Assembly: GCF_003012815.1 (NCBI RefSeq)
Contig: NZ_PXYJ01000003.1
Span: 372,001 to 436,000, forward strand
Length of the DNA: 64,000 bases
DNA from: Allosphingosinicella vermicomposti
GTDB lineage: Bacteria; Pseudomonadota; Alphaproteobacteria; Sphingomonadales; Sphingomonadaceae
Reading direction: 5' to 3'
Shown here: one piece after another, positions 1 through 64,000 of the stretch
How positions within the stretch are numbered: position 1 is the stretch's first letter
How the letters are laid out: each line of letters opens with the position of its first letter
Position numbers and translations under genes: made by a program
The notes under the pieces: generated by a model
The model's database searches: none
Seen by the model: only the letters and a program-made list of their open reading frames with translations
Told to the model about the DNA's origin: nothing

Positions 1-1655
1 ACGCGGCCGACGATCGCGTCTTCGTCCCCGGTCTGCCGCCACAATTCGGAGAAGAGCGGATCGGCCGATGCCGGGCGGCGATAGGGTTCAAGGTCGTCGA
101 ACGCGACGCGGATCGGGATCGCCACGCCTTCTCCGCAGACGATGCATTCCCGGTTGCGGAGCGCCGGTATGGCGTCGAGGAAGCCGCGCGCGCCTTCCGG
201 CATGGCGGACTTCACATAAGCTTGGTCGCGGTCGTTGTTGAGGCGCATCGAGATGATCGTGCCGCATTGCGAGAGTACGCCTTCGGCAAGGTCCGAAGGG
301 CGCTGGGTGATTAGGCCCAGCGAGACGCCATATTTACGGCCTTCCTTTGCGATCCGTTCCAGAATCTTGCGGACGGCCTGTCCACCCGAAGTCTTGTCGG
401 CCGGAATGTAACGGTGCGCTTCTTCGCAAACGAGGAGGACGGGGCGCTGCGGCTCGTTGCGCGACCAGATGGCGTAATCGAAGACGAGGCGCGCGAGTAC
501 CGCGACCACCACGGAGGTGATGTCGGACGGCACGCCGGACACGTCGACGATCGAGATCGGCTTGCCGTTTGACGGCAGGCGGAAAATCTTGCCGATGAAA
601 TTCGCCATACTGTCCGCGACCAGCATGCCGGAGAACATGAAACTATAGCGCGGATCCTGCTTCAGTTCATCGATCTTTGTCTTGAGCCGCATGAACGGAG
701 CGGTGTCCGTCGCCTTGTTCAAAAGGCCCATTTCATTACTGATCGCGGTCGTCAGATCCGACAGCAAATAGGGAACCGGCGAATCGACGGTGAGCTTGGC
801 AATCCCCTCAGCGGCGCGATTCTTCGAGCGGGCGGCGAGCAGACATTTGGCGAGGATATCGCGATCCTGCTGCAAGTCGGCGCCGGACGAGGTGATGAAC
901 ACCTCGCAATGCTCTTCGAAGTTCATCAGCCAATAAGGCATGGCGAGATTGTCGACGTTGAAGATTTCGCCGTTCGACTTGAACGCAGCGGAATATTCGC
1001 CGTGCGGATCGATCATCACAACATGGCCGTCCGGCGCCTCGTCGCAAATGCGGTGCAGGATGAGCGAGGCCGAGGTCGACTTGCCGGTACCCGTCGATCC
1101 CAACAGCGCGAAATGCTTGCCGAGCAGGGCATCGATATAGAGCGCGCCGCGCACGTCCCTGGTCGGATAGACCGTGCCGATCTCGATATGGGCGCGATCA
1201 TCGGCCGCGAACATCTGCTTAAGGTCCGATCCGGTGACCGGATATAATTTGTCGCCCGGGATGGGGTATGAGGTGATGCCACGGCGAAAATTGACGAGGC
1301 GGCCGGTCTGCTCGTCCTCGTCGCCCTCGCCAAGAAAGTCGATGCCCGCCGTGATGAAGCCGCCATCTTCCATGCGCAGATCGCGAACGTTGGCGAGCAG
1401 CCATTTGCCGCCCGACTGCAACTTGATTTGACTCCCGACCTGGCCCGAAAGCGCGACGCTCGGGTCGCTATCTTTTTGCAAGTCCTTGAGGCCCGCCGCG
1501 CCCATACGAATGCGCGCGCCGCCGCCGCTGATTTCGACGATCTCGCCTATGGCCGGATGGCGCTGCACCGCCGGAGCCGCGCTGCGGATCGGGCTCATAA
1601 CTGGGCCAAGGCCGCTTTCCTGCGGCTGAAGCGGCGTGCTGGACAGATCGTTCAT
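1..1655 (-). CDS. HerA-like DUF87 ATPase, 3' end outside the window
   Basis: This is a hexameric HerA/FtsK-type P-loop ATPase, a DNA-translocating motor usually linked to end resection or DNA export. I translated 551 residues from the ATG at 1655; the reading frame stays open to base 1, so the C-terminus is missing. Walker A (GSTGTGKS) lies near residue 187. A Walker B-like strand (LLVCEEAHRY) lies near residue 406. An N-terminal beta-barrel (HAS-barrel-like) precedes the ATPase. A competing ATG four bases upstream (1659) opens another frame that ends after 63 codons, so I chose 1655, preceded by GGGGGA. No NurA nuclease gene is visible next to it. The family assignment is firm; the cellular role is inferred. 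Confidence 0.88.
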   Translation of the reverse strand, partial: MNDLSSTPLQPQESGLGPVMSPIRSAAPAVQRHPAIGEIVEISGGGARIRMGAAGLKDLQKDSDPSVALSGQVGSQIKLQSGGKWLLANVRDLRMEDGGFITAGIDFLGEGDEDEQTGRLVNFRRGITSYPIPGDKLYPVTGSDLKQMFAADDRAHIEIGTVYPTRDVRGALYIDALLGKHFALLGSTGTGKSTSASLILHRICDEAPDGHVVMIDPHGEYSAAFKSNGEIFNVDNLAMPYWLMNFEEHCEVFITSSGADLQQDRDILAKCLLAARSKNRAAEGIAKLTVDSPVPYLLSDLTTAISNEMGLLNKATDTAPFMRLKTKIDELKQDPRYSFMFSGMLVADSMANFIGKIFRLPSNGKPISIVDVSGVPSDITSVVVAVLARLVFDYAIWSRNEPQRPVLLVCEEAHRYIPADKTSGGQAVRKILERIAKEGRKYGVSLGLITQRPSDLAEGVLSQCGTIISMRLNNDRDQAYVKSAMPEGARGFLDAIPALRNRECIVCGEGVAIPIRVAFDDLEPYRRPASADPLFSELWRQTGDEDAIVGR

Positions 1656-1714
1656 TCATTCCCCCGGGACGATGTTGCGGCCATGGTTAATGGCCAAGCG
1701 TAAATAAGCGGTTG

Positions 1715-2476
1715 CTAGCTTCTGCGGAAAGCCGCGCTTCCAGCCCAGCCCAGGCCAAGCGACAGGAGCACGGACAGGATGCCGTAGGCGAAGGACCAAT
1801 CATCGGCAAAATCGGCCACGGCCTTTTCGAAACCCAGTTTCTCAATCCTGATTTCGCGCGCCGCGCCCGCAATAACGCGGCCCTCGCGGATCAGAAAGGT
1901 TTCGGCGGTGTAGGTGCCGACCGGCACGCGCGCCGGGATCGAAATGCGGGCCCGGTAGAGGACATTTTCGCTAATCTCCACGCCACGCGGATTCTCATAG
2001 AAAAGCTGGCCGCGCTGGCGCAGATCGACCAGTCCTTCCTCAAACCGGCGGCGCTGTTCCGACGTCGCTCCGGACGCCGGGGACAATTGGAGATTCTGAA
2101 GGCCAAGCTCATAAATGGCGGAGGTTCGCTCATCGACCAGATTGGCAAGCGGACGGGACGAGGACACGGCATAAAAAGCCGGAGCGGAACGGAAACGCTC
2201 ACTCTCCACATTCATCCAGATGCCCGCAACCTTCTGCTTTTCACGCACAACGATGCGCTGCGCCGGGCCGCGCACCACCACTGCAATATCCGTTGCCCCT
2301 TCGGGCACGCGTCCATCCGGATAGACGATGGCGCCGAAGAGAAGGAGTTCGGCGCCGGTGAAGGAATAGCGGATCTCCACCTGCCGCTGCGACACGTCCG
2401 GCACCAGCTTGGGCTTGGCCTGGCCCATGAGTAGGGGCGCCATGGCAAGGATCAAAAGGGCGCCGATCCGCCTCAC
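1715..2476 (-). CDS. TIGR02186-type membrane-anchored protein
   Basis: This 253-aa protein has an N-terminal signal or anchor segment (LLILAMAPLLMG), a beta-rich extracytoplasmic region and one C-terminal transmembrane helix ending in basic residues. It matches the conserved family that accompanies TauE/SafE exporters in alphaproteobacteria. The start is a GTG whose last two bases overlap the exporter stop (GTGA), so the two genes are translationally coupled. Longer ATG-initiated readings run back into the exporter and are rejected. The function is unknown; a periplasmic accessory role for the exporter is inferred only from the coupling. Confidence 0.8.
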   Translation of the reverse strand: MRRIGALLILAMAPLLMGQAKPKLVPDVSQRQVEIRYSFTGAELLLFGAIVYPDGRVPEGATDIAVVVRGPAQRIVVREKQKVAGIWMNVESERFRSAPAFYAVSSSRPLANLVDERTSAIYELGLQNLQLSPASGATSEQRRRFEEGLVDLRQRGQLFYENPRGVEISENVLYRARISIPARVPVGTYTAETFLIREGRVIAGAAREIRIEKLGFEKAVADFADDWSFAYGILSVLLSLGLGWAGSAAFRRS

Positions 2477-3387
2477 AGCAATTGCACCGTGTAGATTTCC
2501 GACGGCCGCCATCCAAGGCCTAGCGCCATGCGGAGAGCAACCCCAAGGCAGATGATCGCCAGGAAGAGACGAAGAAGTTCGGGCTTCGCCTTTTGCGCCA
2601 GGCGTACACCGAATTGGGCGCCAACGACGCTGCCGATCAGGAGCAGGGTGGCAAGGACGATATCCACCGACTTGGTCGTCGTGGCGTGGATGAGCGTCGT
2701 CGCGCCGGTCACGAACAGAATTTGAAGGAGCGATGTGCCGACCACGACATTGGCCGACATGCCGAGCAAATAGATCATCGCGGGCACGACGATGAAACCG
2801 CCGCCGACGCCCAGAAGGACGGTCAATATCCCCGATACGAAACCAAGGGCCAGCGGGGCGAGCGGCGAAATATAGAGGCCGGAGCGATAGAAACGCCACC
2901 GCATGGGTAAGCTCGCGATCAGCGGATTATGGCGCGGCTTCTTTTTTGATTGAGCATCCTTGCGCTTGATGAAGCCAAGCGCCGTGCTCGCCTCCCGCGC
3001 CATCAGGAAACCGATGCTGCCCAGAAGGAGAACATAGAGGATAGCAATGGCGGTATCGATCTGGCCACTGCCCTGAAGAAAGCGGAACAGGAAGCCGCCC
3101 AATGTCGCGCCGAGCACGCCGCCCGCGATAATCACGGCGCCCATCCGGTAATCGACGCCCTTGCGCCGCCGGTGCGCGAGAACCCCCGACACGCTGGTGC
3201 CGGTGATCTGCGTCGTCGAAGAAGCGACGGCCACCGCAGGCGGGATGCCGTAGAAGATGAGGATCGGCGTGGTCAGGAATCCTCCGCCCACGCCGATCAG
3301 GCCGGTGAGGAAGCCGACGGCGCCGCCAAGGCCGATGATCATCAGCGCATTTACGGAAAGGCCGGCAATGGGCAGGTAGATGTCCAT
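2473..3387 (-). CDS. TauE/SafE family sulfite/anion exporter
   Basis: This 304-aa polytopic membrane protein has the two-fold repeated TauE/SafE architecture: glycine-rich helices GFLTGLIGVGGGFLTTP near the N-terminus and GILTVLLGVGGGFIVVP in the second half, separated by a basic cytoplasmic loop. The family moves sulfite, sulfoacetate or other organosulfur anions across the inner membrane. The ATG at 3387 (MDIYLPIAG) is preferred to the ATG 40 codons upstream, whose extra residues are arginine-rich and overlap the neighbouring gene's end. It is coupled to the TIGR02186-type gene by a 4-base overlap. The substrate cannot be read from sequence. Confidence 0.88.
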   Translation of the reverse strand: MDIYLPIAGLSVNALMIIGLGGAVGFLTGLIGVGGGFLTTPILIFYGIPPAVAVASSTTQITGTSVSGVLAHRRRKGVDYRMGAVIIAGGVLGATLGGFLFRFLQGSGQIDTAIAILYVLLLGSIGFLMAREASTALGFIKRKDAQSKKKPRHNPLIASLPMRWRFYRSGLYISPLAPLALGFVSGILTVLLGVGGGFIVVPAMIYLLGMSANVVVGTSLLQILFVTGATTLIHATTTKSVDIVLATLLLIGSVVGAQFGVRLAQKAKPELLRLFLAIICLGVALRMALGLGWRPSEIYTVQLL

Positions 3388-3434
3388 ATCGCGCTTGACG
3401 CTAGACGCGAAACGTGGCGCGAAAAAGCCCCGCG

Positions 3435-4430
3435 CTAAAATCCTGCTGAAAGGGTGAGGGCGGGCCCTGAGGCTGGAGCGGCATTGCCCGCAACGCGCTG
3501 CCGCCAATCCAGCGAGACGGCGAGCGGCGTGTCCGCCCGCGGACGGACCGAAATGTGCGGGCCGATATCCACTCGCGACACGCCCGGCTGCGCGGCGGCC
3601 CAGATCCCGGCGCCAAGCCGGAATGTGTCGCCACGTCCGCCGAGGGACCAGCTGGCAATGGCGACGCCGTCCGCAAAGGCGTCACGGGACCGGGCGCCGA
3701 CGATGCCGGTCTGGCCGTAAAGGTCGATGCGGCCACCTTGGGGTGCCGGATAGCTGGCACCGGCATAGGCAAAGGCTGAGAATGCCGAGCGGCCCCCAGC
3801 TCCGAACGCCTCGCGCCGCTCGACGACGAAATGGATCGGCATATCGCGGCGGGGGCGCCAATCGAGGCCAATTCCGGCATCCCCGGCCTCTACGTCCGAC
3901 AGGGGGGCGTAGGCACGCAAGCTCGCATGGAGACCGTCACGAAGTCGGTAGCGTATCCTGCCGCCGATTTGACGACCGCCAAGGCTCGGCACTGAAAACG
4001 AGCCGCTCTCTCCCTGCCGCAGCAGTATCCAGAACTCTCCTGACCAGGGGGACGGGCTATTCGGAGCTGATGCAAGGATTTGGCGAGGGCGGTGAGGCTC
4101 TGCTTTTTCTTCCGGCGTTGCGGGAAGCAAGGAGGCTGCCCACGCCTCTATCGGCGGCGGCCGCAATATGGCCGGTGCGTTCGTCGTCCGCGGTTTGCTT
4201 ATCGGGATAGGTGTAACAGAGGTGGGGCGAAATGTTCCCCGGATGGGCGCGGGGGTAGCCGGACCGATGCGATCAGTTCCCGCATATTCAAAATTTGGAG
4301 ATACAGCTGCCGTTTGCGCGGTTCCTGCTGCCACGGGCTCGCCTTTGGTAAGCATCAGGGCCGTGCCGCGCGCGAACGTCCAGCCGCCCGCCAGAAGCAT
4401 CAGAAATCTATATTGGGCCGGTGCGCGCAT
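3435..4430 (-). CDS. NfrA C-terminal-like outer-surface protein
   Basis: This 331-aa protein starts at an ATG that shares its A with the stop of the upstream glycosyltransferase (TGATG). It begins with a short hydrophobic segment (FLMLLAGGWTFARG). A proline/threonine-rich linker follows to about residue 130. The C-terminal half alternates amphipathic strands and reads as a beta-structured domain of the kind at the C-terminus of bacteriophage N4 receptor NfrA (YAGASYPAPQGGRIDLYGQT). E. coli NfrA is about three times longer with TPR repeats; these are absent here. The likely role is export or display of the glycan made by its partner. The NfrA relation is a judgement from context and pattern. 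Confidence 0.6.
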   Translation of the reverse strand: MRAPAQYRFLMLLAGGWTFARGTALMLTKGEPVAAGTAQTAAVSPNFEYAGTDRIGPATPAPIRGTFRPTSVTPIPISKPRTTNAPAILRPPPIEAWAASLLPATPEEKAEPHRPRQILASAPNSPSPWSGEFWILLRQGESGSFSVPSLGGRQIGGRIRYRLRDGLHASLRAYAPLSDVEAGDAGIGLDWRPRRDMPIHFVVERREAFGAGGRSAFSAFAYAGASYPAPQGGRIDLYGQTGIVGARSRDAFADGVAIASWSLGGRGDTFRLGAGIWAAAQPGVSRVDIGPHISVRPRADTPLAVSLDWRQRVAGNAAPASGPALTLSAGF

Positions 4431-5788
4431 CAGTCGGCCAGATGGGCGGGGAACCGGTGCACCGTCTTGTCCCAGCGCGTGACGCCAGTTCGCCGCATGC
4501 TTGCGTAAAGCCGTGCGGCCTGCGCGGCCGCGGCAACCAGAATGAGCGTGCTGACGATCAGGCGAGGCACGGACAGCAAGCCCTGCCGCCAGCCATAGAG
4601 CAAAGTCGTGAACGCGAAGCGCACGAGCAGCCGCCAACCGAATAACGTAATATTCGCGGCGGCCATGAACGAGAAGGCCGAAGAGCTGAAAAGACGTGTC
4701 GCATCTTCTGCGCCCAAGCCGAGCAGCGGCCAAGCTGCTATCGCGCCATAGCCGATCATTGTGACCAGCGCGACGAATAGCGGCTGGCGGTCGCGCAGGC
4801 GCATCCAATGTTCGGCAAGACCGTCGCGCCACCCAAGCCGATCCCATCCGGCCAGCGCGATTCCCGCGATCCATCGCGCCTTCTGCCGGACGGCGGCGCG
4901 GAAATCGGACGGGAAATACTCGCCGGTTGCGATCAACCGGCCGTGTTCGTCACGGGCGCGAAGGAACAATGCGCGGCCTTTCCGTCCGATGGTGAGGCCG
5001 AGCTCATAATCTTCAGTGAGACTATCGGGATTGAAGGGGCCGTCGCCGCGCCTTGCCGCCAATTCTTCGAGCGGTTTCCTTGCAAAGGCGCATCCGACAC
5101 CGGCGGATGGAAGCGCTGCGCCGATATGCTGGCGCACGATCATGTCCTTGGCATGGGCTTCGGCGAATTCGTCGCCATAATGGGCGGCGACCCAGAGACT
5201 GCCGGACAGGATCGGAACGACCGGGAGCTGGACCATGTCGTAATCGCCGATGAACCGCCCGAACTGACGAAAAGCCTGGGGATGAATGACGTCTTCGGCA
5301 TCCTGCAAGATCACGGCGTCGAAAGAGCGCCCCTCCTGCCTTTCATCCTCCACCATCGCGCGCCAGATCGTATTGAGACAGTCGGCCTTCGTCGTTCCGC
5401 CCGGCCGCGGCCCGATCACCAGTCTGATGCGCGGATCGGGAACGGATTTTACCGCCTCAATGGTGCCCGGATCATTGGGGTAACAGCCCACATAGAGACG
5501 GAAATTCGGATAATCGGCCGCCTTCAACGTCGCCCGCAGCATGTCGCGGATGATGTTGCCTTCCTGCCACGCCGGTATGAAAACGGCGAGAGGGGGCGAA
5601 GATGCGGCGGAGTGATCGGGTGTTTCGGCATCCGTCGTCGTTGCGGGCTGGCGCCACGCACTGACTTTGACTTTGATCCAGATAACATCAATGGCAAGTT
5701 CATTGACGCCCAGTACCAAATAGCCGGCAGCGGCAAACATTGCCGCTTCACGAATAACTATAAACGGCACCAAGTCCCAATAATCCAT
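4430..5788 (-). CDS. NfrB-like membrane glycosyltransferase (GT2)
   Basis: This 452-aa inner-membrane processive-type family 2 glycosyltransferase has one N-terminal helix (residues 10-35), then a cytoplasmic GT-A domain. In that domain I see AVFIPAWQE (nucleotide-binding strand), VILQDAEDVIHP (DxD-like metal site), SLTEDYELG (catalytic TED-like motif) and RQKARWIAG (Q/RxxRW motif). Three or four C-terminal helices follow. This is the catalytic layout of NfrB, which in E. coli makes a secreted glycan that serves as phage N4 receptor. The C-terminal c-di-GMP-binding MshEN domain of E. coli NfrB is missing. It is coupled to the NfrA-like gene by TGATG. Confidence 0.85.
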   Translation of the reverse strand: MDYWDLVPFIVIREAAMFAAAGYLVLGVNELAIDVIWIKVKVSAWRQPATTTDAETPDHSAASSPPLAVFIPAWQEGNIIRDMLRATLKAADYPNFRLYVGCYPNDPGTIEAVKSVPDPRIRLVIGPRPGGTTKADCLNTIWRAMVEDERQEGRSFDAVILQDAEDVIHPQAFRQFGRFIGDYDMVQLPVVPILSGSLWVAAHYGDEFAEAHAKDMIVRQHIGAALPSAGVGCAFARKPLEELAARRGDGPFNPDSLTEDYELGLTIGRKGRALFLRARDEHGRLIATGEYFPSDFRAAVRQKARWIAGIALAGWDRLGWRDGLAEHWMRLRDRQPLFVALVTMIGYGAIAAWPLLGLGAEDATRLFSSSAFSFMAAANITLFGWRLLVRFAFTTLLYGWRQGLLSVPRLIVSTLILVAAAAQAARLYASMRRTGVTRWDKTVHRFPAHLAD

Positions 5789-5981
5789 GCCGCCCCCCCT
5801 CTTCGATTCGGCCGTTAGGGATCTTTTACGATCTTCGGTTATTAATGGGCCCGTGTCGGCATGGACGAAATGGCCTCGATATTGAAGCCGTAATGATCCG
5901 TTAGTTGCGCGGGCACAAAAAGGCTTATATGGCGTTCCCTCTCCCGCGCATTGACGCTGGAGAACGCAAGGAGGAATTTAA

Positions 5982-6215
5982 ATGTTGAAGCAAGTGCTCG
6001 CGGCGGCTTCCGCCCTCGCCCTTTCCGCGACGCCCGTGATGGCTGCTGCCAATCCGGCTTCGGCTCTCTCGATTCGCTCGGGTGCCGAACTCCAGGACGA
6101 AAACGGCCTGGGTGGTAGCTGGATCGCCGCTCTCGTCGGCATCGGCGTTGCCGCTCTCGTTGTTATCGCGGTCACCGACGATGACGACAACGAAGACCTG
6201 CCCGTTTCGGCCTAA
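5982..6215 (+). CDS. Small secreted or membrane protein with acidic tail
   Basis: This is a 77-aa protein with a strong Shine-Dalgarno (AAGGAGG) nine bases before the ATG. Residues 1-23 form a signal peptide (LAAASALALSATPVMAAA). Residues 44-63 form a second hydrophobic helix, followed at once by an acidic tail (TDDDDNED). It stands alone, is followed by a clear terminator and is divergent from the glycosyltransferase. Similar signal-helix-acid-tail miniproteins are common in sphingomonads; I know no function. Confidence 0.78.
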   Translation: MLKQVLAAASALALSATPVMAAANPASALSIRSGAELQDENGLGGSWIAALVGIGVAALVVIAVTDDDDNEDLPVSA

Positions 6216-6273
6216 GGTCTGACGCTATACGCCGCCGCGATTCCTGAATGGGATCGCAGCGGTCTGCGTTTTA

Positions 6274-6303
6274 AGCGCCTCCTTCGACGAAGGGGGCGTT
6301 TTT
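6274..6303 (+). terminator. Rho-independent terminator
   Basis: A ten-base GC-rich stem (gcgcctcctt paired with aagggggcgt, one G-T pair) encloses a five-base loop and is followed by TTTTT. It lies downstream of the 77-aa gene and ends just before the stop of the convergent HxlR gene. Confidence 0.85.
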
Positions 6304-6307
6304 CGTT

Positions 6308-6787
6308 TCAGCGAATGGGCAACCGGTCGCGATCTACCCACATCAACTCGTTGAGTGATAAGGTGCGCCCATCCTGCGCGCGCACCGCCATCGGCGCGAT
6401 CGGCCGCTGGCTGTCCCTGTCGACCAGAACCGGATTGCTCGGCACGCCGGAAACCCAGCGCTCGCCCCATTGCCGAAGCGCAATCAGCACGGGCAGTAAC
6501 TCACGCCCCTTATCGGTCAGCGTATAGGTCACCTTGCGCCGGTCCGCTGGATCAGGCTCGCGTTGTAATATTTCGTTTTCGACCAGCCTGGTGAGCCGGT
6601 TCGACAGAATATTTCGCGCGATGCCGAGCGTCCCTTGGAACTCTTCGAAATGGCTGAGGCCGTTAAAGGCCGCGCGCAGGATCAGGAACGACCACCGCTC
6701 GCCAACAGCGCTCAACGCTGCGGGAAGGGCGCACTCGGTCAATATCTTCTTTTGATATTCTCGCTCAATCACGGCCATCCCATCCAT
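6308..6787 (-). CDS. HxlR-family winged-helix regulator
   Basis: This is a transcription factor of the HxlR (MarR-like) family. The signature CALPAALSAVGERWSFLILR is followed by a winged-helix core (FQGTLGIARNILSNRLTRLV, then the wing with DPADRRKVTYTLTDKG). Family members bind DNA as dimers and often respond to electrophiles or oxidants. Three in-frame ATGs compete (6811, 6787, 6778); I use the middle one, with a purine-rich AAAGAAAA before it. The gene faces the secreted-protein gene at 6892 across a spacer with a palindrome, so autoregulation and control of that neighbour are plausible. The effector is unknown. Confidence 0.88.
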   Translation of the reverse strand: MDGMAVIEREYQKKILTECALPAALSAVGERWSFLILRAAFNGLSHFEEFQGTLGIARNILSNRLTRLVENEILQREPDPADRRKVTYTLTDKGRELLPVLIALRQWGERWVSGVPSNPVLVDRDSQRPIAPMAVRAQDGRTLSLNELMWVDRDRLPIR

Positions 6788-6850
6788 TTTTCTTTGTGAC
6801 AAGAATGGCATGAAGCACGGGCCATTTCCAATTGCATAATAGAACGCGTC

Positions 6851-6875
6851 AGTTTATCAGTTTCATATCGAAACT
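6851..6875. promoter_or_regulatory. Candidate operator between HxlR and secreted-protein genes
   Basis: A perfect six-base inverted repeat, AGTTTC-atatc-GAAACT (6859-6875), is preceded by a further half-site AGTTTA at 6851. It sits in the divergent spacer, 17 bases before the start at 6892, where a dimeric winged-helix repressor would be expected to bind. This is a prediction only. Confidence 0.4.
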
Positions 6876-6891
6876 ATATAGGATTGCCGTG

Positions 6892-7191
6892 ATGCGCGAG
6901 GTTTGTTTCCCCATTGCCGCCGCGGTTGCTGCGCTGTTCGTGGCAGCTCCTGTCGCCGCCCAATACGTAGCCGTTCCGGCTGCTAAGCCCGCTGCCAAAA
7001 AGCTTCCGCTTCAGGGTGTCGTGTGGAGATGCGGCGAGTATAATTGCGCGGCTGACAGGACAACCAGCAGGCCGGACACGGTCTGCGCGGCGTTCGTCCG
7101 GAAGGTGGGCCGCGTCTCTTCTTTTACGGCCGCTGGCGCGCCGCTCGACCCGACCGCGCTCGAAAAGTGCAACCAAAGCGCCAAAAACTAG
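6892..7191 (+). CDS. CC_3452-type small secreted protein
   Basis: This is a 99-aa exported protein. The ATG at 6892 gives a clean signal peptide (FPIAAAVAALFVAAPVAAQ); the longer reading from 6832 adds 20 residues that would bury it, so I reject that start. The mature part has the pattern WRCGEYNC then SRPDTVCAAFVRKVGRVSSF and a final cysteine (EKCNQ), giving four cysteines that may pair in the periplasm. The pattern fits small alphaproteobacterial proteins of the CC_3452 type, whose function is unknown. Confidence 0.7.
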   Translation: MREVCFPIAAAVAALFVAAPVAAQYVAVPAAKPAAKKLPLQGVVWRCGEYNCAADRTTSRPDTVCAAFVRKVGRVSSFTAAGAPLDPTALEKCNQSAKN

Positions 7192-7212
7192 CATTTTGTA
7201 ATTGCAAGCAGG

Positions 7213-7238
7213 CCGGGCCAGCCCCCATGTTGGCCCGG
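7213..7238. other. Hairpin covering the rel start codon
   Basis: A perfect eight-base stem, CCGGGCCA paired with TGGCCCGG, with a ten-base loop ends on the first base of the GTG I take as the rel start. It has no T-run on the plus strand. It could be a weak terminator for the preceding gene or a structure that limits Rel translation. Confidence 0.35.
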
Positions 7239-9325
7239 TGCTGCGACAATATGAACTGCTCGATAAGGTCAAATCCTACGATCCGGATGCGGATGAGGCG
7301 CTGATCAATCGCGCTTACGTTTTCTCGATGAAAGCGCATGGCAGCCAGAAGCGCGCGTCCGGCGACCCCTATTTCAGCCATCCGATCGAGGTGGCGGGTA
7401 TCCTCACCGACCTCCATCTCGACGACGAGACGATCGTCACCGCGATCCTTCACGATACGATCGAAGACACCGTCGCGACGCCCGAAGAGATCGAGAAATT
7501 GTTCGGCAAGAATGTCGCGCGGCTCGTCGACGGCGTCACCAAACTTTCCAAGATCGAAGCGCAGAGCGAGAGCGAGCGGGCGGCGGAAAACCTCCGCAAG
7601 TTCCTGCTCGCCATGTCGGGCGACATCCGCGTCCTGCTCGTGAAGCTCGCCGACCGGCTGCACAATATGCGTACCCTACACTTCATCGGGAATGAGGAGA
7701 AGCGACGCCGCATCGCTAAGGAGACAATGGACATCTATGCGCCCCTTGCCGAGCGGATCGGCATGTACGAGTTCATGAAGGAGATGCAGACGCTCGCCTT
7801 TCGCGAAATCGAGCCCGATGCCTATGAATCGATCGGCAGACGGCTGGAGCAGCTCAACACCGGCGATGGCGACCTTATCCAGCGTATCCAGCGCGGCCTG
7901 AAGGCGCATCTGGAAGCGAACGGGGTCGACGCCGATGTCCAGGGGCGTGAGAAGCATCCCTATTCCATCTGGCGCAAGATGGCCGAGCGTCATGTCAGCT
8001 TCGAACAGCTTTCGGACATCATGGCCTTCCGCTGCATCGTCGACAGCGTCGAGGATTGCTACCGCACCCTGGGCCTTATCCACCAGCGCTGGCCGATGGT
8101 GCCGGGGCGGTTCAAGGATTATATCTCGACGCCGAAGCGCAACGGCTATTGCTCGCTTCACACAACCGTCATCCACGATGAGAATATGCGGATCGAGATC
8201 CAGATCCGCACCCGCGACATGCACGCCCGCGCCGAATATGGCCTCGCCGCCCACTGGGCCTATAAGGAAGGCAAGACCGCGGCGGCGACGCAGCATCCCT
8301 GGATCACCGACCTGATCGAAATCCTGGAACATGCGGGCAGCGCCGAAGAGCTGCTCGAGCATACCCGCATGGCGATGTACCAGGATCGCATCTTCGCCTT
8401 CACGCCGAAGGGGGAATTGATCCAGCTGCCCAAGGGCGCGACGCCCGTGGACTTCGCTTATGCCGTCCACACCGACCTTGGCGACCAGACGGTGGGCGCG
8501 AAGATTAACGGCCGGGTGATGCCGCTCCGCACCCCGCTCGACAATGGCGACCAGGTCGAAATCCTGGTTTCGAAGGCGCAACACCCACAGCCCGCCTGGC
8601 TGGCCTTCGTCGTCACCGGCAAGGCGCGCGCCAAGGTCCGCCGCTTCGTAAAGTCGAAAGAGCGCGAGGAAACGATCTCGCTTGGCCGCAAGATTTTCGA
8701 CGAGATTGTAGAACGGCTGCCCATGCCGCTGGGCTGGGAGGCCCTGACGGAAGCCTTGAAGCGCCTGCATCTGCCGGACGATGAGGCGCTGATGGAAGCG
8801 ATCGCGCAAAAGCGGATCAGCGACACCGCCGTCATGGAAGCGCTGATGCCCGGCTCCACCGGCAAGGACGGCGTGAAGCCCCCGCCGCAGCGTTCCGCCA
8901 TCTCGATCAAGGGCCTGACGCCCGGCGTCGCCTTCGACCTTGCCGAATGCTGCCACCCGGTGCCGGGCGACCGCATCGTCGGCCTGCGCCGCGAAGGGAT
9001 CGGGATCGAGGTTCATACCATCGATTGCGAGAATCTGGCGAGCGGCCTCGATGCCGATTGGGTGGACCTTGCCTGGGGTGACGAGTCGGACGGCGGCACC
9101 GCGCGTCTGTCTGTCGTTCTCAAGAACGAGCCGGGCGCATTGGCCGCCATCGCAACCATCTTCGGCAATCATGGCGCGAATATCGTCAGCATGGAGCAGA
9201 CGAGCCGCGACGGCAGCTTCCACACCTTCCAGCTCGATATCGAAGTGCATGACGTGCAGCATCTGATGCGAATCCTCGCCGCGCTCCGGGCGACGGATGT
9301 GGTTTCGACGGCTGAGCGCCTTTAA
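7238..9325 (+). CDS. rel: Bifunctional (p)ppGpp synthetase/hydrolase
   Basis: This is a 695-aa long RelA/SpoT homologue that makes and degrades the stringent-response alarmone ppGpp. The order is: HD hydrolase domain with its LHDTIEDT motif (near residue 72), synthetase domain with RFKDYISTPKRNGY (near 290), TGS domain (FAFTPKGELIQLPKGATP, near 390) and a C-terminal ACT domain from about 620. The intact HD motif predicts hydrolase activity, and the synthetase loop is conserved. The start is the GTG at 7238 (LRQYELLDKVKSYDP follows); a TTG at 7202 is the only longer alternative. It is the only long Rel in the window. Confidence 0.95.
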   Translation: MLRQYELLDKVKSYDPDADEALINRAYVFSMKAHGSQKRASGDPYFSHPIEVAGILTDLHLDDETIVTAILHDTIEDTVATPEEIEKLFGKNVARLVDGVTKLSKIEAQSESERAAENLRKFLLAMSGDIRVLLVKLADRLHNMRTLHFIGNEEKRRRIAKETMDIYAPLAERIGMYEFMKEMQTLAFREIEPDAYESIGRRLEQLNTGDGDLIQRIQRGLKAHLEANGVDADVQGREKHPYSIWRKMAERHVSFEQLSDIMAFRCIVDSVEDCYRTLGLIHQRWPMVPGRFKDYISTPKRNGYCSLHTTVIHDENMRIEIQIRTRDMHARAEYGLAAHWAYKEGKTAAATQHPWITDLIEILEHAGSAEELLEHTRMAMYQDRIFAFTPKGELIQLPKGATPVDFAYAVHTDLGDQTVGAKINGRVMPLRTPLDNGDQVEILVSKAQHPQPAWLAFVVTGKARAKVRRFVKSKEREETISLGRKIFDEIVERLPMPLGWEALTEALKRLHLPDDEALMEAIAQKRISDTAVMEALMPGSTGKDGVKPPPQRSAISIKGLTPGVAFDLAECCHPVPGDRIVGLRREGIGIEVHTIDCENLASGLDADWVDLAWGDESDGGTARLSVVLKNEPGALAAIATIFGNHGANIVSMEQTSRDGSFHTFQLDIEVHDVQHLMRILAALRATDVVSTAERL

Positions 9326-9327
9326 AT

Positions 9328-9434
9328 CGTCACCCTGAACCCTTCGACCCGCTCAGGACATGCTTGTTTCAGGGTCCATGCTGATGACATATGCGAGGGT
9401 CGACCATGGATGCTGAAACGAGTTCAGCATGACG
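9328..9434. repeat. Intergenic palindromic repeat, TTTCAGGGT family
   Basis: The outer arms CGTCACCCTGAAC and GTTCAGCATGACG are near-complementary and enclose inner GTTTCAGGGTCCATG / CCATGGATGCTGAAAC arms. The same family recurs at 11388 and 23593. It lies between rel and kynA; its right arm contains an ATG in frame with kynA. Confidence 0.75.
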
Positions 9435-9446
9435 GCTGAGGGTGAG

Positions 9447-10244
9447 ATGACCAACGCGAAAGACATGACCTACGGCCAATATCTCGGCCTCGATCAACTT
9501 CTTACCGCGCAGCATCCGCTGTCGGACCATCATGATGAATTGCTGTTCGTCATTATCCACCAGACCAAGGAATTGTGGCTGAAGCAGATCATCGCGGAAC
9601 TGAAACTGTCCCGCGCCATGATCCGCGAGGACGCGCTGGTCCCGGTGCACAAGAGCCTGAGCCGCGTGTCCCGTATTCAATCGGTGATGACGCTGAGCTG
9701 GGACGTGCTGGCGACGATGACCCCGGCCGATTATTCAAGCTTCCGCGACGTGTTGGGCTCCAGTTCCGGCTTCCAATCCGCGCAATTCCGCCAGATCGAA
9801 TATATGCTGGGCCTGAAGGATGGCGGGCATCTCAAATATCAGGAAGAGGGTTCGCCTGGCCATGACGCGCTGCGCCGCGCGCTCGAAAGTGCCAGCCTGT
9901 GGGATGAGGCCAATTGCGCGCTCGCCCGCGCCGGTTTCAGCCTGCCGTCCGAGGTGACGGAGCGGGATTGGACCCAGCGTTACCAACCCAATGCCGCCGT
10001 GGAAGAGGCCTGGCTCACCGTCTATCGCGACCCCAAAAAATGGTGGCCGCTTTACCAGCTCGCCGAAAAGCTGGTCGACCTCGACGATGCGATGGCCACC
10101 TGGCGCCACAAGCATGTCATTACCGTCGAACGGATCATCGGCTTCAAGCGCGGCACGGGCGGCACGGCGGGCGTCAAATATCTCCAGTCGACGCTTGAGA
10201 AGCGCGCCTTCCCCGAACTCTGGACTTTGCGCACCAAGTTATGA
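9447..10244 (+). CDS. kynA: Tryptophan 2,3-dioxygenase
   Basis: This 265-aa haem enzyme opens the indole ring of L-tryptophan to N-formylkynurenine, the first step of the kynurenine pathway. Family signatures include MTYGQYLGLDQLL at the N-terminus, DELLFVIIHQTKELW, the haem-ligand histidine region WRHKHVITVERIIG and the substrate loop GTGGTAG. The ATG at 9447 is preceded by GAGGGTGAG. The in-frame ATG at 9429 lies inside a palindromic repeat and is less likely. It overlaps the kynureninase gene by four bases. No kynurenine formamidase gene is next to it. Confidence 0.94.
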   Translation: MTNAKDMTYGQYLGLDQLLTAQHPLSDHHDELLFVIIHQTKELWLKQIIAELKLSRAMIREDALVPVHKSLSRVSRIQSVMTLSWDVLATMTPADYSSFRDVLGSSSGFQSAQFRQIEYMLGLKDGGHLKYQEEGSPGHDALRRALESASLWDEANCALARAGFSLPSEVTERDWTQRYQPNAAVEEAWLTVYRDPKKWWPLYQLAEKLVDLDDAMATWRHKHVITVERIIGFKRGTGGTAGVKYLQSTLEKRAFPELWTLRTKL

Positions 10245-11398
10245 GCTGGAAGCGCCTGTTCAGCCGCGCGCTCGACGCCGCGCCCGGTCGCATCCACATG
10301 GCGGCGCACAGCCATCACCTGTGGCCCGACGCGAGCTTCCAGGGCCAAGTCGAAGCGTGGGAGGATGCCGCCGCGCTCGCCGACCACAAATGGGGAAAGG
10401 TGATGGGCTCGGTCTGGACCGAGGCGCAGGGTCATGTCGCCCGCACCCTTGGGCTGCCCGATCCGCAAAGCATCGTCTTTGCCGGCAACACGCATGATTT
10501 CATCATTCGCCTTGTCCTCGCGCTCGAACGCAAGCCGGTGCGTATCCTGGCGACAGATGGCGAATTTCACAGCTTCCGGCGCCAGATCGCCCGCTGGATC
10601 GAGGACGGCACGGTTACGCTCGACACCGTCGCGGTGGAGCCGTTCGAGGATTTCCCGGCGCGGATGATCGAACAGGCGAAGGCGGGCGCCTATGACCTCA
10701 TCTTCCTGAGCCAGGTGTTTTTCGGCAGCGGCCATGTGCTGACCAATCTTGAGCCATTTGCCGCCTTGGCGCGCCCGGAGGGGCCGTGGGTGGTGGTGGA
10801 CGGCTATCACGGCTTCATGGCCGTCGAGACCGATCTCGCGCCCGCCGCCGATCGCATCTTCTACCTCGCGGGCGGCTATAAGTATGCGATGGCGGGCGAG
10901 GGTTGCGCCTTCCTCCATTGCCCGCCGGGTTTTGGCGAGCGGCCCCCTCTCACCGGCTGGTACGCCGAATTTGCTGATCTCGCCGCGGCGCCCGGCGGGG
11001 GCATCGGCTATGCCAAGGACGCGATGCGCTTCATGGGCGCGACCTTCGATCCTTCCGCTCTTTATCGCGTCAATGCGGTCCAGCGGATGCTGCGCGACGA
11101 AGGGATTACGATCGCCAAGGCCAATGCTTATGTGCGCGCCCTGCAGCATAGACTGGTTGATGGTTTGCCCGGAACGAAGCTGTCGGCGGCGGCGCTCATC
11201 AATCCGCTGAACGACCGGCCCCATGCCCGTTTCCTCGCCTTCCGCACGCCGGGCGCTGCACGGTTGAGCGCGGCGCTGGAAGCCCGCAACATTGTCACCG
11301 ACGTGCGGGGCGACGTGCTGCGGATCGGCTTTGCCCTCTATCAGGATCAGGGCGACGTGGACGCTTTGATCGCGGCGCTATCCCACACGTCATGCTGA
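10241..11398 (+). CDS. kynU: Kynureninase-like class V aminotransferase-fold enzyme
   Basis: This is a 385-aa fold-type I PLP enzyme. Asp187 (VVVDGYHG) and Lys214 (AGGYKYAMAGEG) fit the PLP-binding pair of the class V family, and the ATGA overlap with tryptophan dioxygenase indicates kynureninase, which cleaves kynurenine to anthranilate and alanine. It is a little shorter than well-studied kynureninases (about 415 aa), so the assignment leans on context. The last codons (HTSC) and the stop are supplied by the left arm of a palindromic repeat starting at 11388, so the native C-terminus has been replaced by repeat sequence. Confidence 0.8.
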   Translation: MSWKRLFSRALDAAPGRIHMAAHSHHLWPDASFQGQVEAWEDAAALADHKWGKVMGSVWTEAQGHVARTLGLPDPQSIVFAGNTHDFIIRLVLALERKPVRILATDGEFHSFRRQIARWIEDGTVTLDTVAVEPFEDFPARMIEQAKAGAYDLIFLSQVFFGSGHVLTNLEPFAALARPEGPWVVVDGYHGFMAVETDLAPAADRIFYLAGGYKYAMAGEGCAFLHCPPGFGERPPLTGWYAEFADLAAAPGGGIGYAKDAMRFMGATFDPSALYRVNAVQRMLRDEGITIAKANAYVRALQHRLVDGLPGTKLSAAALINPLNDRPHARFLAFRTPGAARLSAALEARNIVTDVRGDVLRIGFALYQDQGDVDALIAALSHTSC

Positions 11399-11473
11399 AC
11401 TTGTTTCAGCATCCATTCGGGGGACTGCGCGGCAGGTGACGAAATGGACCCTGAAACAAGTTCAGGGTGACGT
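11388..11473. repeat. Palindromic repeat overlapping the kynU 3' end
   Basis: CGTCATGCTGAACTTGTTTC on the left pairs with GAAACAAGTTCAGGGTGACG on the right around a short unique centre. The family matches 9328-9434 and 23593-23676. Its left arm contains the kynU stop codon. Confidence 0.8.
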
Positions 11474-11478
11474 CATTT

Positions 11479-12138
11479 CTAACCTGCTAGCACCCGATCC
11501 GCGACGAATGGGTTGCTTTGGCGCTCGTGGGCGAAGGTACTCATCGGGCCGTGGCCGGGAACGAAGGCGGTGTCTCCGCCCAGCGGCCAGAGGTTGCGCA
11601 CGATCGCATCGAGCAGATCCTGATGGTTGCCGCGCGGAAAATCGGTGCGGCCGATCGACCCCTTGAACAAAACGTCGCCGACAATGGCGAGTTTGGACGG
11701 CGCATGGTGGAAGATCACATGGCCCGGCGTGTGGCCGGGACAGTGATAGACGTCGAGCGTCAGTTCGCCGACGTTCACGCTGTCGCCCTGATCCAGCCAG
11801 CGGTCGGGCGTGAAGGGGGTGCCGGGAACGCCGTAGCGCGCGCCGTCTTCGGCCAGCCGGTCGATCCAGAAGATATCGTCCCTGTGCGGCCCCTCGATCG
11901 GCACATTAAGCTCGTCCGCCAGCACCTTTGCCGATCCGCAATGATCGATATGGCCGTGAGTGATGAGCAATTTCTCGATGGTGACGCCCTGGCTTGCTGC
12001 GGCGGCCTTTAGCTGATCGAGGTCGCCGCCCGGATCGGTGAAGGCCCCGCGCATTGTCTTGGTGCACCAGATAAGTGTGCAATTCTGCTGGAGCGGCGTC
12101 ACCGGGATGATGGCGGCTTTCAGGGGAGCGTCGGTCAT
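11479..12138 (-). CDS. Metallo-beta-lactamase-fold hydrolase, glyoxalase II-like
   Basis: This 219-aa cytoplasmic hydrolase has the dinuclear zinc motif THGHIDHCGSA and the downstream ligands CPGHTPGHV and GDVLFKGSIGR, typical of glyoxalase II-like (YcbL-type) thioester hydrolases. The ATG at 12138 (MTDAPLKAAIIPVTPLQQN) fits the family N-terminus; the longer reading adds 15 residues with no homology signal. It is divergent from the Nudix gene with a 29-base spacer. Substrate is unknown; S-lactoylglutathione or another small thioester is likely. Confidence 0.88.
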   Translation of the reverse strand: MTDAPLKAAIIPVTPLQQNCTLIWCTKTMRGAFTDPGGDLDQLKAAAASQGVTIEKLLITHGHIDHCGSAKVLADELNVPIEGPHRDDIFWIDRLAEDGARYGVPGTPFTPDRWLDQGDSVNVGELTLDVYHCPGHTPGHVIFHHAPSKLAIVGDVLFKGSIGRTDFPRGNHQDLLDAIVRNLWPLGGDTAFVPGHGPMSTFAHERQSNPFVADRVLAG

Positions 12139-12167
12139 AAGTCGGGCATGGCTTTGGCCGCGCGAAG

Positions 12168-12638
12168 ATGCAAGAGACGGCACCGCCGTACCGCGCAGAC
12201 GTTCGCGCAGAGATGGAGAGAAGGTTGATCCGGCAATATGGAGTGATTCCCTACCGGCGAAGCGCGAACGGCGCGATCGAGGTGATGCTTGTCACGTCGC
12301 GTGAGACGCGGCGCTGGGTGATTCCGCGCGGCAATCCGATATCCGGCTTGACCGGCGCTCAATCCGCCGCGCGTGAAGCCTTTGAGGAAGCGGGCGTCGA
12401 AGGGTCTTTGGCTGACGCGATCGGAACCTATGCCTATGATAAACGCAAGGCGAGCGGGATTGTCCCGGCTGAGGTCACCGTCTATCCGATGGCCGTTTCT
12501 TCGGTGCTGGACGACTGGCCCGAACGGCATGAGCGCGAGCGGCGCTGGTTCGCGCCGGGGGACGCCGCCGCGGCGGTGGACGAAGCGGGCCTCGGCGTCC
12601 TTGTCATAAAAGTGAAACAATTGTTGCTGGCTCCCTAG
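12168..12638 (+). CDS. Nudix hydrolase
   Basis: This 156-aa protein carries the Nudix helix REAFEEAGV (the REUxEExGU core) after GNPISG. The first conserved Glu of the canonical box is replaced by Leu, as is tolerated in diphosphoinositol-polyphosphate phosphohydrolase-like members. The sequence RRWVIPRGNP before the box also recalls that subgroup (normally PKG). It should hydrolyse a nucleoside- or polyphosphate-type substrate. It stands alone, divergent from the MBL hydrolase. Confidence 0.85.
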   Translation: MQETAPPYRADVRAEMERRLIRQYGVIPYRRSANGAIEVMLVTSRETRRWVIPRGNPISGLTGAQSAAREAFEEAGVEGSLADAIGTYAYDKRKASGIVPAEVTVYPMAVSSVLDDWPERHERERRWFAPGDAAAAVDEAGLGVLVIKVKQLLLAP

Positions 12639-12682
12639 GCGTCGGCCTGTTAAGGGCGCGCGCGCAATTCAAGGGGAATGAC

Positions 12683-13327
12683 ATGCTGAAGTGGTTCCAG
12701 GCGGTGATGCCGAAGGAGGACGCGTTCTTCGGATTGTTCGCGAATCACGCGGAGGTGATGGTGAAGGGTGCCGACGCCATGGTCGCCCTGTTCCAGCCCG
12801 GCGCGGACATCGAGGATTGCTGCCGCAAGATCACCGAGTTCGAGCATCAGGCCGACGACATCACGCGCGAGACGCTGCACCTTGTCCGCCGCACCTTCAT
12901 CACGCCGTTCGATCGCAGCGCCATTACCGGCCTCATCTCCTCCATGGACGACGCGATCGATGAAATGCGTCAGACCGCCAAGGCGATCACCCGTTTTGAA
13001 GTGACCGCGTTCGAGCCGCAGATGCTGGAAATCGCGAAGCTCGCCGCCGCCGCGTCCCGGCTTGTCGCGGAGGCTGTGCCGCTGCTCCGCAAGGTCGGCA
13101 AGAATGGCGGGCAGCTCCACACGATTACCGAGAAGATCGTGCATCTGGAGGGCGAGGCTGACGACATTCACGAAGACGGTCTCAAGACCCTCTATCTCCG
13201 CCAGGGTAAGGCCGACCCCATGGCCTTCATCGTCGGCCGCGAAATCTACAGCCACCTCGAGCGCGTGCTCGATCGTTATGAGGATGTCGCGAACGAGATT
13301 GACGGCATCGTCATCGATCACGCCTGA
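12683..13327 (+). CDS. DUF47 (PhoU-like) phosphate-transport accessory protein
   Basis: This is a 214-aa all-helical cytoplasmic protein of the DUF47/PhoU-like family, with the characteristic EHQADDITRETLHLVRRTFI and SSMDDAIDEM segments. Such proteins are encoded with Pit transporters and are thought to modulate phosphate uptake. Its TGA shares a base with the transporter ATG (TGATG), so the pair is coupled. The Shine-Dalgarno AAGGGGA precedes the ATG. Confidence 0.92.
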   Translation: MLKWFQAVMPKEDAFFGLFANHAEVMVKGADAMVALFQPGADIEDCCRKITEFEHQADDITRETLHLVRRTFITPFDRSAITGLISSMDDAIDEMRQTAKAITRFEVTAFEPQMLEIAKLAAAASRLVAEAVPLLRKVGKNGGQLHTITEKIVHLEGEADDIHEDGLKTLYLRQGKADPMAFIVGREIYSHLERVLDRYEDVANEIDGIVIDHA

Positions 13328-14328
13328 TGGATCCGGCGCTCGCCTTCCCCTTGCTGGTCGCGCTGATCGGCGTTGCCTTGCTGTTCGATTTCCTGAACGG
13401 CCTGCACGACGCCGCCAATTCGATCGCGACCATCGTGTCGACGCGGGTGTTGCGGCCGCAATATGCGGTCGCCTGGGCGGCGTTCTTCAACTTCATCGCC
13501 TTTCTCTTCTTCGGCCTCCACGTCGCCGAGACGGTGGGCAAGGGGATCGTGGACGCGAGCGTCATCGATCCCGGCGTCATCTTCGGCGCGTTGATGGGCG
13601 CGATATCGTGGAACGTCATCACCTGGATGCTCGGCATTCCGTCCTCTTCGAGCCACGCCCTGATCGGCGGCCTGCTCGGCGCCGGCATCGCCAAAGCGGG
13701 TGTCGAAGCGGTGGTGTGGAACGGCGTCACCAAGACGACGGTCGCCATCTTCCTGTCGCCGACGATCGGCATGTTTGTCGCTTTGCTGCTCGTCCTTATC
13801 ACCTCCTGGTTCATGCGACGCACGCCCGCGAACGAGGCGGATAGACGGTTCCGGCGGATGCAGATGGTCTCGGCCGCGCTCTATTCATTGGGCCATGGCG
13901 GCAATGATGCGCAAAAGACGATGGGCATCATTGCGGTCCTGCTCTTCTCCCAAGGGATGCTGGGAGGCACCTTCTACGTTCCCTTCTGGGTCGTCATCAC
14001 CTGTCAGGCCGCGATGGGCCTGGGCACTTTGATGGGCGGCTGGCGGATCGTGCACACCATGGGGTCGAAGATTACCCGCCTGACACCCGCACAGGGTTTC
14101 TGTGCGGAAACCGGCGGCGCGATCATGCTGTTTTCGGCAACATGGCTCGGCATTCCCGTGTCGACGACGCACACGATCACCGGCGCGATTGTCGGCGTGG
14201 GCGCCGCACGCCGCGCGACGGCGGTGCGCTGGGGCGTCGCGGGCAATATCGTTATCGCCTGGGTCGTGACGCTGCCTGCCGCGGCCCTGATCGGCGCTGC
14301 CTTCTACTGGCTCACGCTCGCTTTCTGA
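13327..14328 (+). CDS. pit: Low-affinity inorganic phosphate transporter (Pit)
   Basis: This is a 333-aa polytopic inner-membrane transporter of the PiT family, which moves metal-phosphate complexes using the proton gradient. The repeated signature occurs as FLNGLHDAANSIATIVSTRV (residues 21-40) and SLGHGGNDAQKTMGIIAVLL in the second half. The stop is directly abutted by the stop of the convergent serine dehydratase gene (TGA then TCA), leaving no room for an intergenic terminator. Confidence 0.95.
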   Translation: MDPALAFPLLVALIGVALLFDFLNGLHDAANSIATIVSTRVLRPQYAVAWAAFFNFIAFLFFGLHVAETVGKGIVDASVIDPGVIFGALMGAISWNVITWMLGIPSSSSHALIGGLLGAGIAKAGVEAVVWNGVTKTTVAIFLSPTIGMFVALLLVLITSWFMRRTPANEADRRFRRMQMVSAALYSLGHGGNDAQKTMGIIAVLLFSQGMLGGTFYVPFWVVITCQAAMGLGTLMGGWRIVHTMGSKITRLTPAQGFCAETGGAIMLFSATWLGIPVSTTHTITGAIVGVGAARRATAVRWGVAGNIVIAWVVTLPAAALIGAAFYWLTLAF

Positions 14329-15708
14329 TCAGCATTCAACCACGTTGACGGCGAGCCCGCCGAGCGAGGTTTCCTTGTAGCGCTCGTTCATGTCGAGCCC
14401 GGTCTTGCGCATGGTCTCAATGACTTGATCGAGGCTGACCCGGTGCGTGCCATCGCCGATCAGGGCAAGGCGGGAGGCTTCGAGCGCTTTCACCGCGCCT
14501 ACCGCATTGCGCTCGATACACGGCACCTGGACGAGGCCTCCGACTGGATCGCAGGTGAGGCCGAGATTATGCTCCATGCCGATTTCGGCGGCATTTTCGA
14601 TCTGCTGCGGGGTGCCGCCAAGCGCCGCCGTTAGCCCCGCCGCCGCCATGGAACATGCAACGCCGACCTCGCCCTGACAGCCGACTTCGGCGCCCGAGAT
14701 GGAGGCATTTTCCTTGAACAGGGATCCAATCGCCGCAGCGGTCAGCAGGAAGGCGCGGACTCCGTCATCCGACGCGGTCGGCGTGAAGCGCTGATAGTAA
14801 CGCAGCACCGCCGGGACGATGCCCGCCGCGCCATTGGTGGGTGCAGTGACGACCCGGCCGCCAGCCGCATTCTCTTCGTTCACCGCCAAGGCCCAGAGAT
14901 TGACCCAGTCGAGCACGGTGAGCGGATCGGACAGAGCCCGCTCCGCCCGTTCGGTGAGAAGCGTGTGGAGCGCAGGCGCGCGCCGCTTTACCTTGAGGCC
15001 CCCCGGCAAAATACCCTCGGCGCGGATGCCGCGATCGATGCAGGCCGACATGGCCGCCGCAATCGCGTCGAGGCGCGTGACGATCTCCGCTTCGGGCAAG
15101 GCCGCGCGTTCATTGGCATAAGCGATGGCGGCGATACTGAGCCCCTCGCGGTCGGCAATGGCGAGCAACTCCTCTCCGGAATGATAGTCGAAGGGCAGAT
15201 CCCAGCCGCCTTCGGGCGGCGCGTTGCGGGCTATGGTGGCTTCGTCGACAATCGCGCCGCCGCCCACCGAATAATAAGTCGCCGCCGCAATCTCCGCGCC
15301 ATCGGCATCGAAGGCCGCGAAATGCATGCCGTTGGAATGATGCGGCAGTCGCTCGCGTTGCAGGAACAGCAGGTCGCGATCCTCAACGAATGGCACGGCC
15401 CGGATGCCCGCGAGACTGATCGCGCCTTCGTCCCGCACGGTCGCGATGATCGCCTCGGCTTCATCCGGGCAGAGATTGTCGGGGTGCTTGCCCGACAGGC
15501 CCAGGATCACCGCCCGGTCGGTGGCGTGCCCCTTGCCGGTCAGCGCCAGCGACCCGTAGAGGCGCGCCTGCGCCCGGCCCACGCGATCCAGCGCGCCGCT
15601 TGCCGCCAGCCCCTCGACGAAGCGGGCGGCGGCCGTCATCGGTCCCATCGTGTGCGAACTCGACGGGCCGACCCCGATCTTGAACAGATCGAAGACGCTG
15701 GAAACCAA
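14329..15708 (-). CDS. sdaA: L-serine ammonia-lyase, single-chain iron-sulfur type
   Basis: This is a 459-aa enzyme converting L-serine to pyruvate and ammonia with an oxygen-sensitive [4Fe-4S] cluster. The N-terminal beta-like domain starts [20 protein letters not shown]. The alpha-like domain has the cysteines for the cluster in [16 protein letters not shown] and [19 protein letters not shown]. No ATG lies at the natural N-terminus. The TTG at 15708, six bases after AGGAG, gives the expected start (VSSVFDLF). An upstream TTG at 15723 is the alternative but lies in front of that ribosome site. Confidence 0.93.
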
Positions 15709-15796
15709 ATGACCTCTCCTCAATGCATGGCGGATTGCCCCGCCTTATCGCGCAAGGGAATGACTTTGCCGTGAACGCTTGGCAAGACGGCGCGGC

Positions 15797-16942
15797 ATGA
15801 TCGATCCCGCTTCACCCTTTCTTTTGTTCGACGATGCGCGTTTCAGCGCTGGCCCGGCGCGCATGTATATGGACCCGCTGGAGATCGTGACGGCGCACGA
15901 ACCCGGGGAAGTTCGCCCTGCGCTTGACCAGCTGCGCGCGGCGCTCGCGGCCGGTTTCCATGTCGCGGGCTATCTTGCTTACGAAGCGGGCCACGCGCTC
16001 GAACCCAGGCTCGCGCCGGTTGCGCGCAGCACAAGGGAGGGGGAGCCCCCCTTGCTCTGGTTCGGCTTGTTCCGCGACGTTCAATTCGCAGACCCTAAAG
16101 CCCTTCTGCCGCCAGCCGCAGGAAGCGCCGGACCGGTACGGCCCCTTATCGAGGAGGATGCTTATTGCGACGCCATCACTCAGGTGAAGGCGCACATTGC
16201 GGCGGGCAATATCTATCAGGCGAATTTCACGTTCCAGACTGAAGTCGATGTCTCCGGCGATCCCCTCGCCCTTTACGCTGCCATCCGCGAGCGGGCGAAG
16301 GCGGGCCATGGCGGTATCGTGCGGACGGAGGACCATTGGCTCCTCTCTTTCTCGCCCGAACTCTTCTTCACGCTGGAGAAGGGCCGGATCACGACCCGCC
16401 CGATGAAAGGCACGGCGCCCCGTCATCCCGAGCCTGCGGCCGATGCTGAAGCCGCCCGGCTGCTTGCTGCCGACGAAAAGCAGCGGGCCGAAAATCTGAT
16501 GATCGTCGACCTTCTCCGCAACGACCTCTCCCGCATCGCGCGGACGGGGAGCGTCACGGTGCCGCATCTCTTCACCGTCGAAACCTATCCGACCGTCCAC
16601 CAGATGACCTCGACGGTGACTGCGGAAGCGGAGGAGGGGATCGGCGCGGTCGATATTATCGAAGCGATCTTCCCCTGCGGATCGATCACCGGCGCACCGA
16701 AAATTCGCGCCATGGAAATTATCGATCAGGTCGAGGCGCGCGCGCGCGGAGTCTATACCGGCTCGATCGGCTGGGTGGAGCCGGGGGGCGATGCCGCCTT
16801 CAACGTCGCGATCCGCACCTTGAGCCTCGCGGACGGGAGCGGCATTGCTTCGCTGGGGCTTGGATCGGGGATCGTGACGGACAGCCGCGCAGATGATGAG
16901 TGGCGCGAGTGTCTGTCGAAGGGGAGGTTCGTGCAAATATGA
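15797..16942 (+). CDS. pabB: Aminodeoxychorismate synthase component I
   Basis: This is a 381-aa chorismate-utilising enzyme that aminates chorismate to 4-amino-4-deoxychorismate in p-aminobenzoate and folate synthesis. The PMKGTAPR motif carries the PabB lysine (anthranilate synthases have alanine there). MIVDLLRNDLSR and PCGSITGAPKIRAMEI are the chorismate-binding motifs. The start is the ATG at 15797; the longer alternative adds only MARRRG. It overlaps pabC by four bases, so the two folate steps are co-translated. The glutaminase subunit PabA is not encoded in this window. Confidence 0.92.
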   Translation: MIDPASPFLLFDDARFSAGPARMYMDPLEIVTAHEPGEVRPALDQLRAALAAGFHVAGYLAYEAGHALEPRLAPVARSTREGEPPLLWFGLFRDVQFADPKALLPPAAGSAGPVRPLIEEDAYCDAITQVKAHIAAGNIYQANFTFQTEVDVSGDPLALYAAIRERAKAGHGGIVRTEDHWLLSFSPELFFTLEKGRITTRPMKGTAPRHPEPAADAEAARLLAADEKQRAENLMIVDLLRNDLSRIARTGSVTVPHLFTVETYPTVHQMTSTVTAEAEEGIGAVDIIEAIFPCGSITGAPKIRAMEIIDQVEARARGVYTGSIGWVEPGGDAAFNVAIRTLSLADGSGIASLGLGSGIVTDSRADDEWRECLSKGRFVQI

Positions 16943-17544
16943 CCGATTTCGATCTCATTGAGACGATCCTCTTCGATCCGGAAGAAGGCGTCGTCGATAC
17001 CGAACGGCATTTGAACCGCATGAAGGTGAGCGCCGATGCTCTGGGCTTCAATTTCGACCGCCATGGCGCCCGCAACGAGCTTCAGGCCGCGACCTTTCGC
17101 CTGCGTCAGCCGCACCGCCTGCGCCTGATGCTAAGCCGGTCCGGCGCCATGGCGATCGAAGGAGGACCACGCCCCCAAAGCCCAGCCGAGGCACATGTGG
17201 CGATCGTACCCTTGCCGGTGGCGAGCGCCGACATTCGCCTTCGCCACAAGACGAGCGACCGCGCCTTTTACGACGATGCCCGGGCGGCAAGCGGGGCGTT
17301 CGAAATCCTGTTCGTGGATGCAGACGGCTTCCTCACCGAGGGCAGCTTCACAACCCTGTTCGTTGAGCGCGGCGGCACATTGCTGACACCGCCTTTGTCG
17401 CGTGGGCTGTTACCGGGAGTTTTGCGCCAGCGGCTGATCGACGAAGGCCGCGCCTTTGAAGCTGACCTGCGGGTGGAAGACCTTCAGGCAGGCTTCCTGA
17501 TCGGCAATGCATTGCGGGGACTGATTCCTGCGCGACTGGCTTAA
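16939..17544 (+). CDS. pabC: Aminodeoxychorismate lyase-like class IV PLP enzyme
   Basis: This 201-aa fold-type IV PLP enzyme is probably the 4-amino-4-deoxychorismate lyase that yields p-aminobenzoate. The LRHKTSDRAFYDDA segment carries the catalytic lysine. DADGFLTEGSFTTLFV is the phosphate-cup region shared with branched-chain aminotransferases. The ATG at 16939 forms an ATGA overlap with pabB, which decides both start and function; without that context a D-amino acid aminotransferase could not be excluded. It is shorter than E. coli PabC (269 aa). Confidence 0.85.
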   Translation: MTDFDLIETILFDPEEGVVDTERHLNRMKVSADALGFNFDRHGARNELQAATFRLRQPHRLRLMLSRSGAMAIEGGPRPQSPAEAHVAIVPLPVASADIRLRHKTSDRAFYDDARAASGAFEILFVDADGFLTEGSFTTLFVERGGTLLTPPLSRGLLPGVLRQRLIDEGRAFEADLRVEDLQAGFLIGNALRGLIPARLA

Positions 17545-17547
17545 TCC

Positions 17548-17637
17548 CGTCATTGCGAGCGAAGCGAAGCAATCCAGCGGCGCCGAACCTGACCACCAGC
17601 ATGGATTGCCGCGTCGCGTGCGCTCCTCGCAATGACG
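17548..17637. repeat. Palindromic repeat, CGTCATTGCGAG family
   Basis: CGTCATTGCGAGCGAAGCG at the left and GCTCCTCGCAATGACG at the right are near-complementary, with inner arms GCAATCCA / TGGATTGC. The family recurs at 28255 and 37927. It fills the gap between convergent pabC and pdeM. Confidence 0.85.
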
Positions 17638-17640
17638 ACG

Positions 17641-18303
17641 TCAGGCCGCGACCGGAAAGCGCAGCAGCCGGTCCGATACCGGCACCAAAGCCTCGGCCCG
17701 CCCCCCAATCGCCCGAATGATTTCGGGATGGGTGACATCAAGCCCGCCGGTGAGCGATCCGAAAGCGGGCAGGATGATCTTGCTGCCCGTGGCGATGAAG
17801 CAGCGGCGGGACACTTTCCGTCCGCGCACATTCAGGCGCAATTTGGGATGGAAGTGGCCGGATAGTTCCGGCCGGGTCTCCCCGGGCTGGGCTTCGTGCC
17901 GGAGCAGGAGGCCGTCGACCCCCGCTTCCTCGACGATCGTGCCGCCGCAATGATCGGCAAAGCCCGGATCGTGATTGCCGGTGATCCACGTCCAGCGCGT
18001 TCTGGCGGTCAGCGCCGTCAGCATGTTCCGCGCGCGGGGGGGAAGCCGGTCGCAGCCGAATTTGTCGTGAAAACTATCGCCCAGGCACCAAATTTCCGCC
18101 GCGCCGGTCGCCTCCTGAAGCACCGTCAGGTCGCTCAATGTCGCGATTGAATCGTACGGGGGAAGCATCTGGCCCAGCCGGGCGAACCAGCTCGCTTTTT
18201 CAAGATGCAGGTCCGCGACGAGCAGTGCGCGCCGGTGGGGCCAGTAAAGCGCGCCTTGCGGCAACGCCATCAATTCATGACCCGCGAACGAAAAGGGAAC
18301 CAT
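17641..18303 (-). CDS. pdeM: Ligase-associated DNA damage response endonuclease PdeM
   Basis: This is a 220-aa calcineurin-like metallophosphoesterase of the PdeM family, encoded with DNA ligase, exonuclease and Lhr-like helicase in many bacteria. Metal-binding motifs are all present: ADLHLEKASW, CLGDSFHD, TGNHDPGF and SGHFHPK. It presumably trims or nicks damaged DNA. The gene lies about 1.5 kb from the helicase rather than in one operon. The ATG at 18303 gives the family N-terminus (FSFAGHELMALPQGALYWP). Confidence 0.92.
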   Translation of the reverse strand: MVPFSFAGHELMALPQGALYWPHRRALLVADLHLEKASWFARLGQMLPPYDSIATLSDLTVLQEATGAAEIWCLGDSFHDKFGCDRLPPRARNMLTALTARTRWTWITGNHDPGFADHCGGTIVEEAGVDGLLLRHEAQPGETRPELSGHFHPKLRLNVRGRKVSRRCFIATGSKIILPAFGSLTGGLDVTHPEIIRAIGGRAEALVPVSDRLLRFPVAA

Positions 18304-18341
18304 TTGGGCCCGCTACCGCTCCGGCGGCGTGGGCGCAAGTG

Positions 18342-18509
18342 TCATTGCGGCAGGATGATCGCGCTTTGGGCAAGGGGAACAGGTACTTGTGCTTGAAGGT
18401 CGTCGGGCATCGTGACCCAGAAGAGCAAAGCGCCCACCGCGAAACCCTGCGCCATCAGCGCGAAAGGATTGCTGAGCTTTTTCTTCAACGCACGCTTCGT
18501 CACGACCAT
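18342..18509 (-). CDS. Small single-helix protein
   Basis: This is a 54-aa reading from the ATG at 18509: a basic N-terminus (TKRALKKKLSNP), one hydrophobic segment (GFAVGALLFWVT) and a short polar tail. A longer reading to 18581 adds 24 residues without family character. The layout is that of a small inner-membrane protein; no function is known to me. Confidence 0.5.
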   Translation of the reverse strand: MVVTKRALKKKLSNPFALMAQGFAVGALLFWVTMPDDLQAQVPVPLAQSAIILPQ

Positions 18510-18644
18510 CACCCCGCCGCGGGAAAGCGGCGCCTTCTTCAAATGAGGTTGAGGCGGTGCCCCTAACCCCTTGTCACACACATTTCATCTGAAATTGTTG
18601 CGCTGCGGCAATTATTCAAGCGCACCTGAACCGAAACTGAGCGA

Positions 18645-19124
18645 TCAGGCGTTGTCGTCGTCCGTTTTTTCCGCGGGCAGGACGCGTTTCAGCAGCTGAA
18701 TGGCGGTGAGGAGCAGGACGGCAAACCCGCCGCCGATCAGCACCACGCCATATTGGCCGCAACCGCAGGCGATACCGACCGCCGCCGCGATCCAGATATT
18801 GGCGGCCGTGGTCATGTTGCGCACGGTGCCGCCCCGCACGAAAATGATCCCCGCAGCGATGAAGCCGATCGCCTGGCTCAGCCCCTGGATCGAGCGGAGC
18901 GGATCGGGCGCGATCTCCGCCGATCGCAAATCCTGATAGAGGAGGAGCGAGGACACCATGATCATCGCGGAGCTCAGGGCGACCAGAGCATGGGTGCGGA
19001 TTCCGGCCTCGTGACCCCGGATTTCGCGGTCGATGCCCAGGATCAGGCCGAGCAGGGACGCAAGGCCAAGCCGCATTAACAGTTCAGGCGGCGAGGATAG
19101 ATCGAGCGGATCGGCCGACAGCAT
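18645..19124 (-). CDS. MgtC/SapB family membrane protein
   Basis: This is a 159-aa inner-membrane protein with four or five helices and the MgtC/SapB signature GLILGIDREIRGHEAG followed by RTHALVALSSAM. MgtC proteins help survival at low magnesium and modulate the F-ATPase in pathogens; the role here is unknown. A cluster of Cys (ACGCGQYG) lies in the last third. The reading could be extended to a TTG at 19130, but the ATG at 19124 is more likely. Confidence 0.88.
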   Translation of the reverse strand: MLSADPLDLSSPPELLMRLGLASLLGLILGIDREIRGHEAGIRTHALVALSSAMIMVSSLLLYQDLRSAEIAPDPLRSIQGLSQAIGFIAAGIIFVRGGTVRNMTTAANIWIAAAVGIACGCGQYGVVLIGGGFAVLLLTAIQLLKRVLPAEKTDDDNA

Positions 19125-19140
19125 CGGCAAAGATTACAAA

Positions 19141-19175
19141 GCCCGGCGGGCGGCGTCCAGCACCGCCCGCCGGGC
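19141..19175 (-). terminator. Strong hairpin terminator after hsp20
   Basis: A perfect 13-base GC stem (GCCCGGCGGGCGG with its complement) and nine-base loop, followed on the minus strand by CTTTGTAATCTTT. It lies just downstream of the Hsp20 gene; the T-run is imperfect. Confidence 0.7.
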
Positions 19176-19189
19176 ATGAGATGAGGGGG

Positions 19190-19651
19190 TCAGGCGGCTT
19201 CGCTATCCGCTTCGATCAGCGTCTGTTCGCCGCTTTTAATCTCGATCTTGCGCGGCTTCATCGCCTCCGGGATCTCGCGGACGAGTTCGATGACGAGCAG
19301 GCCGTCGGCAAGGTCGGCACGCTCAACGCGGACGAAATCGGCAAGCTCGAAGCGGCGCTCGAACGCGCGCGTCGCGATGCCCATGTGCAGGAAATTGGCT
19401 TCCTTGCGGGTTTCGCTCTTGCGGCCGGTGACGGTCAGCAAGTTCTGCCGTGCGGTGACGTCGATCTCGCCAGCCTTGAAGCCGGCGACGGCGAGGGTGA
19501 TGCGATAGCTGTCGTCGCTCAATTTCTCGATGTCGAAGGGGGGATAATTGTCCACCTGTTCCGCGCGGCCCGCGGTTTCGAGGAAGTCGAACAGCCGGTC
19601 GAAACCGACGGTCGAGCGGCGGAAGGGGGTGAGGTCGAATTGGTTACGCAT
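19190..19651 (-). CDS. Small heat-shock protein Hsp20
   Basis: This 153-aa chaperone has an alpha-crystallin domain. It starts RNQFDLTPFRRSTVGFDRLF as in IbpA-type proteins. The crystallin strands run from YPPFDIEKLSDDSYRITLAV to the IEIKSGEQTL tail, with the LADGLLVIELVREIPE strand pair. It binds unfolding proteins as oligomers. GGAGG precedes the ATG at 19651; the ATG eight codons upstream lies before that site. It is followed by a strong terminator and is monocistronic. Confidence 0.92.
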   Translation of the reverse strand: MRNQFDLTPFRRSTVGFDRLFDFLETAGRAEQVDNYPPFDIEKLSDDSYRITLAVAGFKAGEIDVTARQNLLTVTGRKSETRKEANFLHMGIATRAFERRFELADFVRVERADLADGLLVIELVREIPEAMKPRKIEIKSGEQTLIEADSEAA

Positions 19652-19782
19652 GTCATGTCCTCCATTGAGCAACATTGATCGCGGTTCCGGGAGCGGACAC
19701 CGCTATTCCGGACGCCCGAAGCGCGCCCGGCGGATGCGATCTAGGGAGGCCATCAAGCCATTCAAGGCCTGCCAACGAGGCG

Positions 19783-22326
19783 TCAATCCAGCCGCATCGC
19801 CTCGGCGGCGAGGCTTTCGGCTTCGATGAGCAGGGCATCGTCGGCGGTGCCGGTGGCGACCCGCTCCCGCCCGATGATGACAAGGACGGGGACCGCCATC
19901 GGCGACACGCGCTCCAATGCCACATGCAGCATCGTATCGGCCGCCCTGTCGAGCAATCGCGCGAGACGGCCGACATCGGTCATGCGCTGGCGGGCATCTT
20001 CCCAGGCGGCACGAAGGAGCAGATGATCGGGCTCGTAGCGGCGCAATACGTCGTAGATCAGATCGGTCGAGAAGGTGACCTGCTTACCGGATTTTTTCCT
20101 GCCGGGATGATGGCGCTCCACGAGGCCCCCGATCACGGCCACTTCGCGGAAGGCGCGCTTCAACAGGTTCGACCCCTGCACCCATTCGACGAATTCATGT
20201 TCGAGTATGTCGGATGACAGAAGCGCGGCGGGATCGGTGATCGGCTCGAGGCCGTAGCAGGCCAGCGCATAATCGTTGGAGACGAAGCCCAGCGGCTTCA
20301 GCCCCATCGTCTCCATCCGCCGCGTAATCAGCATGCCGAGCGACTGGTGCGCATTCCAGCCTTCAAAGCTGTAGATCACCATATAGTGCCGCCCCTCATG
20401 AGGGAACGTCTCGACGAGCAACTGATCGGGCGCCGGAAGGGTGGAGCGGCGCTCCTGCACCCGCAGCCAATACTGAACATCGTCCGGAAAGCGCGGCCAT
20501 TGATCACGCTCGAACAGGAAATGGCGGACGCGGTCGGCAAGGTTGGTCGTCATCGCCATCCGCGCGCCGACATAGGTCGGGATGCGCGCGGATTTGGATG
20601 TGGCGCGCACGAAAAGATCGGTGCCGTCAATCTTCTCCACTTCCAGCACGAGGCCGGAGAAATAAAAGGTATCGCCGGTAGACAGGGTTGATGCGAAATA
20701 ATCCTCGACAGTGCCAAGCTTCCGCCCGTTGCGAAACTTCACGTCGAGCAAAGGCGCATCGACGATGATCCCGGCATTCATGCGGTGCTGTTGGATGAAG
20801 CGCGGATGGGACACGCGCCACAGCCCGTCCGGTCCCTTCGTCAACCGCTTGAACTTATCGTAGGCCCGCAGCGCATAACCGCCGCTCTCGATATAGGCGA
20901 GTACCTGTGCAAACAGCTGAGCCGACAGCCCGGCATAGGGCGCGGCGGAGCGAACCTCCGCCAGCATCTCTTCCTCGACGAACGGCGCGGCGCAGGCGAG
21001 GCCCATGATATGCTGGGCGAGCACATCGAGCGCGCCGGGGCGGAAGAGCTCGGGATCAAGTTCGCCAGTGTCGATGGCGTCGAGGGCGGCGCGCGCCTCC
21101 AGATATTCAAACCGGTTGCCGGGTACGATCAAGGCTTCCGAGGGCTCGTCCATCCGGTGGTTGGACCGCCCGATGCGCTGCGTGAGACGCGACGAGCCCT
21201 TGGGCGCGCCCATCTGGATGACGAGATCGACATCGCCCCAATCGACGCCGAGATCGAGGCTGGCGGTACAGACGAGCGCGCGCAGCCTTCCGTCCGCGAC
21301 GGCATTTTCCACCTTCCGCCGCGCTTCGACGGACAGCGAGCCGTGGTGGATGCCGATCGGCAAATTCCGCTCGTTCACCGTCCAAAGATCCTGAAAGATG
21401 AGTTCGGCAAGGCTGCGCGTGTTGCAGAAGATGAGGCTCGTCTTGTGCGCCTCGACCTCCTTCATCACCTGCGCCGTCGCCCAGCGTCCGCTATGGCCGG
21501 ACCAGGGAATGCGCTCGTCCGCCGGCAGCATGATCTGGATGTCGGCCTTCGCGCCGGGATCGCCGCGCACTACGTCCACCGTCTCGATATCGGCATCGGG
21601 GGCAAGCCAGCCCTGATAGGCTTCGGGATCGGCAACGGTCGCGGAGAGGGCAACGCGGCGGAGGCCGGGCGATAATTTCTGCAACCGCGCCATGGCGAGG
21701 GAAAGGAGATCGCCGCGCTTGCCCGCCGCAAAAGCGTGGACTTCATCGACAACGATCGTGCTGAGATTGGCGAACAGAATCGCGCTGCCCTCATGGCTCA
21801 AGAGCAGCGACAGGGATTCTGGCGTGGTGAGAAGGATGTGGGGAGGCCTCACCCGCTGGCGCGCCTTGCGGTCCGATGGCGTGTCGCCGGTCCGCGCCTC
21901 CACGGTGATGGGGAGGCCCATTTCTTCGATCGGCGCCAGCAGATTACGGCGAATGTCGATCGCCAGTGCCTTTAGCGGCGAAACGTAAAGGGTGTGGAGC
22001 CCTTCAAACCCGTTTCCCCCGTTCCGTTCGGGCTGAGCTTGTCGAAGCCCTGCCTTCCCCTTTTTCTCAGCGCTGGAAGGTGAGGACAGCCCTTCGACAG
22101 GCTCAGGGCGAACGGAGGGGGTGAAGGCCTCTGTCAGTTCGACGAGAGTCGGCAGGAAGCCCGCTAGGGTTTTACCCGCACCAGTGGGCGCGACCAGCAA
22201 GGCGTTGCGTCCGGCCCGTGCCGCCGCCAGCATTTCGAGCTGATGCCGGCGGGGCGCCCAGCCTTTTTCCGCGAACCAATCCGCGATGACAGGGGGCAGG
22301 GCCGTCCCGGCCTTGCCTGTCACCAT
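19783..22326 (-). CDS. Ligase-associated DEXH-box DNA helicase (Lhr-like)
   Basis: This is an 847-aa superfamily 2 helicase of the Lhr type found in the ligase-associated DNA-damage module. Walker A is VAPTGAGKTLAG (residues 45-56). Motif Ia is LYVSPLKALAID, motif II VVDEVHAF, motif III LSATVADPEAY and motif VI QRIGRSNHRMDE. The Lhr C-terminal winged-helix and beta domains complete it. Residues 71-103 (VRPEPVEGL through LRQAQPERNG) are not helicase sequence: they are an in-frame translation of a palindromic repeat placed between Walker A and motif Ia. The frame is kept, so the protein is probably functional with a surface loop extension. Confidence 0.93.
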   Translation of the reverse strand: MVTGKAGTALPPVIADWFAEKGWAPRRHQLEMLAAARAGRNALLVAPTGAGKTLAGFLPTLVELTEAFTPSVRPEPVEGLSSPSSAEKKGKAGLRQAQPERNGGNGFEGLHTLYVSPLKALAIDIRRNLLAPIEEMGLPITVEARTGDTPSDRKARQRVRPPHILLTTPESLSLLLSHEGSAILFANLSTIVVDEVHAFAAGKRGDLLSLAMARLQKLSPGLRRVALSATVADPEAYQGWLAPDADIETVDVVRGDPGAKADIQIMLPADERIPWSGHSGRWATAQVMKEVEAHKTSLIFCNTRSLAELIFQDLWTVNERNLPIGIHHGSLSVEARRKVENAVADGRLRALVCTASLDLGVDWGDVDLVIQMGAPKGSSRLTQRIGRSNHRMDEPSEALIVPGNRFEYLEARAALDAIDTGELDPELFRPGALDVLAQHIMGLACAAPFVEEEMLAEVRSAAPYAGLSAQLFAQVLAYIESGGYALRAYDKFKRLTKGPDGLWRVSHPRFIQQHRMNAGIIVDAPLLDVKFRNGRKLGTVEDYFASTLSTGDTFYFSGLVLEVEKIDGTDLFVRATSKSARIPTYVGARMAMTTNLADRVRHFLFERDQWPRFPDDVQYWLRVQERRSTLPAPDQLLVETFPHEGRHYMVIYSFEGWNAHQSLGMLITRRMETMGLKPLGFVSNDYALACYGLEPITDPAALLSSDILEHEFVEWVQGSNLLKRAFREVAVIGGLVERHHPGRKKSGKQVTFSTDLIYDVLRRYEPDHLLLRAAWEDARQRMTDVGRLARLLDRAADTMLHVALERVSPMAVPVLVIIGRERVATGTADDALLIEAESLAAEAMRLD
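22024..22115. repeat. Palindromic repeat inside the helicase gene
   Basis: CCGTTCGGGCTGAGCTTGTC at one end pairs with GACAGGCTCAGGGCGAACGG at the other, with a short unrelated centre. The same family lies between tolQ and tolR (46985). Here it is inside a coding region and translated in frame. Confidence 0.88.
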
Positions 22327-22332
22327 GGCGTT

Positions 22333-22518
22333 TTAAAGCTTCTCATCGTCCAGTTTGGCATCTTCCGCCTTGTATAGATCCCGGGTCGCCTGCTCCGTGC
22401 GGTCGACGTCGCGACGGCTTGCCTTGCGGTTGCGCAGCATGGCCCACAATATGACCAGTGCCAACAGGATCGGGCCGATGATCGTGATAAGGCTCCAGCT
22501 AAAACCGCCTGAATCCAT
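22333..22518 (-). CDS. Small single-pass membrane protein
   Basis: This is a 61-aa protein with one transmembrane helix (TIIGPILLALVILWAMLRN) and a charged cytoplasmic tail ending EDAKLDDEKL. Its stop lies seven bases before the helicase start, and the spacing indicates co-transcription with the helicase. A good AAGGAGACGC precedes the ATG. Such helix-plus-charged-tail miniproteins are common in sphingomonads; function unknown. Confidence 0.72.
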   Translation of the reverse strand: MDSGGFSWSLITIIGPILLALVILWAMLRNRKASRRDVDRTEQATRDLYKAEDAKLDDEKL

Positions 22519-22584
22519 CTTGCGTCTCCTTGTTTCACGCGGGCGGCGTGGAGCCTTCCGCGTCTTTTGCCATTATAGCTCCCG

Positions 22585-23583
22585 ATGGCCCGCCTCGGTT
22601 CCTGGATAGAGCCTTTTCCCGAAGGCATTTACGTGAAGCCCGCCGACGCCTGGGTGGACCCCTCCCAGCCCAAGCGCCAGGCGCTCGTCACGCACGGCCA
22701 CGCCGATCACGCGCGGGGCGGGCATGGGCAGGTGTGGGCAACGCCCGAAACGCTCGCCATCATGGAATGCCGCTACGGGCCGCAGCGTGGCGTACCGGTC
22801 GGCTATGGCGAGGTAATCCGGATGGGCGATGTGGAGGTGAGCTTCGTGCCCGCGGGCCATGTTCTCGGCTCCTCGCAGATCATCCTCGATCATGCAGGGG
22901 AGCGCGTCGTCGTTTCCGGCGATTACAAGCGTCGCCCCGATCCCACCTGCGCGCCGTTCGAGCCGGTGCCGTGCGATATCTTCATTACCGAGGCGACGTT
23001 CGGCCTCCCCGTCTTCCGCCACCCCGATACGGGCAGCGAGATGGATAGGCTGCTGGAGCGGCTCCACGCCAATCCGGATCGCTGCGTGCTTGTCGGCGCT
23101 TATGCGCTCGGCAAGGCGCAACGCGTGATCATGGAGCTAAGGCGGCGCGGACACCATTACCCAATCTATATTCACGGCGCCCTCCAGCGTCTCTGCGATC
23201 TCTATCAGGAGTTTGGCGTCGAGCTTGGCGATCTCCGCCCCGCAACTGGCGTGCCGAAAGATGAACTGAAAGGCCGCATCATCCTCTCCCCGCCCGGCGC
23301 CCTCAACGACCGCTGGTCGCGGCGCCTGCCCGATCCGATCACCGCCATGGCATCGGGCTGGATGCGTGTCCGCCAGCGCGCGCGGCAGCGAAATGTCGAG
23401 CTCCCCCTCATCATCTCCGACCATGCAGACTGGGACGAACTCACCGCAACCCTACGCGAAATCGCGCCGAAGGAAGTGTGGGTCACGCACGGCCGCGAGG
23501 AAGCCTTGATGCATTGGTGCGCGATGCACCAGATCAAGGCGCGGGAACTGAATTTGGTGGGATATGAAGATGAGGATGATTAG
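22585..23583 (+). CDS. Ligase-associated DNA damage response exonuclease
   Basis: This is a 332-aa metallo-beta-lactamase/beta-CASP-type nuclease of the ligase-associated family. The metal site is THGHADHARGG with downstream PAGHVLGSSQI and SGDYKRRPDPT; the beta-CASP part includes GAYALGKAQR and VWVTHGREEA. It should process DNA ends together with the Lhr-like helicase and PdeM. In most genomes the next gene is an ATP-dependent DNA ligase. Here a palindromic repeat follows and then a phosphomannomutase on the other strand, so the ligase is not in its usual place. Confidence 0.92.
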   Translation: MARLGSWIEPFPEGIYVKPADAWVDPSQPKRQALVTHGHADHARGGHGQVWATPETLAIMECRYGPQRGVPVGYGEVIRMGDVEVSFVPAGHVLGSSQIILDHAGERVVVSGDYKRRPDPTCAPFEPVPCDIFITEATFGLPVFRHPDTGSEMDRLLERLHANPDRCVLVGAYALGKAQRVIMELRRRGHHYPIYIHGALQRLCDLYQEFGVELGDLRPATGVPKDELKGRIILSPPGALNDRWSRRLPDPITAMASGWMRVRQRARQRNVELPLIISDHADWDELTATLREIAPKEVWVTHGREEALMHWCAMHQIKARELNLVGYEDEDD

Positions 23584-23592
23584 CCCCCCGCC

Positions 23593-23676
23593 CGTCATGC
23601 AGAACTTGTTTCAGGATCCATCGACGCGCACTGCGGATGTCACCGGCATGGACCCTGAAACAAGTTCAGGGTGACG
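23593..23676. repeat. Palindromic repeat, TTTCAGGGT family
   Basis: CGTCATGCAGAACTTGTTTC pairs with GAAACAAGTTCAGGGTGACG around a short centre. It occupies the position where the ligase gene of the DNA-damage module would be expected. Confidence 0.8.
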
Positions 23677-23690
23677 ATTGGGCGTTTAAA

Positions 23691-25079
23691 TCAATGCCCC
23701 GCCTGCGGCCCACGCTTCAGCCCTGACAGGGCAAGCTGCTCGTCAATCTGCGCCATCAGACGATCGAGGCCGGCCTGGTCCTTCGCTTCTGCGCGGGCGA
23801 CCAACACGTCTTGGGTGTTCGACGCGCGGAGGAGCCACCAGCCGTCGGCTGTGTTCACCCGCGCGCCATCGGTCTCATTCACTTCCGCGCCTGAGGCGGC
23901 GAGACGGTCGAGGACCTCCTGAACGACCGGGAATTTGCGGCTTTCGTCGACCTGGAAGCGCAGTTCCGGCGTGTTGACCATGGCGGGCATTTCCGAGCGG
24001 AGCTGGGTCAGTGACTTGCCGATCCGGCTCACCGCCCGGATCAGGCGGACGGCAGCGTAGAGGGCGTCGTCATAGCCATAATATTCGTGCGCGAAAAAGA
24101 TGTGGCCGCTCATCTCGCCCGCCAGCGGCGCGCCGGTTTCCTTCATCTTGGATTTGATGAGGCTGTGGCCGGTCTTCCACATCAGGGGATGGCCGCCAAG
24201 CTCCGCGACGCGGTCGTAAAGCGCCTGGCTCGCTTTCACATCGGCGATGATCGTACAGCCGGGAATGTCGGCGATCACCGGTTCGGCGAGAATGGAGAGA
24301 AGCTGATCGCCCCACACCACCCGGCCCTGCCCGTCGACCGCGCCGATCCGGTCGCCGTCGCCGTCGAAGGCGAGACCGAAATCGAGGCCCTTTTCCGCGA
24401 CCAGCGCCTTGAGGTCCGCAAGGTTCTTTTCCTCGGTCGGATCGGGATGGTGATTGGGAAAGCGGCTGTCCACATCGGTGTAAAGCAAGTGATGCTCGCC
24501 CGGCAGCTTGGCGGTCAGCCGTTCGACCACCGGCCCCGCGGCGCCATTGCCTGCGTCCCAGCCGATGCGGAACGCCTTGCCGTCAAAGCCTTCAAGCAGC
24601 CTGTCGACATATTGATCCATGATGTCGTGATCGGCGACATCGCCCGGCGTTTCGGCCGCGTCCCAGTCGGCATCCTCGGCCATCTTGCCCAGGTTTTGAA
24701 TGTCGGCGCCGAAGAAGGGCTTTCCGAACAGGACCATCTTGAAACCGTTATAATTGGCCGGATTGTGGCTGCCGGTGATCATGATGCCGCCATCCACCTC
24801 AAGCACGCTTTCGGCATAATAGAGCATCGGCGTCGGACCGAGGCCGACGCGGACGACGGACACGCCGCCTTCAGTCAAACCCTTCACTAAGGCAGCTTCC
24901 AGCACAGGCGAGCTCTCGCGGCCGTCATAGCCGGTCGCGACCCGTGTGCCGCCGCCACGCCGGACGAGCGTGGCGAAGCCGCGCCCGATCGCATAGGCAT
25001 CAGCCTCTCCCAAAGTCTCCCCAACGATGCCGCGAATGTCATATTCGCGCAGCGAGGTCGGGTGGAAACGATGGCTCAT
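23691..25079 (-). CDS. Phosphomannomutase/phosphoglucomutase
   Basis: This 462-aa alpha-D-phosphohexomutase interconverts the 1- and 6-phosphates of mannose or glucose for surface polysaccharide precursors. The phosphoserine is Ser104 in [12 protein letters not shown]. The metal loop DGDGDR is at residues 239-244. The sugar-binding loop is GEMSGHIFF. The C-terminal phosphate-binding loop is [14 protein letters not shown]. The length and the ligand loop fit the AlgC-type dual-specificity PMM/PGM. The start is ATG at 25079 ([20 protein letters not shown]). Confidence 0.95.
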
Positions 25080-25113
25080 GAAAGATCCCCTGTCGGTAAA
25101 TAGAAGATGAGGC

Positions 25114-25518
25114 TCAAGACGCGCGAGGCGTCTGCTTGTTCAATTCGGCGACGAGCGTATCGCGGGCGAGGTTGAGGCGTGCAATCTCCGCCTCGTCCTC
25201 CCCGACTTCGGCGAGGCGGGCGGCGTAAGCATTGCGGATATCGGCAAGGCTCGCCTGCTCGCCGACCTGAAGGATCGTCCGTGCGAGCGGCACGGCCATG
25301 GCAGCCCCTTCGAGCTGACGGCGGCGATGTGCCGCCCACAGGATCGCGCCGCCCATCAGCAGCGCGCCGATCAGGATCTTGCCCGTGGTCATGAGCCGCA
25401 GGCCAAGGAGGAAGAGGACGCCCGCAATCGCATCTTCATAAGTGATGCCCTTGAGGCGCCCGGTCCACCAGGCCCAGCCGCCAATGCCGAGGATCAAGAG
25501 GATGAGGACGGGCGGCAA
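25114..25518 (-). CDS. Membrane-anchored DnaJ-like protein
   Basis: This is a 134-aa protein with two N-terminal hydrophobic stretches ([15 protein letters not shown] and the [15 protein letters not shown] helix) and a C-terminal helical domain ([33 protein letters not shown]). The tail resembles a degenerate J-domain that lacks the HPD tripeptide, so co-chaperone activity is unlikely. No ATG is available at the natural N-terminus; a TTG at 25518, three bases after the mipZ stop, is the probable start and places it in the mipZ operon. Confidence 0.65.
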
Positions 25519-25520
25519 AA

Positions 25521-26321
25521 TCAGCCTGCGGCGCGCGCCGGAGCGGGCGCGTCGTCCGCTTCCGGCAGGCCGAAACCCGCGATCATTTCGCGTAGCTCCT
25601 GTCGGGCGGCGATGTGACCGATGCCGACTTCGCCGATCTGGGCGAGATCGAGCAAGGTAATGCCCTTCGGAAACAATTCGCGGTAGATGACGCGCTCGCC
25701 AAGACCCGGAATGACGCGGAAGCCGACGCGGCGGGAGAGTTCGTCCAGCGCCTTGCCGACGCGGCGCATATTCTTCGCTTCGATATGCTGCATACGATTG
25801 CGGAGCACGACCCAGTCGACGCTGTTCCCGGTGACCTTCGCCCGTTGCGTGCGGCTGTTCCAGACGAGCTCGGCATAGAAAGACGGGCGCTTCACCTTGT
25901 AGGTTTCGCCATCGACTTCGCCGATCAGGTCGAGATCGACGAAGCTGTCGTTGATCGGCGTGACGAGCGTGTCCGCTTTCAGCATAGCGGCGCGGGCATA
26001 AGGATCGTCGCGGCCCGGCGTGTCGATGACGATCACGTCCGCATCCTGCGCCAGCCGCGCGAGCTCGCCGTCAAGATCGTCGCTCTTTGCCGGATCGAAG
26101 GTTTCATGACGCGGCATGGGAAGCGCGATGCCGGTCCGCGCGATCGTCTGTGCGCGATTGTCGAGATAGCGGCCCAGCGTGCGCTGCCGCGTGTCGAGAT
26201 CGAGCGCCGCCACGCGCCGCCCGGATGCCGCCAGCGCCACGGCGCTGTGCACGGCGGTCGTCGACTTGCCCGTGCCGCCCTTTTCATTGGCGAAAACGAT
26301 ATAATGCGGCGCTGCGCCCAT
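25521..26321 (-). CDS. mipZ: MipZ-type ParA ATPase, division-site positioning
   Basis: This is a 266-aa P-loop ATPase with the deviant Walker A of ParA/MinD proteins, ANEKGGTGKSTTAVH (residues 11-25). Further motifs are DLDTRQRTLGRYL and VIDTPGRDD. The extended C-terminal part and EKGGTGKST context fit MipZ, which forms ParB-dependent gradients and keeps FtsZ away from the poles in alphaproteobacteria. It is divergent from panC. No parB is adjacent, which is normal for mipZ. Confidence 0.9.
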   Translation of the reverse strand: MGAAPHYIVFANEKGGTGKSTTAVHSAVALAASGRRVAALDLDTRQRTLGRYLDNRAQTIARTGIALPMPRHETFDPAKSDDLDGELARLAQDADVIVIDTPGRDDPYARAAMLKADTLVTPINDSFVDLDLIGEVDGETYKVKRPSFYAELVWNSRTQRAKVTGNSVDWVVLRNRMQHIEAKNMRRVGKALDELSRRVGFRVIPGLGERVIYRELFPKGITLLDLAQIGEVGIGHIAARQELREMIAGFGLPEADDAPAPARAAG

Positions 26322-26413
26322 GGTCTTTTACACTCGTCCTCTTGATCTTACCCCCGTGCGCCCGCAAGACGCGCGCCGGGCGTTTCGTCCCGTCTACCGG
26401 AGGGCAGGAATCG

Positions 26414-27262
26414 GTGCAAATCATCCGTGATCTGGACAGTCTTCGCGCCGCGATAGCCGCCCTTCGCGCGGACCGCGGAAAAATCGCCTTTGTGCCGACC
26501 ATGGGCGCGCTCCACGCGGGGCACATGGCGCTGATCTGCGAGGCGAGCGCGCGGGCTTCGCACGTCGTCGCGTCGGTCTTCGTCAATCCGACGCAGTTCG
26601 GACCCAATGAGGATTTCGGCCGCTATCCGCGCAAGGAAGCCGAGGATTCCGCGATGCTGGAGGCCCATGGCGCGAGCCTTCTGTGGTTGCCGCCGGTAGA
26701 GGTCATGTACCCTGAAGGTCATGCCACCACGATCAGCGTCAGCGGCATCAGCGAAGGTCTGTGCGGTGCATCGCGCCCCGGCCATTTCGACGGCGTTGCC
26801 ACCGTCGTCGCCAAGCTCTTCAACCAGGTCGGCCCCGACGTCGCTTTGTTCGGCGAGAAGGATTATCAGCAGCTTGCCGTTATCCGCCGCATGGCCGCCG
26901 ATCTCGATTTCGCGGTGGAAGTGGCGAGCGTGCCGACCCAGCGCGACGCGGACGGCCTCGCTTTGTCCTCCCGCAACGCATATTTGTCGCCCGAAGAACG
27001 GATCGCCGCCCGCGCGTTGCCCCGTGCGCTCGGCGATGCGGCCCAAGCCATCCAGGCGGGCGGCGATATTGGCGCGGCTTTACAAGCGGCGCAGGCAGCG
27101 CTCGATGCGGCAGGCTTCGCATCCATCGATTATGTCGAACTGCGGGATGCCGACACCTTGGCACCCGTCACCAGCCTTTCCCGCCCTGCCCGCATTCTGG
27201 CCGCTGCGCGGATCGGTACTACCCGCCTTATCGACAATCTGCCGGTCCTCCCTGCCGCCTGA
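26414..27262 (+). CDS. panC: Pantoate--beta-alanine ligase
   Basis: This 282-aa cytoplasmic enzyme condenses pantoate and beta-alanine with ATP to pantothenate, the coenzyme A precursor. Signature motifs are FVPTMGALHAGHMALI with its HxGH nucleotide site, SVFVNPTQFGPNEDF, FGEKDYQQ and LSSRNAYLSPEER. The start is the GTG at 26414, preceded by AGGAA; longer readings run back across mipZ on the other strand. It lies alone, divergent from mipZ. Confidence 0.96.
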   Translation: MQIIRDLDSLRAAIAALRADRGKIAFVPTMGALHAGHMALICEASARASHVVASVFVNPTQFGPNEDFGRYPRKEAEDSAMLEAHGASLLWLPPVEVMYPEGHATTISVSGISEGLCGASRPGHFDGVATVVAKLFNQVGPDVALFGEKDYQQLAVIRRMAADLDFAVEVASVPTQRDADGLALSSRNAYLSPEERIAARALPRALGDAAQAIQAGGDIGAALQAAQAALDAAGFASIDYVELRDADTLAPVTSLSRPARILAAARIGTTRLIDNLPVLPAA

Positions 27263-27332
27263 CTGCCGTTAACCATTTCTTTGCACGATTTGGGCGAACC
27301 TCCTCTCAACAAGAAGAGAGACGGGGTGAGAC

Positions 27333-27638
27333 ATGGGCAACAGGATGGGAACGGGTGCGACAATGATCGAAGCATGGCTGAAGGCCGCCGCGACCGGGGA
27401 TTCGGAAGCGTTGTTCGACCTCGGCCTCGCTTATGCAAATGGTGGCGAAGGGCTGATGCCCGACGCGATCGAAGCGCATAAATGGTTCAACCTCGCGGCG
27501 TTGAATGGCGTCGAGGATGCGCAGCATTGCCGGGCGGACATTGCCGGCACCATGACCGCACGAGAAATTGCCGAAGCCCAGCGCCAGGCGCGCAGCTGGC
27601 TCGTCGACAAGGCGGTGCTTCCTTCAATGATGGCTTGA
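27333..27638 (+). CDS. Sel1-repeat small protein
   Basis: This 101-aa protein is made of one and a half Sel1/TPR-like helical repeats: AAATGDSEALFDLGLAYANG and PDAIEAHKWFNLAALNGVEDA. It has no signal peptide. GGGGTGAG precedes the first ATG. Sel1 repeats mediate protein contacts, but the partner is unknown. A second start at the internal ATG (27363) is possible. Confidence 0.78.
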   Translation: MGNRMGTGATMIEAWLKAAATGDSEALFDLGLAYANGGEGLMPDAIEAHKWFNLAALNGVEDAQHCRADIAGTMTAREIAEAQRQARSWLVDKAVLPSMMA

Positions 27639-27749
27639 TCCACATTCCGTAAGTTTCGATCTTAGAGGGCGCAAACTGACGGTCATTGGGCTGGTATAAC
27701 GGGGCATGGCGCCCTAAGTGGCCAGCCATAACCATTTTGGAGACATGAC

Positions 27750-28208
27750 ATGGCCGATGCGCAGACACTGACCCTTTCACTCGACAGCGGCGGCGATGTC
27801 GTTATCCGTCTTCGCGCCGATCTCGCGCCGGGCCATGTCGAGCGGATCACGAGCCTTGCCAAGGACGGTTTTTACGATGGCGTTGTTTTCCACCGCGTCA
27901 TTCCTGGCTTCATGGCGCAGGGCGGCGATCCGACCGGCACCGGCACGGGCGGCTCCGATCTCCCCGATCTCAAGGCCGAATTCAGCAAGGAACCGCATGT
28001 TCGCGGAACCTGCTCGATGGCGCGCACGCCCAATCCGAACAGCGCCAACAGCCAGTTCTTCATCTGCTTCGACGATGCGCGCTTCCTCGACGGCCAATAT
28101 ACCGTGTGGGGCGAGGTGATCGAGGGCATGGACTATGTCGATGCGCTTCCGAAGGGCGAGCCGCCCGCAAAGCCCGGCAAGATCGTCAAGGCCACGGTCA
28201 GCGAATAA
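27750..28208 (+). CDS. Cyclophilin-type peptidyl-prolyl isomerase
   Basis: This 152-aa cytoplasmic cyclophilin catalyses proline cis-trans isomerisation. The catalytic arginine lies in FHRVIPGFMAQGGDPTGTG. The second active-site strand is NPNSANSQFFICFDDA. There is no signal peptide, so it is the PpiB type rather than PpiA. GGAGAC precedes the ATG. A strong hairpin follows the stop. Confidence 0.93.
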   Translation: MADAQTLTLSLDSGGDVVIRLRADLAPGHVERITSLAKDGFYDGVVFHRVIPGFMAQGGDPTGTGTGGSDLPDLKAEFSKEPHVRGTCSMARTPNPNSANSQFFICFDDARFLDGQYTVWGEVIEGMDYVDALPKGEPPAKPGKIVKATVSE

Positions 28209-28218
28209 ACAACTTTGA

Positions 28219-28247
28219 CAGGGGCTTCCGCAAAACCGGAGCCCCTG
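28219..28247 (+). terminator. Hairpin after the cyclophilin gene
   Basis: CAGGGGCTTCCG pairs with CGGAGCCCCTG (one bulged base) around CAAAAC. It stands 11 bases after the stop. The T-run is missing on the plus strand, so termination is likely but not certain. Confidence 0.5.
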
Positions 28248-28254
28248 CAACCCT

Positions 28255-28343
28255 CGTCATTGCGAGCACAGCGAAGCAATCCACCAGCGCCGGACTTGGC
28301 CTCCAAATGGATTGCTTCGTCGCTTACGTCTCTCGCAATGACG
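28255..28343. repeat. Palindromic repeat, CGTCATTGCGAG family
   Basis: CGTCATTGCGAGCACAGCG and CGTCTCTCGCAATGACG form the ends; GCAATCCA and TGGATTGC form the inner stem. Same family as 17548 and 37927. Confidence 0.82.
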
Positions 28344-28358
28344 ACGATATAGTTCGTA

Positions 28359-30947
28359 TCATCCTAGGCTTTTCGACGCCTGCTCGAACACGTCTTTCGA
28401 CAGGCCTTGCTCCGCCAAGATACGCATCAGCTCGCGCTTCATCTTGTCCGCGCGGCTTGCATCGAAGCGACGCCAGCGGCCGAGCGGCGGGACGAGCCGC
28501 GCCGCAGTCTGCGGGTTCAGTCGGTCCACCGCGATGATCATGTCCGCCAGGAAGCGGTAGCCGCTGCCATCGGGCGCATGAAGCGCGCGCTGATTGGCGG
28601 CAAAGCTTCCAACCAAGGCTCGAAGGCGGTTCGGGTTGGCGAGCGTGAAATCGGGGTGGCGGGCTAAGGCCTGCACGACTTCACCCGTATCGGACCGCGT
28701 CGACAGCGCCTGCACGCCGAACCATTTATCGATAACCAGCGCATTGCCCTGATAGCGTTTGTAGAAGGCGGCGAGCGCGTCGTCCCGCTCGGCCGCATCG
28801 CTGTTTACGAGCACGCCGAGCGCACCTTGGCGGTCGGTCATATTATCCGCCTCGCCAAATTGCCGCATAGCGAGCGCCGGAACATCCGCCCCTCCACTTG
28901 CCATCAAATAGCCGAGCGCGATCGTGCGCAGCCGTCGCGCGCCCTTGGCTGCCGGGGAATATTCGAAGCGATTGGCGGCATTCCTTGCATAAGCCGCGCG
29001 CCACAAGCTTTCGAGCTCGGTGCCAAGGTCGGCGCGCAGGGCTTCGCGTGCGCGGTGGATCGCGTCCGGATCCACCGTCTCCATCTGATCGCCGATAAAG
29101 GCTTCGCTCGGCAGAAGTGCCGCCTCGCCGACGAACGCGGGATCGAGCGCGGTGCCCGATAGAGTTTGCCGTACGGCCTCGATCACCGGGCCATGATCCG
29201 CTGCGCCAGACCGGATAGCAGCGATGATCGTGTCCAGCATCAGTTGCTGCATCGCTTCATAGCGGGCGAAGGGATTGTCGTCATTGGCCGACAGGAAAGC
29301 GAGGTCTTCGCTCGACCGGGCCGCCTCGACGATAACCGGGGCTGAAAAATCGCGGTTGATCGACAATATGGGCCGCTCGCCAATGCCGTCGAAAACGATT
29401 TCCTGCGCCTGTTCCTCCAGCACGATCAGGCGGTCGGCATATTTCTCGCCCGTCATTTCTCCGAACAAGGCGATTTTGAGCGGGACCGGCACCGGTTGCT
29501 TGTCCGGTTGATCGGGCGTCGGCGGAACGGCTTGTTCTAAAAGCAGATGGGCGCGGCACGATGCCTCGTCATGACGCAGGTCCGCCATGACTCGCGGTGT
29601 TCCGGCCTGCGCATACCAGAGACGAAAGCGCGACAGGTCGGCGCCGTTCGCATCCTCCATCGCCTTGACGAAATCCTCGCACGTCGCGGCCTCGCCATCG
29701 TGACGCTGGAAATAGAGGTCCGTGCCGGCGCGAAAACCGTCTGCACCTAATATGGTCCGCATCATGCGGATGATTTCGGCGCCCTTGTCGTAGATGGTCG
29801 CCGTGTAGAAATTCGATATTTCGATATAGGATTCCGGGCGGATCGGGTGGGCGAGGGGCCCCGCATCCTCCGGAAACTGGATGGCGCGAAGAGCGCGAAC
29901 ATCCTCGATCCGCTTGACCGCCGCACTGCCCTGATCGGCGGAAAATTGCTGGTCGCGGAACACGGTGAAGCCTTCCTTGAGGCTCAGCTGAAACCAATCG
30001 CGGCAGGTGACGCGGTTGCCCGACCAATTGTGGAAATATTCGTGCGCGACGACGCCGGCGATCGCATCGTAATCCGCGTCCGTCGCGGTATCGGGATCGG
30101 CAAGGATGTAACGCGAATTGAAGATGTTGAGACCCTTATTCTCCATCGCGCCGAAGTTGAAATCGCTGACCGCGACGATGTTGAACACAGCAAGGTCATA
30201 TTCGCGGCCATAAACCTTTTCGTCCCAGGCCATGGAGGCTTTCAGCGCGGCCATGGCGTGATCGGTCTTGGGCAGATCCTCCGTGCGGACCCAGATGCCG
30301 AGATCGACCGTGCGGCCGCTTTGCGTGATGAACGTATCCCGATTGGCTTCAAGGTCGCCCGCTACGAGCGCGAAAAGATAGCAGGGCTTGGGGAAGGGGT
30401 CGTTCCACTCCGCCCAATGGCGCCCATGCTCCAGGTCGCCCGAGCCAACCGGATCGCCATTGGCGAGGAGGACCGGGTAAAGTGCCTTGTCCGCGATCAT
30501 CCGCACCGCATAGCGGCTGAGCACGTCGGGCCTGTCGGGGAAGAAAGTGATGCGGCGAAATCCTTCTGCCTCGCACTGCGTGCAGAGGATGCCACCCGAG
30601 GCATAAAGGCCCATGAGCTGGGTATTCGCAGCGGGCGCGATCTCGACAATGGTTTCCACCGTGTCGCCGCTGTTCACGCCTTCGACAGTAAGGATGTTTT
30701 CCGAATAGATGTGATCGGCGGGGGCGCCGTTCACCATGACCTCAATCAACGACAGCCCTTCACCGTTGAGGCGCAGCGGCGCCTGTTCCGCGCCATTGCG
30801 CTCGACCGAAAGGCGAGCGCGAACGATCGTCCGCTCCGCGCCAAGATCGAATTCGAGGGCGATCGACGGGATCAGCCATTCAGGCGGGCGGTAATCCTCG
30901 CGGCGGATCGCGGCGGGCTGGGCGGTGGCTGTGCGGGCATCGAGCAT
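28359..30947 (-). CDS. pepN: Aminopeptidase N (M1 family)
   Basis: This is an 862-aa zinc aminopeptidase that removes N-terminal residues from peptides in the cytoplasm. The exopeptidase motif GAMENKG lies near residue 267 and the zinc site HEYFHNW near 301, with the third ligand Glu 18 residues on (SLKEGFTVFRDQ). The remaining sequence matches the gammaproteobacterial PepN-type architecture with a large C-terminal helical domain. The ATG at 30947 (LDARTATAQP) is chosen; a GTG at 30977 would extend it by ten residues into a palindromic repeat. Confidence 0.95.
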   Translation of the reverse strand: MLDARTATAQPAAIRREDYRPPEWLIPSIALEFDLGAERTIVRARLSVERNGAEQAPLRLNGEGLSLIEVMVNGAPADHIYSENILTVEGVNSGDTVETIVEIAPAANTQLMGLYASGGILCTQCEAEGFRRITFFPDRPDVLSRYAVRMIADKALYPVLLANGDPVGSGDLEHGRHWAEWNDPFPKPCYLFALVAGDLEANRDTFITQSGRTVDLGIWVRTEDLPKTDHAMAALKASMAWDEKVYGREYDLAVFNIVAVSDFNFGAMENKGLNIFNSRYILADPDTATDADYDAIAGVVAHEYFHNWSGNRVTCRDWFQLSLKEGFTVFRDQQFSADQGSAAVKRIEDVRALRAIQFPEDAGPLAHPIRPESYIEISNFYTATIYDKGAEIIRMMRTILGADGFRAGTDLYFQRHDGEAATCEDFVKAMEDANGADLSRFRLWYAQAGTPRVMADLRHDEASCRAHLLLEQAVPPTPDQPDKQPVPVPLKIALFGEMTGEKYADRLIVLEEQAQEIVFDGIGERPILSINRDFSAPVIVEAARSSEDLAFLSANDDNPFARYEAMQQLMLDTIIAAIRSGAADHGPVIEAVRQTLSGTALDPAFVGEAALLPSEAFIGDQMETVDPDAIHRAREALRADLGTELESLWRAAYARNAANRFEYSPAAKGARRLRTIALGYLMASGGADVPALAMRQFGEADNMTDRQGALGVLVNSDAAERDDALAAFYKRYQGNALVIDKWFGVQALSTRSDTGEVVQALARHPDFTLANPNRLRALVGSFAANQRALHAPDGSGYRFLADMIIAVDRLNPQTAARLVPPLGRWRRFDASRADKMKRELMRILAEQGLSKDVFEQASKSLG

Positions 30948-30977
30948 GGGTTGAAAATAGGCTTTATCGCCCACCAC

Positions 30978-31052
30978 CGCTAGTCCTGAGCTTGTCGAAG
31001 GACGATCGAATTGAGCACTGCATACGCCCTTGGGCAGGCTCAGGACTAGCGG
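30978..31052. repeat. Palindromic repeat, CTGAGCTTGTCGAAG family
   Basis: The perfect 14-base arms CCGCTAGTCCTGAG and CTCAGGACTAGCGG enclose CTTGTCGAAGG and its partner. It fills the space between pepN and the EamA transporter gene. Confidence 0.85.
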
Positions 31053-31056
31053 TGTG

Positions 31057-31971
31057 TCAGGCTGAAGCTCTTCGCTCTCTCAGCGCGATGAAGAGACCTA
31101 CGAGCGCCAGCAACCCGCCCCCAAAGGCCAAGGGCGACCAGACATAGCCTTCAAATATCGTCGACAGGCCCATGGCGATGATCGGCACGATCAGGCTGTT
31201 ATAGGCGGCTTTGGCTGGACCCACCGCCCGGATGATCCCAAAATAAAGCGGAAAGGCGAGGGCGGAGGCGAACAGCCCCAGGTACAGGAGACCGGCAAGG
31301 TAGGAGGCGCGATATTCGATCACCGGCGGCCCTTGGGTTATCAAGGCAAGGGCGCCGTCCGCCAGCATTCCATAAAACATGCCCCACGCGATCATGCTTG
31401 CCATGGGCCGCATGCGCAGCCGTTCGGACGCCTGCAGAACATTGGAAACAGACGCGGAAAGAACGCCGCAGACGGTGAGTCCGATGCCGAGCCAGATTTC
31501 GAACGGGTCAGCGGGGCTCGTCCGCATTTCCTGTACGAACAGGAGCGCGATGCCAGCCACCGCAATCGCCGACCCGATCAGGAAGCCGCGCGTGATACGG
31601 TGCTTCAGGAACAGCCAGCCGAGCGTTGTGTTCGGCACCATCAGCAAAGCGAAGACCACCGCGACGAGGCCCGAAGTCACATGATGTTCGGCGGCATAAA
31701 CAAAATTGAAGTTGAGACAGAATTGCGGAATGCCGAACAGCAAGGCGAGCTTGTGCCCGCCGGCCCCGATGCGAAGCGAAGCCCCACTCAATTTGGCGTA
31801 AGCGAACATCGCGGCGGCCGCGATAAGGAAGCGGTAGGTCACCGACCAGATGGCGGGCACGGTCCCGAGCTGGTCGCGGATGACGAGCCAGGTCGATCCC
31901 CAGATGAAAGTCAGGACGATGAAGGGGATAAGGACTTTGGGGTCGCGGAAGCTTCCCGCGCCCGGTGTCAC
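31057..31971 (-). CDS. EamA/DMT-family transporter
   Basis: This 304-aa inner-membrane protein has ten predicted helices in two EamA repeats, starting LIPFIVLTFIWGSTWLVIRD (the typical WGS motif of helix 1). Such carriers export amino acids or metabolites. The GTG at 31971 overlaps the stop of threonine aldolase (GTGA), so the pair is coupled. Upstream in-frame codons belong to the aldolase region and are rejected. Export of a threonine- or glycine-related metabolite is a guess from this coupling. Confidence 0.88.
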   Translation of the reverse strand: MTPGAGSFRDPKVLIPFIVLTFIWGSTWLVIRDQLGTVPAIWSVTYRFLIAAAAMFAYAKLSGASLRIGAGGHKLALLFGIPQFCLNFNFVYAAEHHVTSGLVAVVFALLMVPNTTLGWLFLKHRITRGFLIGSAIAVAGIALLFVQEMRTSPADPFEIWLGIGLTVCGVLSASVSNVLQASERLRMRPMASMIAWGMFYGMLADGALALITQGPPVIEYRASYLAGLLYLGLFASALAFPLYFGIIRAVGPAKAAYNSLIVPIIAMGLSTIFEGYVWSPLAFGGGLLALVGLFIALRERRASA

Positions 31972-32972
31972 AACGCCTCGATCGCGGCAGCCAGCGCCTC
32001 GATATCCTCTGGCCGCTGGTCCCAACTCACGACCAGACGGATTTCGCCCGGTGCCCAATTGTAGAAATCGAAACCCTTGGCGCGAAGTCCGGCGGCCTCT
32101 TCCTGACTAACCTTGAGGAACAATTCATTTGCCTCAACCGGATGGACTAGCCGGCCTTCCGCCGCCTTGGCAAGCCGCGTCGCGCCCGCATTGGAGGCGC
32201 GGGCGTTGCGGAGCCACACATCGTCCTTCAGCATGGCGAGAATTTGCGCCGCCATGTAACGGCCTTTGGACAGAAGGTGGCCCGCGCGCTTGCGGCGATA
32301 AAGGGTCGCGCGCGCTTCGGCCTCATGGCCGAAAAAGATCAAAGCTTCCGCAGACATGCCGCCATTTTTGACGAAGCCGAAAGAAAGGACATCGACGCCG
32401 CCCTTCCACGTGATCTCGGCAGGCGTGCAGCCCAGCGTCGCCACGGCATTGGCGAAGCGCGCGCCGTCCATGTGGAAGCCGAGTTTCCGATCCTTGGCGA
32501 TGGCGCCCAGCGCCGCAACCTCGTCCGGCGTATAGGCAAGGCCATATTCGGTGGCATTGGTGATCGATAGCGCCTTGGGCTGAATCCAGTGGACGCCATC
32601 GGGCACCCGCTCCAGCATCGCTGCGACCGTATCGGCGGATAATTTTGCGCCTTCGCCTTCGCCAAGGATCAGCTTCGCACCATTGGTGAAGAATTCCGGA
32701 GCGCCGCATTCGTCATTCTGGATATGCGCGTCGCGGTGACACAGAATGCCGCCATAGGGTGGACAGAGTGCCGCGAGCGCCAGCGAATTGGCTGCGGTGC
32801 CGGTTGAAACCCACAAGGCCTTGGCGTGGGTTTCAAACAGATCGGAAAAGGCCGCGTCGAGTTTCTGGCTCAGCGCGTCGCCGTCATAAGCGGTGTCGTG
32901 ATGATTGGCGGCGTGAAGCGCGTCCATCACCTCGGGGCAGGCGGCGGCGGCATTGTCTGAGAAAAAGCGCAT
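31968..32972 (-). CDS. ltaE: Low-specificity L-threonine aldolase
   Basis: This is a 334-aa fold-type I PLP enzyme that splits L-threonine or allo-threonine to glycine and acetaldehyde. It starts FFSDNAAAACPEVMDAL. The PLP-binding lysine is in LSFGFVKNGGMSAEAL (near residue 199) and the aspartate in FHMDGARFANA. This is the beta-eliminating lyase/threonine aldolase family. It leads a two-gene operon with the EamA exporter. Confidence 0.92.
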   Translation of the reverse strand: MRFFSDNAAAACPEVMDALHAANHHDTAYDGDALSQKLDAAFSDLFETHAKALWVSTGTAANSLALAALCPPYGGILCHRDAHIQNDECGAPEFFTNGAKLILGEGEGAKLSADTVAAMLERVPDGVHWIQPKALSITNATEYGLAYTPDEVAALGAIAKDRKLGFHMDGARFANAVATLGCTPAEITWKGGVDVLSFGFVKNGGMSAEALIFFGHEAEARATLYRRKRAGHLLSKGRYMAAQILAMLKDDVWLRNARASNAGATRLAKAAEGRLVHPVEANELFLKVSQEEAAGLRAKGFDFYNWAPGEIRLVVSWDQRPEDIEALAAAIEAL

Positions 32973-33031
32973 CGCTGCGAGATAGCCGTAACGGGAACGG
33001 CGTCAACTTCGATATGCGGGAAGATGTCCGA

Positions 33032-33106
<75 letters not shown>

Positions 33107-33198
33107 ATCGCCATCGGCGAGGCGGCGCTATGCGGGGGGCGCCCCGATATGTCAAGGCGGCTTGCGGTGAAGGGCGGCATCAGTCTAGCGAGCAGCCG

Positions 33199-33351
33199 AT
33201 GAGCAAGGACGATTCCGAAAAGGCCCGGCGCCTGGCCGAAGCGTTGCGGCAGAATTTGCGGCGACGCAAGGCGCAGGCGCGCGGCGTGTCAGATCCAGCC
33301 GAGCGCGTTGGAGATGGCAAGGATGATAGCGATAGCGGCGGCGATCGTTAA
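33199..33351 (+). CDS. Small basic conserved protein
   Basis: This is a 50-aa reading, KDDSEKARRLAEALRQNLRR at the start, rich in Arg/Lys and helical, with a polar acidic tail (GDGKDDSDSGG). Short proteins with this RLAEALRQNLRRRKAQAR segment are common near tRNA or tail-end positions in sphingomonads. Its function is unknown. The stop lies 14 bases before the convergent aminopeptidase stop. Confidence 0.5.
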   Translation: MSKDDSEKARRLAEALRQNLRRRKAQARGVSDPAERVGDGKDDSDSGGDR

Positions 33352-33365
33352 TCCATGCCTTTTGA

Positions 33366-35159
33366 TCATGTCGCCTCGCATTGCTGCCGGAGCCAGTCGA
33401 GCACATCGCCCTCAAGGCGGGGTCCGACAATCTCCATCACCTTTGCGTGATAGGCATTCACCCAATCCCGTTCCCAATCCGTTAACAGTTCCACGTCGAT
33501 GAGCGATGGATCGAGCGGTGCGAAGGTCAGGGTTTCAAAGCCCAGCACCGGCTTTTCCGCGCCCGGCACATCCTTGCGAATCACCAGCACCAGATTTTCG
33601 ATGCGGATCCCATATTCGCCGGTCTTGTAATAACCAGGCTCGTTCGAGAGCATCATGCCGGCGCGCAGCGGCTCGTCCGATCCCGATTGGCTGCTGCCCG
33701 CCTGCGTGATCCGCTGCGGACCCTCGTGGACGGCGAGGTAGGATCCGACGCCGTGGCCGGTGCCGTGGGCGTAATCGAGCCCAGCCTGCCACAGATATTG
33801 CCGGGCAAAAGTGTCGAGCTGCACGCCGCGCGTGCCTTCCGGAAAAAGCGCGGCGGCAAGGGCGATATGCCCCTTCAGCACGCGGGTATAGCGGTCGCGC
33901 ATCTCGTCTGTCGGCGTACCGATGGCGATGGTGCGGGTGACATCGGTGGTGCCGTCCGGATACTGGCCGCCGGAATCGACGAGGTAGAGCGAGTTGAGCT
34001 CGATCTTGCGGTTCGTGGCGGCGTCCGCCTTGTAATGGACGATGGCGCCGTTCGGCCCTGCACCCGAAATGGTGTCGAAGCTCAGATCGCGCAGGTCGCC
34101 GCCCGCGCGGCGGAACGCCTCGAGCTTGTCGGACGCGGTGAGTTCGTCCAACTCGCCCTTGGGCCCTTCGATCGACAGCCAGTGGAGGAAGCGAACGAGC
34201 GCGGCGCCGTCGCGGGCCTGTGCGGCCTTGTGGCCGGAAATCTCCGCCTCATTCTTGATCGCCTTGGGCAATACGGCCGGATCGCGTTCACGGATCACCT
34301 TGGCGCCCGCGCCTTCCAGCGCTTCGAAAATGGCGGCGACGGCGCGCTCGGGGTCGGCGACAACGGTCTTGCCGCCGAGCGAGCCGAGATAGCTTTCGAA
34401 ATCGCCACGTTCGTGAAGGCGCACGCCGTTGCCGAGATGCTGGCGCACATCGTCACCCACTTTTTCACCCGCGACGAAAAGGTCGGCAGTGCCGTCGTCA
34501 TGGACGAGCGCGAAGGACAGGGCGACCGGCGTGTGGCTGACGTCTTCGCCGCGCACGTTGAAAGTCCAGGCGATCGAATCGAGGGCGGATAGCACGGCGG
34601 CATCGGCGCCCTGATCCTTCAGCCAATCCGCCATGTCCTGCCGTTTCGCGGCCGATGATTTACCGGCAAGGTCATTGGAGTGGACGATAAGGCGGGCCTT
34701 GGACGGTTTGGGCTGGTCGGCCCACACCGCGTCGATCGGATTGCGCGGCACGGCGACCAGTTCGGCGCCCTTGTCGGCGAGCGCCGCCCGCGCTTTTTCC
34801 ACCCAGTCGCTGGTGTGGAGCCAAGGATCGTACCCGATGCGCCCGCCGTCCTTGGCATGAACTTTCAGCCAATCCGCGATGCTGGTTTCCGGTACGGACT
34901 GGTAGCTCCAATGCTTCCCGTCCACCTGATCGCGCACCTGCAATGTGTAGCGACCGTCCGTGAAGATCGCCGCTTCTTCCGGCAGCACCACCGCCGCGCC
35001 CGCCGAGCCCTTGAAGCCAGTCAGCCAGGCAAGACGCTGGGCGTAGCTTCCGACATATTCGCTCATATGTTCGTCGGTCAGCGGCACGACGAAACCGTCG
35101 AGGCGATCAGCCTGGAGCTGTGCGCGGAGGGCTTTCAGGCGATCTTCATAACTGGACAT
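33366..35159 (-). CDS. Aminopeptidase P family metallopeptidase
   Basis: This 597-aa M24B peptidase is of the three-domain XPNPEP type, which removes a residue before proline. It has two creatinase-like N-terminal domains, then the pita-bread catalytic domain. Metal ligands are seen in VDSGGQYPDGTTDVTRT, HGTGHGVGSYLAVHEG, MLSNEPGYY and RIENLVLV. The ATG at 35159 starts SSYEDRLKALRAQLQ; the much longer open frame upstream is antisense to the oligopeptidase gene and is not coding. It is divergent from that oligopeptidase, giving two proline-related peptidases head to head. Confidence 0.94.
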   Translation of the reverse strand: MSSYEDRLKALRAQLQADRLDGFVVPLTDEHMSEYVGSYAQRLAWLTGFKGSAGAAVVLPEEAAIFTDGRYTLQVRDQVDGKHWSYQSVPETSIADWLKVHAKDGGRIGYDPWLHTSDWVEKARAALADKGAELVAVPRNPIDAVWADQPKPSKARLIVHSNDLAGKSSAAKRQDMADWLKDQGADAAVLSALDSIAWTFNVRGEDVSHTPVALSFALVHDDGTADLFVAGEKVGDDVRQHLGNGVRLHERGDFESYLGSLGGKTVVADPERAVAAIFEALEGAGAKVIRERDPAVLPKAIKNEAEISGHKAAQARDGAALVRFLHWLSIEGPKGELDELTASDKLEAFRRAGGDLRDLSFDTISGAGPNGAIVHYKADAATNRKIELNSLYLVDSGGQYPDGTTDVTRTIAIGTPTDEMRDRYTRVLKGHIALAAALFPEGTRGVQLDTFARQYLWQAGLDYAHGTGHGVGSYLAVHEGPQRITQAGSSQSGSDEPLRAGMMLSNEPGYYKTGEYGIRIENLVLVIRKDVPGAEKPVLGFETLTFAPLDPSLIDVELLTDWERDWVNAYHAKVMEIVGPRLEGDVLDWLRQQCEAT

Positions 35160-35243
35160 GGCGCGATTCCCGATCAAAACTGCGCCGCACAAATAGGCCG
35201 GACGGGGGAATTTCGCCACTGGCCATGGATCAGGGGAAATTTC

Positions 35244-37376
35244 ATGCGTTTGGCACTTGCCCTCCTTCTCACCACCGCCTCGCCGGCCATTGCTCAGGAC
35301 CAGACGAATTTGACCACCAGCACCAATATCGCAGCGCCCAAGGCCGAAAAGCGCCCCTACAGCTACGAACGCCACGGCTTTACGGTCGAGGACCCTTATT
35401 TCTGGCTGAAGGACCAGGGCTATCCGAAGGTCGATGACGCGGATGTGCTGAATTATCTGAAGGCCGAAAACGCTTATTTCGAAGCGCATATGAAGCCGCA
35501 TACGGCGCTGGTCGACACCTTGTTTGAGGAGATGAAGGGCCGGGTGAAGGAGGATGATTCCTCCGTGCCGCAAAAGGATGGCGACTGGCTTTATTGGTGG
35601 GCTTATCGGCCCGGCGCGCAATATCGGACCTGGTATCGGAGGCCCGTCGCGGGCGGCGCGGAGCAGGTCGTGCTCGACGAAGCGGCGGAAGCGGCGGGCA
35701 AGGAATATTACCGCCTCGGCGCGCTGCAGGTGAGCCCGGACGGCAAGCTCGGCGCGATCCTGGTCGACGACGATGGCTCCGAACGCTTTAAGCTCCGTAT
35801 CCGCGATCTTTCGACCGGCAAGGATGTTGAAACCGTCACAGACGTCGGCATTGGCAGCCCGGTGTGGACCGCCGACAGCAAGGGGGTCGTCTTCACCGAA
35901 GTGAACGACAATTGGCGCAGCTATCGCGCGCGCCTTCACTGGCTCGGAAAGCCTGCGGCGGAGGCGAAGACGCTGTACGAGGAGACAGAGAATAAGGGCT
36001 TTTCCGTCGGCATTTCGAAGTCGCAGGACGAGGGCCTTATCTTCATCTCCACCGGCGACAATACGACGAGCGAAGTGCGCTTCGTGCCCGCAAGCGCGCC
36101 GGAAGCGCCGTTGACGCTCATCGCGCCGCGCAAGGAGAACCGCCAATATTCCGTCGACGCCGCGCACGGAAAGCTGTGGATCCTGACCAACGACGATCAC
36201 GTGAATTTCCGCGTGGCCGAAGCGTCGACGATGAAGCCGGCGGAGTGGAAAACTGTGATACCGGGTTCCGACCGCGTCTATATTCGCAGCCTCACTTCAT
36301 TCCGCGATCACATTGTGCTGACGGAGCGGGTGGATGGGCTCGATCAGGTGCGCCTGCGCCAATATGACGGTAAGGAACATCGCATCCCCTTCCCGGAAGC
36401 GAGCTATACGGCCTCGCTGTCGGGCAATCCGGAATATGCGCCGGCCGCCTATCGCCTGAGCTATTCGTCCATGGTGACGCCCGCGACCGTCTTCGATTTC
36501 CACCCCAAGACCGGGAAGCTCGAGACGCTGAAGGTCCAGGAAGTGCCGTCGGGCTACGATCCCAGCCAATATGCGACGGAACGCGTGATCGTGACGGCGC
36601 GGGATGGTGCGAAGGTGCCGGTGTCGATCGTCTACAAGAAGGGCTTCGAGAAGAATGGCGAGGGGAAGGTCTTCCTCTATTCCTATGGCGCCTATGGCAT
36701 CGCCATTCCGCCGAGCTTCTCGTCGAACCGGCTGAGCCTGCTCGACCGCGGCTATGCTTATGCCATCGCCCATATCCGCGGCGGCGACGACCTTGGTTAT
36801 CAATGGTTCCTCGACGGCAAGCTCACCAAGCGGACCAACACGTTCAACGATTTCGTGGATGTGGCGAAGGGCCTCGTCGACCAGAAATTCACCAAGGCGG
36901 GCAATATCGCCATCCAGGGCGGATCGGCCGGCGGCGAGCTGATGGGCGTCGTCGCCAATACCGATCCCGAGCTTTGGGGCGCGGTGGTGGCCGACGTGCC
37001 GTTCGTCGACGTGCTGAATACGATGCAGGATGAAAGCCTGCCGCTGACGCCGGGCGAATGGCCGGAATGGGGCAACCCGATCACCGACAAAGCGGCGTTC
37101 GAATATATCCGTTCCTATTCGCCGTACGATCAGGTGAAGGCGCAAAATTATCCGCCGATGCTGATCACCGGCGGCCTCAACGATCCGCGCGTGACCTATT
37201 GGGAACCGGCCAAGTGGACGGCGAAGCTCCGCGAGATGAAGACCGACGACAACACCCTGCTCATGAAGATCAACATGGGCGCGGGCCATGGCGGCAAATC
37301 GGGCCGCTGGGACCGGCTGAAGGAAGTGGCCGAAGCCTATGCCTTCGTGCTCACCCAAGTGGACAAGGCCGAGTGA
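35244..37376 (+). CDS. Exported oligopeptidase B/prolyl oligopeptidase-type serine peptidase
   Basis: This 710-aa S9A peptidase has a signal peptide (RLALALLLTTASPAIA), so it acts in the periplasm. A seven-bladed beta-propeller gates the alpha/beta-hydrolase domain. The nucleophile is in IQGGSAGGELMG (near residue 559), with the Asp in GGLNDPRVTYWEPAKW and the His in GAGHGGKSGRW. The last features fit oligopeptidase B (PtrB), which cleaves after basic residues. Its stop overlaps the thioesterase start (GTGA). Confidence 0.93.
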   Translation: MRLALALLLTTASPAIAQDQTNLTTSTNIAAPKAEKRPYSYERHGFTVEDPYFWLKDQGYPKVDDADVLNYLKAENAYFEAHMKPHTALVDTLFEEMKGRVKEDDSSVPQKDGDWLYWWAYRPGAQYRTWYRRPVAGGAEQVVLDEAAEAAGKEYYRLGALQVSPDGKLGAILVDDDGSERFKLRIRDLSTGKDVETVTDVGIGSPVWTADSKGVVFTEVNDNWRSYRARLHWLGKPAAEAKTLYEETENKGFSVGISKSQDEGLIFISTGDNTTSEVRFVPASAPEAPLTLIAPRKENRQYSVDAAHGKLWILTNDDHVNFRVAEASTMKPAEWKTVIPGSDRVYIRSLTSFRDHIVLTERVDGLDQVRLRQYDGKEHRIPFPEASYTASLSGNPEYAPAAYRLSYSSMVTPATVFDFHPKTGKLETLKVQEVPSGYDPSQYATERVIVTARDGAKVPVSIVYKKGFEKNGEGKVFLYSYGAYGIAIPPSFSSNRLSLLDRGYAYAIAHIRGGDDLGYQWFLDGKLTKRTNTFNDFVDVAKGLVDQKFTKAGNIAIQGGSAGGELMGVVANTDPELWGAVVADVPFVDVLNTMQDESLPLTPGEWPEWGNPITDKAAFEYIRSYSPYDQVKAQNYPPMLITGGLNDPRVTYWEPAKWTAKLREMKTDDNTLLMKINMGAGHGGKSGRWDRLKEVAEAYAFVLTQVDKAE

Positions 37377-37765
37377 CGCCATTTGAAAAGCGGATCACGG
37401 CGGCGGATGCCGATATTGACGAGCTTGGGCACGTCAACAACGCCGCCTGGGTCCGCTGGATACAGGATATGGCGACGGCGCATTGGAACGCCGTCGCCGA
37501 TCCTGCCCATGTCGATGCCTATGTCTGGGTCGTGACCCGGCACGAAATCGACTATCTGCGCAGCGTCGGCCCGGGCGAGACGGTGACGGGCCGAACCTGG
37601 GTCGGCGAAGCGCCCAAGGGTGCGCGCTTCGACCGGCATGTCGAATTCGTCGGCGATGATGGAAAGTCCCGGGTGCGGGCCAAGACGACCTGGGCGATCA
37701 TCGACAAAGCGAGCGGTCGGCCGATCCGCGTGCCGCCGGAAGTGGCGGCGCCTTTCCTGAGATGA
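37373..37765 (+). CDS. Hotdog-fold acyl-CoA thioesterase
   Basis: This is a 130-aa 4HBT/YbgC-like thioesterase with ADADIDELGHVNNAAWVRW, the catalytic Asp and the GHVNN motif of the family. The start is a GTG overlapping the peptidase stop by four bases; the long frame upstream is out of phase with the real peptidase. The substrate is unknown. Its coupling to a periplasmic peptidase is probably only positional. Confidence 0.88.
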   Translation: MTPFEKRITAADADIDELGHVNNAAWVRWIQDMATAHWNAVADPAHVDAYVWVVTRHEIDYLRSVGPGETVTGRTWVGEAPKGARFDRHVEFVGDDGKSRVRAKTTWAIIDKASGRPIRVPPEVAAPFLR

Positions 37766-37926
37766 CGTGATGTAAGATGACGTTATTGATGCTTTCGCAC
37801 GTTCAACCTGTCAGTTTTGTCAGTTTCCGTGCCTGTTACGGTGAATGCGGCAAACGGGAAAAATTACGACGAGAAAGAGCGTGGGCCATCCCTAACAGAG
37901 TCCACGCACTGTAGGAAAATACTCTT

Positions 37927-38014
37927 CGTCATTGCGAGGAGCGCAGCGACGAAGCAATCCACTCTGCGGCCAGGGCCTGTGCCGCTGGATTGCTTCGCTG
38001 CGCTCGCAATGACG
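37927..38014. repeat. Palindromic repeat, CGTCATTGCGAG family
   Basis: CGTCATTGCGAGGAGCGCAG and CTGCGCTCGCAATGACG are complementary, with inner GAAGCAATCCA / TGGATTGCTTC. It lies between the thioesterase and the convergent SMR gene. The 160 bases before it (37766-37926) show no gene or hairpin I trust. Confidence 0.86.
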
Positions 38015-38019
38015 AGACT

Positions 38020-38334
38020 TCAGTGGAAGATCTTGAGGCCCGCTATGCAGGCGACGAGGCCGAAGATGAGGAGGATGCGGATCGGGGTCGCGGGTTCGGC
38101 GAAGAAGAAGATGCCGACGAGGACGGTGCCGAGAGCACCGATGCCGCCCCAGACCGCATAGGCCGTTCCCATCGGGATCGAGCGGGACGCGACTTCCAAT
38201 AGCCCCATACTGAGCGTTACGGACGCAAGGAAGCCGATCGTCCAGGGAATGTTCCGGAACCCGTCGACGAAGCGCAGACAGGTGGTGAAGCCCACTTCGA
38301 AAAACCCGCCAAGGATCAGCCACGCCCACGCCAT
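38020..38334 (-). CDS. SMR-family small multidrug/guanidinium exporter
   Basis: This is a 104-aa four-helix dual-topology-type exporter. The essential membrane glutamate is Glu13 in LILGGFFEVGF. The GTAYAVWGGIGALGT loop is the family signature and is closer to the SugE/Gdx type. The ATG at 38334 overlaps the stop of the EamA gene (TAATG). It ends the ispG-EamA-SMR operon. Confidence 0.92.
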   Translation of the reverse strand: MAWAWLILGGFFEVGFTTCLRFVDGFRNIPWTIGFLASVTLSMGLLEVASRSIPMGTAYAVWGGIGALGTVLVGIFFFAEPATPIRILLIFGLVACIAGLKIFH

Positions 38335-39227
38335 TACAGTCCCGCCTCCATTTCGCCCATCGATACCGGTTTCTGACGAGCCGCGATGAGGCAAGCGGCG
38401 ACGATCATCGCGGCACCCGCCAGCGTCATCGGCATCACGCTCTCGCCAAAGACAAGGTAGCCGAAAAGCGCCGCCCAGATAAAACCGGTATATTCGACCG
38501 GCGCCAGAAATTGCGCCTCTGTCCGCGCATAGGCCCAGGCGAGGAGAAGGAGCGAGGCAAAGGCCAAAACCGCCGCGCCGCCGATGGCTGGCAGGTCTTC
38601 CAAAGGTGGCGGTACAGCCAGGAAGGGTGAGGCGAGAAGAAAGCAGCCGGACATGATGGCGCTCATGAAGAAAGCGATTTCGATGGGCCCGGCCGCAAGC
38701 GCCTGCTGGCGCATCAGGATTATGTTATAGGCATAAGCTACCGCCGCGATCAGGATCGCGACCGCGCCGAGCATCGCGTCCCTGCCCATCTCCGCCTCGG
38801 CTTGGCCCGCGAGGATTACGAGCACACCGCCAAAGCCGAAGAATGAGGCGAATACCGCCTGCCGCGTCACCCTTTCGCCAAGGATGATGGCGGCGAGGAA
38901 GAGGGCGATGAGGGGGGCGATGAAGGACAAAGCGATGGCCTGCGCCATCGGCACTCGGGCGAGGCCCCAGAAGAAGAAGCCTGCGGTAATCGTGCCCACC
39001 ACGCCGCGCTTCAGATGGATGCGCATGACCGACCGGGCCGGCCAAGTCATTCGCCGCCCGAAAAAAACGATCGCGCCGATTACCGCGCCCGCCAAGGTGC
39101 GCCACAGCAGAGCGTTATAGGTGCCGATGGATAGGGACAGGCCCTTCATAATCGCGTCCATCGCCGAAAAGCAGGCAATGCCGAGCGTCGCGACCCCGAA
39201 GGCGGCCGCCGTCCTGTTCTCGCTCAT
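38334..39227 (-). CDS. EamA/DMT-family transporter
   Basis: This 297-aa protein has ten transmembrane helices in two EamA repeats. The end of helix 4 and the following motif read [20 protein letters not shown], typical for family members of the RhaT/EamA type. It overlaps ispG upstream by ATGA and SMR downstream by TAATG. Its substrate is not predictable. Confidence 0.9.
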
Positions 39228-40354
39228 TCCGCGGCTTCGAGCCCGGCCTTCGCTGCCTCGATTTCGACGGCCTTCGCTTCGACCAACTTGACGATATGGT
39301 CGACCATCGCCGCATCCTCGACATGGTGGTCGGTGACGCCGGACAGATAGACCATATGCTTGCCGTTGCCGCCGCCGGTGATGCCGATGTCGGTTTCCCG
39401 CGCTTCGCCCGGGCCGTTGACGACGCAGCCGAGGACGGACAGGGACATGGGCGTGCGGATATGGGCAAGCCGCTCCTCGAGCTTCTCAACCGTGCGGATG
39501 ACGTCGAAGCCCTGCCGCGCGCAGGAGGGGCAGGACACGACGCGGACTCCGCGGTTGCGGATGCCGAGGCTTTTGAGGATTTCAAAGCCCACGCGCACTT
39601 CCTCTTCCGGCTCGGCGGAGAGGGAGACGCGGATCGTGTCGCCGATCCCGAACCAGAGAAGCGAGCCGATGCCGATGGCGGACTTGACCGTCCCGCCGAC
39701 GAAGCCGCCCGCTTCGGTGATGCCGAGGTGGAGGGGGCAGTCGACGGTTTCGGCAAGCTGTTGATAGGCGGCGACCGCGAGGAAGACGTCGGACGCCTTA
39801 ACCGCGACCTTATATTCGCGGAAATCCTGATCCTCGAGCAGGCGGATATGGTCGAGCGCGCTTTCCACCAAAGCCTCGGGGCAGGGCTCGCCATATTTTT
39901 CTAGCAAATCCTTTTCGAGACTTCCGGCATTGACGCCAATGCGGATCGCGCAGCCATTGGCCTTGGCGGCGCGCACGACTTCGGCGACGCGCTGTTCGGA
40001 CCCGATATTGCCGGGATTGATGCGAAGGCACGCGGCGCCCGCATCGGCGGCTTCAAGCGCGCGCTTATAATGGAAGTGGATGTCCGCGACGATCGGCACA
40101 TTGGCGGCGCGCACAATTTGGCGAAGGGCTCCGGTCGATTCCTCGTCCGGACAGGAGACGCGGATGATGTCCGCGCCCGCTTCCTCGCAGCGGCGGATCT
40201 GGTCGATCGTCGCCTTCGCATCGGCGGTGAGCGTGTTGGTCATCGTCTGCACGGTGACGGGCGCGTCGCCCCCAACCGGAACGTTGCCGACCATGATCTG
40301 CCGCGATGGACGCCGCGCGATGTCGCGCCAGGGACGAATGGACATGGGCTCCAT
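39224..40354 (-). CDS. ispG: 4-hydroxy-3-methylbut-2-en-1-yl diphosphate synthase
   Basis: This 376-aa [4Fe-4S] enzyme makes HMBPP in the non-mevalonate isoprenoid pathway. It has the TIM-barrel substrate motif [10 protein letters not shown], and cluster cysteines in [12 protein letters not shown] and [10 protein letters not shown], with the final Glu ligand. Two ATGs are possible (40354 and 40345), and the ribosome site is weak for both. The reading to 40492 would overlap the ribbon-helix-helix gene and has no family character. It is the first gene of the exporter operon. Confidence 0.95.
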
Positions 40355-40385
40355 ATAGAGGGTGGAGATTATAAGGGAAAGGCGC

Positions 40386-40589
40386 TCAGGCCCCGTTCTT
40401 GGACGGGCGGCCTCTTTTCCGCTGCTCGGGCGGGGCGACCTTGATGCCGCGCCGGGCGAGGGCATCGCGCAAAAGCACCTCAATCTCGGCATTCACGCTC
40501 CGGAAATCGGCCGCCGCTGCGCGTTCGAGCGCGTCCCAAAGGGACGGCTCGATGCGCAGCGGAAAGGCCTTTTTGGGAGGAGCGGGCAT
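40386..40589 (-). CDS. Ribbon-helix-helix (Arc-type) protein
   Basis: This 67-aa protein has an Arc/MetJ-like fold: strand [20 protein letters not shown], then [19 protein letters not shown], then a basic tail (RKRGRPSK). Such proteins bind DNA as dimers. It follows the SPFH gene with a five-base gap, a pairing that recurs in alphaproteobacteria. I see no toxin partner, so an antitoxin role is not supported; a regulator of the SPFH operon is plausible. Confidence 0.8.
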
Positions 40590-40594
40590 GACGC

Positions 40595-41515
40595 TTACTG
40601 ATAGAGCGTGCCGGCGTTGACGACGGGCTGGGTGTCGCGTTCGGAGCAGAGCACGACCATGAGGTTGGACACCATCGCGGCCTTCCGCTCGTCGTCCAGA
40701 TGCACGACATTCTTCGCCGACAATTGCTCAAGCGCCGTTTCAACCATGCTGACCGCCCCCTGCACCAGCTTTGCCCGCGCCGCGATCACGGCTTCGGCCT
40801 GCTGGCGCCGGAGCATCGCCTGGGCGATTTCCTGCGCATAGGCAAGGTGGGTGAGGCGGCATTCGTCGATGGTGATGCCGGCGACGGTGACGCGATCCTG
40901 AAGCTCGCCGCGCAATTCCTCGCTCACGACATCGGCATTGCCGCGCAGTGTCGTTTCAAGATGTTCAATGTCGTCATAGGGATAGCGCGCGCCGATCGCG
41001 CGGACGGCGCTTTCGATCTGGACGACGACGAACTTCTGATAGTCGTCGACGTCATACAGGGCCTGGGCGGTATCGGTGACGCGCCACACGACGTTGGATG
41101 CGATTTCGATCGGATTGCCGCGCAGGTCGTTCACCTTCAGCCGTTCCGAGGTGACGTTTTGGACGCGCGTCGAAATCTTGGTGCGCGTGAGCCAGGGCCA
41201 GAGCCAGCGGAGGCCCGTCGTCCGGTCCGTGCCCTTATAGTCACCGAACAGCAGGATCGCCGCCGCCTGATTGGGTTGCAGGAAATAGAAGCCGCACAGC
41301 ACGAACAGGACGACGAAAGGCCCCACGATCACCGATCCGATCGGCCCTATGCCGGTATAATCATTGGCCAGCGCAACGATGCCTGTCGTCATCACCACCA
41401 GCCCGGCGAGCAGGACCAGCAGCATGATGTAGCCGCTATAGGTGCGGGCCGTCCGTTCGCTCGACAGGCGAAGGGTGCGGATATCGGACATGTCTTTTTC
41501 GGGGATGTTTGCCAT
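40595..41515 (-). CDS. SPFH/Band-7 domain membrane protein
   Basis: This is a 306-aa protein with two hydrophobic stretches near residues 29-80 ([18 protein letters not shown] and [19 protein letters not shown]). An SPFH domain begins at [17 protein letters not shown], and the typical [12 protein letters not shown]-like strands follow. A coiled-coil tail rich in Ala and Gln ends it. AAGGAGG stands six bases before the ATG at 41515, which rules out the longer reading. SPFH proteins organise membrane microdomains or protease complexes. Confidence 0.9.
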
Positions 41516-41534
41516 CTCATTCCTCCTTAATAAT

Positions 41535-41551
41535 GATATCATATTTATATC
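41535..41551 (-). promoter_or_regulatory. AT-rich palindrome upstream of the SPFH gene
   Basis: The minus strand reads GATATAAATATGATATC, five-base arms around an AT core with a TATAAA-like element, in an otherwise GC-rich region. It lies 20 bases upstream of the start codon and could be a promoter -10 region or the operator of the ribbon-helix-helix protein. Confidence 0.4.
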
Positions 41552-41639
41552 TTTGGATGTCTGCAAGAGGATTTGGGAGGAACCGCTGGCATGAGCGCCG
41601 CTTTCTGTTAATTCCTCTCGCACGGGAGGAGCCTGCCCC

Positions 41640-42608
41640 ATGCGAAATCTGTTGATGATCGGAGCCTTGCTGATGTCCACCGCCGCCCAAGCCGCCGACT
41701 GGAAGCTCGTCATTCATGGCGGCGCCGGGACGATCGAGCGCGACAGGATCACGCCGGAGCAGGACAGGAATATCCGCGCCGCGCTCGACCGGTCGCTGGC
41801 GGCGGGTTCGGACATATTGGCGAAGGGCGGATCGGCGCTTGATGCGGTCGAGGCCGCTGTCCGCGTGCTGGAGGACGATCCCAATTTCAATGCGGGCCAC
41901 GGCGCGGTCTACACTTATGAGGGCGGGCACGAACTCGATTCCTCGATCATGGACGGGCGTACGCGCGCAGCGGGCGCGGTGGCGGCGGTGACGACGGTCA
42001 AGAACCCGATCAGCCTTGCTCGCGCGGTGATGGAGGACGGCACCCATGTCATGCTCGGCGGCAAGGGCGCGGAGGAGTTTTCGCACGAGAAAGGGCTGGA
42101 GCAGGTCTCGAACGACTATTTCAACACGCCGGAACGCAAGCGCCAGCTCGATGAGCTGAAGGCTCGGAAGGTCGGCTATTATGATGTGGACCTGAAATAC
42201 GGCACGGTCGGCGCGGTGGCGCTGGACAGCGCTGGCCATGTCGCGGCGGCGACCTCGACCGGCGGCCTTACGGGCAAACGCTGGGGCCGGATCGGCGATT
42301 CCCCGATCATCGGTTCTGGCACCTATGCCGACGACCGCGCCTGCGCGGTGTCCGCGACGGGGGCGGGCGAATATTTCATCCGGGAGGGCGTCGCGCATGA
42401 GATTTGCGCGCGGATGCGGTTCAAGGGCGAGAGCGCCAAGGTCGCGGCAGACGCGGTGATGGCCGAGGTGAAGTCGCTTGGCGGCACGGGCGGCGTGATC
42501 GTCGTGACGCCGAAGGGCGAGATGGATTATTCCTTCAACACACCGGGAATGTATCGCGGCAAGGCCAGCGCGGCCGGACGGTCGGTGGCGATCTTCGGAG
42601 ACGAATAA
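41640..42608 (+). CDS. iaaA: Isoaspartyl peptidase/L-asparaginase (Ntn-hydrolase)
   Basis: This is a 322-aa exported plant-type asparaginase that matures by self-cleavage. It has a signal peptide (NLLMIGALLMSTAAQA), then WKLVIHGGAGTIERD and the glycine-rich GHGAVYTYEGGHELDSSIMD. The catalytic Thr189 is in KYGTVGAVALD and becomes the N-terminal nucleophile. GTYADDRACAVSATG and GGTGGVIVV complete the active site. It hydrolyses isoaspartyl dipeptides and asparagine. GGAGGA precedes the ATG. Confidence 0.93.
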   Translation: MRNLLMIGALLMSTAAQAADWKLVIHGGAGTIERDRITPEQDRNIRAALDRSLAAGSDILAKGGSALDAVEAAVRVLEDDPNFNAGHGAVYTYEGGHELDSSIMDGRTRAAGAVAAVTTVKNPISLARAVMEDGTHVMLGGKGAEEFSHEKGLEQVSNDYFNTPERKRQLDELKARKVGYYDVDLKYGTVGAVALDSAGHVAAATSTGGLTGKRWGRIGDSPIIGSGTYADDRACAVSATGAGEYFIREGVAHEICARMRFKGESAKVAADAVMAEVKSLGGTGGVIVVTPKGEMDYSFNTPGMYRGKASAAGRSVAIFGDE

Positions 42609-42611
42609 GCT

Positions 42612-42723
42612 TAGCCCCTCCCCTCGATGGGGAGGGGTTGGGGAGGGGTGATGGTTGGCGTAGAGCGCGGACGTCCCCAGCATCACCCCCACCCAACCCT
42701 CCCCCATCGAGGGTGAGGGCTTT
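42612..42723. repeat. Palindromic repeat, CCCCTCCCCTCGATGGGG family
   Basis: AGCCCCTCCCCTCGATGGGG and CCCCCATCGAGGGTGAGGGC form the ends, with GGTTGGGGAGGGGTGAT and ATCACCCCCACCCAACC inside. Short open frames that cross it are translated repeat, not genes. Confidence 0.85.
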
Positions 42724-42784
42724 AGGGCTAAGGTAAAGGCCCCCCGTCATTGTCCTTTCATCATCCGCCGCTTAAGCGCGCTTC

Positions 42785-43630
42785 ATGTTCCGCAAAATCC
42801 TGATTCTCGCCGCCCTTCTCCTCGCTCCGGCGCCCGCCATGGCCTGGTGGGAATATGGACATGAAACTGTTGCGCGCATCGCGTTCTTGAACGTGCGGCC
42901 CGAGACGCGGGCGAAGATCACGCAGCTCTTGAAGAAGCAGGGTCTGCTCGAAACGCCGACCTGCCCGGCGCGGACGATCGAGGAAGCGAGCGTGTGGCCG
43001 GATTGCGTGAAGCCGCTCGGCGAACGGTTCAGTTATGCCTCCTCCTGGCATTATCAGAATGTCGATGTCTGTAAGCCGTTCGACCAGAAATCGGCGTGCA
43101 AGGATGGCAATTGCGTGTCCGCGCAGATCGAGCGCAACGCCAAGCTGCTGGCCGATAAGACCGTGCCGGAGCGGGAGCGGGTGATGGCGCTGGCTTTCCT
43201 CGTCCACTTCGTCGGCGACCTTCACATGCCGCTTCATTCCGGCGACCGGGGCGACCTTGGCGGCAATCGGGTCAAGGCGGCTTATGGCCTGATCGAAGGG
43301 CGCACCAATTTGCACTCGGTGTGGGACGGCTATCTGCCCGAGCGGGCGGTGACGACGCCGCCCGCCGGTGCGGAAGGGCTGCTGTCCGGGACGACCGCCG
43401 AAACGCGCGCCGCCATGGCTGCCGGATCGGTCGAGGATTGGGCGCGGGAGAATTGGGCCGTCGCGCGCGAGCAGGCTTATGGCGTGAAAGGCGAGTCTTG
43501 CGATCCGGTATCAGAAGACCGAGTACGGATAGAGGAACCGGATGTTGCGCGCCTCACTCCGGTACTGCGCGATCAGGTGCTGAAAGGCGGCCTGCGCCTA
43601 GCCCGAATGCTGGGCGAGGCGCTGGCGTAA
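42785..43630 (+). CDS. Exported S1/P1-type nuclease
   Basis: This is a 281-aa zinc-dependent single-strand nuclease. The signal peptide (KILILAALLLAPAPAMA) ends right before Trp21, the residue that becomes N-terminal and binds zinc in this family (WWEYGHETVARIAF). The remaining trinuclear zinc ligands lie in FLVHFVGDLHMPLHSGD, DLGGN and LHSVWDGYL. It should degrade RNA and single-stranded DNA outside the cytoplasm. Confidence 0.93.
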   Translation: MFRKILILAALLLAPAPAMAWWEYGHETVARIAFLNVRPETRAKITQLLKKQGLLETPTCPARTIEEASVWPDCVKPLGERFSYASSWHYQNVDVCKPFDQKSACKDGNCVSAQIERNAKLLADKTVPERERVMALAFLVHFVGDLHMPLHSGDRGDLGGNRVKAAYGLIEGRTNLHSVWDGYLPERAVTTPPAGAEGLLSGTTAETRAAMAAGSVEDWARENWAVAREQAYGVKGESCDPVSEDRVRIEEPDVARLTPVLRDQVLKGGLRLARMLGEALA

Positions 43631-43637
43631 AGCCTTT

Positions 43638-43750
43638 CCGTTCGCCCTGAGTAGCCGCTGAGCTTGTCGAAGCGGCGTATCGAAGGGTCCCGTGGGAAGC
43701 GCTTCGATACGAGTCTTCGGCTTCGCTCAGCCTCTACTCAGCACGAACGG
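43638..43750. repeat. Compound palindromic repeat between nuclease and pal
   Basis: The ends CCGTTCGCCCTGAGTAG and CTACTCAGCACGAACGG enclose further paired arms (CTGAGCTTGTCGAAGCG / CGGCTTCGCTCAG; GTATCGAAG / CTTCGATAC). It is a longer member of the CTGAGCTTGTCGAAG family and lies between convergent genes. Confidence 0.82.
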
Positions 43751-43758
43751 CTTTAGGC

Positions 43759-44277
43759 TTACTGCGGGATGACCGTCACGGCGCGGCGGTTCTGGGCCCA
43801 GGCGCTTTCGTCCGAGCCGACCGCGGCCGGGCGTTCCTTGCCCCAGCTGATCGTCGTCATGCGCGAAGCCGGGACGCCGCGAGACACGAGGTAGTTCTTC
43901 GCGGCATTGGCACGGCGGTCGCCAAGGCCGAGATTATATTCGCGCGTGCCGCGTTCGTCGGCATGGCCTTCGATCGTCACGGTGACGTTCGGATTGGCGA
44001 GGAGCCAAGCGGCCTGGCTGTCGAGAATGGCCTGATCTTCGGCATCGACCGTGTAGCTGTCGAGTTCGAAAAGAACGCGGTCCGACGTGACCTTCTGAAG
44101 GAAGTCGGCGCGCGATCCCGGAATGATCGCATTGCCCACATCGCCCCCGCCATTATTGGCGTTGGGATCGACCACCGTGCCGCCCGGTGGCGGGGGCAGA
44201 TCCTTTGGCTTCTGGGCGCAGGCGCCGGTCAGCGCGATGGCGGCGACAACGGCGATCTTGAGGCCAATCTGCTTCAT
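43759..44277 (-). CDS. pal: Peptidoglycan-associated lipoprotein Pal
   Basis: This 172-aa outer-membrane lipoprotein belongs to the Tol-Pal system, which ties the outer membrane to peptidoglycan during division. The lipobox is ALTGAC. A Pro/Asn-rich linker leads to the OmpA-like domain with TVTIEGHADERGTREYNLGL. Two tandem ATGs are possible (44280, 44277). The second is six bases from GGAG and preferred. The gene ends the tol operon, 17 bases after tolB. Confidence 0.96.
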   Translation of the reverse strand: MKQIGLKIAVVAAIALTGACAQKPKDLPPPPGGTVVDPNANNGGGDVGNAIIPGSRADFLQKVTSDRVLFELDSYTVDAEDQAILDSQAAWLLANPNVTVTIEGHADERGTREYNLGLGDRRANAAKNYLVSRGVPASRMTTISWGKERPAAVGSDESAWAQNRRAVTVIPQ

Positions 44278-44294
44278 CATTTTCTCCTTCAACA

Positions 44295-45677
44295 TTACGG
44301 GAGCAACGGCCCCCAGGCCGGATCCGATCCGTCGAGCGGCGTCGGGATCTGGCGTTCGTGGCTTCCGGTCAGATCGACCTGCCACACGGTGGATTTTCCG
44401 CTGCGGCCCTGGCTCGAGCGGAAAAACTGAATGATGCGGCCGTTGGGCGACCAGGTCGGCGCCTCGTCCTGCCAGCTGTTGGTAAGCAGGCGCTCGCCGC
44501 CGCCGGACGGGCTCATCACGCCGATGCGGAAATTGCCCGCCATCTTGGTGAACGCGATGAGGTCGCCGCGCGGGCTCCATTCCGGCGTCGCATAGCGGCC
44601 GCCGCCAAAGCTGATGCGGCGCTGGTCGGAGCCATCGGCGTTCATCACATAGAGCTGTTGGCCGCCCGAGCGATCGCTTTCGAAGACGATCTTTGTGCCG
44701 TCCGGCGAATAGCTGCCGCCCGTGTCGATGCCCGGCGTGTTGGTGAGCCGCACCGGCTGACCGCCATTGGCCGACACGCGATAGATGTCGGTATTGCCGT
44801 TCACCGACATGGAATAGAGGATCCACTTGCCGTCGGGCGAGAAGCGCGGCGCGAAAGTCTGGTTCGTGCTTTCCGTCACCACGCGCTGACGACCGCTGCC
44901 AATGTCATAGACATAGATGCGCGGACGCTTGTCGACGTAGCTCAAGTAAACGATCTGCTTGTAATCCGGCGAGAAGCGCGGGGTGAGAACGGTCGACTGG
45001 CCGTTGGTGAGGAAGCGGTGATTGGCGCCGTCGCTATCCATGATGGCGAGGCGCTTCACGCGATTATCCTTGGGCCCACTTTCGGCGATATAAGCGATGC
45101 GGCTGTCGAAGAACGGGCTTTCGCCGGACAGGCGCGAATAGACGGCGTCGGCGCATTTATGCGCGGCGCGGCGCCAGTCACGCGGCTCCACCACATAACC
45201 CTGCCGCGTCAGCTCCTTCTTGGCATAGACGTCGTAGAGGTAGCAGCCGACGGTGAGTGTGCCATTGGCATTGGCTTGGACGAAGCCCTGCACCAGCGCC
45301 TGCGAGCCCGTGCCGCCCCAATAGCCGAAATCGGGCGCGGTCACCTGCGGATAGCTGATCGCCGGAAGGCCGGCGGGCCCGCGCGGCGTGAAGATGCCGC
45401 TGTTACGCAAATCGCTCGCGACGATCTCCGCCACCTGCCGCCCGAGCGCGCCGGTCTCGCCCGCCTGCGTCGAAACCGAGGCCGGGGTCGGCATGTAGGG
45501 GACGGCGATCGGCATGGGGGCGGAAATGCCGCCCTCGACATCGACGACGAGTTCTTCGGACTCAGCGGGCGCCTGCGCTTGGGGCTGCTGGACGGGCGCC
45601 GGAACCTGCGCGCCTGCGGCCGCCGCGCCGATCAGGGCCAAAGCGGTGAGAGGAAGCATGGGGGCCGAGATTTTCAT
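44295..45677 (-). CDS. tolB: Tol-Pal system translocation protein TolB
   Basis: This 460-aa periplasmic protein has a signal peptide (PLTALALIGAAAAGAQ), an N-terminal D1/D2 region and a six-bladed beta-propeller with repeated FSPDGKWILYS / YSPDGTKIVFESDR / WSPRGDLIAFT blades that bind Pal. The ATG at 45677 is six bases after GAGG. The alternative at 45683 is less well placed. It lies between tolA and pal. Confidence 0.95.
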   Translation of the reverse strand: MKISAPMLPLTALALIGAAAAGAQVPAPVQQPQAQAPAESEELVVDVEGGISAPMPIAVPYMPTPASVSTQAGETGALGRQVAEIVASDLRNSGIFTPRGPAGLPAISYPQVTAPDFGYWGGTGSQALVQGFVQANANGTLTVGCYLYDVYAKKELTRQGYVVEPRDWRRAAHKCADAVYSRLSGESPFFDSRIAYIAESGPKDNRVKRLAIMDSDGANHRFLTNGQSTVLTPRFSPDYKQIVYLSYVDKRPRIYVYDIGSGRQRVVTESTNQTFAPRFSPDGKWILYSMSVNGNTDIYRVSANGGQPVRLTNTPGIDTGGSYSPDGTKIVFESDRSGGQQLYVMNADGSDQRRISFGGGRYATPEWSPRGDLIAFTKMAGNFRIGVMSPSGGGERLLTNSWQDEAPTWSPNGRIIQFFRSSQGRSGKSTVWQVDLTGSHERQIPTPLDGSDPAWGPLLP

Positions 45678-45690
45678 AATCATCCTCAAA

Positions 45691-46518
45691 TCAAGAAGGC
45701 TTGTACCGCAGGGTGAAATTGCTCCAGCCCCTGGGGACATCGTAAAGTTCGTCCGGAAGGCCACGCAAGGGCGAGCAGCCAACGAAGGCCGCGATGGCGA
45801 GTTCTTCCACCCGTTTCTCATAACGCCGGTTCTGGTCGTCCACGCCGCTCGTTCCCGTGCTCACGGGGCGGGCCGCGAGCGAGCCATCCCGATTGAGGCG
45901 CAGCTTGATCGTGACCGTAATCCGTTCGGCGCCCGGCCCCGGCGTTCCCTGCCGGTCGGCGCAGGGCTGAACCTGCCTTTTAATAAGCGATCCAATGCTC
46001 GACGCCGCTTGCGCGCTCATTACCGCGCCGGTCGCCTTGTTGGATTTGGACTTGGTATCGTCGCCAAGGCCTTTGAGGAAATCGCTGCCGAGGCGCGAGC
46101 CCTTCGTCTTCTCCGCCTTGCCCTTGCCGCTATTGGCCTTGGCATTGCTGGTCGCGGCCTTGGGCAGGGCCTTGGGCGGCGCGGGTTTCGTCGCCGTCTT
46201 GGACGGGGCGGGTTCTGACTTCGCTTTGGGAAGGGCTTTAGGCTGTACCGTGGGCGTCGGCTCTGGCGGCGCCTCGATCGCCTTGGGCGCCGCTTCCTCG
46301 GGCGATCCGGTTTCCGGCGCGATGCTCGCCATCGGCGCTTCGGTCGCAGGATCGGGCGCGGCGGATTGAAGGCCGACCTCATCGACGAAGGAAACGTCCA
46401 TCGGCGGATTCATCGTCGGCAGCACAACGGCATTGGCAAGGCCGAGGGTCAGCACGGCGAGCAGGGCGCCATGCCCTACCACCGCAATACCAAGCCCGGT
46501 TGCCTCCGCGCGATCCAT
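45691..46518 (-). CDS. tolA: TolA-like energy transducer
   Basis: This is a 275-aa protein with one N-terminal helix (GIAVVGHGALLAVLTLGLA). A long Pro/Ala/Lys-rich periplasmic stalk follows (from about residue 55 to 150), and a C-terminal TonB/TolA-fold domain with two cysteines (PCADRQ, VGCSPL). It carries force from TolQR to TolB and Pal. Its ATG shares a base with the tolR stop (TGATG). The stalk is shorter than in E. coli TolA. Confidence 0.9.
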   Translation of the reverse strand: MDRAEATGLGIAVVGHGALLAVLTLGLANAVVLPTMNPPMDVSFVDEVGLQSAAPDPATEAPMASIAPETGSPEEAAPKAIEAPPEPTPTVQPKALPKAKSEPAPSKTATKPAPPKALPKAATSNAKANSGKGKAEKTKGSRLGSDFLKGLGDDTKSKSNKATGAVMSAQAASSIGSLIKRQVQPCADRQGTPGPGAERITVTIKLRLNRDGSLAARPVSTGTSGVDDQNRRYEKRVEELAIAAFVGCSPLRGLPDELYDVPRGWSNFTLRYKPS

Positions 46519-46961
46519 CAGGGGGTTTCGCTCCCCTGCGTGCTGACCAGGGCAACCTTGCGCAGGCCGACCTGGTTGAGTTCGCCCATCACCTGCATGA
46601 CGCGGCCGTAATCGAGGCTGCTGTCGGCGCGCAGGAAGATGCGCGGGCCACCTTCTTCGGTCGCCGACTGAGCGATGGTGCCGAGGCGGGTGGCGAGCTG
46701 GCTGGGGTCAACCTGCTCATCGCCAATGAAGACGCCGCCGGTGGAATCGAGCGTGATCTGAACCGGCTCCTGCTCCTGATCCAATGCGCCCGCCTTGCTT
46801 TCGGGAAGGTCGACCGGAACGCCGGTGACGAGCAAAGGCGCCGTCACCATGAAGATGATGAGCAGAACCAGCATGACGTCGACGAGCGGCGTCACGTTGA
46901 TCTCCGCCATCGCGGTGCGACGGCCCCGACGGCCGGGCCCTGCGATCGGTCCCATGGCCAT
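46518..46961 (-). CDS. tolR: ExbD/TolR-family protein
   Basis: This is a 147-aa protein with one transmembrane helix that carries the proton-path aspartate (INVTPLVDVMLVLLIIFMVT), followed by the periplasmic TolR domain. With TolQ it forms the proton-driven motor. Two ATGs are close together (46961, 46955). The ATG at 46961 follows a G-rich stretch. It is coupled to tolA by TGATG. An 89-bp palindromic repeat separates it from tolQ. Confidence 0.95.
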   Translation of the reverse strand: MAMGPIAGPGRRGRRTAMAEINVTPLVDVMLVLLIIFMVTAPLLVTGVPVDLPESKAGALDQEQEPVQITLDSTGGVFIGDEQVDPSQLATRLGTIAQSATEEGGPRIFLRADSSLDYGRVMQVMGELNQVGLRKVALVSTQGSETP

Positions 46962-46984
46962 TAGACCCCCCCTCCGCCACAAAT

Positions 46985-47073
46985 CCGTTCGGGCTGAGCC
47001 TGTCGAAGCCCTGCACTTTCTTCCGCTTCGGTGCCCAGAAAGAGCAGCCCTTCGACAGGCTCAGGGCGAACGG
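46985..47073. repeat. Palindromic repeat inside the tol operon
   Basis: CCGTTCGGGCTGAGCCTGTC pairs with GACAGGCTCAGGGCGAACGG. Same family as the copy inside the helicase gene. It sits between tolQ and tolR, so the transcript must read through the hairpin. Confidence 0.88.
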
Positions 47074-47091
47074 TGAGGGTGGAGGGCATGA

Positions 47092-47775
47092 TCACCTTTC
47101 CGTCTCCAGCTCACGGGACAAGGTGCCGTGAAAACCGTCGGCGAAACGCAGCAACCGCGCCTCGATCCGGTTGATGCCATGTGTCATGCGATTATAGGCG
47201 ATGACGGCGGGGATGGCCGCGAACAGGCCGATTGCGGTGGCGAACAAAGCCTCCGCAATGCCCGGTGCCACGACCGCGAGGCTCGTGTTATTCGCGCCCG
47301 CAATGTCGGTGAAGCTGCGCATGATCCCCCACACCGTGCCGAACAGGCCGACGAAGGGCGCGACCGATCCGATCGTCGCGAGAATGTTGAGGCGGTCGGC
47401 GAGCCGGTCCACTTCCTCGCCCGCCGCGCTGTGCATCGCGCTCATCAGCCGGGCACGCGTGCCGTCCTTGTCGACGCGCGGGCCCTTAGTTGAGCGACGC
47501 CATTCGGTGATGCCGGCGGAAAAGACCTTGGCGGCGGGCAAATCCTCAGCCCCCCGCTTTTCGTGAAAGCGGTCGATATCTTCGACGCCCCAGAAATCCT
47601 TCTCGAACCGCTCATTGTCGCGATTGATCCGGCGCAGCTTCATCGTGTGGCCGATGATGATCGCCCAGGTCCAGATGCTGGCCAAAGTGAGGCCGATCAT
47701 CACGGTCTTCACGACGAGGTCCGCCTGCATGAACAACGCAACCGGCGACATATGCGCCGCCATATCAACCGCCAC
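47092..47775 (-). CDS. tolQ: Tol-Pal motor protein TolQ
   Basis: This 227-aa inner-membrane protein of the MotA/TolQ/ExbB family has three helices (one near residues 20-42 and two in the GLFGTVWGIMRSF and LFATAIGLFAAIPAV region). It forms the stator pentamer around TolR. The GTG at 47775 shares a base with the ybgC stop (TAGTG); an ATG four codons in is the alternative. Confidence 0.95.
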   Translation of the reverse strand: MAVDMAAHMSPVALFMQADLVVKTVMIGLTLASIWTWAIIIGHTMKLRRINRDNERFEKDFWGVEDIDRFHEKRGAEDLPAAKVFSAGITEWRRSTKGPRVDKDGTRARLMSAMHSAAGEEVDRLADRLNILATIGSVAPFVGLFGTVWGIMRSFTDIAGANNTSLAVVAPGIAEALFATAIGLFAAIPAVIAYNRMTHGINRIEARLLRFADGFHGTLSRELETER

Positions 47776-48230
47776 TATTCTTCCCCTCTCAACCGTTCGA
47801 ATGTTTCAACCCATGCGCGCGGCTGGCGTTTCGGACGGCCCTCCGGACTTAGGAACGCAGCCGTCACATTCGCTTCCGCCAGCAATTCATCGCCGCGCAT
47901 GACCCTTTGATGAATGACGCAGCTTGCCGCGCGTACCTCCCGCACCTCGCTCAGGATACGCAAATTGTCGTCGAGTTTGGCGGGGCTCCGATATTTGATA
48001 TGAGCTTCAGCCACCGCATAGACGCCCTCGCCACTATCGAGCGCCGCGCGTTGATCGATGCCGACGCAGCGTAGCATGTCGGATCGCGCACGCTCCATGA
48101 AGCGCAGATAATTGGCGTAATAGACGATGCCTGCGGTGTCCGTATCCTCGAAATAGACGCGCAAGGCAAAGTGGTGGGTCTTGCCCACGAAGGCGCCCTG
48201 ATAGGGCGTCGCCAGATCTTTCTCGTTCAT
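47775..48230 (-). CDS. ybgC: YbgC-type acyl-CoA thioesterase
   Basis: This 151-aa hotdog-fold thioesterase is the usual first gene of the tol-pal operon. YFEDTDTAGIVYYANYLRFM contains the catalytic aspartate and the family's conserved tyrosines. GGAGG is five bases from the ATG at 48230. It acts in the cytoplasm on acyl-CoA or acyl-ACP and is linked to phospholipid metabolism. It is coupled to tolQ. Confidence 0.95.
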   Translation of the reverse strand: MNEKDLATPYQGAFVGKTHHFALRVYFEDTDTAGIVYYANYLRFMERARSDMLRCVGIDQRAALDSGEGVYAVAEAHIKYRSPAKLDDNLRILSEVREVRAASCVIHQRVMRGDELLAEANVTAAFLSPEGRPKRQPRAWVETFERLRGEE

Positions 48231-48299
48231 GCCCACCTCCGGCAAACCTCTTACCCATGGGGGGATGCGCTCAAAGACGCTAGCGGTGAACCGTTGCTC

Positions 48300-49328
48300 T
48301 TAAGAGTCGAATAGACCGGATTGACCGCTGCTCGGCGGCGGTGTGATACCGAGATGCGTCCATGCCCGGCCATTGAGGCAGCGCCCCCGCGCGGTGCGCG
48401 CGACAAGGCCGAGCTGGATCAGATAGGGTTCGATCACTTCCTCGATCGTGTCGCGCGGTTCGGACAGGCCCGCCGCCAGCGTTTCGACGCCGACCGGGCC
48501 GCCTTTGTAAATGTCGGCGATCATGTGCAGGTAGCGCCGATCCATCGCATCGAGGCCAAGCGCGTCCACCTCCATCCGGTTGAGCGACGCGTCGGCAACC
48601 TTCGCATCGACGGTCGCAGCGCCGGCCGCCTGTGCGAAATCGCGGACGCGGCGGAGCAGGCGTCCGGCGATGCGCGGCGTGCCGCGCGAACGGCGGGCGA
48701 CTTCGGTGGCGCCATCTCCCGCAATAGCGAGGCCGAGCAGGCCGGCGGCGCGGCGCACGACCTTTTCCAATTCCTCGACCGTGTAGAAATTGAGCCGCAC
48801 CGGAATACCGAAGCGGTCGCGAAGCGGCGTGGTGAGCAGCCCCTGCCGCGTCGTCGCGCCCACCAGGGTAAATTTGGGAAGATCGATCCTCACAGAGCGG
48901 GCGGACGGCCCCTCGCCGATCATCAGATCGAGCGCGCGATCCTCCATCGCTGGATAAAGCACCTCCTCGACCGCCGGATTGAGCCGGTGAATCTCGTCAA
49001 TGAAGAGAACGTCGCCATCTTCCAGATTGGTGAGGAGGGCCGCGAGATCGCCGGATTTGGCGATGACCGGCCCGGACGTCGCCCGGAAGCCCACGCCCAT
49101 CTCCCGCGCGATGATCTGCGCGAGCGTCGTCTTGCCGAGACCCGGCGGACCGAAGAAGAGCACATGGTCGAGCGCATCGCCGCGTGCGCGGGCGGCATCG
49201 ATGAACACGCGAAGGTTCTCCCGCGCCGCCTGCTGCCCGACAAAATCGTCGAGCGTCTTTGGACGCAGCGCCGCATCCACGTCCTCGGGACGACGCTCGC
49301 CGGTGATGATGCGGTCGGGTTCAGTCAT
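48300..49328 (-). CDS. ruvB: Holliday junction helicase motor RuvB
   Basis: This 342-aa AAA+ ATPase drives branch migration with RuvA. Walker A is [14 protein letters not shown], Walker [13 protein letters not shown], sensor 1 [15 protein letters not shown], the arginine finger LRDRFGIP, and the winged-helix C-terminus ends with [13 protein letters not shown]. The ATG at 49328 is used; a GTG two codons before it is possible. It is separated from ruvA by a palindromic repeat. Confidence 0.96.
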
Positions 49329-49337
49329 GCTCACGCT

Positions 49338-49405
49338 TCTCGACTTCGCTCGAAGCGAACGGTGGAGAGAGGGAGCTTAGCCTTTCGTGTCGAGCGAAGT
49401 CGAGA
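49338..49405. repeat. Palindromic repeat between ruvA and ruvB
   Basis: Perfect 16-base arms TCTCGACTTCGCTCGA and TCGAGCGAAGTCGAGA enclose a 36-base centre. It begins ten bases upstream of the ruvB start and ends just past the ruvA stop. Confidence 0.85.
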
Positions 49406-49410
49406 CACGT

Positions 49411-50013
49411 TCATCGCGCAGATTTCTTGAGAGCCACGCGGACCAGCGCGTCGAAGCTCGCATCGGCCCCAAGCTCCACCTCCGCCTGCGCCACTGCCAC
49501 CGAGGCATCGGCAGGACGGAAGCCCAGGTTAAGCAAAGCGGAAACGGCATCGGCGGAATGATTTCCGGCGGGCACAATCGACACCGGGCTTCCCCCAGAC
49601 CCGAGGACCACGCCGCCGGCTTTGTCCTTCAGTTCGTTGACGATGCGTTGGGCAAGCTTGGGCCCCACACCTTGTGCCCGCGCGACCATCGCCTTGTCGC
49701 CGCTCGCGATGGCGCGGTGGAGTTCATCGCCAGTGAGCGCCGACAATATGCCGAGCGCGACGCGAGAGCCGACACCCTGCACCGAGGTGAGCAATCGAAA
49801 CCAGTCCCGTTCCTCGCTCGTCGCGAAGCCGATCAGGCGGATATCGTCCTGCGACACCTGCATTTCGGTGTGGACCGTCACATCGTTGCCGATCGCGCCG
49901 AGAGCGGAGATCGTTCGGGAGGAGGCGAGGACGAGATAGCCGACGCCGTTCACGTCGATCACCGCATGATCGGCGGAGAAACTATCCAGCAGGCCACGCA
50001 ATTTGGCGATCAT
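49411..50013 (-). CDS. ruvA: Holliday junction-binding protein RuvA
   Basis: This is a 200-aa tetrameric junction-binding subunit of RuvAB. The N-terminal OB domain starts [20 protein letters not shown]. Two helix-hairpin-helix motifs are visible ([20 protein letters not shown] and [20 protein letters not shown]). The C-terminal domain ([20 protein letters not shown]) contacts RuvB. It is coupled to ruvC by ATGA. Confidence 0.96.
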
Positions 50014-50507
50014 GCGGCATGTCCCTTAAGCGCCCGGTTGCTGGCGAGGAGGTGCGCGTGGGTGATCGCGACCGCAAGCGCGTCCGCCGCATCCGCGCCA
50101 GCGATTTTCGCGCCGGGAAGGAGCATCGATACCATGGCGTGAACCTGTTGCTTGGCAGCGGCGCCCGTGCCGACCACCGCTTTCTTGACCAGCCGCGCGG
50201 CATATTCGCCCACCGCGATGCCGTTCTGGGCCGCGCACAGCAAAACGACGCCCCGCGCCTGCCCGAGCTTTAGCGTCGATTGCGGGTTTTCGTTGACGAA
50301 CACTTCCTCGACCGCGGCGGCGGCGGGGCGATATTGGGCGAGCACGTCACCAAGCTCCCCTGCGAGCTTCACCAGCCGCTCCGGCAGGGCGCGCGATGCA
50401 TCGGTGCGGATCTGGCCGTTCGCGATATGGCTGAGGCGATTGCCCTCGGCCGCAATCACGCCCCAGCCGGTGCAGCCAAGGCCCGGATCGAGACCGATCA
50501 GGATCAG
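50010..50507 (-). CDS. ruvC: Holliday junction resolvase RuvC, CTG start
   Basis: This 165-aa dimeric endonuclease resolves Holliday junctions. The first catalytic aspartate is in [15 protein letters not shown], followed by [16 protein letters not shown], and the last acidic pair is in [11 protein letters not shown]. No ATG, GTG or TTG precedes the catalytic aspartate in frame; the first GTG (50459) would remove it. The CTG at 50507 gives a seven-residue lead to Asp, is eight bases from GGAG and forms a CTGA overlap with the yebC stop, exactly like the ATGA and GTGA junctions elsewhere here. ATC at 50504 is the alternative. Confidence 0.9.
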
Positions 50508-51247
50508 CCCAGTATCTCCATCACCGCGTCGGAGACTTCGTAATTGCCCCAGACGGTCTGGACGTCGTCGTCGTCGTCGAGGGCGTCGATGAGTTTCAGC
50601 AGGGTTCCGGCTTCCGCTTCGCCCACCTCGACCGGCGTTTGCGGGCGCCAGGCGAGCTTGGTGCTTTCAGCTTCGCCCAGGGGCTGTTCGAGCGCCTTGG
50701 CGACTTCGTGGAGGTTTTCCTGCGCGGTCCAGATTTCGTGGCCTTCCTCGGTCGAGGACACGTCTTCCGCGCCCGCTTCGATCGCGGCTTCGAACACGGC
50801 GTCGGCATCGCCCGCCGAGGCTGGGTAGGAGATGAGGCCGAGGCGGTCGAAGCCGTGGCTCACCGAACCGCTAGCGCCCAGATTGCCGCCATTTTTCGAG
50901 AAAATGGTGCGGACATTGGTGGCGGTGCGGTTGCGATTGTCGGTCAGCGCTTCAACGATCAGGGACACGCCGCCCGGGCCGAATCCTTCGTAGCGGATTT
51001 CCTCATAATTATCGCCATCGCCGGTTGAGGATTTATCGATCGCGCGCTGGATATTGTCCTTCGGCATCGACTGGGCCTTGGCCGCCTGAATCGCGGCGCG
51101 CAGGCGCGGGTTCATGTCCGGATCGGGCGTCCCCATCTTCGCCGCGACGGTGATTTCGCGGCTGAGCTTGGAAAACATGGCCGAGCGCTTCTTATCCTGA
51201 GCGCCCTTCCGGTGCATGATATTTTTGAATTTACTATGGCCTGCCAT
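50504..51247 (-). CDS. yebC: YebC/PmpR-family protein
   Basis: This 247-aa three-domain protein was described as a transcriptional regulator and more recently as a factor helping ribosomes at proline stretches. Signature sequences are [20 protein letters not shown] at the start, then [19 protein letters not shown] and [14 protein letters not shown]. It is the first gene of the yebC-ruvCAB cluster and overlaps ruvC by four bases. Confidence 0.96.
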
Positions 51248-51263
51248 TGGCGTCCCTTGTGTC

Positions 51264-51584
51264 TCAGCCGAGCTTCACGGCGGTGCCGGAAACCGTCACC
51301 ATCAGCATCGAGCCCTGATTACCCAGCACTTCATAATCGATATCGACGCCCACCACCGCATCCGCGCCGAGCCGTTTGGCCTCGGCCTCAAGTTCGGCAA
51401 ACGCCTCCTGCCGAGCATCGCGAAGGGTGCTTTCATAGGCGCCCGCGCGGCCGCCCACGATGTCGCGGATGCCGGCGAACAGATCCTTGAAGATGTTCGC
51501 GCCGACGATAACTTCGCCGGTGACGACGCCAAGATAGGCGGTCGCCGGACGGCCTTCGACGGACGTGGTGGTCGTGATGATCAT
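51264..51584 (-). CDS. YbjQ/UPF0145 family protein
   Basis: This is a 106-aa cytoplasmic protein of the DUF74/UPF0145 (YbjQ) family: [20 protein letters not shown], then [19 protein letters not shown] and [16 protein letters not shown]. The fold forms pentameric rings; the role is unknown though heavy-metal binding has been proposed. It is the last intact chromosomal gene before the island. Confidence 0.92.
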
Positions 51585-51600
51585 CGTTCGTTTTTCCCTC

Positions 51601-51718
51601 TTAGTCGAGGCCGAGCGCCTGCCGGTAGGTTTCGAGCAAGGCGTCGGCTTCCTGACGGACGTGGTTTTCCATCTTGCGGAGCCGCACTATGGCACGCATC
51701 GTCTTGGTGTCATAGCCG
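51601..51718 (-). pseudogene. 3' fragment of gapR/DUF2312 at the island junction
   Basis: On the minus strand the last 39 codons match the C-terminus of DUF2312/GapR nucleoid-associated proteins: [20 protein letters not shown], then [18 protein letters not shown] and a stop. Upstream of GYDTK the reading runs into unrelated sequence (HVSSRGCF), so about the first half of the gene is missing. The simplest reading is that an island integrated in the 3' part of gapR; the intact gene, repaired by the island's att copy, would then lie at the far end. That end is outside the window. Confidence 0.72.
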
Positions 51719-51768
51719 AAACAACCCCTGCTCGAAACGTGACATGACTGCACCCCGACCTCTTCAGC

Positions 51769-51859
51769 GAAGGTTATCCATAGGAGGGACCCGCCGCCCG
51801 TGGAGCGCGCCACCCACGCTGGCGTAGCGGGCGGCGGGAGGTACCTGTGGGTAACCTTC
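51769..51859. repeat. 91-bp imperfect inverted repeat at the island end
   Basis: The left arm (51769-51800) and right arm (51828-51859) are each 32 bases. They start and end GAAGGTTA / TAACCTTC and CCGCCGCCCG / CGGGCGGCGG, with about seven mismatches. The 27-base centre holds a smaller CGCCA / TGGCG stem. It lies between the gapR fragment and the first recombinase. It could be a recombinase-binding site, a folded single-stranded recombination site, or a structured RNA. Confidence 0.7.
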
Positions 51860-51929
51860 CTGCTCGGTTTCGACGGTTTTCCTCGATAAGCTGCGCAGCT
51901 ATCCCATCTCGAATTTCAAGGCAAACAGA

Positions 51930-51952
51930 AAGCCCCTGATGGAAAGGGGCTT
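51930..51952 (-). terminator. Possible minus-strand terminator
   Basis: A seven-base stem AAGCCCC / GGGGCTT with a nine-base loop, followed on the minus strand by TCTGTTTG. It would insulate the gapR side from the recombinase operon. The run of T is weak. Confidence 0.4.
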
Positions 51953-52022
51953 CCAGCCAACCGGACCGGACCCCGCCCTATCACTTGCGCAATTATTAAC
52001 CTTCATCTCATACAGTGGTAGA

Positions 52023-53450
52023 ATGAGCGAGTGGCACGAGAGTGGGTGCGATGAACTGGGCGAACTCGGCGCTGGTCCATATCATGTCGTTCAGCGCGTC
52101 CCCCTTGCGAAGGGTTTAGGCATCTGCCCGGTCCTATTTGTTGAAGATGCGCGGGGAATGGTGGCGATCCACCGAGGCGCTCTCAAGTGGGCCCGCTCTC
52201 GATTCTTGGAACGCAATCAGAAAGGGGTAGTCGACGATCTCCGAATATTGGGCCGACTGCACGACTTTCGGCGGATCGCATGGCGTGATGACCCGCTGCC
52301 CACTGACGATCGGTCCACCTTTATCGGAAGCTATCTGGACGCCCGGTATCATGGAACTACGAGCAACCCAGCGTGGCGCGCCCTTGCCTGGCAGCCCGTC
52401 AGCTACACCAGCGTTCGAGCCGAATTCCGCAGCATCGCCCGGTATCTTGAGTTTCTGTATAAGACCGACGCGTGGGCCGACGAGGGCTTCCTAACCCGCG
52501 ATATCGCTGAGCTATTCTATAACCAGATCAAAGTTGCTTCCTCTGCTACGAACAGTGGCTTCTTCAGTCACTTAGCGGCGAGCCGCGCCCGCTGGAACGC
52601 ACTTTACGGCACCGGTTATGCAATGCCGGACCTCGGCGTCCGAGATGAAGCGGGCACGGGCTCCACGCTTTCTCTCGACCGAACTATCGAGCTGACGGAA
52701 GCTGAGTTGATCATCGAGAAAGAGCCGAATCCGGTTTACCGAGCGATCTGGACCCTGGGCGCTTTCGGTGGCCCTCGAATTTCCGAAATGCTCCACATGT
52801 GGCAGTGCGATGTGCTTCCAGCCTCGACGTTCGAGCACCTAACGGGCGCTAATCGAGGCCAGCTTTTTGTCGTGATCGCCCATCCCTCAGAGTCGACGTA
52901 TACAGGGGATTTCTCCCGAAAAGGTCCGACGCGCCTTCGCTATCTACATGACAAGTATGGCCTTAGGCCGCGCAACCACCAACATGGCTATAGGAAAGTT
53001 GGGTGGAAGAATCCGCTGATGATGGACCGCAAAATGCTGTTTTCCGAAGTTTTCTGGTCCGACTATCGACAGGCCCATGCGTTTGCGGAATGTTATGCTG
53101 AGCTTCGACACTTCCATTCAAAGCACAACACAAGCCGCTATCATCCTTACTTATTCGTGAATCTCAACAGAGGGTCCGGATTTGGTGAGCCCATCGCTTA
53201 TACAAAAGCGCGAGAAGCCTTCGTCCGGGCGTGTACGCGAGTAGGGCTGGAACCTTCAATTTCAGGACGTCGAATCCATGGCCTCCGTCATGCTTACAAG
53301 CGACAGCTTGATGATCTGGAACTGCCGAAGCAATTCATTCAGATTGCGCTGCGCCATCGATCAGAAGCGAGCCAAGAAGACTATGGCAAAACGGCGAGAG
53401 CGGTTCATGAGCTTCTAAGTAAAAAGACATCTTGGGAGGCCAAATTGTGA
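52023..53450 (+). CDS. Tyrosine recombinase, first gene of the trio (GmtY-like)
   Basis: This 475-aa site-specific recombinase carries the tyrosine-recombinase residues: Arg252 (GAFGGPRISEML), His419 and Arg422 (RRIHGLRHAYKRQL), His445 (ALRHRSEASQ) and nucleophile Tyr454 (EDYGK). The N-terminal part (from about 130) contains a SAM-like core-binding region. The ATG at 52023 (SEWHESGCDELGEL) is preferred to 51939, which lies in a hairpin. It overlaps the second recombinase by GTGA. By size and position it matches GmtY of Gamma-Mobile-Trio elements; TnpA of Tn554 is the other known analogue. Confidence 0.85.
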   Translation: MSEWHESGCDELGELGAGPYHVVQRVPLAKGLGICPVLFVEDARGMVAIHRGALKWARSRFLERNQKGVVDDLRILGRLHDFRRIAWRDDPLPTDDRSTFIGSYLDARYHGTTSNPAWRALAWQPVSYTSVRAEFRSIARYLEFLYKTDAWADEGFLTRDIAELFYNQIKVASSATNSGFFSHLAASRARWNALYGTGYAMPDLGVRDEAGTGSTLSLDRTIELTEAELIIEKEPNPVYRAIWTLGAFGGPRISEMLHMWQCDVLPASTFEHLTGANRGQLFVVIAHPSESTYTGDFSRKGPTRLRYLHDKYGLRPRNHQHGYRKVGWKNPLMMDRKMLFSEVFWSDYRQAHAFAECYAELRHFHSKHNTSRYHPYLFVNLNRGSGFGEPIAYTKAREAFVRACTRVGLEPSISGRRIHGLRHAYKRQLDDLELPKQFIQIALRHRSEASQEDYGKTARAVHELLSKKTSWEAKL

Positions 53451-56400
53451 TTGTAGTACCTGCAATCGACGGCAAGCTGGAAGCATATAACAATGATCCC
53501 GACGTCCATCTGAACATCGGTGCGACAGCGGCCATCACGGCCCTCCCAACCATGCATCAATTGCGGCAACACTGGTCTGCGTTCCTCGACGAGTTGCGGG
53601 AGGGGCTTCTTTCACTATGGTCGATGCCCCACAGCGAAGTTGTAAAACGCTATGGGCTCCTAGGCTATAACAAGGGCAGCAATGTCCTGCGAGGCGACAA
53701 TGCGTGGGGCCTCATGCCTAAAGCGCAGACGGAGAGCAAAGGCCTTACTCGAATTCGTCAAGGCGCAACGCTTCGGGCGATCGTGGACGCTGGCCTGTTA
53801 AGTGAGCGCGAGTGCGGCACCTCGAAATTCAGAGGCCCCGAGGGATCTGCCAATTACCTCAATAACCTCCCTTTCAAAGACCAGCAGGGCTTCTTCGCCG
53901 CGCTTTTATATCCAGGATGTAATTTCGACGAGGTCATCCGCCTCAATCAGAGCGCGCAGTTCGGCCAGGCAGAAATCGAAGAACTGTTACTTGAGCACAC
54001 ATCGGCAGAAGCCGCCCTACAAGAAATCGCAGAGAGCGCGGCCGCCAACGCAGAAGTTGGGTTGGGCGCCGGCCGCCAAGCAGAAGGCCGCCGGTACGCG
54101 GCTATGTGGTTCGCAGCTTATCTTGCTCGTGAAGGTGTTTGGCTTCTGCCTTTAGATTACTGCAGTTGCGTGGTCGACGCCTTCCCTGTGTGGATGAGGC
54201 CGATACAGATGAGGATTTCATTTCCGAAATCCATGTGGGCGTTCTGCGATGGGCTGTTGCTTGACTATTTAGCCAACGAGAAAGGGAAGTCGAATGGGGC
54301 CTTGGTCGTAGGCATCGCGACCGAGCTTGCTTGGTCTTCGGATATCTGGAGAGCCGGCGGCCTACGCGCTGGCCCTCTCATCGGGTACAAGCGCCTTTGT
54401 CTAACTAAGGACCTGAAGTCCGGCGAACACCGATCGTGGGCGGTAAACCGAATATGGGATGCTCAACGGGAGCATTTCAACGTTGCGCCGAACGTCCACC
54501 TAGATAGCCATGCGTTCGTACTAGGAAAACGGCTTGTCAAAAAAGGCAGACCTTTCGACTGGGTTCGCCACCCAAACACCAAGAATCTCGCGACCTACAC
54601 GAGGATTTACGGAGATACTGTAGACCGCTTCCCCGAATGGATGCTGGATTGGGCCAAGCAACTTGAAGAGCTTCTTCCGCTCTTTCAAGTGGAAGGAGTA
54701 GAGTCAAAGGTCGCTTCACTCGATATTTGGCTTCTCTATCTGGCTGGGATCAACAATCCACCTAAATCTCTCAAGGAGGTGGCACGGCATCACATTAACT
54801 CTGGCGGGGCCCCTAACCTATTCTGTTTTCGTAAGTTCCTGATTGAAAATTACACCACGGGAAGTCGCAGCAGCGCTGGTTCTGCGATCAGTACATTGCA
54901 ACAGGCCTGGGCCCTGGCGTCCCTGAAGGAGGGTTACCAGACAGAACTCACTAACCCCATAGCCTTAACGGATACGCCGTTCGAAACGAGGGTGCGCAAT
55001 GCACGCACCTCTAGATCCGCTATGAATACGCAAGTGGCCGAGATTATTGCCGCTGAAAACATCCGGGATGGCATGGCATTCGCCAAAAGCCTGGGCACCA
55101 AACATAAACATTGCTGGCGCGATATCCGGAACCCCGAAACCGGCATGATGGAGAGCGTCTTTTTCCCGGGTGCCCCCACTGCCATCCACCTTATTCTTCA
55201 TACGGGCATGAGAGGGCTTCAGGCGCGATGGTTGGACAGTGGCGAAGGTGATGAAGAAGTTATCGATTTCGAACGTAAGTCGTACGTCCCTAATCCGAAC
55301 ACCATTGCCACAAAAGGTCGGCAACAAGGCTTCTTCCGCCTCTGTGACCTAATGGGAGCGACGCGCTCCAAGGAAATCGGAATGTGGGTCAACTCAGGGA
55401 AGAGCGGCCCCCATGAGGTACCTTGGGTCCACGAGGACGTCATAGAACCGGTGAGGGAGCTGATCGCTTTCCAATCAAAATGGAATCCCCTCAGTGCGCC
55501 GGTCAAAATCGAACGCGATCCTGGCTTCGAGTCGGCCTACCGAAAAGCGAAGGGGGACTCGTATCCACTACTTAGAGATCCCATCAACCAACTTGGTCAT
55601 CCGATAACAATCGAGCGTATCCGCTCGTACTGGAGGTCACTGCTCGAACGCTGCCAGCCGCTCGTAGATCGCGCGCTCGGCTACCATTATCCCCTGCTAG
55701 ACGCCGAGGGAAAGCCGCGCTTCGACATCCACAGCCTGCGCGTACTCGTGGTAACAACCCTGCTAGACAATGGTGTCCCGGTATCTGTCGTGCAGATGCT
55801 TGTAGGGCATAAGTCCCCCATAATGACGTGGTATTATCATGATGTAACCAACCACAAGGTTCATAGCGCTCTTCAATCCTTGATGGAGCGCAGAAAGGCG
55901 GGACTTAAAGAAGACGAGCTGATCTCGGACGATGAACATGTTCTGCTGGTCGCCGAGAGTGTCACATTGCGATCGGAAGAAGACTTCGCGGGTGCTGAGC
56001 TGCTCCAGCAACATCGCGAAAGCCGCAATGCGGTAGACGTGTTCTCCCATGGTATTTGCCCGGGAGGCAGCTGTGAAACGGGTGGCAAGAGCTACCTAAC
56101 AGGCAGATACAAGCCGGTATGGCGACCCAGAGCGTGTTCAGGGTGTCGGTACCGCATTACAGGCCCGACGTTCCTCAACGGCTTGGTTCAAAGAGCAAAC
56201 ACGCTCATGTGGGAAATTAAGAGTTCGATGCAAAAGGAGGCCGAACTCAATCGACAAATTGAAGAGGAGGAGGACGCCGGCAAGCCCGTTCGACACCTTC
56301 GCGGCGCCGTAGAGAGCGAGCTATTGCTGCGAGATCAACTGTTCGAAGAATGGTGCCTTGAACTTCGCACAATCAAGTTAGCCGAGGCAAAACTGCGAGC

Positions 56401-56833
56401 GGGCGCGCAGTCTCATGTCAAAGACAATCTCCCGACGATCGCTGACGATATTGATATGGCTGCTGTCAGCACCGGGTTCCGAGAAGTGCATCAATTTGAG
56501 TTGGCTCAGCGCATCGTACAGGATGCTGACGTTGTCCAAGGACAAGTTGATCTTCCGTCCGAGGCAACCCTATACCGCGACAATGCTCTGTACCGCATTG
56601 CGCACGCAAACAATGCGTCACACTATTTCTACTCCCTTGATCCCCACTTAGCGAGAAAAGCGCTCAACAGATTTGGCGAACTCCTTATCTCACACTCGAC
56701 CTCGCCCGATAAGCTTCAGGCGATATTGGACGGCTCGCTGCTTTTGAAAGAAATCCCGGAACTCGAGCGAGTCTTGGAAACGGTACTGGATAACAACGCC
56801 GGATCACCCCAAATCGAAAGCCGTGCAGCATGA
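53447..56833 (+). CDS. Large tyrosine recombinase (GmtZ-like)
   Basis: This is a 1128-aa protein from the GTG at 53447, which overlaps the preceding stop (GTGA) and follows GGGAGG by seven bases. A long N-terminal region without recognisable domain (about 550 residues) precedes a tyrosine-recombinase domain. Its Arg is in LHTGMRGLQARWL near 590, with HSLRVLVVTTLLDNG near 762, LVGHKSPIMTWYYH near 785-798 with the nucleophile Tyr. After it come cysteines CPGGSCETG and CSGCRY (870-898), a zinc-knuckle-like cluster, and a charged coiled coil (KEAELNRQIEEEEDAGK). The size fits GmtZ. Confidence 0.82.
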   Translation: MIVVPAIDGKLEAYNNDPDVHLNIGATAAITALPTMHQLRQHWSAFLDELREGLLSLWSMPHSEVVKRYGLLGYNKGSNVLRGDNAWGLMPKAQTESKGLTRIRQGATLRAIVDAGLLSERECGTSKFRGPEGSANYLNNLPFKDQQGFFAALLYPGCNFDEVIRLNQSAQFGQAEIEELLLEHTSAEAALQEIAESAAANAEVGLGAGRQAEGRRYAAMWFAAYLAREGVWLLPLDYCSCVVDAFPVWMRPIQMRISFPKSMWAFCDGLLLDYLANEKGKSNGALVVGIATELAWSSDIWRAGGLRAGPLIGYKRLCLTKDLKSGEHRSWAVNRIWDAQREHFNVAPNVHLDSHAFVLGKRLVKKGRPFDWVRHPNTKNLATYTRIYGDTVDRFPEWMLDWAKQLEELLPLFQVEGVESKVASLDIWLLYLAGINNPPKSLKEVARHHINSGGAPNLFCFRKFLIENYTTGSRSSAGSAISTLQQAWALASLKEGYQTELTNPIALTDTPFETRVRNARTSRSAMNTQVAEIIAAENIRDGMAFAKSLGTKHKHCWRDIRNPETGMMESVFFPGAPTAIHLILHTGMRGLQARWLDSGEGDEEVIDFERKSYVPNPNTIATKGRQQGFFRLCDLMGATRSKEIGMWVNSGKSGPHEVPWVHEDVIEPVRELIAFQSKWNPLSAPVKIERDPGFESAYRKAKGDSYPLLRDPINQLGHPITIERIRSYWRSLLERCQPLVDRALGYHYPLLDAEGKPRFDIHSLRVLVVTTLLDNGVPVSVVQMLVGHKSPIMTWYYHDVTNHKVHSALQSLMERRKAGLKEDELISDDEHVLLVAESVTLRSEEDFAGAELLQQHRESRNAVDVFSHGICPGGSCETGGKSYLTGRYKPVWRPRACSGCRYRITGPTFLNGLVQRANTLMWEIKSSMQKEAELNRQIEEEEDAGKPVRHLRGAVESELLLRDQLFEEWCLELRTIKLAEAKLRAGAQSHVKDNLPTIADDIDMAAVSTGFREVHQFELAQRIVQDADVVQGQVDLPSEATLYRDNALYRIAHANNASHYFYSLDPHLARKALNRFGELLISHSTSPDKLQAILDGSLLLKEIPELERVLETVLDNNAGSPQIESRAA

Positions 56834-57663
56834 AGGCTACTATGGGCCGCACTCGCATCGACTACCTGAACTTTCTGCGTGACCACGAGAAAGCTGCAAC
56901 AGATGCCAGGCTCACCGCGGTTCTCCAGCAATCTGTGGACGAGGCGAACGCGTTCGAGCGAAACCTTTCGCCGCTCGCCTCTTTGGCCCGCTTGGTCGAG
57001 GCCTGCGATGCGATCGAGAGCGGCGAGGCAGCAGCGCTTGCGCGTCGGCTCCGATCCCACGAGGAAAAGCTGCGCCCGGGTCGCCATCGCGTCACGTCAC
57101 CTGCGATCGATGCCTACATTCGGCTTCGGGAATTACAGGATCAGCGGAAGGGCGTTCTGGAGACAGAGTGGACGGGCCCTAGAGAAGAAACCATCCGCCG
57201 GACTCCGTACTTGAACAGATACTTCCGGGCCCGACAAGAAGCCCGCGACTCCAAGCCGAAGCCGAGTTCAACATCGAAGAGCCGCCGCATCGAAGAGATT
57301 ATCGGCGGCATCCCCACGCCGGAAGGCAAGCAGGATATGCGCTTCTTCATCGATGAAGGTTTGGTGGCCCAGAAGAAGCTTCGCATCTTGCAGAAGGCAA
57401 TCGAATTGCACCTCCCCGGATTGGACATCGATGAACTGCTGTCCAATCCTGTTCCCCGTGTGGAGTCGAAAGACAAAAGAGAGTGCAACGGGGATGACAG
57501 ACAAGATTTGGTGAGGCTACGGAATAAGCTTCAGGACAGCGACGCTCTCCGCCACTTCGGCCTCACGAATGACGGCTCAAGAGTTAAGACGCTGCACACA
57601 GGCGCGCACTTCATTGACAAGTCCGAATATGCCGCATTGATGCGGATCCTCAACTCAATATAA
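56830..57663 (+). CDS. Third gene of the recombinase trio (GmtX-like)
   Basis: This is a 277-aa, charged, mostly helical protein with no catalytic motif I recognise. The N-terminal half (RTRIDYLNFLRDHEKAATDA) and the middle (RSHEEKLRPGRHRVTSPAID) look DNA-binding. A basic linker (SKPKPSSTSKSRR) separates a C-terminal part. Its ATG overlaps the previous stop (ATGA), so all three genes are co-translated. Position and length fit GmtX, whose function is unknown. By analogy with TnpC or RIT partners it may be a recombination accessory or target-choice protein. Confidence 0.65.
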   Translation: MKATMGRTRIDYLNFLRDHEKAATDARLTAVLQQSVDEANAFERNLSPLASLARLVEACDAIESGEAAALARRLRSHEEKLRPGRHRVTSPAIDAYIRLRELQDQRKGVLETEWTGPREETIRRTPYLNRYFRARQEARDSKPKPSSTSKSRRIEEIIGGIPTPEGKQDMRFFIDEGLVAQKKLRILQKAIELHLPGLDIDELLSNPVPRVESKDKRECNGDDRQDLVRLRNKLQDSDALRHFGLTNDGSRVKTLHTGAHFIDKSEYAALMRILNSI

Positions 57664-57964
57664 GTTCTTTGATTTCGTTACTGAGCATCGCGTTTCGGCC
57701 TTCTTGCAAAGCCCATCTTATTAGCAACAATGTGGATCACGCGAGACAACCACTACGTCCTGCAGCATTTTGGCGCCATCCCCACGGCCCGACCAAGCGG
57801 ACCTCCATCCAGTACTCTCGCAAGTTCTACGGGTCAGCTAATGTCGCCTTGTCCCCACAAATCTAATCTGGACATTTACGCCGAATTAACGTCGTTTGGT
57901 CGACGAGGCGGTGCAATCTAACACCACCGTCGGGCAAGCTGATCGATAGGGGGGGCGACTGGAG
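57664..57964. other. Spacer between recombinase trio and cargo operon
   Basis: These 301 bases hold no gene I accept; two overlapping short open frames lack ribosome sites and family character. Composition changes here from the trio's lower GC to the cargo's high GC. The cargo promoter should lie in it, but I see no convincing -35/-10 pair. Confidence 0.5.
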
Positions 57965-59569
57965 ATGAGGGGCGTGGTGTCAAAGTCAACGCTGCTCGCC
58001 CATGCCCGTTCGGCTGCCAAACACCTGGCCGAACCTGACCAGACCGCGCAGGCGCGGGTCGACGCGTGCCTCGATCTGCTTTCTGACGTCGGCGCCGACG
58101 AACGCCTCAATGGATTCCGACGGGCCCTACACGCGTTGCCAATGGACGAAAGGCACTACTGGGTCGGAACGCTCTACACCCTGATGCTGCCTAACAAGGT
58201 GCGGCGCTCCCAGGCGACATACTTTACGCCGCCCGCCGTGGCCGACGCGGTCGTCGATATGGCGATAGGGGCCGGTTTCGACCTCGACAAGGACGACGTA
58301 TTGGACCCCGCCGCCGGCGGCGCCGCATTCCTGTCTACGCTTGCCGGGCGCATGTCGATCGCAGAACTGCCCCCGCGCGAGGTTGCGCACCGCCTCAACG
58401 GGATCGAGATCGATGAGGGCCTCGCGGCGCTTTCCCGCCGTCTAATCGCCGAGCGGCTCGGCGTGCCTCTGCCGCGCGAGGTGATCGTGACGGGGGACGC
58501 CCTGCGCTATCCGATCCCCGAGTCATACGGACTGGTCATCGCGAATCCCCCATACGGCCGGATGTCGCTCGACGACGTCCACGGCCACGCCTGGAAGCGC
58601 GTCGCGCACAGCGGACACGTCAACAAATACGCGCTGTTCACCGAGCTGTGCTTCCGCCACGCCAAGCCAGGCGGCGTCGTCGCGCTCGTCATCCCATCGA
58701 GCTTTCGGGCGGGTCCGCTCTACGACCGCATGCGCGCATTCATCCGCTCGCAGGGCGTGGTCCTGAACATCGCCTCGATCGCCGGCCGCGACGGCGTGTT
58801 CGTCGACGTGGCGCAGGACATCAGCGTCTTGGTCGCGCGCAAAGGCAAGCCGCACCCCCGCGGAGCGATGGTGTCGTTCCCGATCGTGGGAAACACGGCG
58901 ATGACCAAGGAGGCGGTCGAACAGTCGTTGCCGCAGGAAGCCGGCGACGCCTGGCCGCTGCCCGCAGCGGACCCGCGCGACATCGGCGGTGCGACGCTCG
59001 CCGACTATGGGGTCGCGGCGCGCGCCGGCTATTTCGTCTGGAACCGAGAGAAGGACCGGCTGGTCGACAAGCTGGAGCGTCGTCAGCGCGGCTATCCGCT
59101 CATCTGGGCCAAGAACGTGCGCCTGAACGAGGACTGCAGGCCGGCCGGCAAGAAGAACAGGAAGACCGACTTCGTCACCTTCGACTACGACAGCACCGCA
59201 ATCATTAAGACCGCCGCGGCCGTCATGCAGCGGACGACCAACGACAAGCAGCCACGTCGCCTTGTGGCCGCGATGGTCGATCCGGCGGTCGTCGAGAAAT
59301 GGGGCGGGTTTGTGACCGAGAACCACACGATCGTCCTCACTGCGGACGATCCGGATAAATTGCGGATCGCGATCGCCCTCCTCAACACCGCCGCCGTCGA
59401 TCAGCGCTACCGGCGGGTGTCCGGCACCGCTGCCGTTTCTGTCACCCTCCTGCGCCAGCTCGACCTACCGACGCCGGCCGCATTCGCCTCGGCGCTCGCC
59501 GACACGGATGGCGACGCCGAAGCCGCGGCTCTGGCCGCCTACCGTCAACCCGAGCTGGCTGACGCCTGA
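57965..59569 (+). CDS. N6-adenine DNA methyltransferase leading the cargo operon
   Basis: This 534-aa class I methyltransferase has the SAM-binding motif I region VLDPAAGGAAFLSTLAG (near residue 113) and the catalytic motif IV VIANPPYGRM (near 192). The layout is of the TaqI/Eco57I-like gamma type that methylates adenine N6. The region after 270 looks like a target-recognition domain. Without motifs such as PCQ it is not a C5-cytosine enzyme. The ATG at 57965 follows CTGGAG; nearby GTGs (57974, 57977) are possible. Its stop shares a base with the next gene (TGATG). In a defence system it would mark self DNA. Confidence 0.88.
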   Translation: MRGVVSKSTLLAHARSAAKHLAEPDQTAQARVDACLDLLSDVGADERLNGFRRALHALPMDERHYWVGTLYTLMLPNKVRRSQATYFTPPAVADAVVDMAIGAGFDLDKDDVLDPAAGGAAFLSTLAGRMSIAELPPREVAHRLNGIEIDEGLAALSRRLIAERLGVPLPREVIVTGDALRYPIPESYGLVIANPPYGRMSLDDVHGHAWKRVAHSGHVNKYALFTELCFRHAKPGGVVALVIPSSFRAGPLYDRMRAFIRSQGVVLNIASIAGRDGVFVDVAQDISVLVARKGKPHPRGAMVSFPIVGNTAMTKEAVEQSLPQEAGDAWPLPAADPRDIGGATLADYGVAARAGYFVWNREKDRLVDKLERRQRGYPLIWAKNVRLNEDCRPAGKKNRKTDFVTFDYDSTAIIKTAAAVMQRTTNDKQPRRLVAAMVDPAVVEKWGGFVTENHTIVLTADDPDKLRIAIALLNTAAVDQRYRRVSGTAAVSVTLLRQLDLPTPAAFASALADTDGDAEAAALAAYRQPELADA

Positions 59570-62322
59570 TGGCCGGCAGCCGACCCTACCACCGCCCGCC
59601 GGGCGCGACCCAGCAGGACCGGGACCAGGCGCGGAAGGCGATGCTCGACCGACGCCAGGCGCTCACCGCCAAGCTGGCCGAAGCGGCGGCGAGGCGGGCG
59701 GCCAACGCCGTTGCGCCGCCCCCGTGCGAGCCGGAGCTGCCGTCGCGGGACGTCGAAGGCTATATGGCTGCCATCGCGTCCCAACCGCTCCATCGGCTCG
59801 GTGAAGCTGAGGTGGCAGAGCTAACGCCGACCTATGCGACGCTGGTCCGGTCGGCCGCCGAGATCGCCGGTCGGGGTGACGTCAGAGTCGTGATGCCATG
59901 GCCACCTTCGAAGGTGTCGCCATCGGCGATCGTCTCGCTGCTCGCGATCGGCGCGATCGGCAGTGCGGCCCGTGCCAGCGTGCGGGTGCAGGGCATCGAC
60001 ATCGTCAGCAGGGAACGTGCCGACGAGGTGCGAGCGATGGTGTTCCCATACGCGCGAAGCTCTCATGCCCAGGCGAGGCAGGTACAGGTCGATCGACACG
60101 ACTTGGGCCGGACCAACTTTGAGCACGTCGCCCGGTATCTCGGCAGCGGCGGTGATGCGGCGAAGGACCTGCACCAAGTCCTGGCGCGTGTCCGCAGACT
60201 GAGCGGCCGCGCGTCCGACGGACGCGACTACGCCGAGTTCGAGCACCCCATCCTCGACGAGATCATCCCCCACGGTCCGGCGCGCGGCGACCGCCCCGCC
60301 AACAGCTCCGTCTTGTGGCGCACGCGCACCAAGACCGACATCGGCCGGCAGACGCGATCGGGCGAGGCCGACGATCCCGCTAAGGCCGCATACTACATGT
60401 TCACAGTCCGGCGTGACGACCGGCTCGGCGTCGAGCTGCGCGCAATTGAGCGCCCGCTCGACCTGCTCATCCTCGACCTATCTCGAAACGGGCGTGACCG
60501 TCTCGGTTGGGACTGGGTGCGCCGAGCCGGGGAGATGGCCACGTGCATGCGCGAAATCCACCCCTCTGCTGGTATCCTCGCCGTCGTCGACGACCCCTGG
60601 TCGTATCGCGCGGTCCGCTTCGACGTGCTCGGAACTAAGCAGCCCGGTAAGAAGGGCAAGGTCATCCCCGCGCCGGGCAGCGTCATCTACTGCCCGACCA
60701 CCGGTATTCTCCAGGACGTGGGCCAGCGCACGCCGCCGTTCGAGGGCGCCTCCTCCATCGCGGTCGATGGGTTCTACGGCGACGTCGACAGCAACATCGA
60801 GCACCTGCGCGAACTCGCCAACCGCCTAGCCGATATGGGGGATCCCGCCGGCGCCGCGACCGCTCGCAACCTGATGGGGACCGTCCGCCGGTCGGCGAGC
60901 CTACCCGGCTCGATCGCCGAACTAAGCCGCTTCATCGAGCGCGAGACGTCGGCCGCCATCGCCGACGACCGCCTCGCAACATACCGCGCGACCGCCGACA
61001 TCAGCACTTTGACCGACCCCACCAGCCTCGCGAGCCAGGCCGATGCCGAGAAGGGAGTGGCGGCTGAAACCAGGGCCGTGATGCGAACGCTCGAGCAGGC
61101 GACGCCGATGGCAACGCTGATCGAGGATGCCATGCAGCCCGCGCTGCGGTCGAGCTCCCGCTCCGTCTTCGTGTTCCGATCCGACATGATCGCCGAGTTC
61201 GCCGTGGACAGGCTGGGACCGTCGCACCCCAAGCTCGCCGAGCGGATCGAAAGCGGCGTAATACGCTTTGGCGGCGCACGCGCGCTCGACATCGTCGCCG
61301 ACGCGCCCCCTTCCGCTCGCAACCAGTTCAAGCGCGCCATCTTCGTCGCGCCCACGACGTCGACGATACTGGCCACGCTGGCGGAACCCTGGCTACCCGA
61401 GCAGGTGGTGTTCCTAGCCGATGCAGATACGCTGGCGTTCGCCGCCCGCGACGCCTCCCGCCTCGCCGACGAGATCGGCGTCGACGCGCTTGCGGCGCGG
61501 CTGCGGACGTTCGCCCAGAAGGCAAACAGCCGCGTAGCGGGGATCGGCCGCCACACGGTGCAGCTGGATGCCGAGGCGCCGTCCGAGGACGTCGAGTTCC
61601 CGACCGGTTCGGTGGTCGACCTCACCGGCGGTGGCCGGGGCGAACGCCGGCTCGTCGAAATAAAGCTCGGCAACGGGCAACGCGTTATCGCCCGATCGTC
61701 AACCGGCATGGTTCTGCGGGATGACGGCGCGGCGACGACCACCTTCGTAGAGCGACCCGCGTCACAGATCAAACGTGGCGATGAGGTCTGCGTGATCGGC
61801 GCTGGGTTCATCGAACGTGCCCGGTCGCTCGTGAACATCCGCGCAACCGCGGCCGAGGAGATCCGCGAATATCACAGTCAGGTGGCGAAGCGGTTCGCCG
61901 CGATACCCGAGGAATCCACTAGTGGACGGCTCCGAGTTTTGGTGGCGCGGATGGGCCAGCCGGCCGTACCTATCGAGCGCGCCAGATACTGGATCGATCT
62001 GCGGGACGAGATCGACAAGCCGCTCCACGAGGTCGTACCGCATGCCCCGCAGGACCGGGACACCTTCATGCGGTTCACTGAGGCGCTCGGGATCGGACAG
62101 AAGCTGGCCGAGAGCTTTTGGCTTTGGGCCGTAGTCGCCCAGCGTTCCCACCGGATGCGCGCGGGGAACGTCTTCCACGACGCCTTCCGTGGCATCCTCA
62201 CTGATCCCCATGCGGCGCTCGCTAGCAACCGCGACCGCAGCGCCGACATCAGGGCGCTTCGCGCAATGGCCGAGGAACACGTCGCGACCGTAGCCGACAC
62301 ACGGAGTATCGAGGCATTATGA
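59569..62322 (+). CDS. DrmE-like protein of a DISARM-related system
   Basis: This is a 917-aa protein without a Walker A motif. It reads as a degenerate helicase-like region: VVMPWPPSKVSPSAIVSLL (near 108), VFPYARSSHAQ (near 158), SVFVFRSDMIAEFAVDRL and IFVAPTTSTILATL (530-600). A C-terminal beta domain follows with RRLVEIKLGNGQRVIARSS (near 692) and ASQIKRGDEVCVIG (near 732), which resembles a Hint-like beta layout. This arrangement recalls DrmE of class 2 DISARM. The assignment rests on pattern and on its place between a methyltransferase and a DrmA-like gene; a novel defence protein is the alternative. Confidence 0.5.
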   Translation: MAGSRPYHRPPGATQQDRDQARKAMLDRRQALTAKLAEAAARRAANAVAPPPCEPELPSRDVEGYMAAIASQPLHRLGEAEVAELTPTYATLVRSAAEIAGRGDVRVVMPWPPSKVSPSAIVSLLAIGAIGSAARASVRVQGIDIVSRERADEVRAMVFPYARSSHAQARQVQVDRHDLGRTNFEHVARYLGSGGDAAKDLHQVLARVRRLSGRASDGRDYAEFEHPILDEIIPHGPARGDRPANSSVLWRTRTKTDIGRQTRSGEADDPAKAAYYMFTVRRDDRLGVELRAIERPLDLLILDLSRNGRDRLGWDWVRRAGEMATCMREIHPSAGILAVVDDPWSYRAVRFDVLGTKQPGKKGKVIPAPGSVIYCPTTGILQDVGQRTPPFEGASSIAVDGFYGDVDSNIEHLRELANRLADMGDPAGAATARNLMGTVRRSASLPGSIAELSRFIERETSAAIADDRLATYRATADISTLTDPTSLASQADAEKGVAAETRAVMRTLEQATPMATLIEDAMQPALRSSSRSVFVFRSDMIAEFAVDRLGPSHPKLAERIESGVIRFGGARALDIVADAPPSARNQFKRAIFVAPTTSTILATLAEPWLPEQVVFLADADTLAFAARDASRLADEIGVDALAARLRTFAQKANSRVAGIGRHTVQLDAEAPSEDVEFPTGSVVDLTGGGRGERRLVEIKLGNGQRVIARSSTGMVLRDDGAATTTFVERPASQIKRGDEVCVIGAGFIERARSLVNIRATAAEEIREYHSQVAKRFAAIPEESTSGRLRVLVARMGQPAVPIERARYWIDLRDEIDKPLHEVVPHAPQDRDTFMRFTEALGIGQKLAESFWLWAVVAQRSHRMRAGNVFHDAFRGILTDPHAALASNRDRSADIRALRAMAEEHVATVADTRSIEAL

Positions 62323-64000
62323 AGGGTCTGTCGCACGCGAAGCTTTCTGGGATCGACGTCGAGCTCAAGGAAGCGGTCTGTGATGCGCTGGTGAACGCGC
62401 TCGTCGAACGCGTGAGCGGCACCGACGAGCGAGGGCGGACGATCTACGGCGGTTCGCCCCGACGCGGAATATTCGCCGGCCAGCTGCTCCCGCGCTTCGA
62501 CGTCAGCGGCGCCCTCGACGAGACCACCGACATCCGCATCGCGGCGATCGGGATGGACTTCGTGGTGGGTGCGAACGGCTCCGCCACCATCCACGCGACG
62601 CCCCGGTTCTCCGCATACGTGCGAGTCATCCCGCAGTGGTGCGACCTGACTGGCGGCGGTGGCCAGCTCGATTTCGACTTCAAGCTGCAGAAGGGGATCC
62701 AGCAGCAGATCGACGCTGCGATCCGCGCCGACCGGGCGACCGCCCTAAAGGCCGCCAACCTCGATCGGCCCGACTGGAAGGCGATGGACGAGACGCGCCG
62801 GTCGAAGGTCCGTGCGGAGCGCGCCAAAATCCTCGCCGACGTGCGCGTCAAGGCCTACGCTGCATTCGGGATCAAGCTGCTTTCGGGCGTGCCCGACGAA
62901 CCTGCCCTGACGGCAGAGCCCCCGGCGGGGAACGGGGACGACACCGGGGACTCCACGGAACAGCCGGCGCCGATCTCACGCCTCATCCGCGAAGGCCGGG
63001 ACCTGCCGCTGACGCTCGTGGATCCCGCGCCGATACCGGGCAAGTGGCGGCGGCTCGACCTCTCCCTCCCGACCTTTGAGTTCGATAGCGCAATGGGGTC
63101 GCCGGCCCTCGCCGCCGCGCTCGTAACCTACAATTCCAGCCTCGCCGCGGCGGTGGCGGCCCAGCTCGAGGCTTGGGCTGCCGGCGAAGGTGCCGCCGAG
63201 GCATGGCGAGACGTCAACGTCTCACCCGGCGACACGCTGGACGAGGCCCGGTGGAATGCGGCCGTCGCGGCGCTAGCCGCCAGGCCCATCGACCGTACGC
63301 GCGTCGTCCCCGATCTCTCCCGCATCGCCCTCAAGGTCGAGCGCCAAGTCGACTTCCTAGACCCCACGCGGCTGTCGCTGCGGGTCGTCCTCGATAACCA
63401 GTCACTCGAGCCCACGCCGCAGGACGCGCGCGGTCGCTGCAACACCGTCTTCGGCGCCGGGCTGACACTCGCCCTTCCCACTGCAGCGCACCGGCCGCTC
63501 CGGCTCGATAGGGTCGAGCCCTCCTACCGATTCCGCGACCACCTCGACTATCCGGCGATCGGGCTCAACTGCGGGGTCGAAGCGATCGAAGCCGGGGACC
63601 AACTCACCCTGGGCACCACCGCCGCCCCTCGCTTTGCGCAGCCGCGCATCGTTGCCCGAAATATCGACCTCCCCTTTCAGTTTGCGATCCTCAAGGATCG
63701 GTCTTTCGACGCGAAACGACTGCTCGAGCTGCCGCGCGCATACAGCGAATGGATTGATGGCCAGGAGAAGCGGCTGCGCGACACCGTCGCGGCGGGCCTG
63801 ACACCCGACGATGCGGCGGCCGAGAAGGCACGTCTGGGGAAGGACATCGCCGCCCAGCGCGCCGAGGCGCGTTACATCGAGCGCGGCGTCGAGATCCTGA
63901 TCGCGTCGAAGAAGGCCAGCGACCAGTTGGCCGGCAACCCGCCGGACGACCGGGACGACCTCGCGCGACGCGCCGCGCCCTGGATGGCATGGACGCTCAC
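62319..64000 (+). CDS. DrmA-like protein, N-terminal part, runs off the window
   Basis: The ATG at 62319 overlaps the previous stop (ATGA). I translated 560 codons to the edge with no stop, although no complete frame can be seen. The N-terminus has RRGIFAGQLLPRFD then IRIAAIGMDFVVGANGSATI and TPRFSAYVRVIPQW (residues 49-107), like the N-terminal region of DISARM helicase DrmA. APWMAWTLT at the end of the window resembles the segment just before its Walker A. An acidic Pro/Gly linker (EPPAGNGDDTGDSTEQP) lies near 210. The helicase motifs themselves would be outside the window, so helicase activity is inferred. Confidence 0.55.
   Translation, partial: MKGLSHAKLSGIDVELKEAVCDALVNALVERVSGTDERGRTIYGGSPRRGIFAGQLLPRFDVSGALDETTDIRIAAIGMDFVVGANGSATIHATPRFSAYVRVIPQWCDLTGGGGQLDFDFKLQKGIQQQIDAAIRADRATALKAANLDRPDWKAMDETRRSKVRAERAKILADVRVKAYAAFGIKLLSGVPDEPALTAEPPAGNGDDTGDSTEQPAPISRLIREGRDLPLTLVDPAPIPGKWRRLDLSLPTFEFDSAMGSPALAAALVTYNSSLAAAVAAQLEAWAAGEGAAEAWRDVNVSPGDTLDEARWNAAVAALAARPIDRTRVVPDLSRIALKVERQVDFLDPTRLSLRVVLDNQSLEPTPQDARGRCNTVFGAGLTLALPTAAHRPLRLDRVEPSYRFRDHLDYPAIGLNCGVEAIEAGDQLTLGTTAAPRFAQPRIVARNIDLPFQFAILKDRSFDAKRLLELPRAYSEWIDGQEKRLRDTVAAGLTPDDAAAEKARLGKDIAAQRAEARYIERGVEILIASKKASDQLAGNPPDDRDDLARRAAPWMAWTL

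Follow-up and report, generated by a model that had tools for sequence, protein, structure and literature searches.

A probable five-gene DISARM-type operon of a third kind, pairing an adenine methylase with a DrmE-like protein

At the right edge of the window analysed here (the whole stretch of 64,000 nucleotides, positions 372001-436000 of contig 3 of the source assembly) begins what is very probably a complete five-gene DISARM-type operon of a third kind, with a predicted role in anti-phage defence, in which genes for an adenine methylase and for a DrmE-like protein (hereafter gene 2) precede those for DrmA, DrmB and DrmC (Table 1). The PADLOC definitions of DISARM, as printed in a figure legend, assign DrmD and DrmMI to type I and DrmE and DrmMII to type II; since the operon fits neither of these printed definitions, it is best described as a mixed third type. 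The sequence-only reading had arrived at such a mixed type from the first three genes, and comparison of gene order in other genomes lends it substance: of the 76 related loci, 72 carry both gene 2 and the methylase. On balance we also lean towards the wider proposal that these loci form a third DISARM class, unnamed in the searchable literature and present in four phyla, consisting of an adenine methylase, a pseudo-helicase of the DrmE superfamily (gene 2), DrmA and DrmB, with DrmC optional; gene 2 and DrmE would be inactivated SF2 helicases in the slot of DrmD, and all classes would follow one plan of methylase, helicase-fold adaptor, DrmAB translocase and optional nuclease.

Table 1. Features of the operon and of the recombinase module of its island, in window coordinates (continued numerically beyond position 64,000)
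Feature	Position	Strand	Basis or remark
Three-gene recombinase module	51939..57663	+	Pfam
Recombinase-module gene	51939-53450	+	Phage_integrase 4.4e-5, below cut-off
Recombinase gene	53432-56833	+	Integrase_2 3.5e-15, Phage_integrase 1.9e-7
Recombinase-module gene	56830-57663		neither integrase domain matched (profile search)
N6-adenine DNA methyltransferase, 534 aa	57965..59569	+	Pfam, PADLOC, NPPY and DPAAGG motifs
Gene 2, 917 aa, distant DrmE homologue	59569..62322	+	hhalign, AF2, Foldseek
DrmA, N-terminal 560 residues in window	62319..64000	+	AF2, Foldseek, PADLOC
DrmA, complete ORF, 1442 aa	62319-66647	+	runs past window edge
DrmB-like gene, 744 aa	66640-68874 (L001:10641-12875)	+	outside window
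DrmC-like gene (single-HxK PLD), 179 aa, GTG start	68871-69410 (L001:12872-13411)	+	outside window

Gene content and setting of the operon

The window edge truncates DrmA, and the five-gene order was read on the contig beyond it; all five frames are open and each overlaps the next, end to start. The coupling noticed earlier in the first three genes (methylase to gene 2 through TGATG, gene 2 to DrmA through ATGA) was confirmed, and extension to the right brought to light both the DrmB-like and the PLD gene downstream of DrmA. The operon is indeed cargo, as had been supposed, being carried with the recombinase module on an island of ~46 kb in gapR.

The first product, already read as an adenine-N6 methyltransferase with an NPPY motif, carries N6_Mtase (PF02384, 1.4e-10) and Eco57I (2e-8) domains in Pfam, and its translation contains NPPY and DPAAGG. 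Its best PADLOC match is MTase_II (PDLC03338, 1.3e-97), the DrmMI model being absent among the best 25 of the 42 PADLOC matches listed; by PADLOC and Pfam it is the sole methylase among the five genes and of the N6-adenine type, with no DrmMII cytosine methylase beside it.

The third gene, earlier judged DrmA-like from its N-terminus, encodes an SF2/YprA helicase that matches, over the whole protein, PADLOC DrmA (1.6e-94), NCBIfam DrmAS (6.1e-111) and the solved structure 7s9v_A (1.3e-46), and in which GK[ST] and DEx[HD] are found in 8 of 8 aligned rows. The AF2 model of the N-terminal part (pLDDT 85.1) has 7s9v_A (DrmAB) as its sole Foldseek match at E<=0.001 (1.6e-8) and shows a disordered stretch at residues 191-217 that falls, by residue number, inside the range 176-232 reported for the trigger loop of Serratia DISARM (PMC9142583). 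DrmB follows as a separate gene. The expectation of a DUF1998 gene held as regards the protein, which matches PADLOC DrmB (1.1e-15) and NCBIfam DrmB_fam (5.5e-13, under its cut-off) and whose family profile matches the solved 7s9v_B (1.7e-9), and failed as regards the Pfam DUF1998/MZB model, which gives 14 bits against a cut-off of 24.2 and has no match at E<=0.001 anywhere in the source genome; because this model is sub-threshold, the identity of DrmB rests on the three former matches. The anticipated PLD gene is present, its product matching PADLOC DrmC (1.1e-9) and Pfam PLDc_2 (2.3e-7), with FHAK and VGS residues invariant across 7 aligned rows. None of DrmA, DrmB and DrmC reaches its NCBIfam cut-off (DrmA scores 372 bits where the equivalog model requires 950); taken together, the three are backed by profile and solved-structure (7s9v) matches.

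Gene 2 and its relation to DrmE

The 917-residue product had been called DrmE-like by eye, and this claim survives in one sense and not in another. Gene 2 matches none of the DrmE models of PADLOC and NCBIfam and nothing in Pfam, its only library matches being weak and unrelated (PADLOC PDC-M54B, E 0.012; NCBIfam NetB, E 0.43). Likewise, five other gene-2 proteins gave no match to PADLOC DrmE and five none to the NCBIfam DrmE models, and the curated model NF038316 finds nothing in the source genome at E<=1e-8. Gene 2 is accordingly not the DrmE of PADLOC type II as defined by curated model. On the other hand, comparison by hhalign of the gene-2 family profile with a DrmE alignment gives a probability of 97.5, an E of 6.6e-12 and a score of 110 over 546 columns, and with a strict set of five DrmE rows above the NCBIfam cut-off an E of 3.1e-13 and a score of 119.6, whereas unrelated profiles score at most 23.7 and 40 shuffled profiles at most 18.4. 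The alignment runs colinearly through both parts, and each also matches DrmE when taken separately, the N part at E 1.5e-5 and the C part at 1.8e-8. The match thus extends over most of the length of the family, its strong signal stemming mainly from 43 distant members; the 18 nearest proteins, gene 2 itself included, are linked to these 43 at 8e-104 and by themselves match DrmE weakly (E 8.3e-4, probability 24%, 161 C-terminal columns). Since the single-model tests fail and the controlled profile-profile test passes, "DrmE-like" is to be understood as remote homology rather than family membership, and gene 2 as a probable remote homologue outside the curated DrmE families. An identity with DrmD was rejected: DrmD, the SNF2 helicase of type I, is absent from the PADLOC matches of gene 2, and hhalign with one DrmD protein (locus L012) gives E 0.096.

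The AF2 model of gene 2 (pLDDT 87.1) retrieves SF2 helicases in Foldseek, with TM-scores by query length of 0.17-0.23 at E<=0.001 and large rmsd, which suggests a fold with two RecA domains, SF2-like; the layout comprises a RecA-like pair lacking Walker A, followed by a small beta domain at about 682-741 and, towards the C-terminus, a helical region. One weak intein (Hint) PDB match (E 0.007) lies at positions 677-745 of the gene-2 profile. Of 61 gene-2 sequences, one contains the Walker A pattern, 18 the less strict GK[ST] and 34 DEx[HD], these motifs being counted irrespective of position. Because the fold appears SF2-like and the Walker A pattern is found in a single sequence, gene 2 is probably a dead helicase, and its reading as an active one was rejected.

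Conservation of the gene set and alternative readings

A scan with two DrmA peptide patterns yielded 305 relatives, of which the top 80, representing 76 loci, were retained. As the patterns were drawn from the gene-2 group, the scan is biased towards it, and the following counts should not be read as a survey of DISARM at large: DrmB is present in 76 loci, gene 2 in 73, the methylase in 73 and DrmC in 54. The three loci lacking gene 2 all start within DrmA, and some of the 22 lacking DrmC, 19 of which were inspected, are truncated by contig ends. The locus HMMs were built partly from proteins picked by position; a gene-2 HMM of four rows still recovers 73 of the 76 loci (69 at E<=1e-10), and the gene at the gene-2 position of the Afipia locus L011 is missed by the four-row HMM built without that sequence. 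The set contains some redundancy (L023 and L062 duplicate the records L005 and L008, and L046 is another strain of the L007 species), and a second Afipia plasmid match (H13) lies outside it. Six of seven plasmid records are annotated, and these label both gene 2 and the first DrmB frame "hypothetical protein". Among 385 sampled genomes of the class, gene 2 (E<=1e-5) and DrmA (E<=1e-100) are each found in one, the source genome, so that the system appears rare per genome. NCBIfam DrmE_fam is found in 2 of 398 genomes of the phylum, the source genome not among them; the PADLOC DrmE model PDLC02635 is found in 0 of 299, a count that says little because 14 control genomes are equally blank.

In a DrmA tree made by a quick method from 29 gene-2-linked loci, 3 of class 1 and 14 other DrmA, the 29 gene-2-linked sequences all fall in one group (support 100), apart from class 1 and spanning Pseudomonadota, Acidobacteriota, Thermodesulfobacteriota and Ignavibacteriota. 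It lies beside haloarchaeal DrmA that are linked to DrmE and beside the Rubrobacter and Streptomyces DrmA. L108 and L109 (DrmE_fam over cut-off) and the cytosine-methylase locus L099 stand on the class 1 side, with long branches that may join falsely; DrmE-type partners are thus not confined to one side of the tree.

This tree bears on the most serious alternative, namely that the operon is a known class 2 DISARM whose DrmE has diverged and whose cytosine methylase has been exchanged for an adenine one, with no separate type. The homology of gene 2 and DrmE over 546 columns and the tree neighbours just named speak for it, but the steady company of gene 2 and the adenine methylase (the 72 loci), the failure of every DrmE model on gene 2 and the single supported group across four phyla make it rather unlikely. 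Less probable still is that gene 2 is no relative of DrmE and that a shared Hint-like or helicase-like domain drives the profile match. SF2 helicase folds are common, the weak Hint match overlaps the small beta domain, and the nearest 18 proteins match DrmE in their C-terminal part only; however, the N part devoid of that domain, from all 61 sequences, matches DrmE at E 1.5e-5 and the helicase DrmA at E 0.83, the match is colinear across both parts, and DrmA and DrmB adjoin in the haloarchaeal DrmE loci L018 and L100 too.

That the operon has decayed on the island into a non-functional relic has very little to recommend it; split frames in 8 of the 76 loci could be invoked, but here the overlapping frames are all open and the DrmA, methylase and PLD motifs present in the translations. 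An ARMADA- or Druantia-type system is about equally improbable and was rejected. According to PMC12458937, both share YprA-family helicases with DISARM, and ARMADA, like the operon, joins one to an adenine-type methylase; yet ARMADA is there described with a helicase-DUF1998 fusion, a RapA-like helicase and a Vsr nuclease domain, whereas DrmA and DrmB are here separate genes, as in DISARM, and profile searches of the five genes found neither a RapA/BrxHII-like helicase, nor a methylase of PglX type and size, nor a Vsr nuclease. In these searches the helicase matches DrmA best, DruE3 reaching only 7.3e-5.

Proposed mechanism and comparison with known systems

If the operon is a DISARM system of a third kind, the methylase would most likely mark host DNA at adenines as self, and DrmA and DrmB would together make up a single translocase, driven by ATP, that loads onto invading DNA where part of it is single-stranded and is kept off host DNA by an acidic disordered loop of DrmA and by methylation. 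The analysis itself shows which genes are present, their family ties, how far the set is conserved and the lack of the Walker A pattern; translocation, autoinhibition by the loop and methylation sensing are transferred by analogy from DISARM work, where sensing was measured with 5-methylcytosine and not N6-methyladenine. Gene 2, helicase-like in fold and with its ATP-binding loop lost, might dock on both DrmAB and DNA and work as adaptor or sensor, taking the place that the helicase DrmD occupies in class 1, and DrmC could serve as an auxiliary nuclease. The operon would offer an adenine-methylating system for asking whether DrmAB reads methylation, and the conserved pairing of methylase and gene 2 a way of approaching the role of DrmE, for which a helicase-like fold without ATP binding is predicted; a single added definition in the style of PADLOC could bring the new class into defence surveys.

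Among loci resembling the operon, haloarchaeal L018 and L100 (and L106 and L107, with DrmE scores below cut-off) share the order DrmE-DrmA-DrmB and a DrmA within the same half of the tree, but their DrmE matches NCBIfam DrmE_fam, which gene 2 does not, and a methylase is not annotated in the stretches viewed. Rubrobacter L016 and Streptomyces L101 have a methylase, an 830-840-aa unknown protein, DrmA, DrmB and a PLD protein; the Rubrobacter gene 2 is weakly related to that of the operon (E 0.002, probability 13%) and its methylase has a different best PADLOC model and no match to the operon methylase HMM, whereas the Streptomyces methylase lies on the opposite strand. With DISARM class 1 (PADLOC type I: DrmD, DrmMI, DrmA, DrmB, DrmC) the operon shares an adenine methylase, DrmA, DrmB and DrmC, and the DrmA fold including its N-terminal region (7s9v), and it differs in having gene 2 instead of DrmD, a 534-aa methylase instead of one of about 1300 aa (L012, L014) and a DrmA separate in the tree from the three of class 1. 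From class 2 (PADLOC type II: DrmE, DrmMII, DrmA, DrmB, DrmC) it differs in a gene 2 that escapes the DrmE models and in a methylase of the adenine and not the cytosine type, and it shares with that class a DrmE homologue placed before DrmA and DrmB, and a PLD DrmC.

The operon and its products

The sequence-only reading had claimed three coupled open reading frames, encoding an adenine methylase, a DrmE-like and a DrmA-like protein. All three are found in the window, joined by TGATG and ATGA junctions, and the operon was completed from 20 kb of contig starting at window-equivalent position 56000 (L001), the genome (G000) comprising 2.5 Mb in 6 contigs and the window corresponding to G000:C3:372001-436000. 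The five ORFs lie on the same strand with overlapping ends, and the DrmB and PLD genes that were to be sought to the right of the window are both present. The adenine methylase and DrmA identities are borne out by domain and profile matches: the former protein has N6_Mtase and Eco57I domains, its top PADLOC model being a type II methylase (1.3e-97), and the latter matches PADLOC DrmA (1.6e-94), NCBIfam DrmAS (6.1e-111, under the model's cut-off) and the solved DrmA 7s9v_A (1.3e-46). DrmB matches PADLOC DrmB (1.1e-15) and, under the cut-off, DrmB_fam (5.5e-13), its family profile matching 7s9v_B (1.7e-9), and the PLD protein, recognized by DrmC models at about 1e-9 (under the NCBIfam cut-off), bears a single HxK motif kept in 7/7 aligned rows.

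The in-window N-terminal 560 residues of DrmA, folded with 61 relatives, gave a pLDDT of 85.1 and a sole PDB match at E ≤ 0.001, namely DrmA 7s9v_A (1.6e-8; TM 0.31 by query, rmsd 13.8); the sequence-profile match is weak (E 0.026) and limited to positions 432-553. Residues 191-217 have pLDDT <50 and segment 182-232 a median of 22% acidic residues (62 sequences). The autoinhibitory trigger loop of Serratia DrmA being reported as residues 176-232 (PMC9142583), the similar numbering suggests, but does not prove, a corresponding loop.

Coordinates and sizes of the operon, its island and related loci
Feature	Coordinates	Size	Remarks
Three-gene recombinase module	window 51939-57663		just within island left end
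Methylase		534 aa	operon gene 1
Gene 2	window 59569-62322 (+)	917 aa	operon gene 2
DrmA		1442 aa	operon gene 3
DrmB		744 aa	operon gene 4
PLD protein		179 aa	operon gene 5
Integrative island	window 51718 to C3:470147	~46 kb	interrupts host gapR
Host gapR, 5' part left	L129:622-780 (minus)		island right end
Complete gapR-like ORF	L129:288-548 (minus)		beside cut gapR; 74% DNA match
drmB split by IS66 insertion	L007:14304-20096		Sinorhizobium americanum plasmid A
Actinobacterial loci	L016:3019-14192; L101:1991-13103		methylase, 830-840-aa protein, DrmA, DrmB, PLD
DrmE_fam C-terminus (residues 1545-1770) after long N-terminal part	L109:2613-7991 (G646)	1792 aa	two genes upstream of DrmA-length gene
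Repeat family, example	C3:36795-36863	~70 bases	dispersed on C1, C2, C3

Gene 2 as a distant DrmE

Judged by profile comparison, gene 2 is a distant DrmE. The DrmE-like reading fails in so far as no DrmE model matches the protein in profile searches, but holds at the level of profile-profile comparison. The alignment of gene 2 with 60 relatives (61 sequences) matches that of eight DrmE or DrmE-like proteins with a probability of 97.5%, E 6.6e-12 and a score of 110 over 546 columns. Five of these eight (L100, L018, L104, L105, L108) exceed the NCBIfam DrmE_fam cut-off (80 bits), L106 and L107 fall under it (66.9 and 69.1 bits) and L099 has no DrmE_fam match; with the five strict rows the values become 97.9%, 3.1e-13 and 119.6. 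Control profiles (DrmA, methylase, DrmB, DrmC) score 15.6-23.6, column-shuffled DrmE profiles (n = 40) at most 18.4 and a reversed profile 20.9. The parts N- and C-terminal of residue 670 each match DrmE alone (E 1.5e-5 and 1.8e-8, respectively). Identification as DrmD was rejected, E being 0.096 against one DrmD protein.

Against single DrmE-like sequences the match is weak (L018, E 6e-4, probability 29%; L016, E 0.002, probability 13%). The 43 distant family members match DrmE at E 2.3e-13 over 555 columns, and the 18 nearest alone at E 8.3e-4 (probability 24%, 161 C-terminal columns); since the former carry the match and the two subsets match one another at 8e-104, gene 2 of this operon is linked to DrmE through its family.

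The AlphaFold model (mean pLDDT 87.1, pTM 0.79) yields 18 Foldseek matches in the PDB at E ≤ 0.001, headed by FANCM (1.6e-6) and followed by Hel308, RIG-I and MDA5; the TM-scores, 0.17-0.23 by query length, and the large rmsd support at most RecA-like domains, not their arrangement. The Walker A pattern occurs in 1/61 sequences; at the expected P-loop site, past the first strand, a conserved WP is found instead (W 60/61, P 61/61), and later strands carry D303 (49/61) and T-R. Gene 2 would thus be an inactivated helicase. Profile positions 677-745 match an intein weakly (E 0.007).

Distribution, phylogeny and island

Among 76 genome loci DrmA and DrmB occur in 76 each, gene 2 and the methylase in 73 each (together in 72) and DrmC in 54; the three loci without gene 2 start within DrmA at a contig end. 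Comparison of gene order in other genomes, as had been proposed, gave the same five-gene order in 46/76 loci, with DrmC alone missing in 16 more; in 10 loci bearing gene 2 the methylase lies downstream of DrmB or DrmC. Broken frames affecting at least one of the five genes (L031, L037, L038, L043, L048, L065, L066, L088) represent either decayed copies or sequencing errors.

Seven plasmid records bearing this DrmA all have DrmB (split in L007) and a gene-2-sized ORF upstream of DrmA, which is marked in 7/7 by a gene-2 HMM partly built from these records; an HMM made without L010 and L011 matches L010 (1.3e-29) and finds no match in L011. DrmC and a strong methylase match are each present in 6/7, the R. 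phaseoli record (L009) having a weak methylase match on the opposite strand. Gene 2 was not found in three class 1 and five other DrmA loci (L012-L019). S. parapaucimobilis YK209 harbors two kinds of DISARM on separate plasmids, class 1 with annotated DrmD on unnamed8 (L012) and the gene-2 type on unnamed5 (L006).

In the DrmA tree, whose long deep branches may, as the program warns, produce false joins, 29 gene-2-linked sequences form a single group (support 100), adjoined by haloarchaeal DrmA (L018, L100, L106, L107) and by those of Rubrobacter, Streptomyces and Roseomonas L015; three class 1 DrmA are separate from it and share the far side of the tree with the cytosine-methylase locus L099 and with two DrmE_fam-linked DrmA (L108, L109).

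An island carries the operon as cargo. The related genome G751 is homologous up to a point within gapR, near yebC, and again from window-equivalent 98147 onward; its gapR gene matches Pfam GapR at 6.3e-34. Two proteins of the recombinase module (503 and 1133 aa) have integrase matches, and the third (277 aa) has no Pfam match; the GC content of the module is 55%, as against 67% for the DISARM operon. The dispersed repeats of this genome, which frequently match both strands, are a REP-like element.

Possible mechanism and comparison with known DISARM types

A mechanism can be proposed whose directly observed basis is the gene set, the homologies, the absent Walker A pattern and the conservation. 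By analogy with DISARM biochemistry as given in PMC9142583, DrmAB would act on partly single-stranded DNA, the DrmA loop would be autoinhibitory and methylated DNA would lower the ATPase, a reduction shown there with 5-methylcytosine. Gene 2 might be a non-ATPase adaptor and DrmC an auxiliary nuclease, a role consistent with its absence from 22/76 loci (some cut by a contig end) and with the remark that DrmC seems non-essential (PMC9142583).

A literature search of open-licence papers found no third-class or variant DISARM; the 2025 YprA survey (PMC12458937) covers the domain architecture of DISARM class 1 and the new systems ARMADA, BRIGADE and TALON, and no description of this gene combination was found in the portions consulted. 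Another variation is the occurrence of ShdA homologues in DISARM-like operons (PMC10270631). The L016 and L101 loci, whose 830-840-aa proteins have no PADLOC match (that of L101 matches DrmE_fam weakly, 1.1e-5), are possibly further variants on the same plan. Both DISARM types defined in PADLOC (PMC9252829) include DrmA, DrmB and DrmC; type I adds DrmD and DrmMI and does not allow drmE, whereas type II adds DrmE and DrmMII. The operon fits neither definition, and the earlier reading of a mixed type is upheld.
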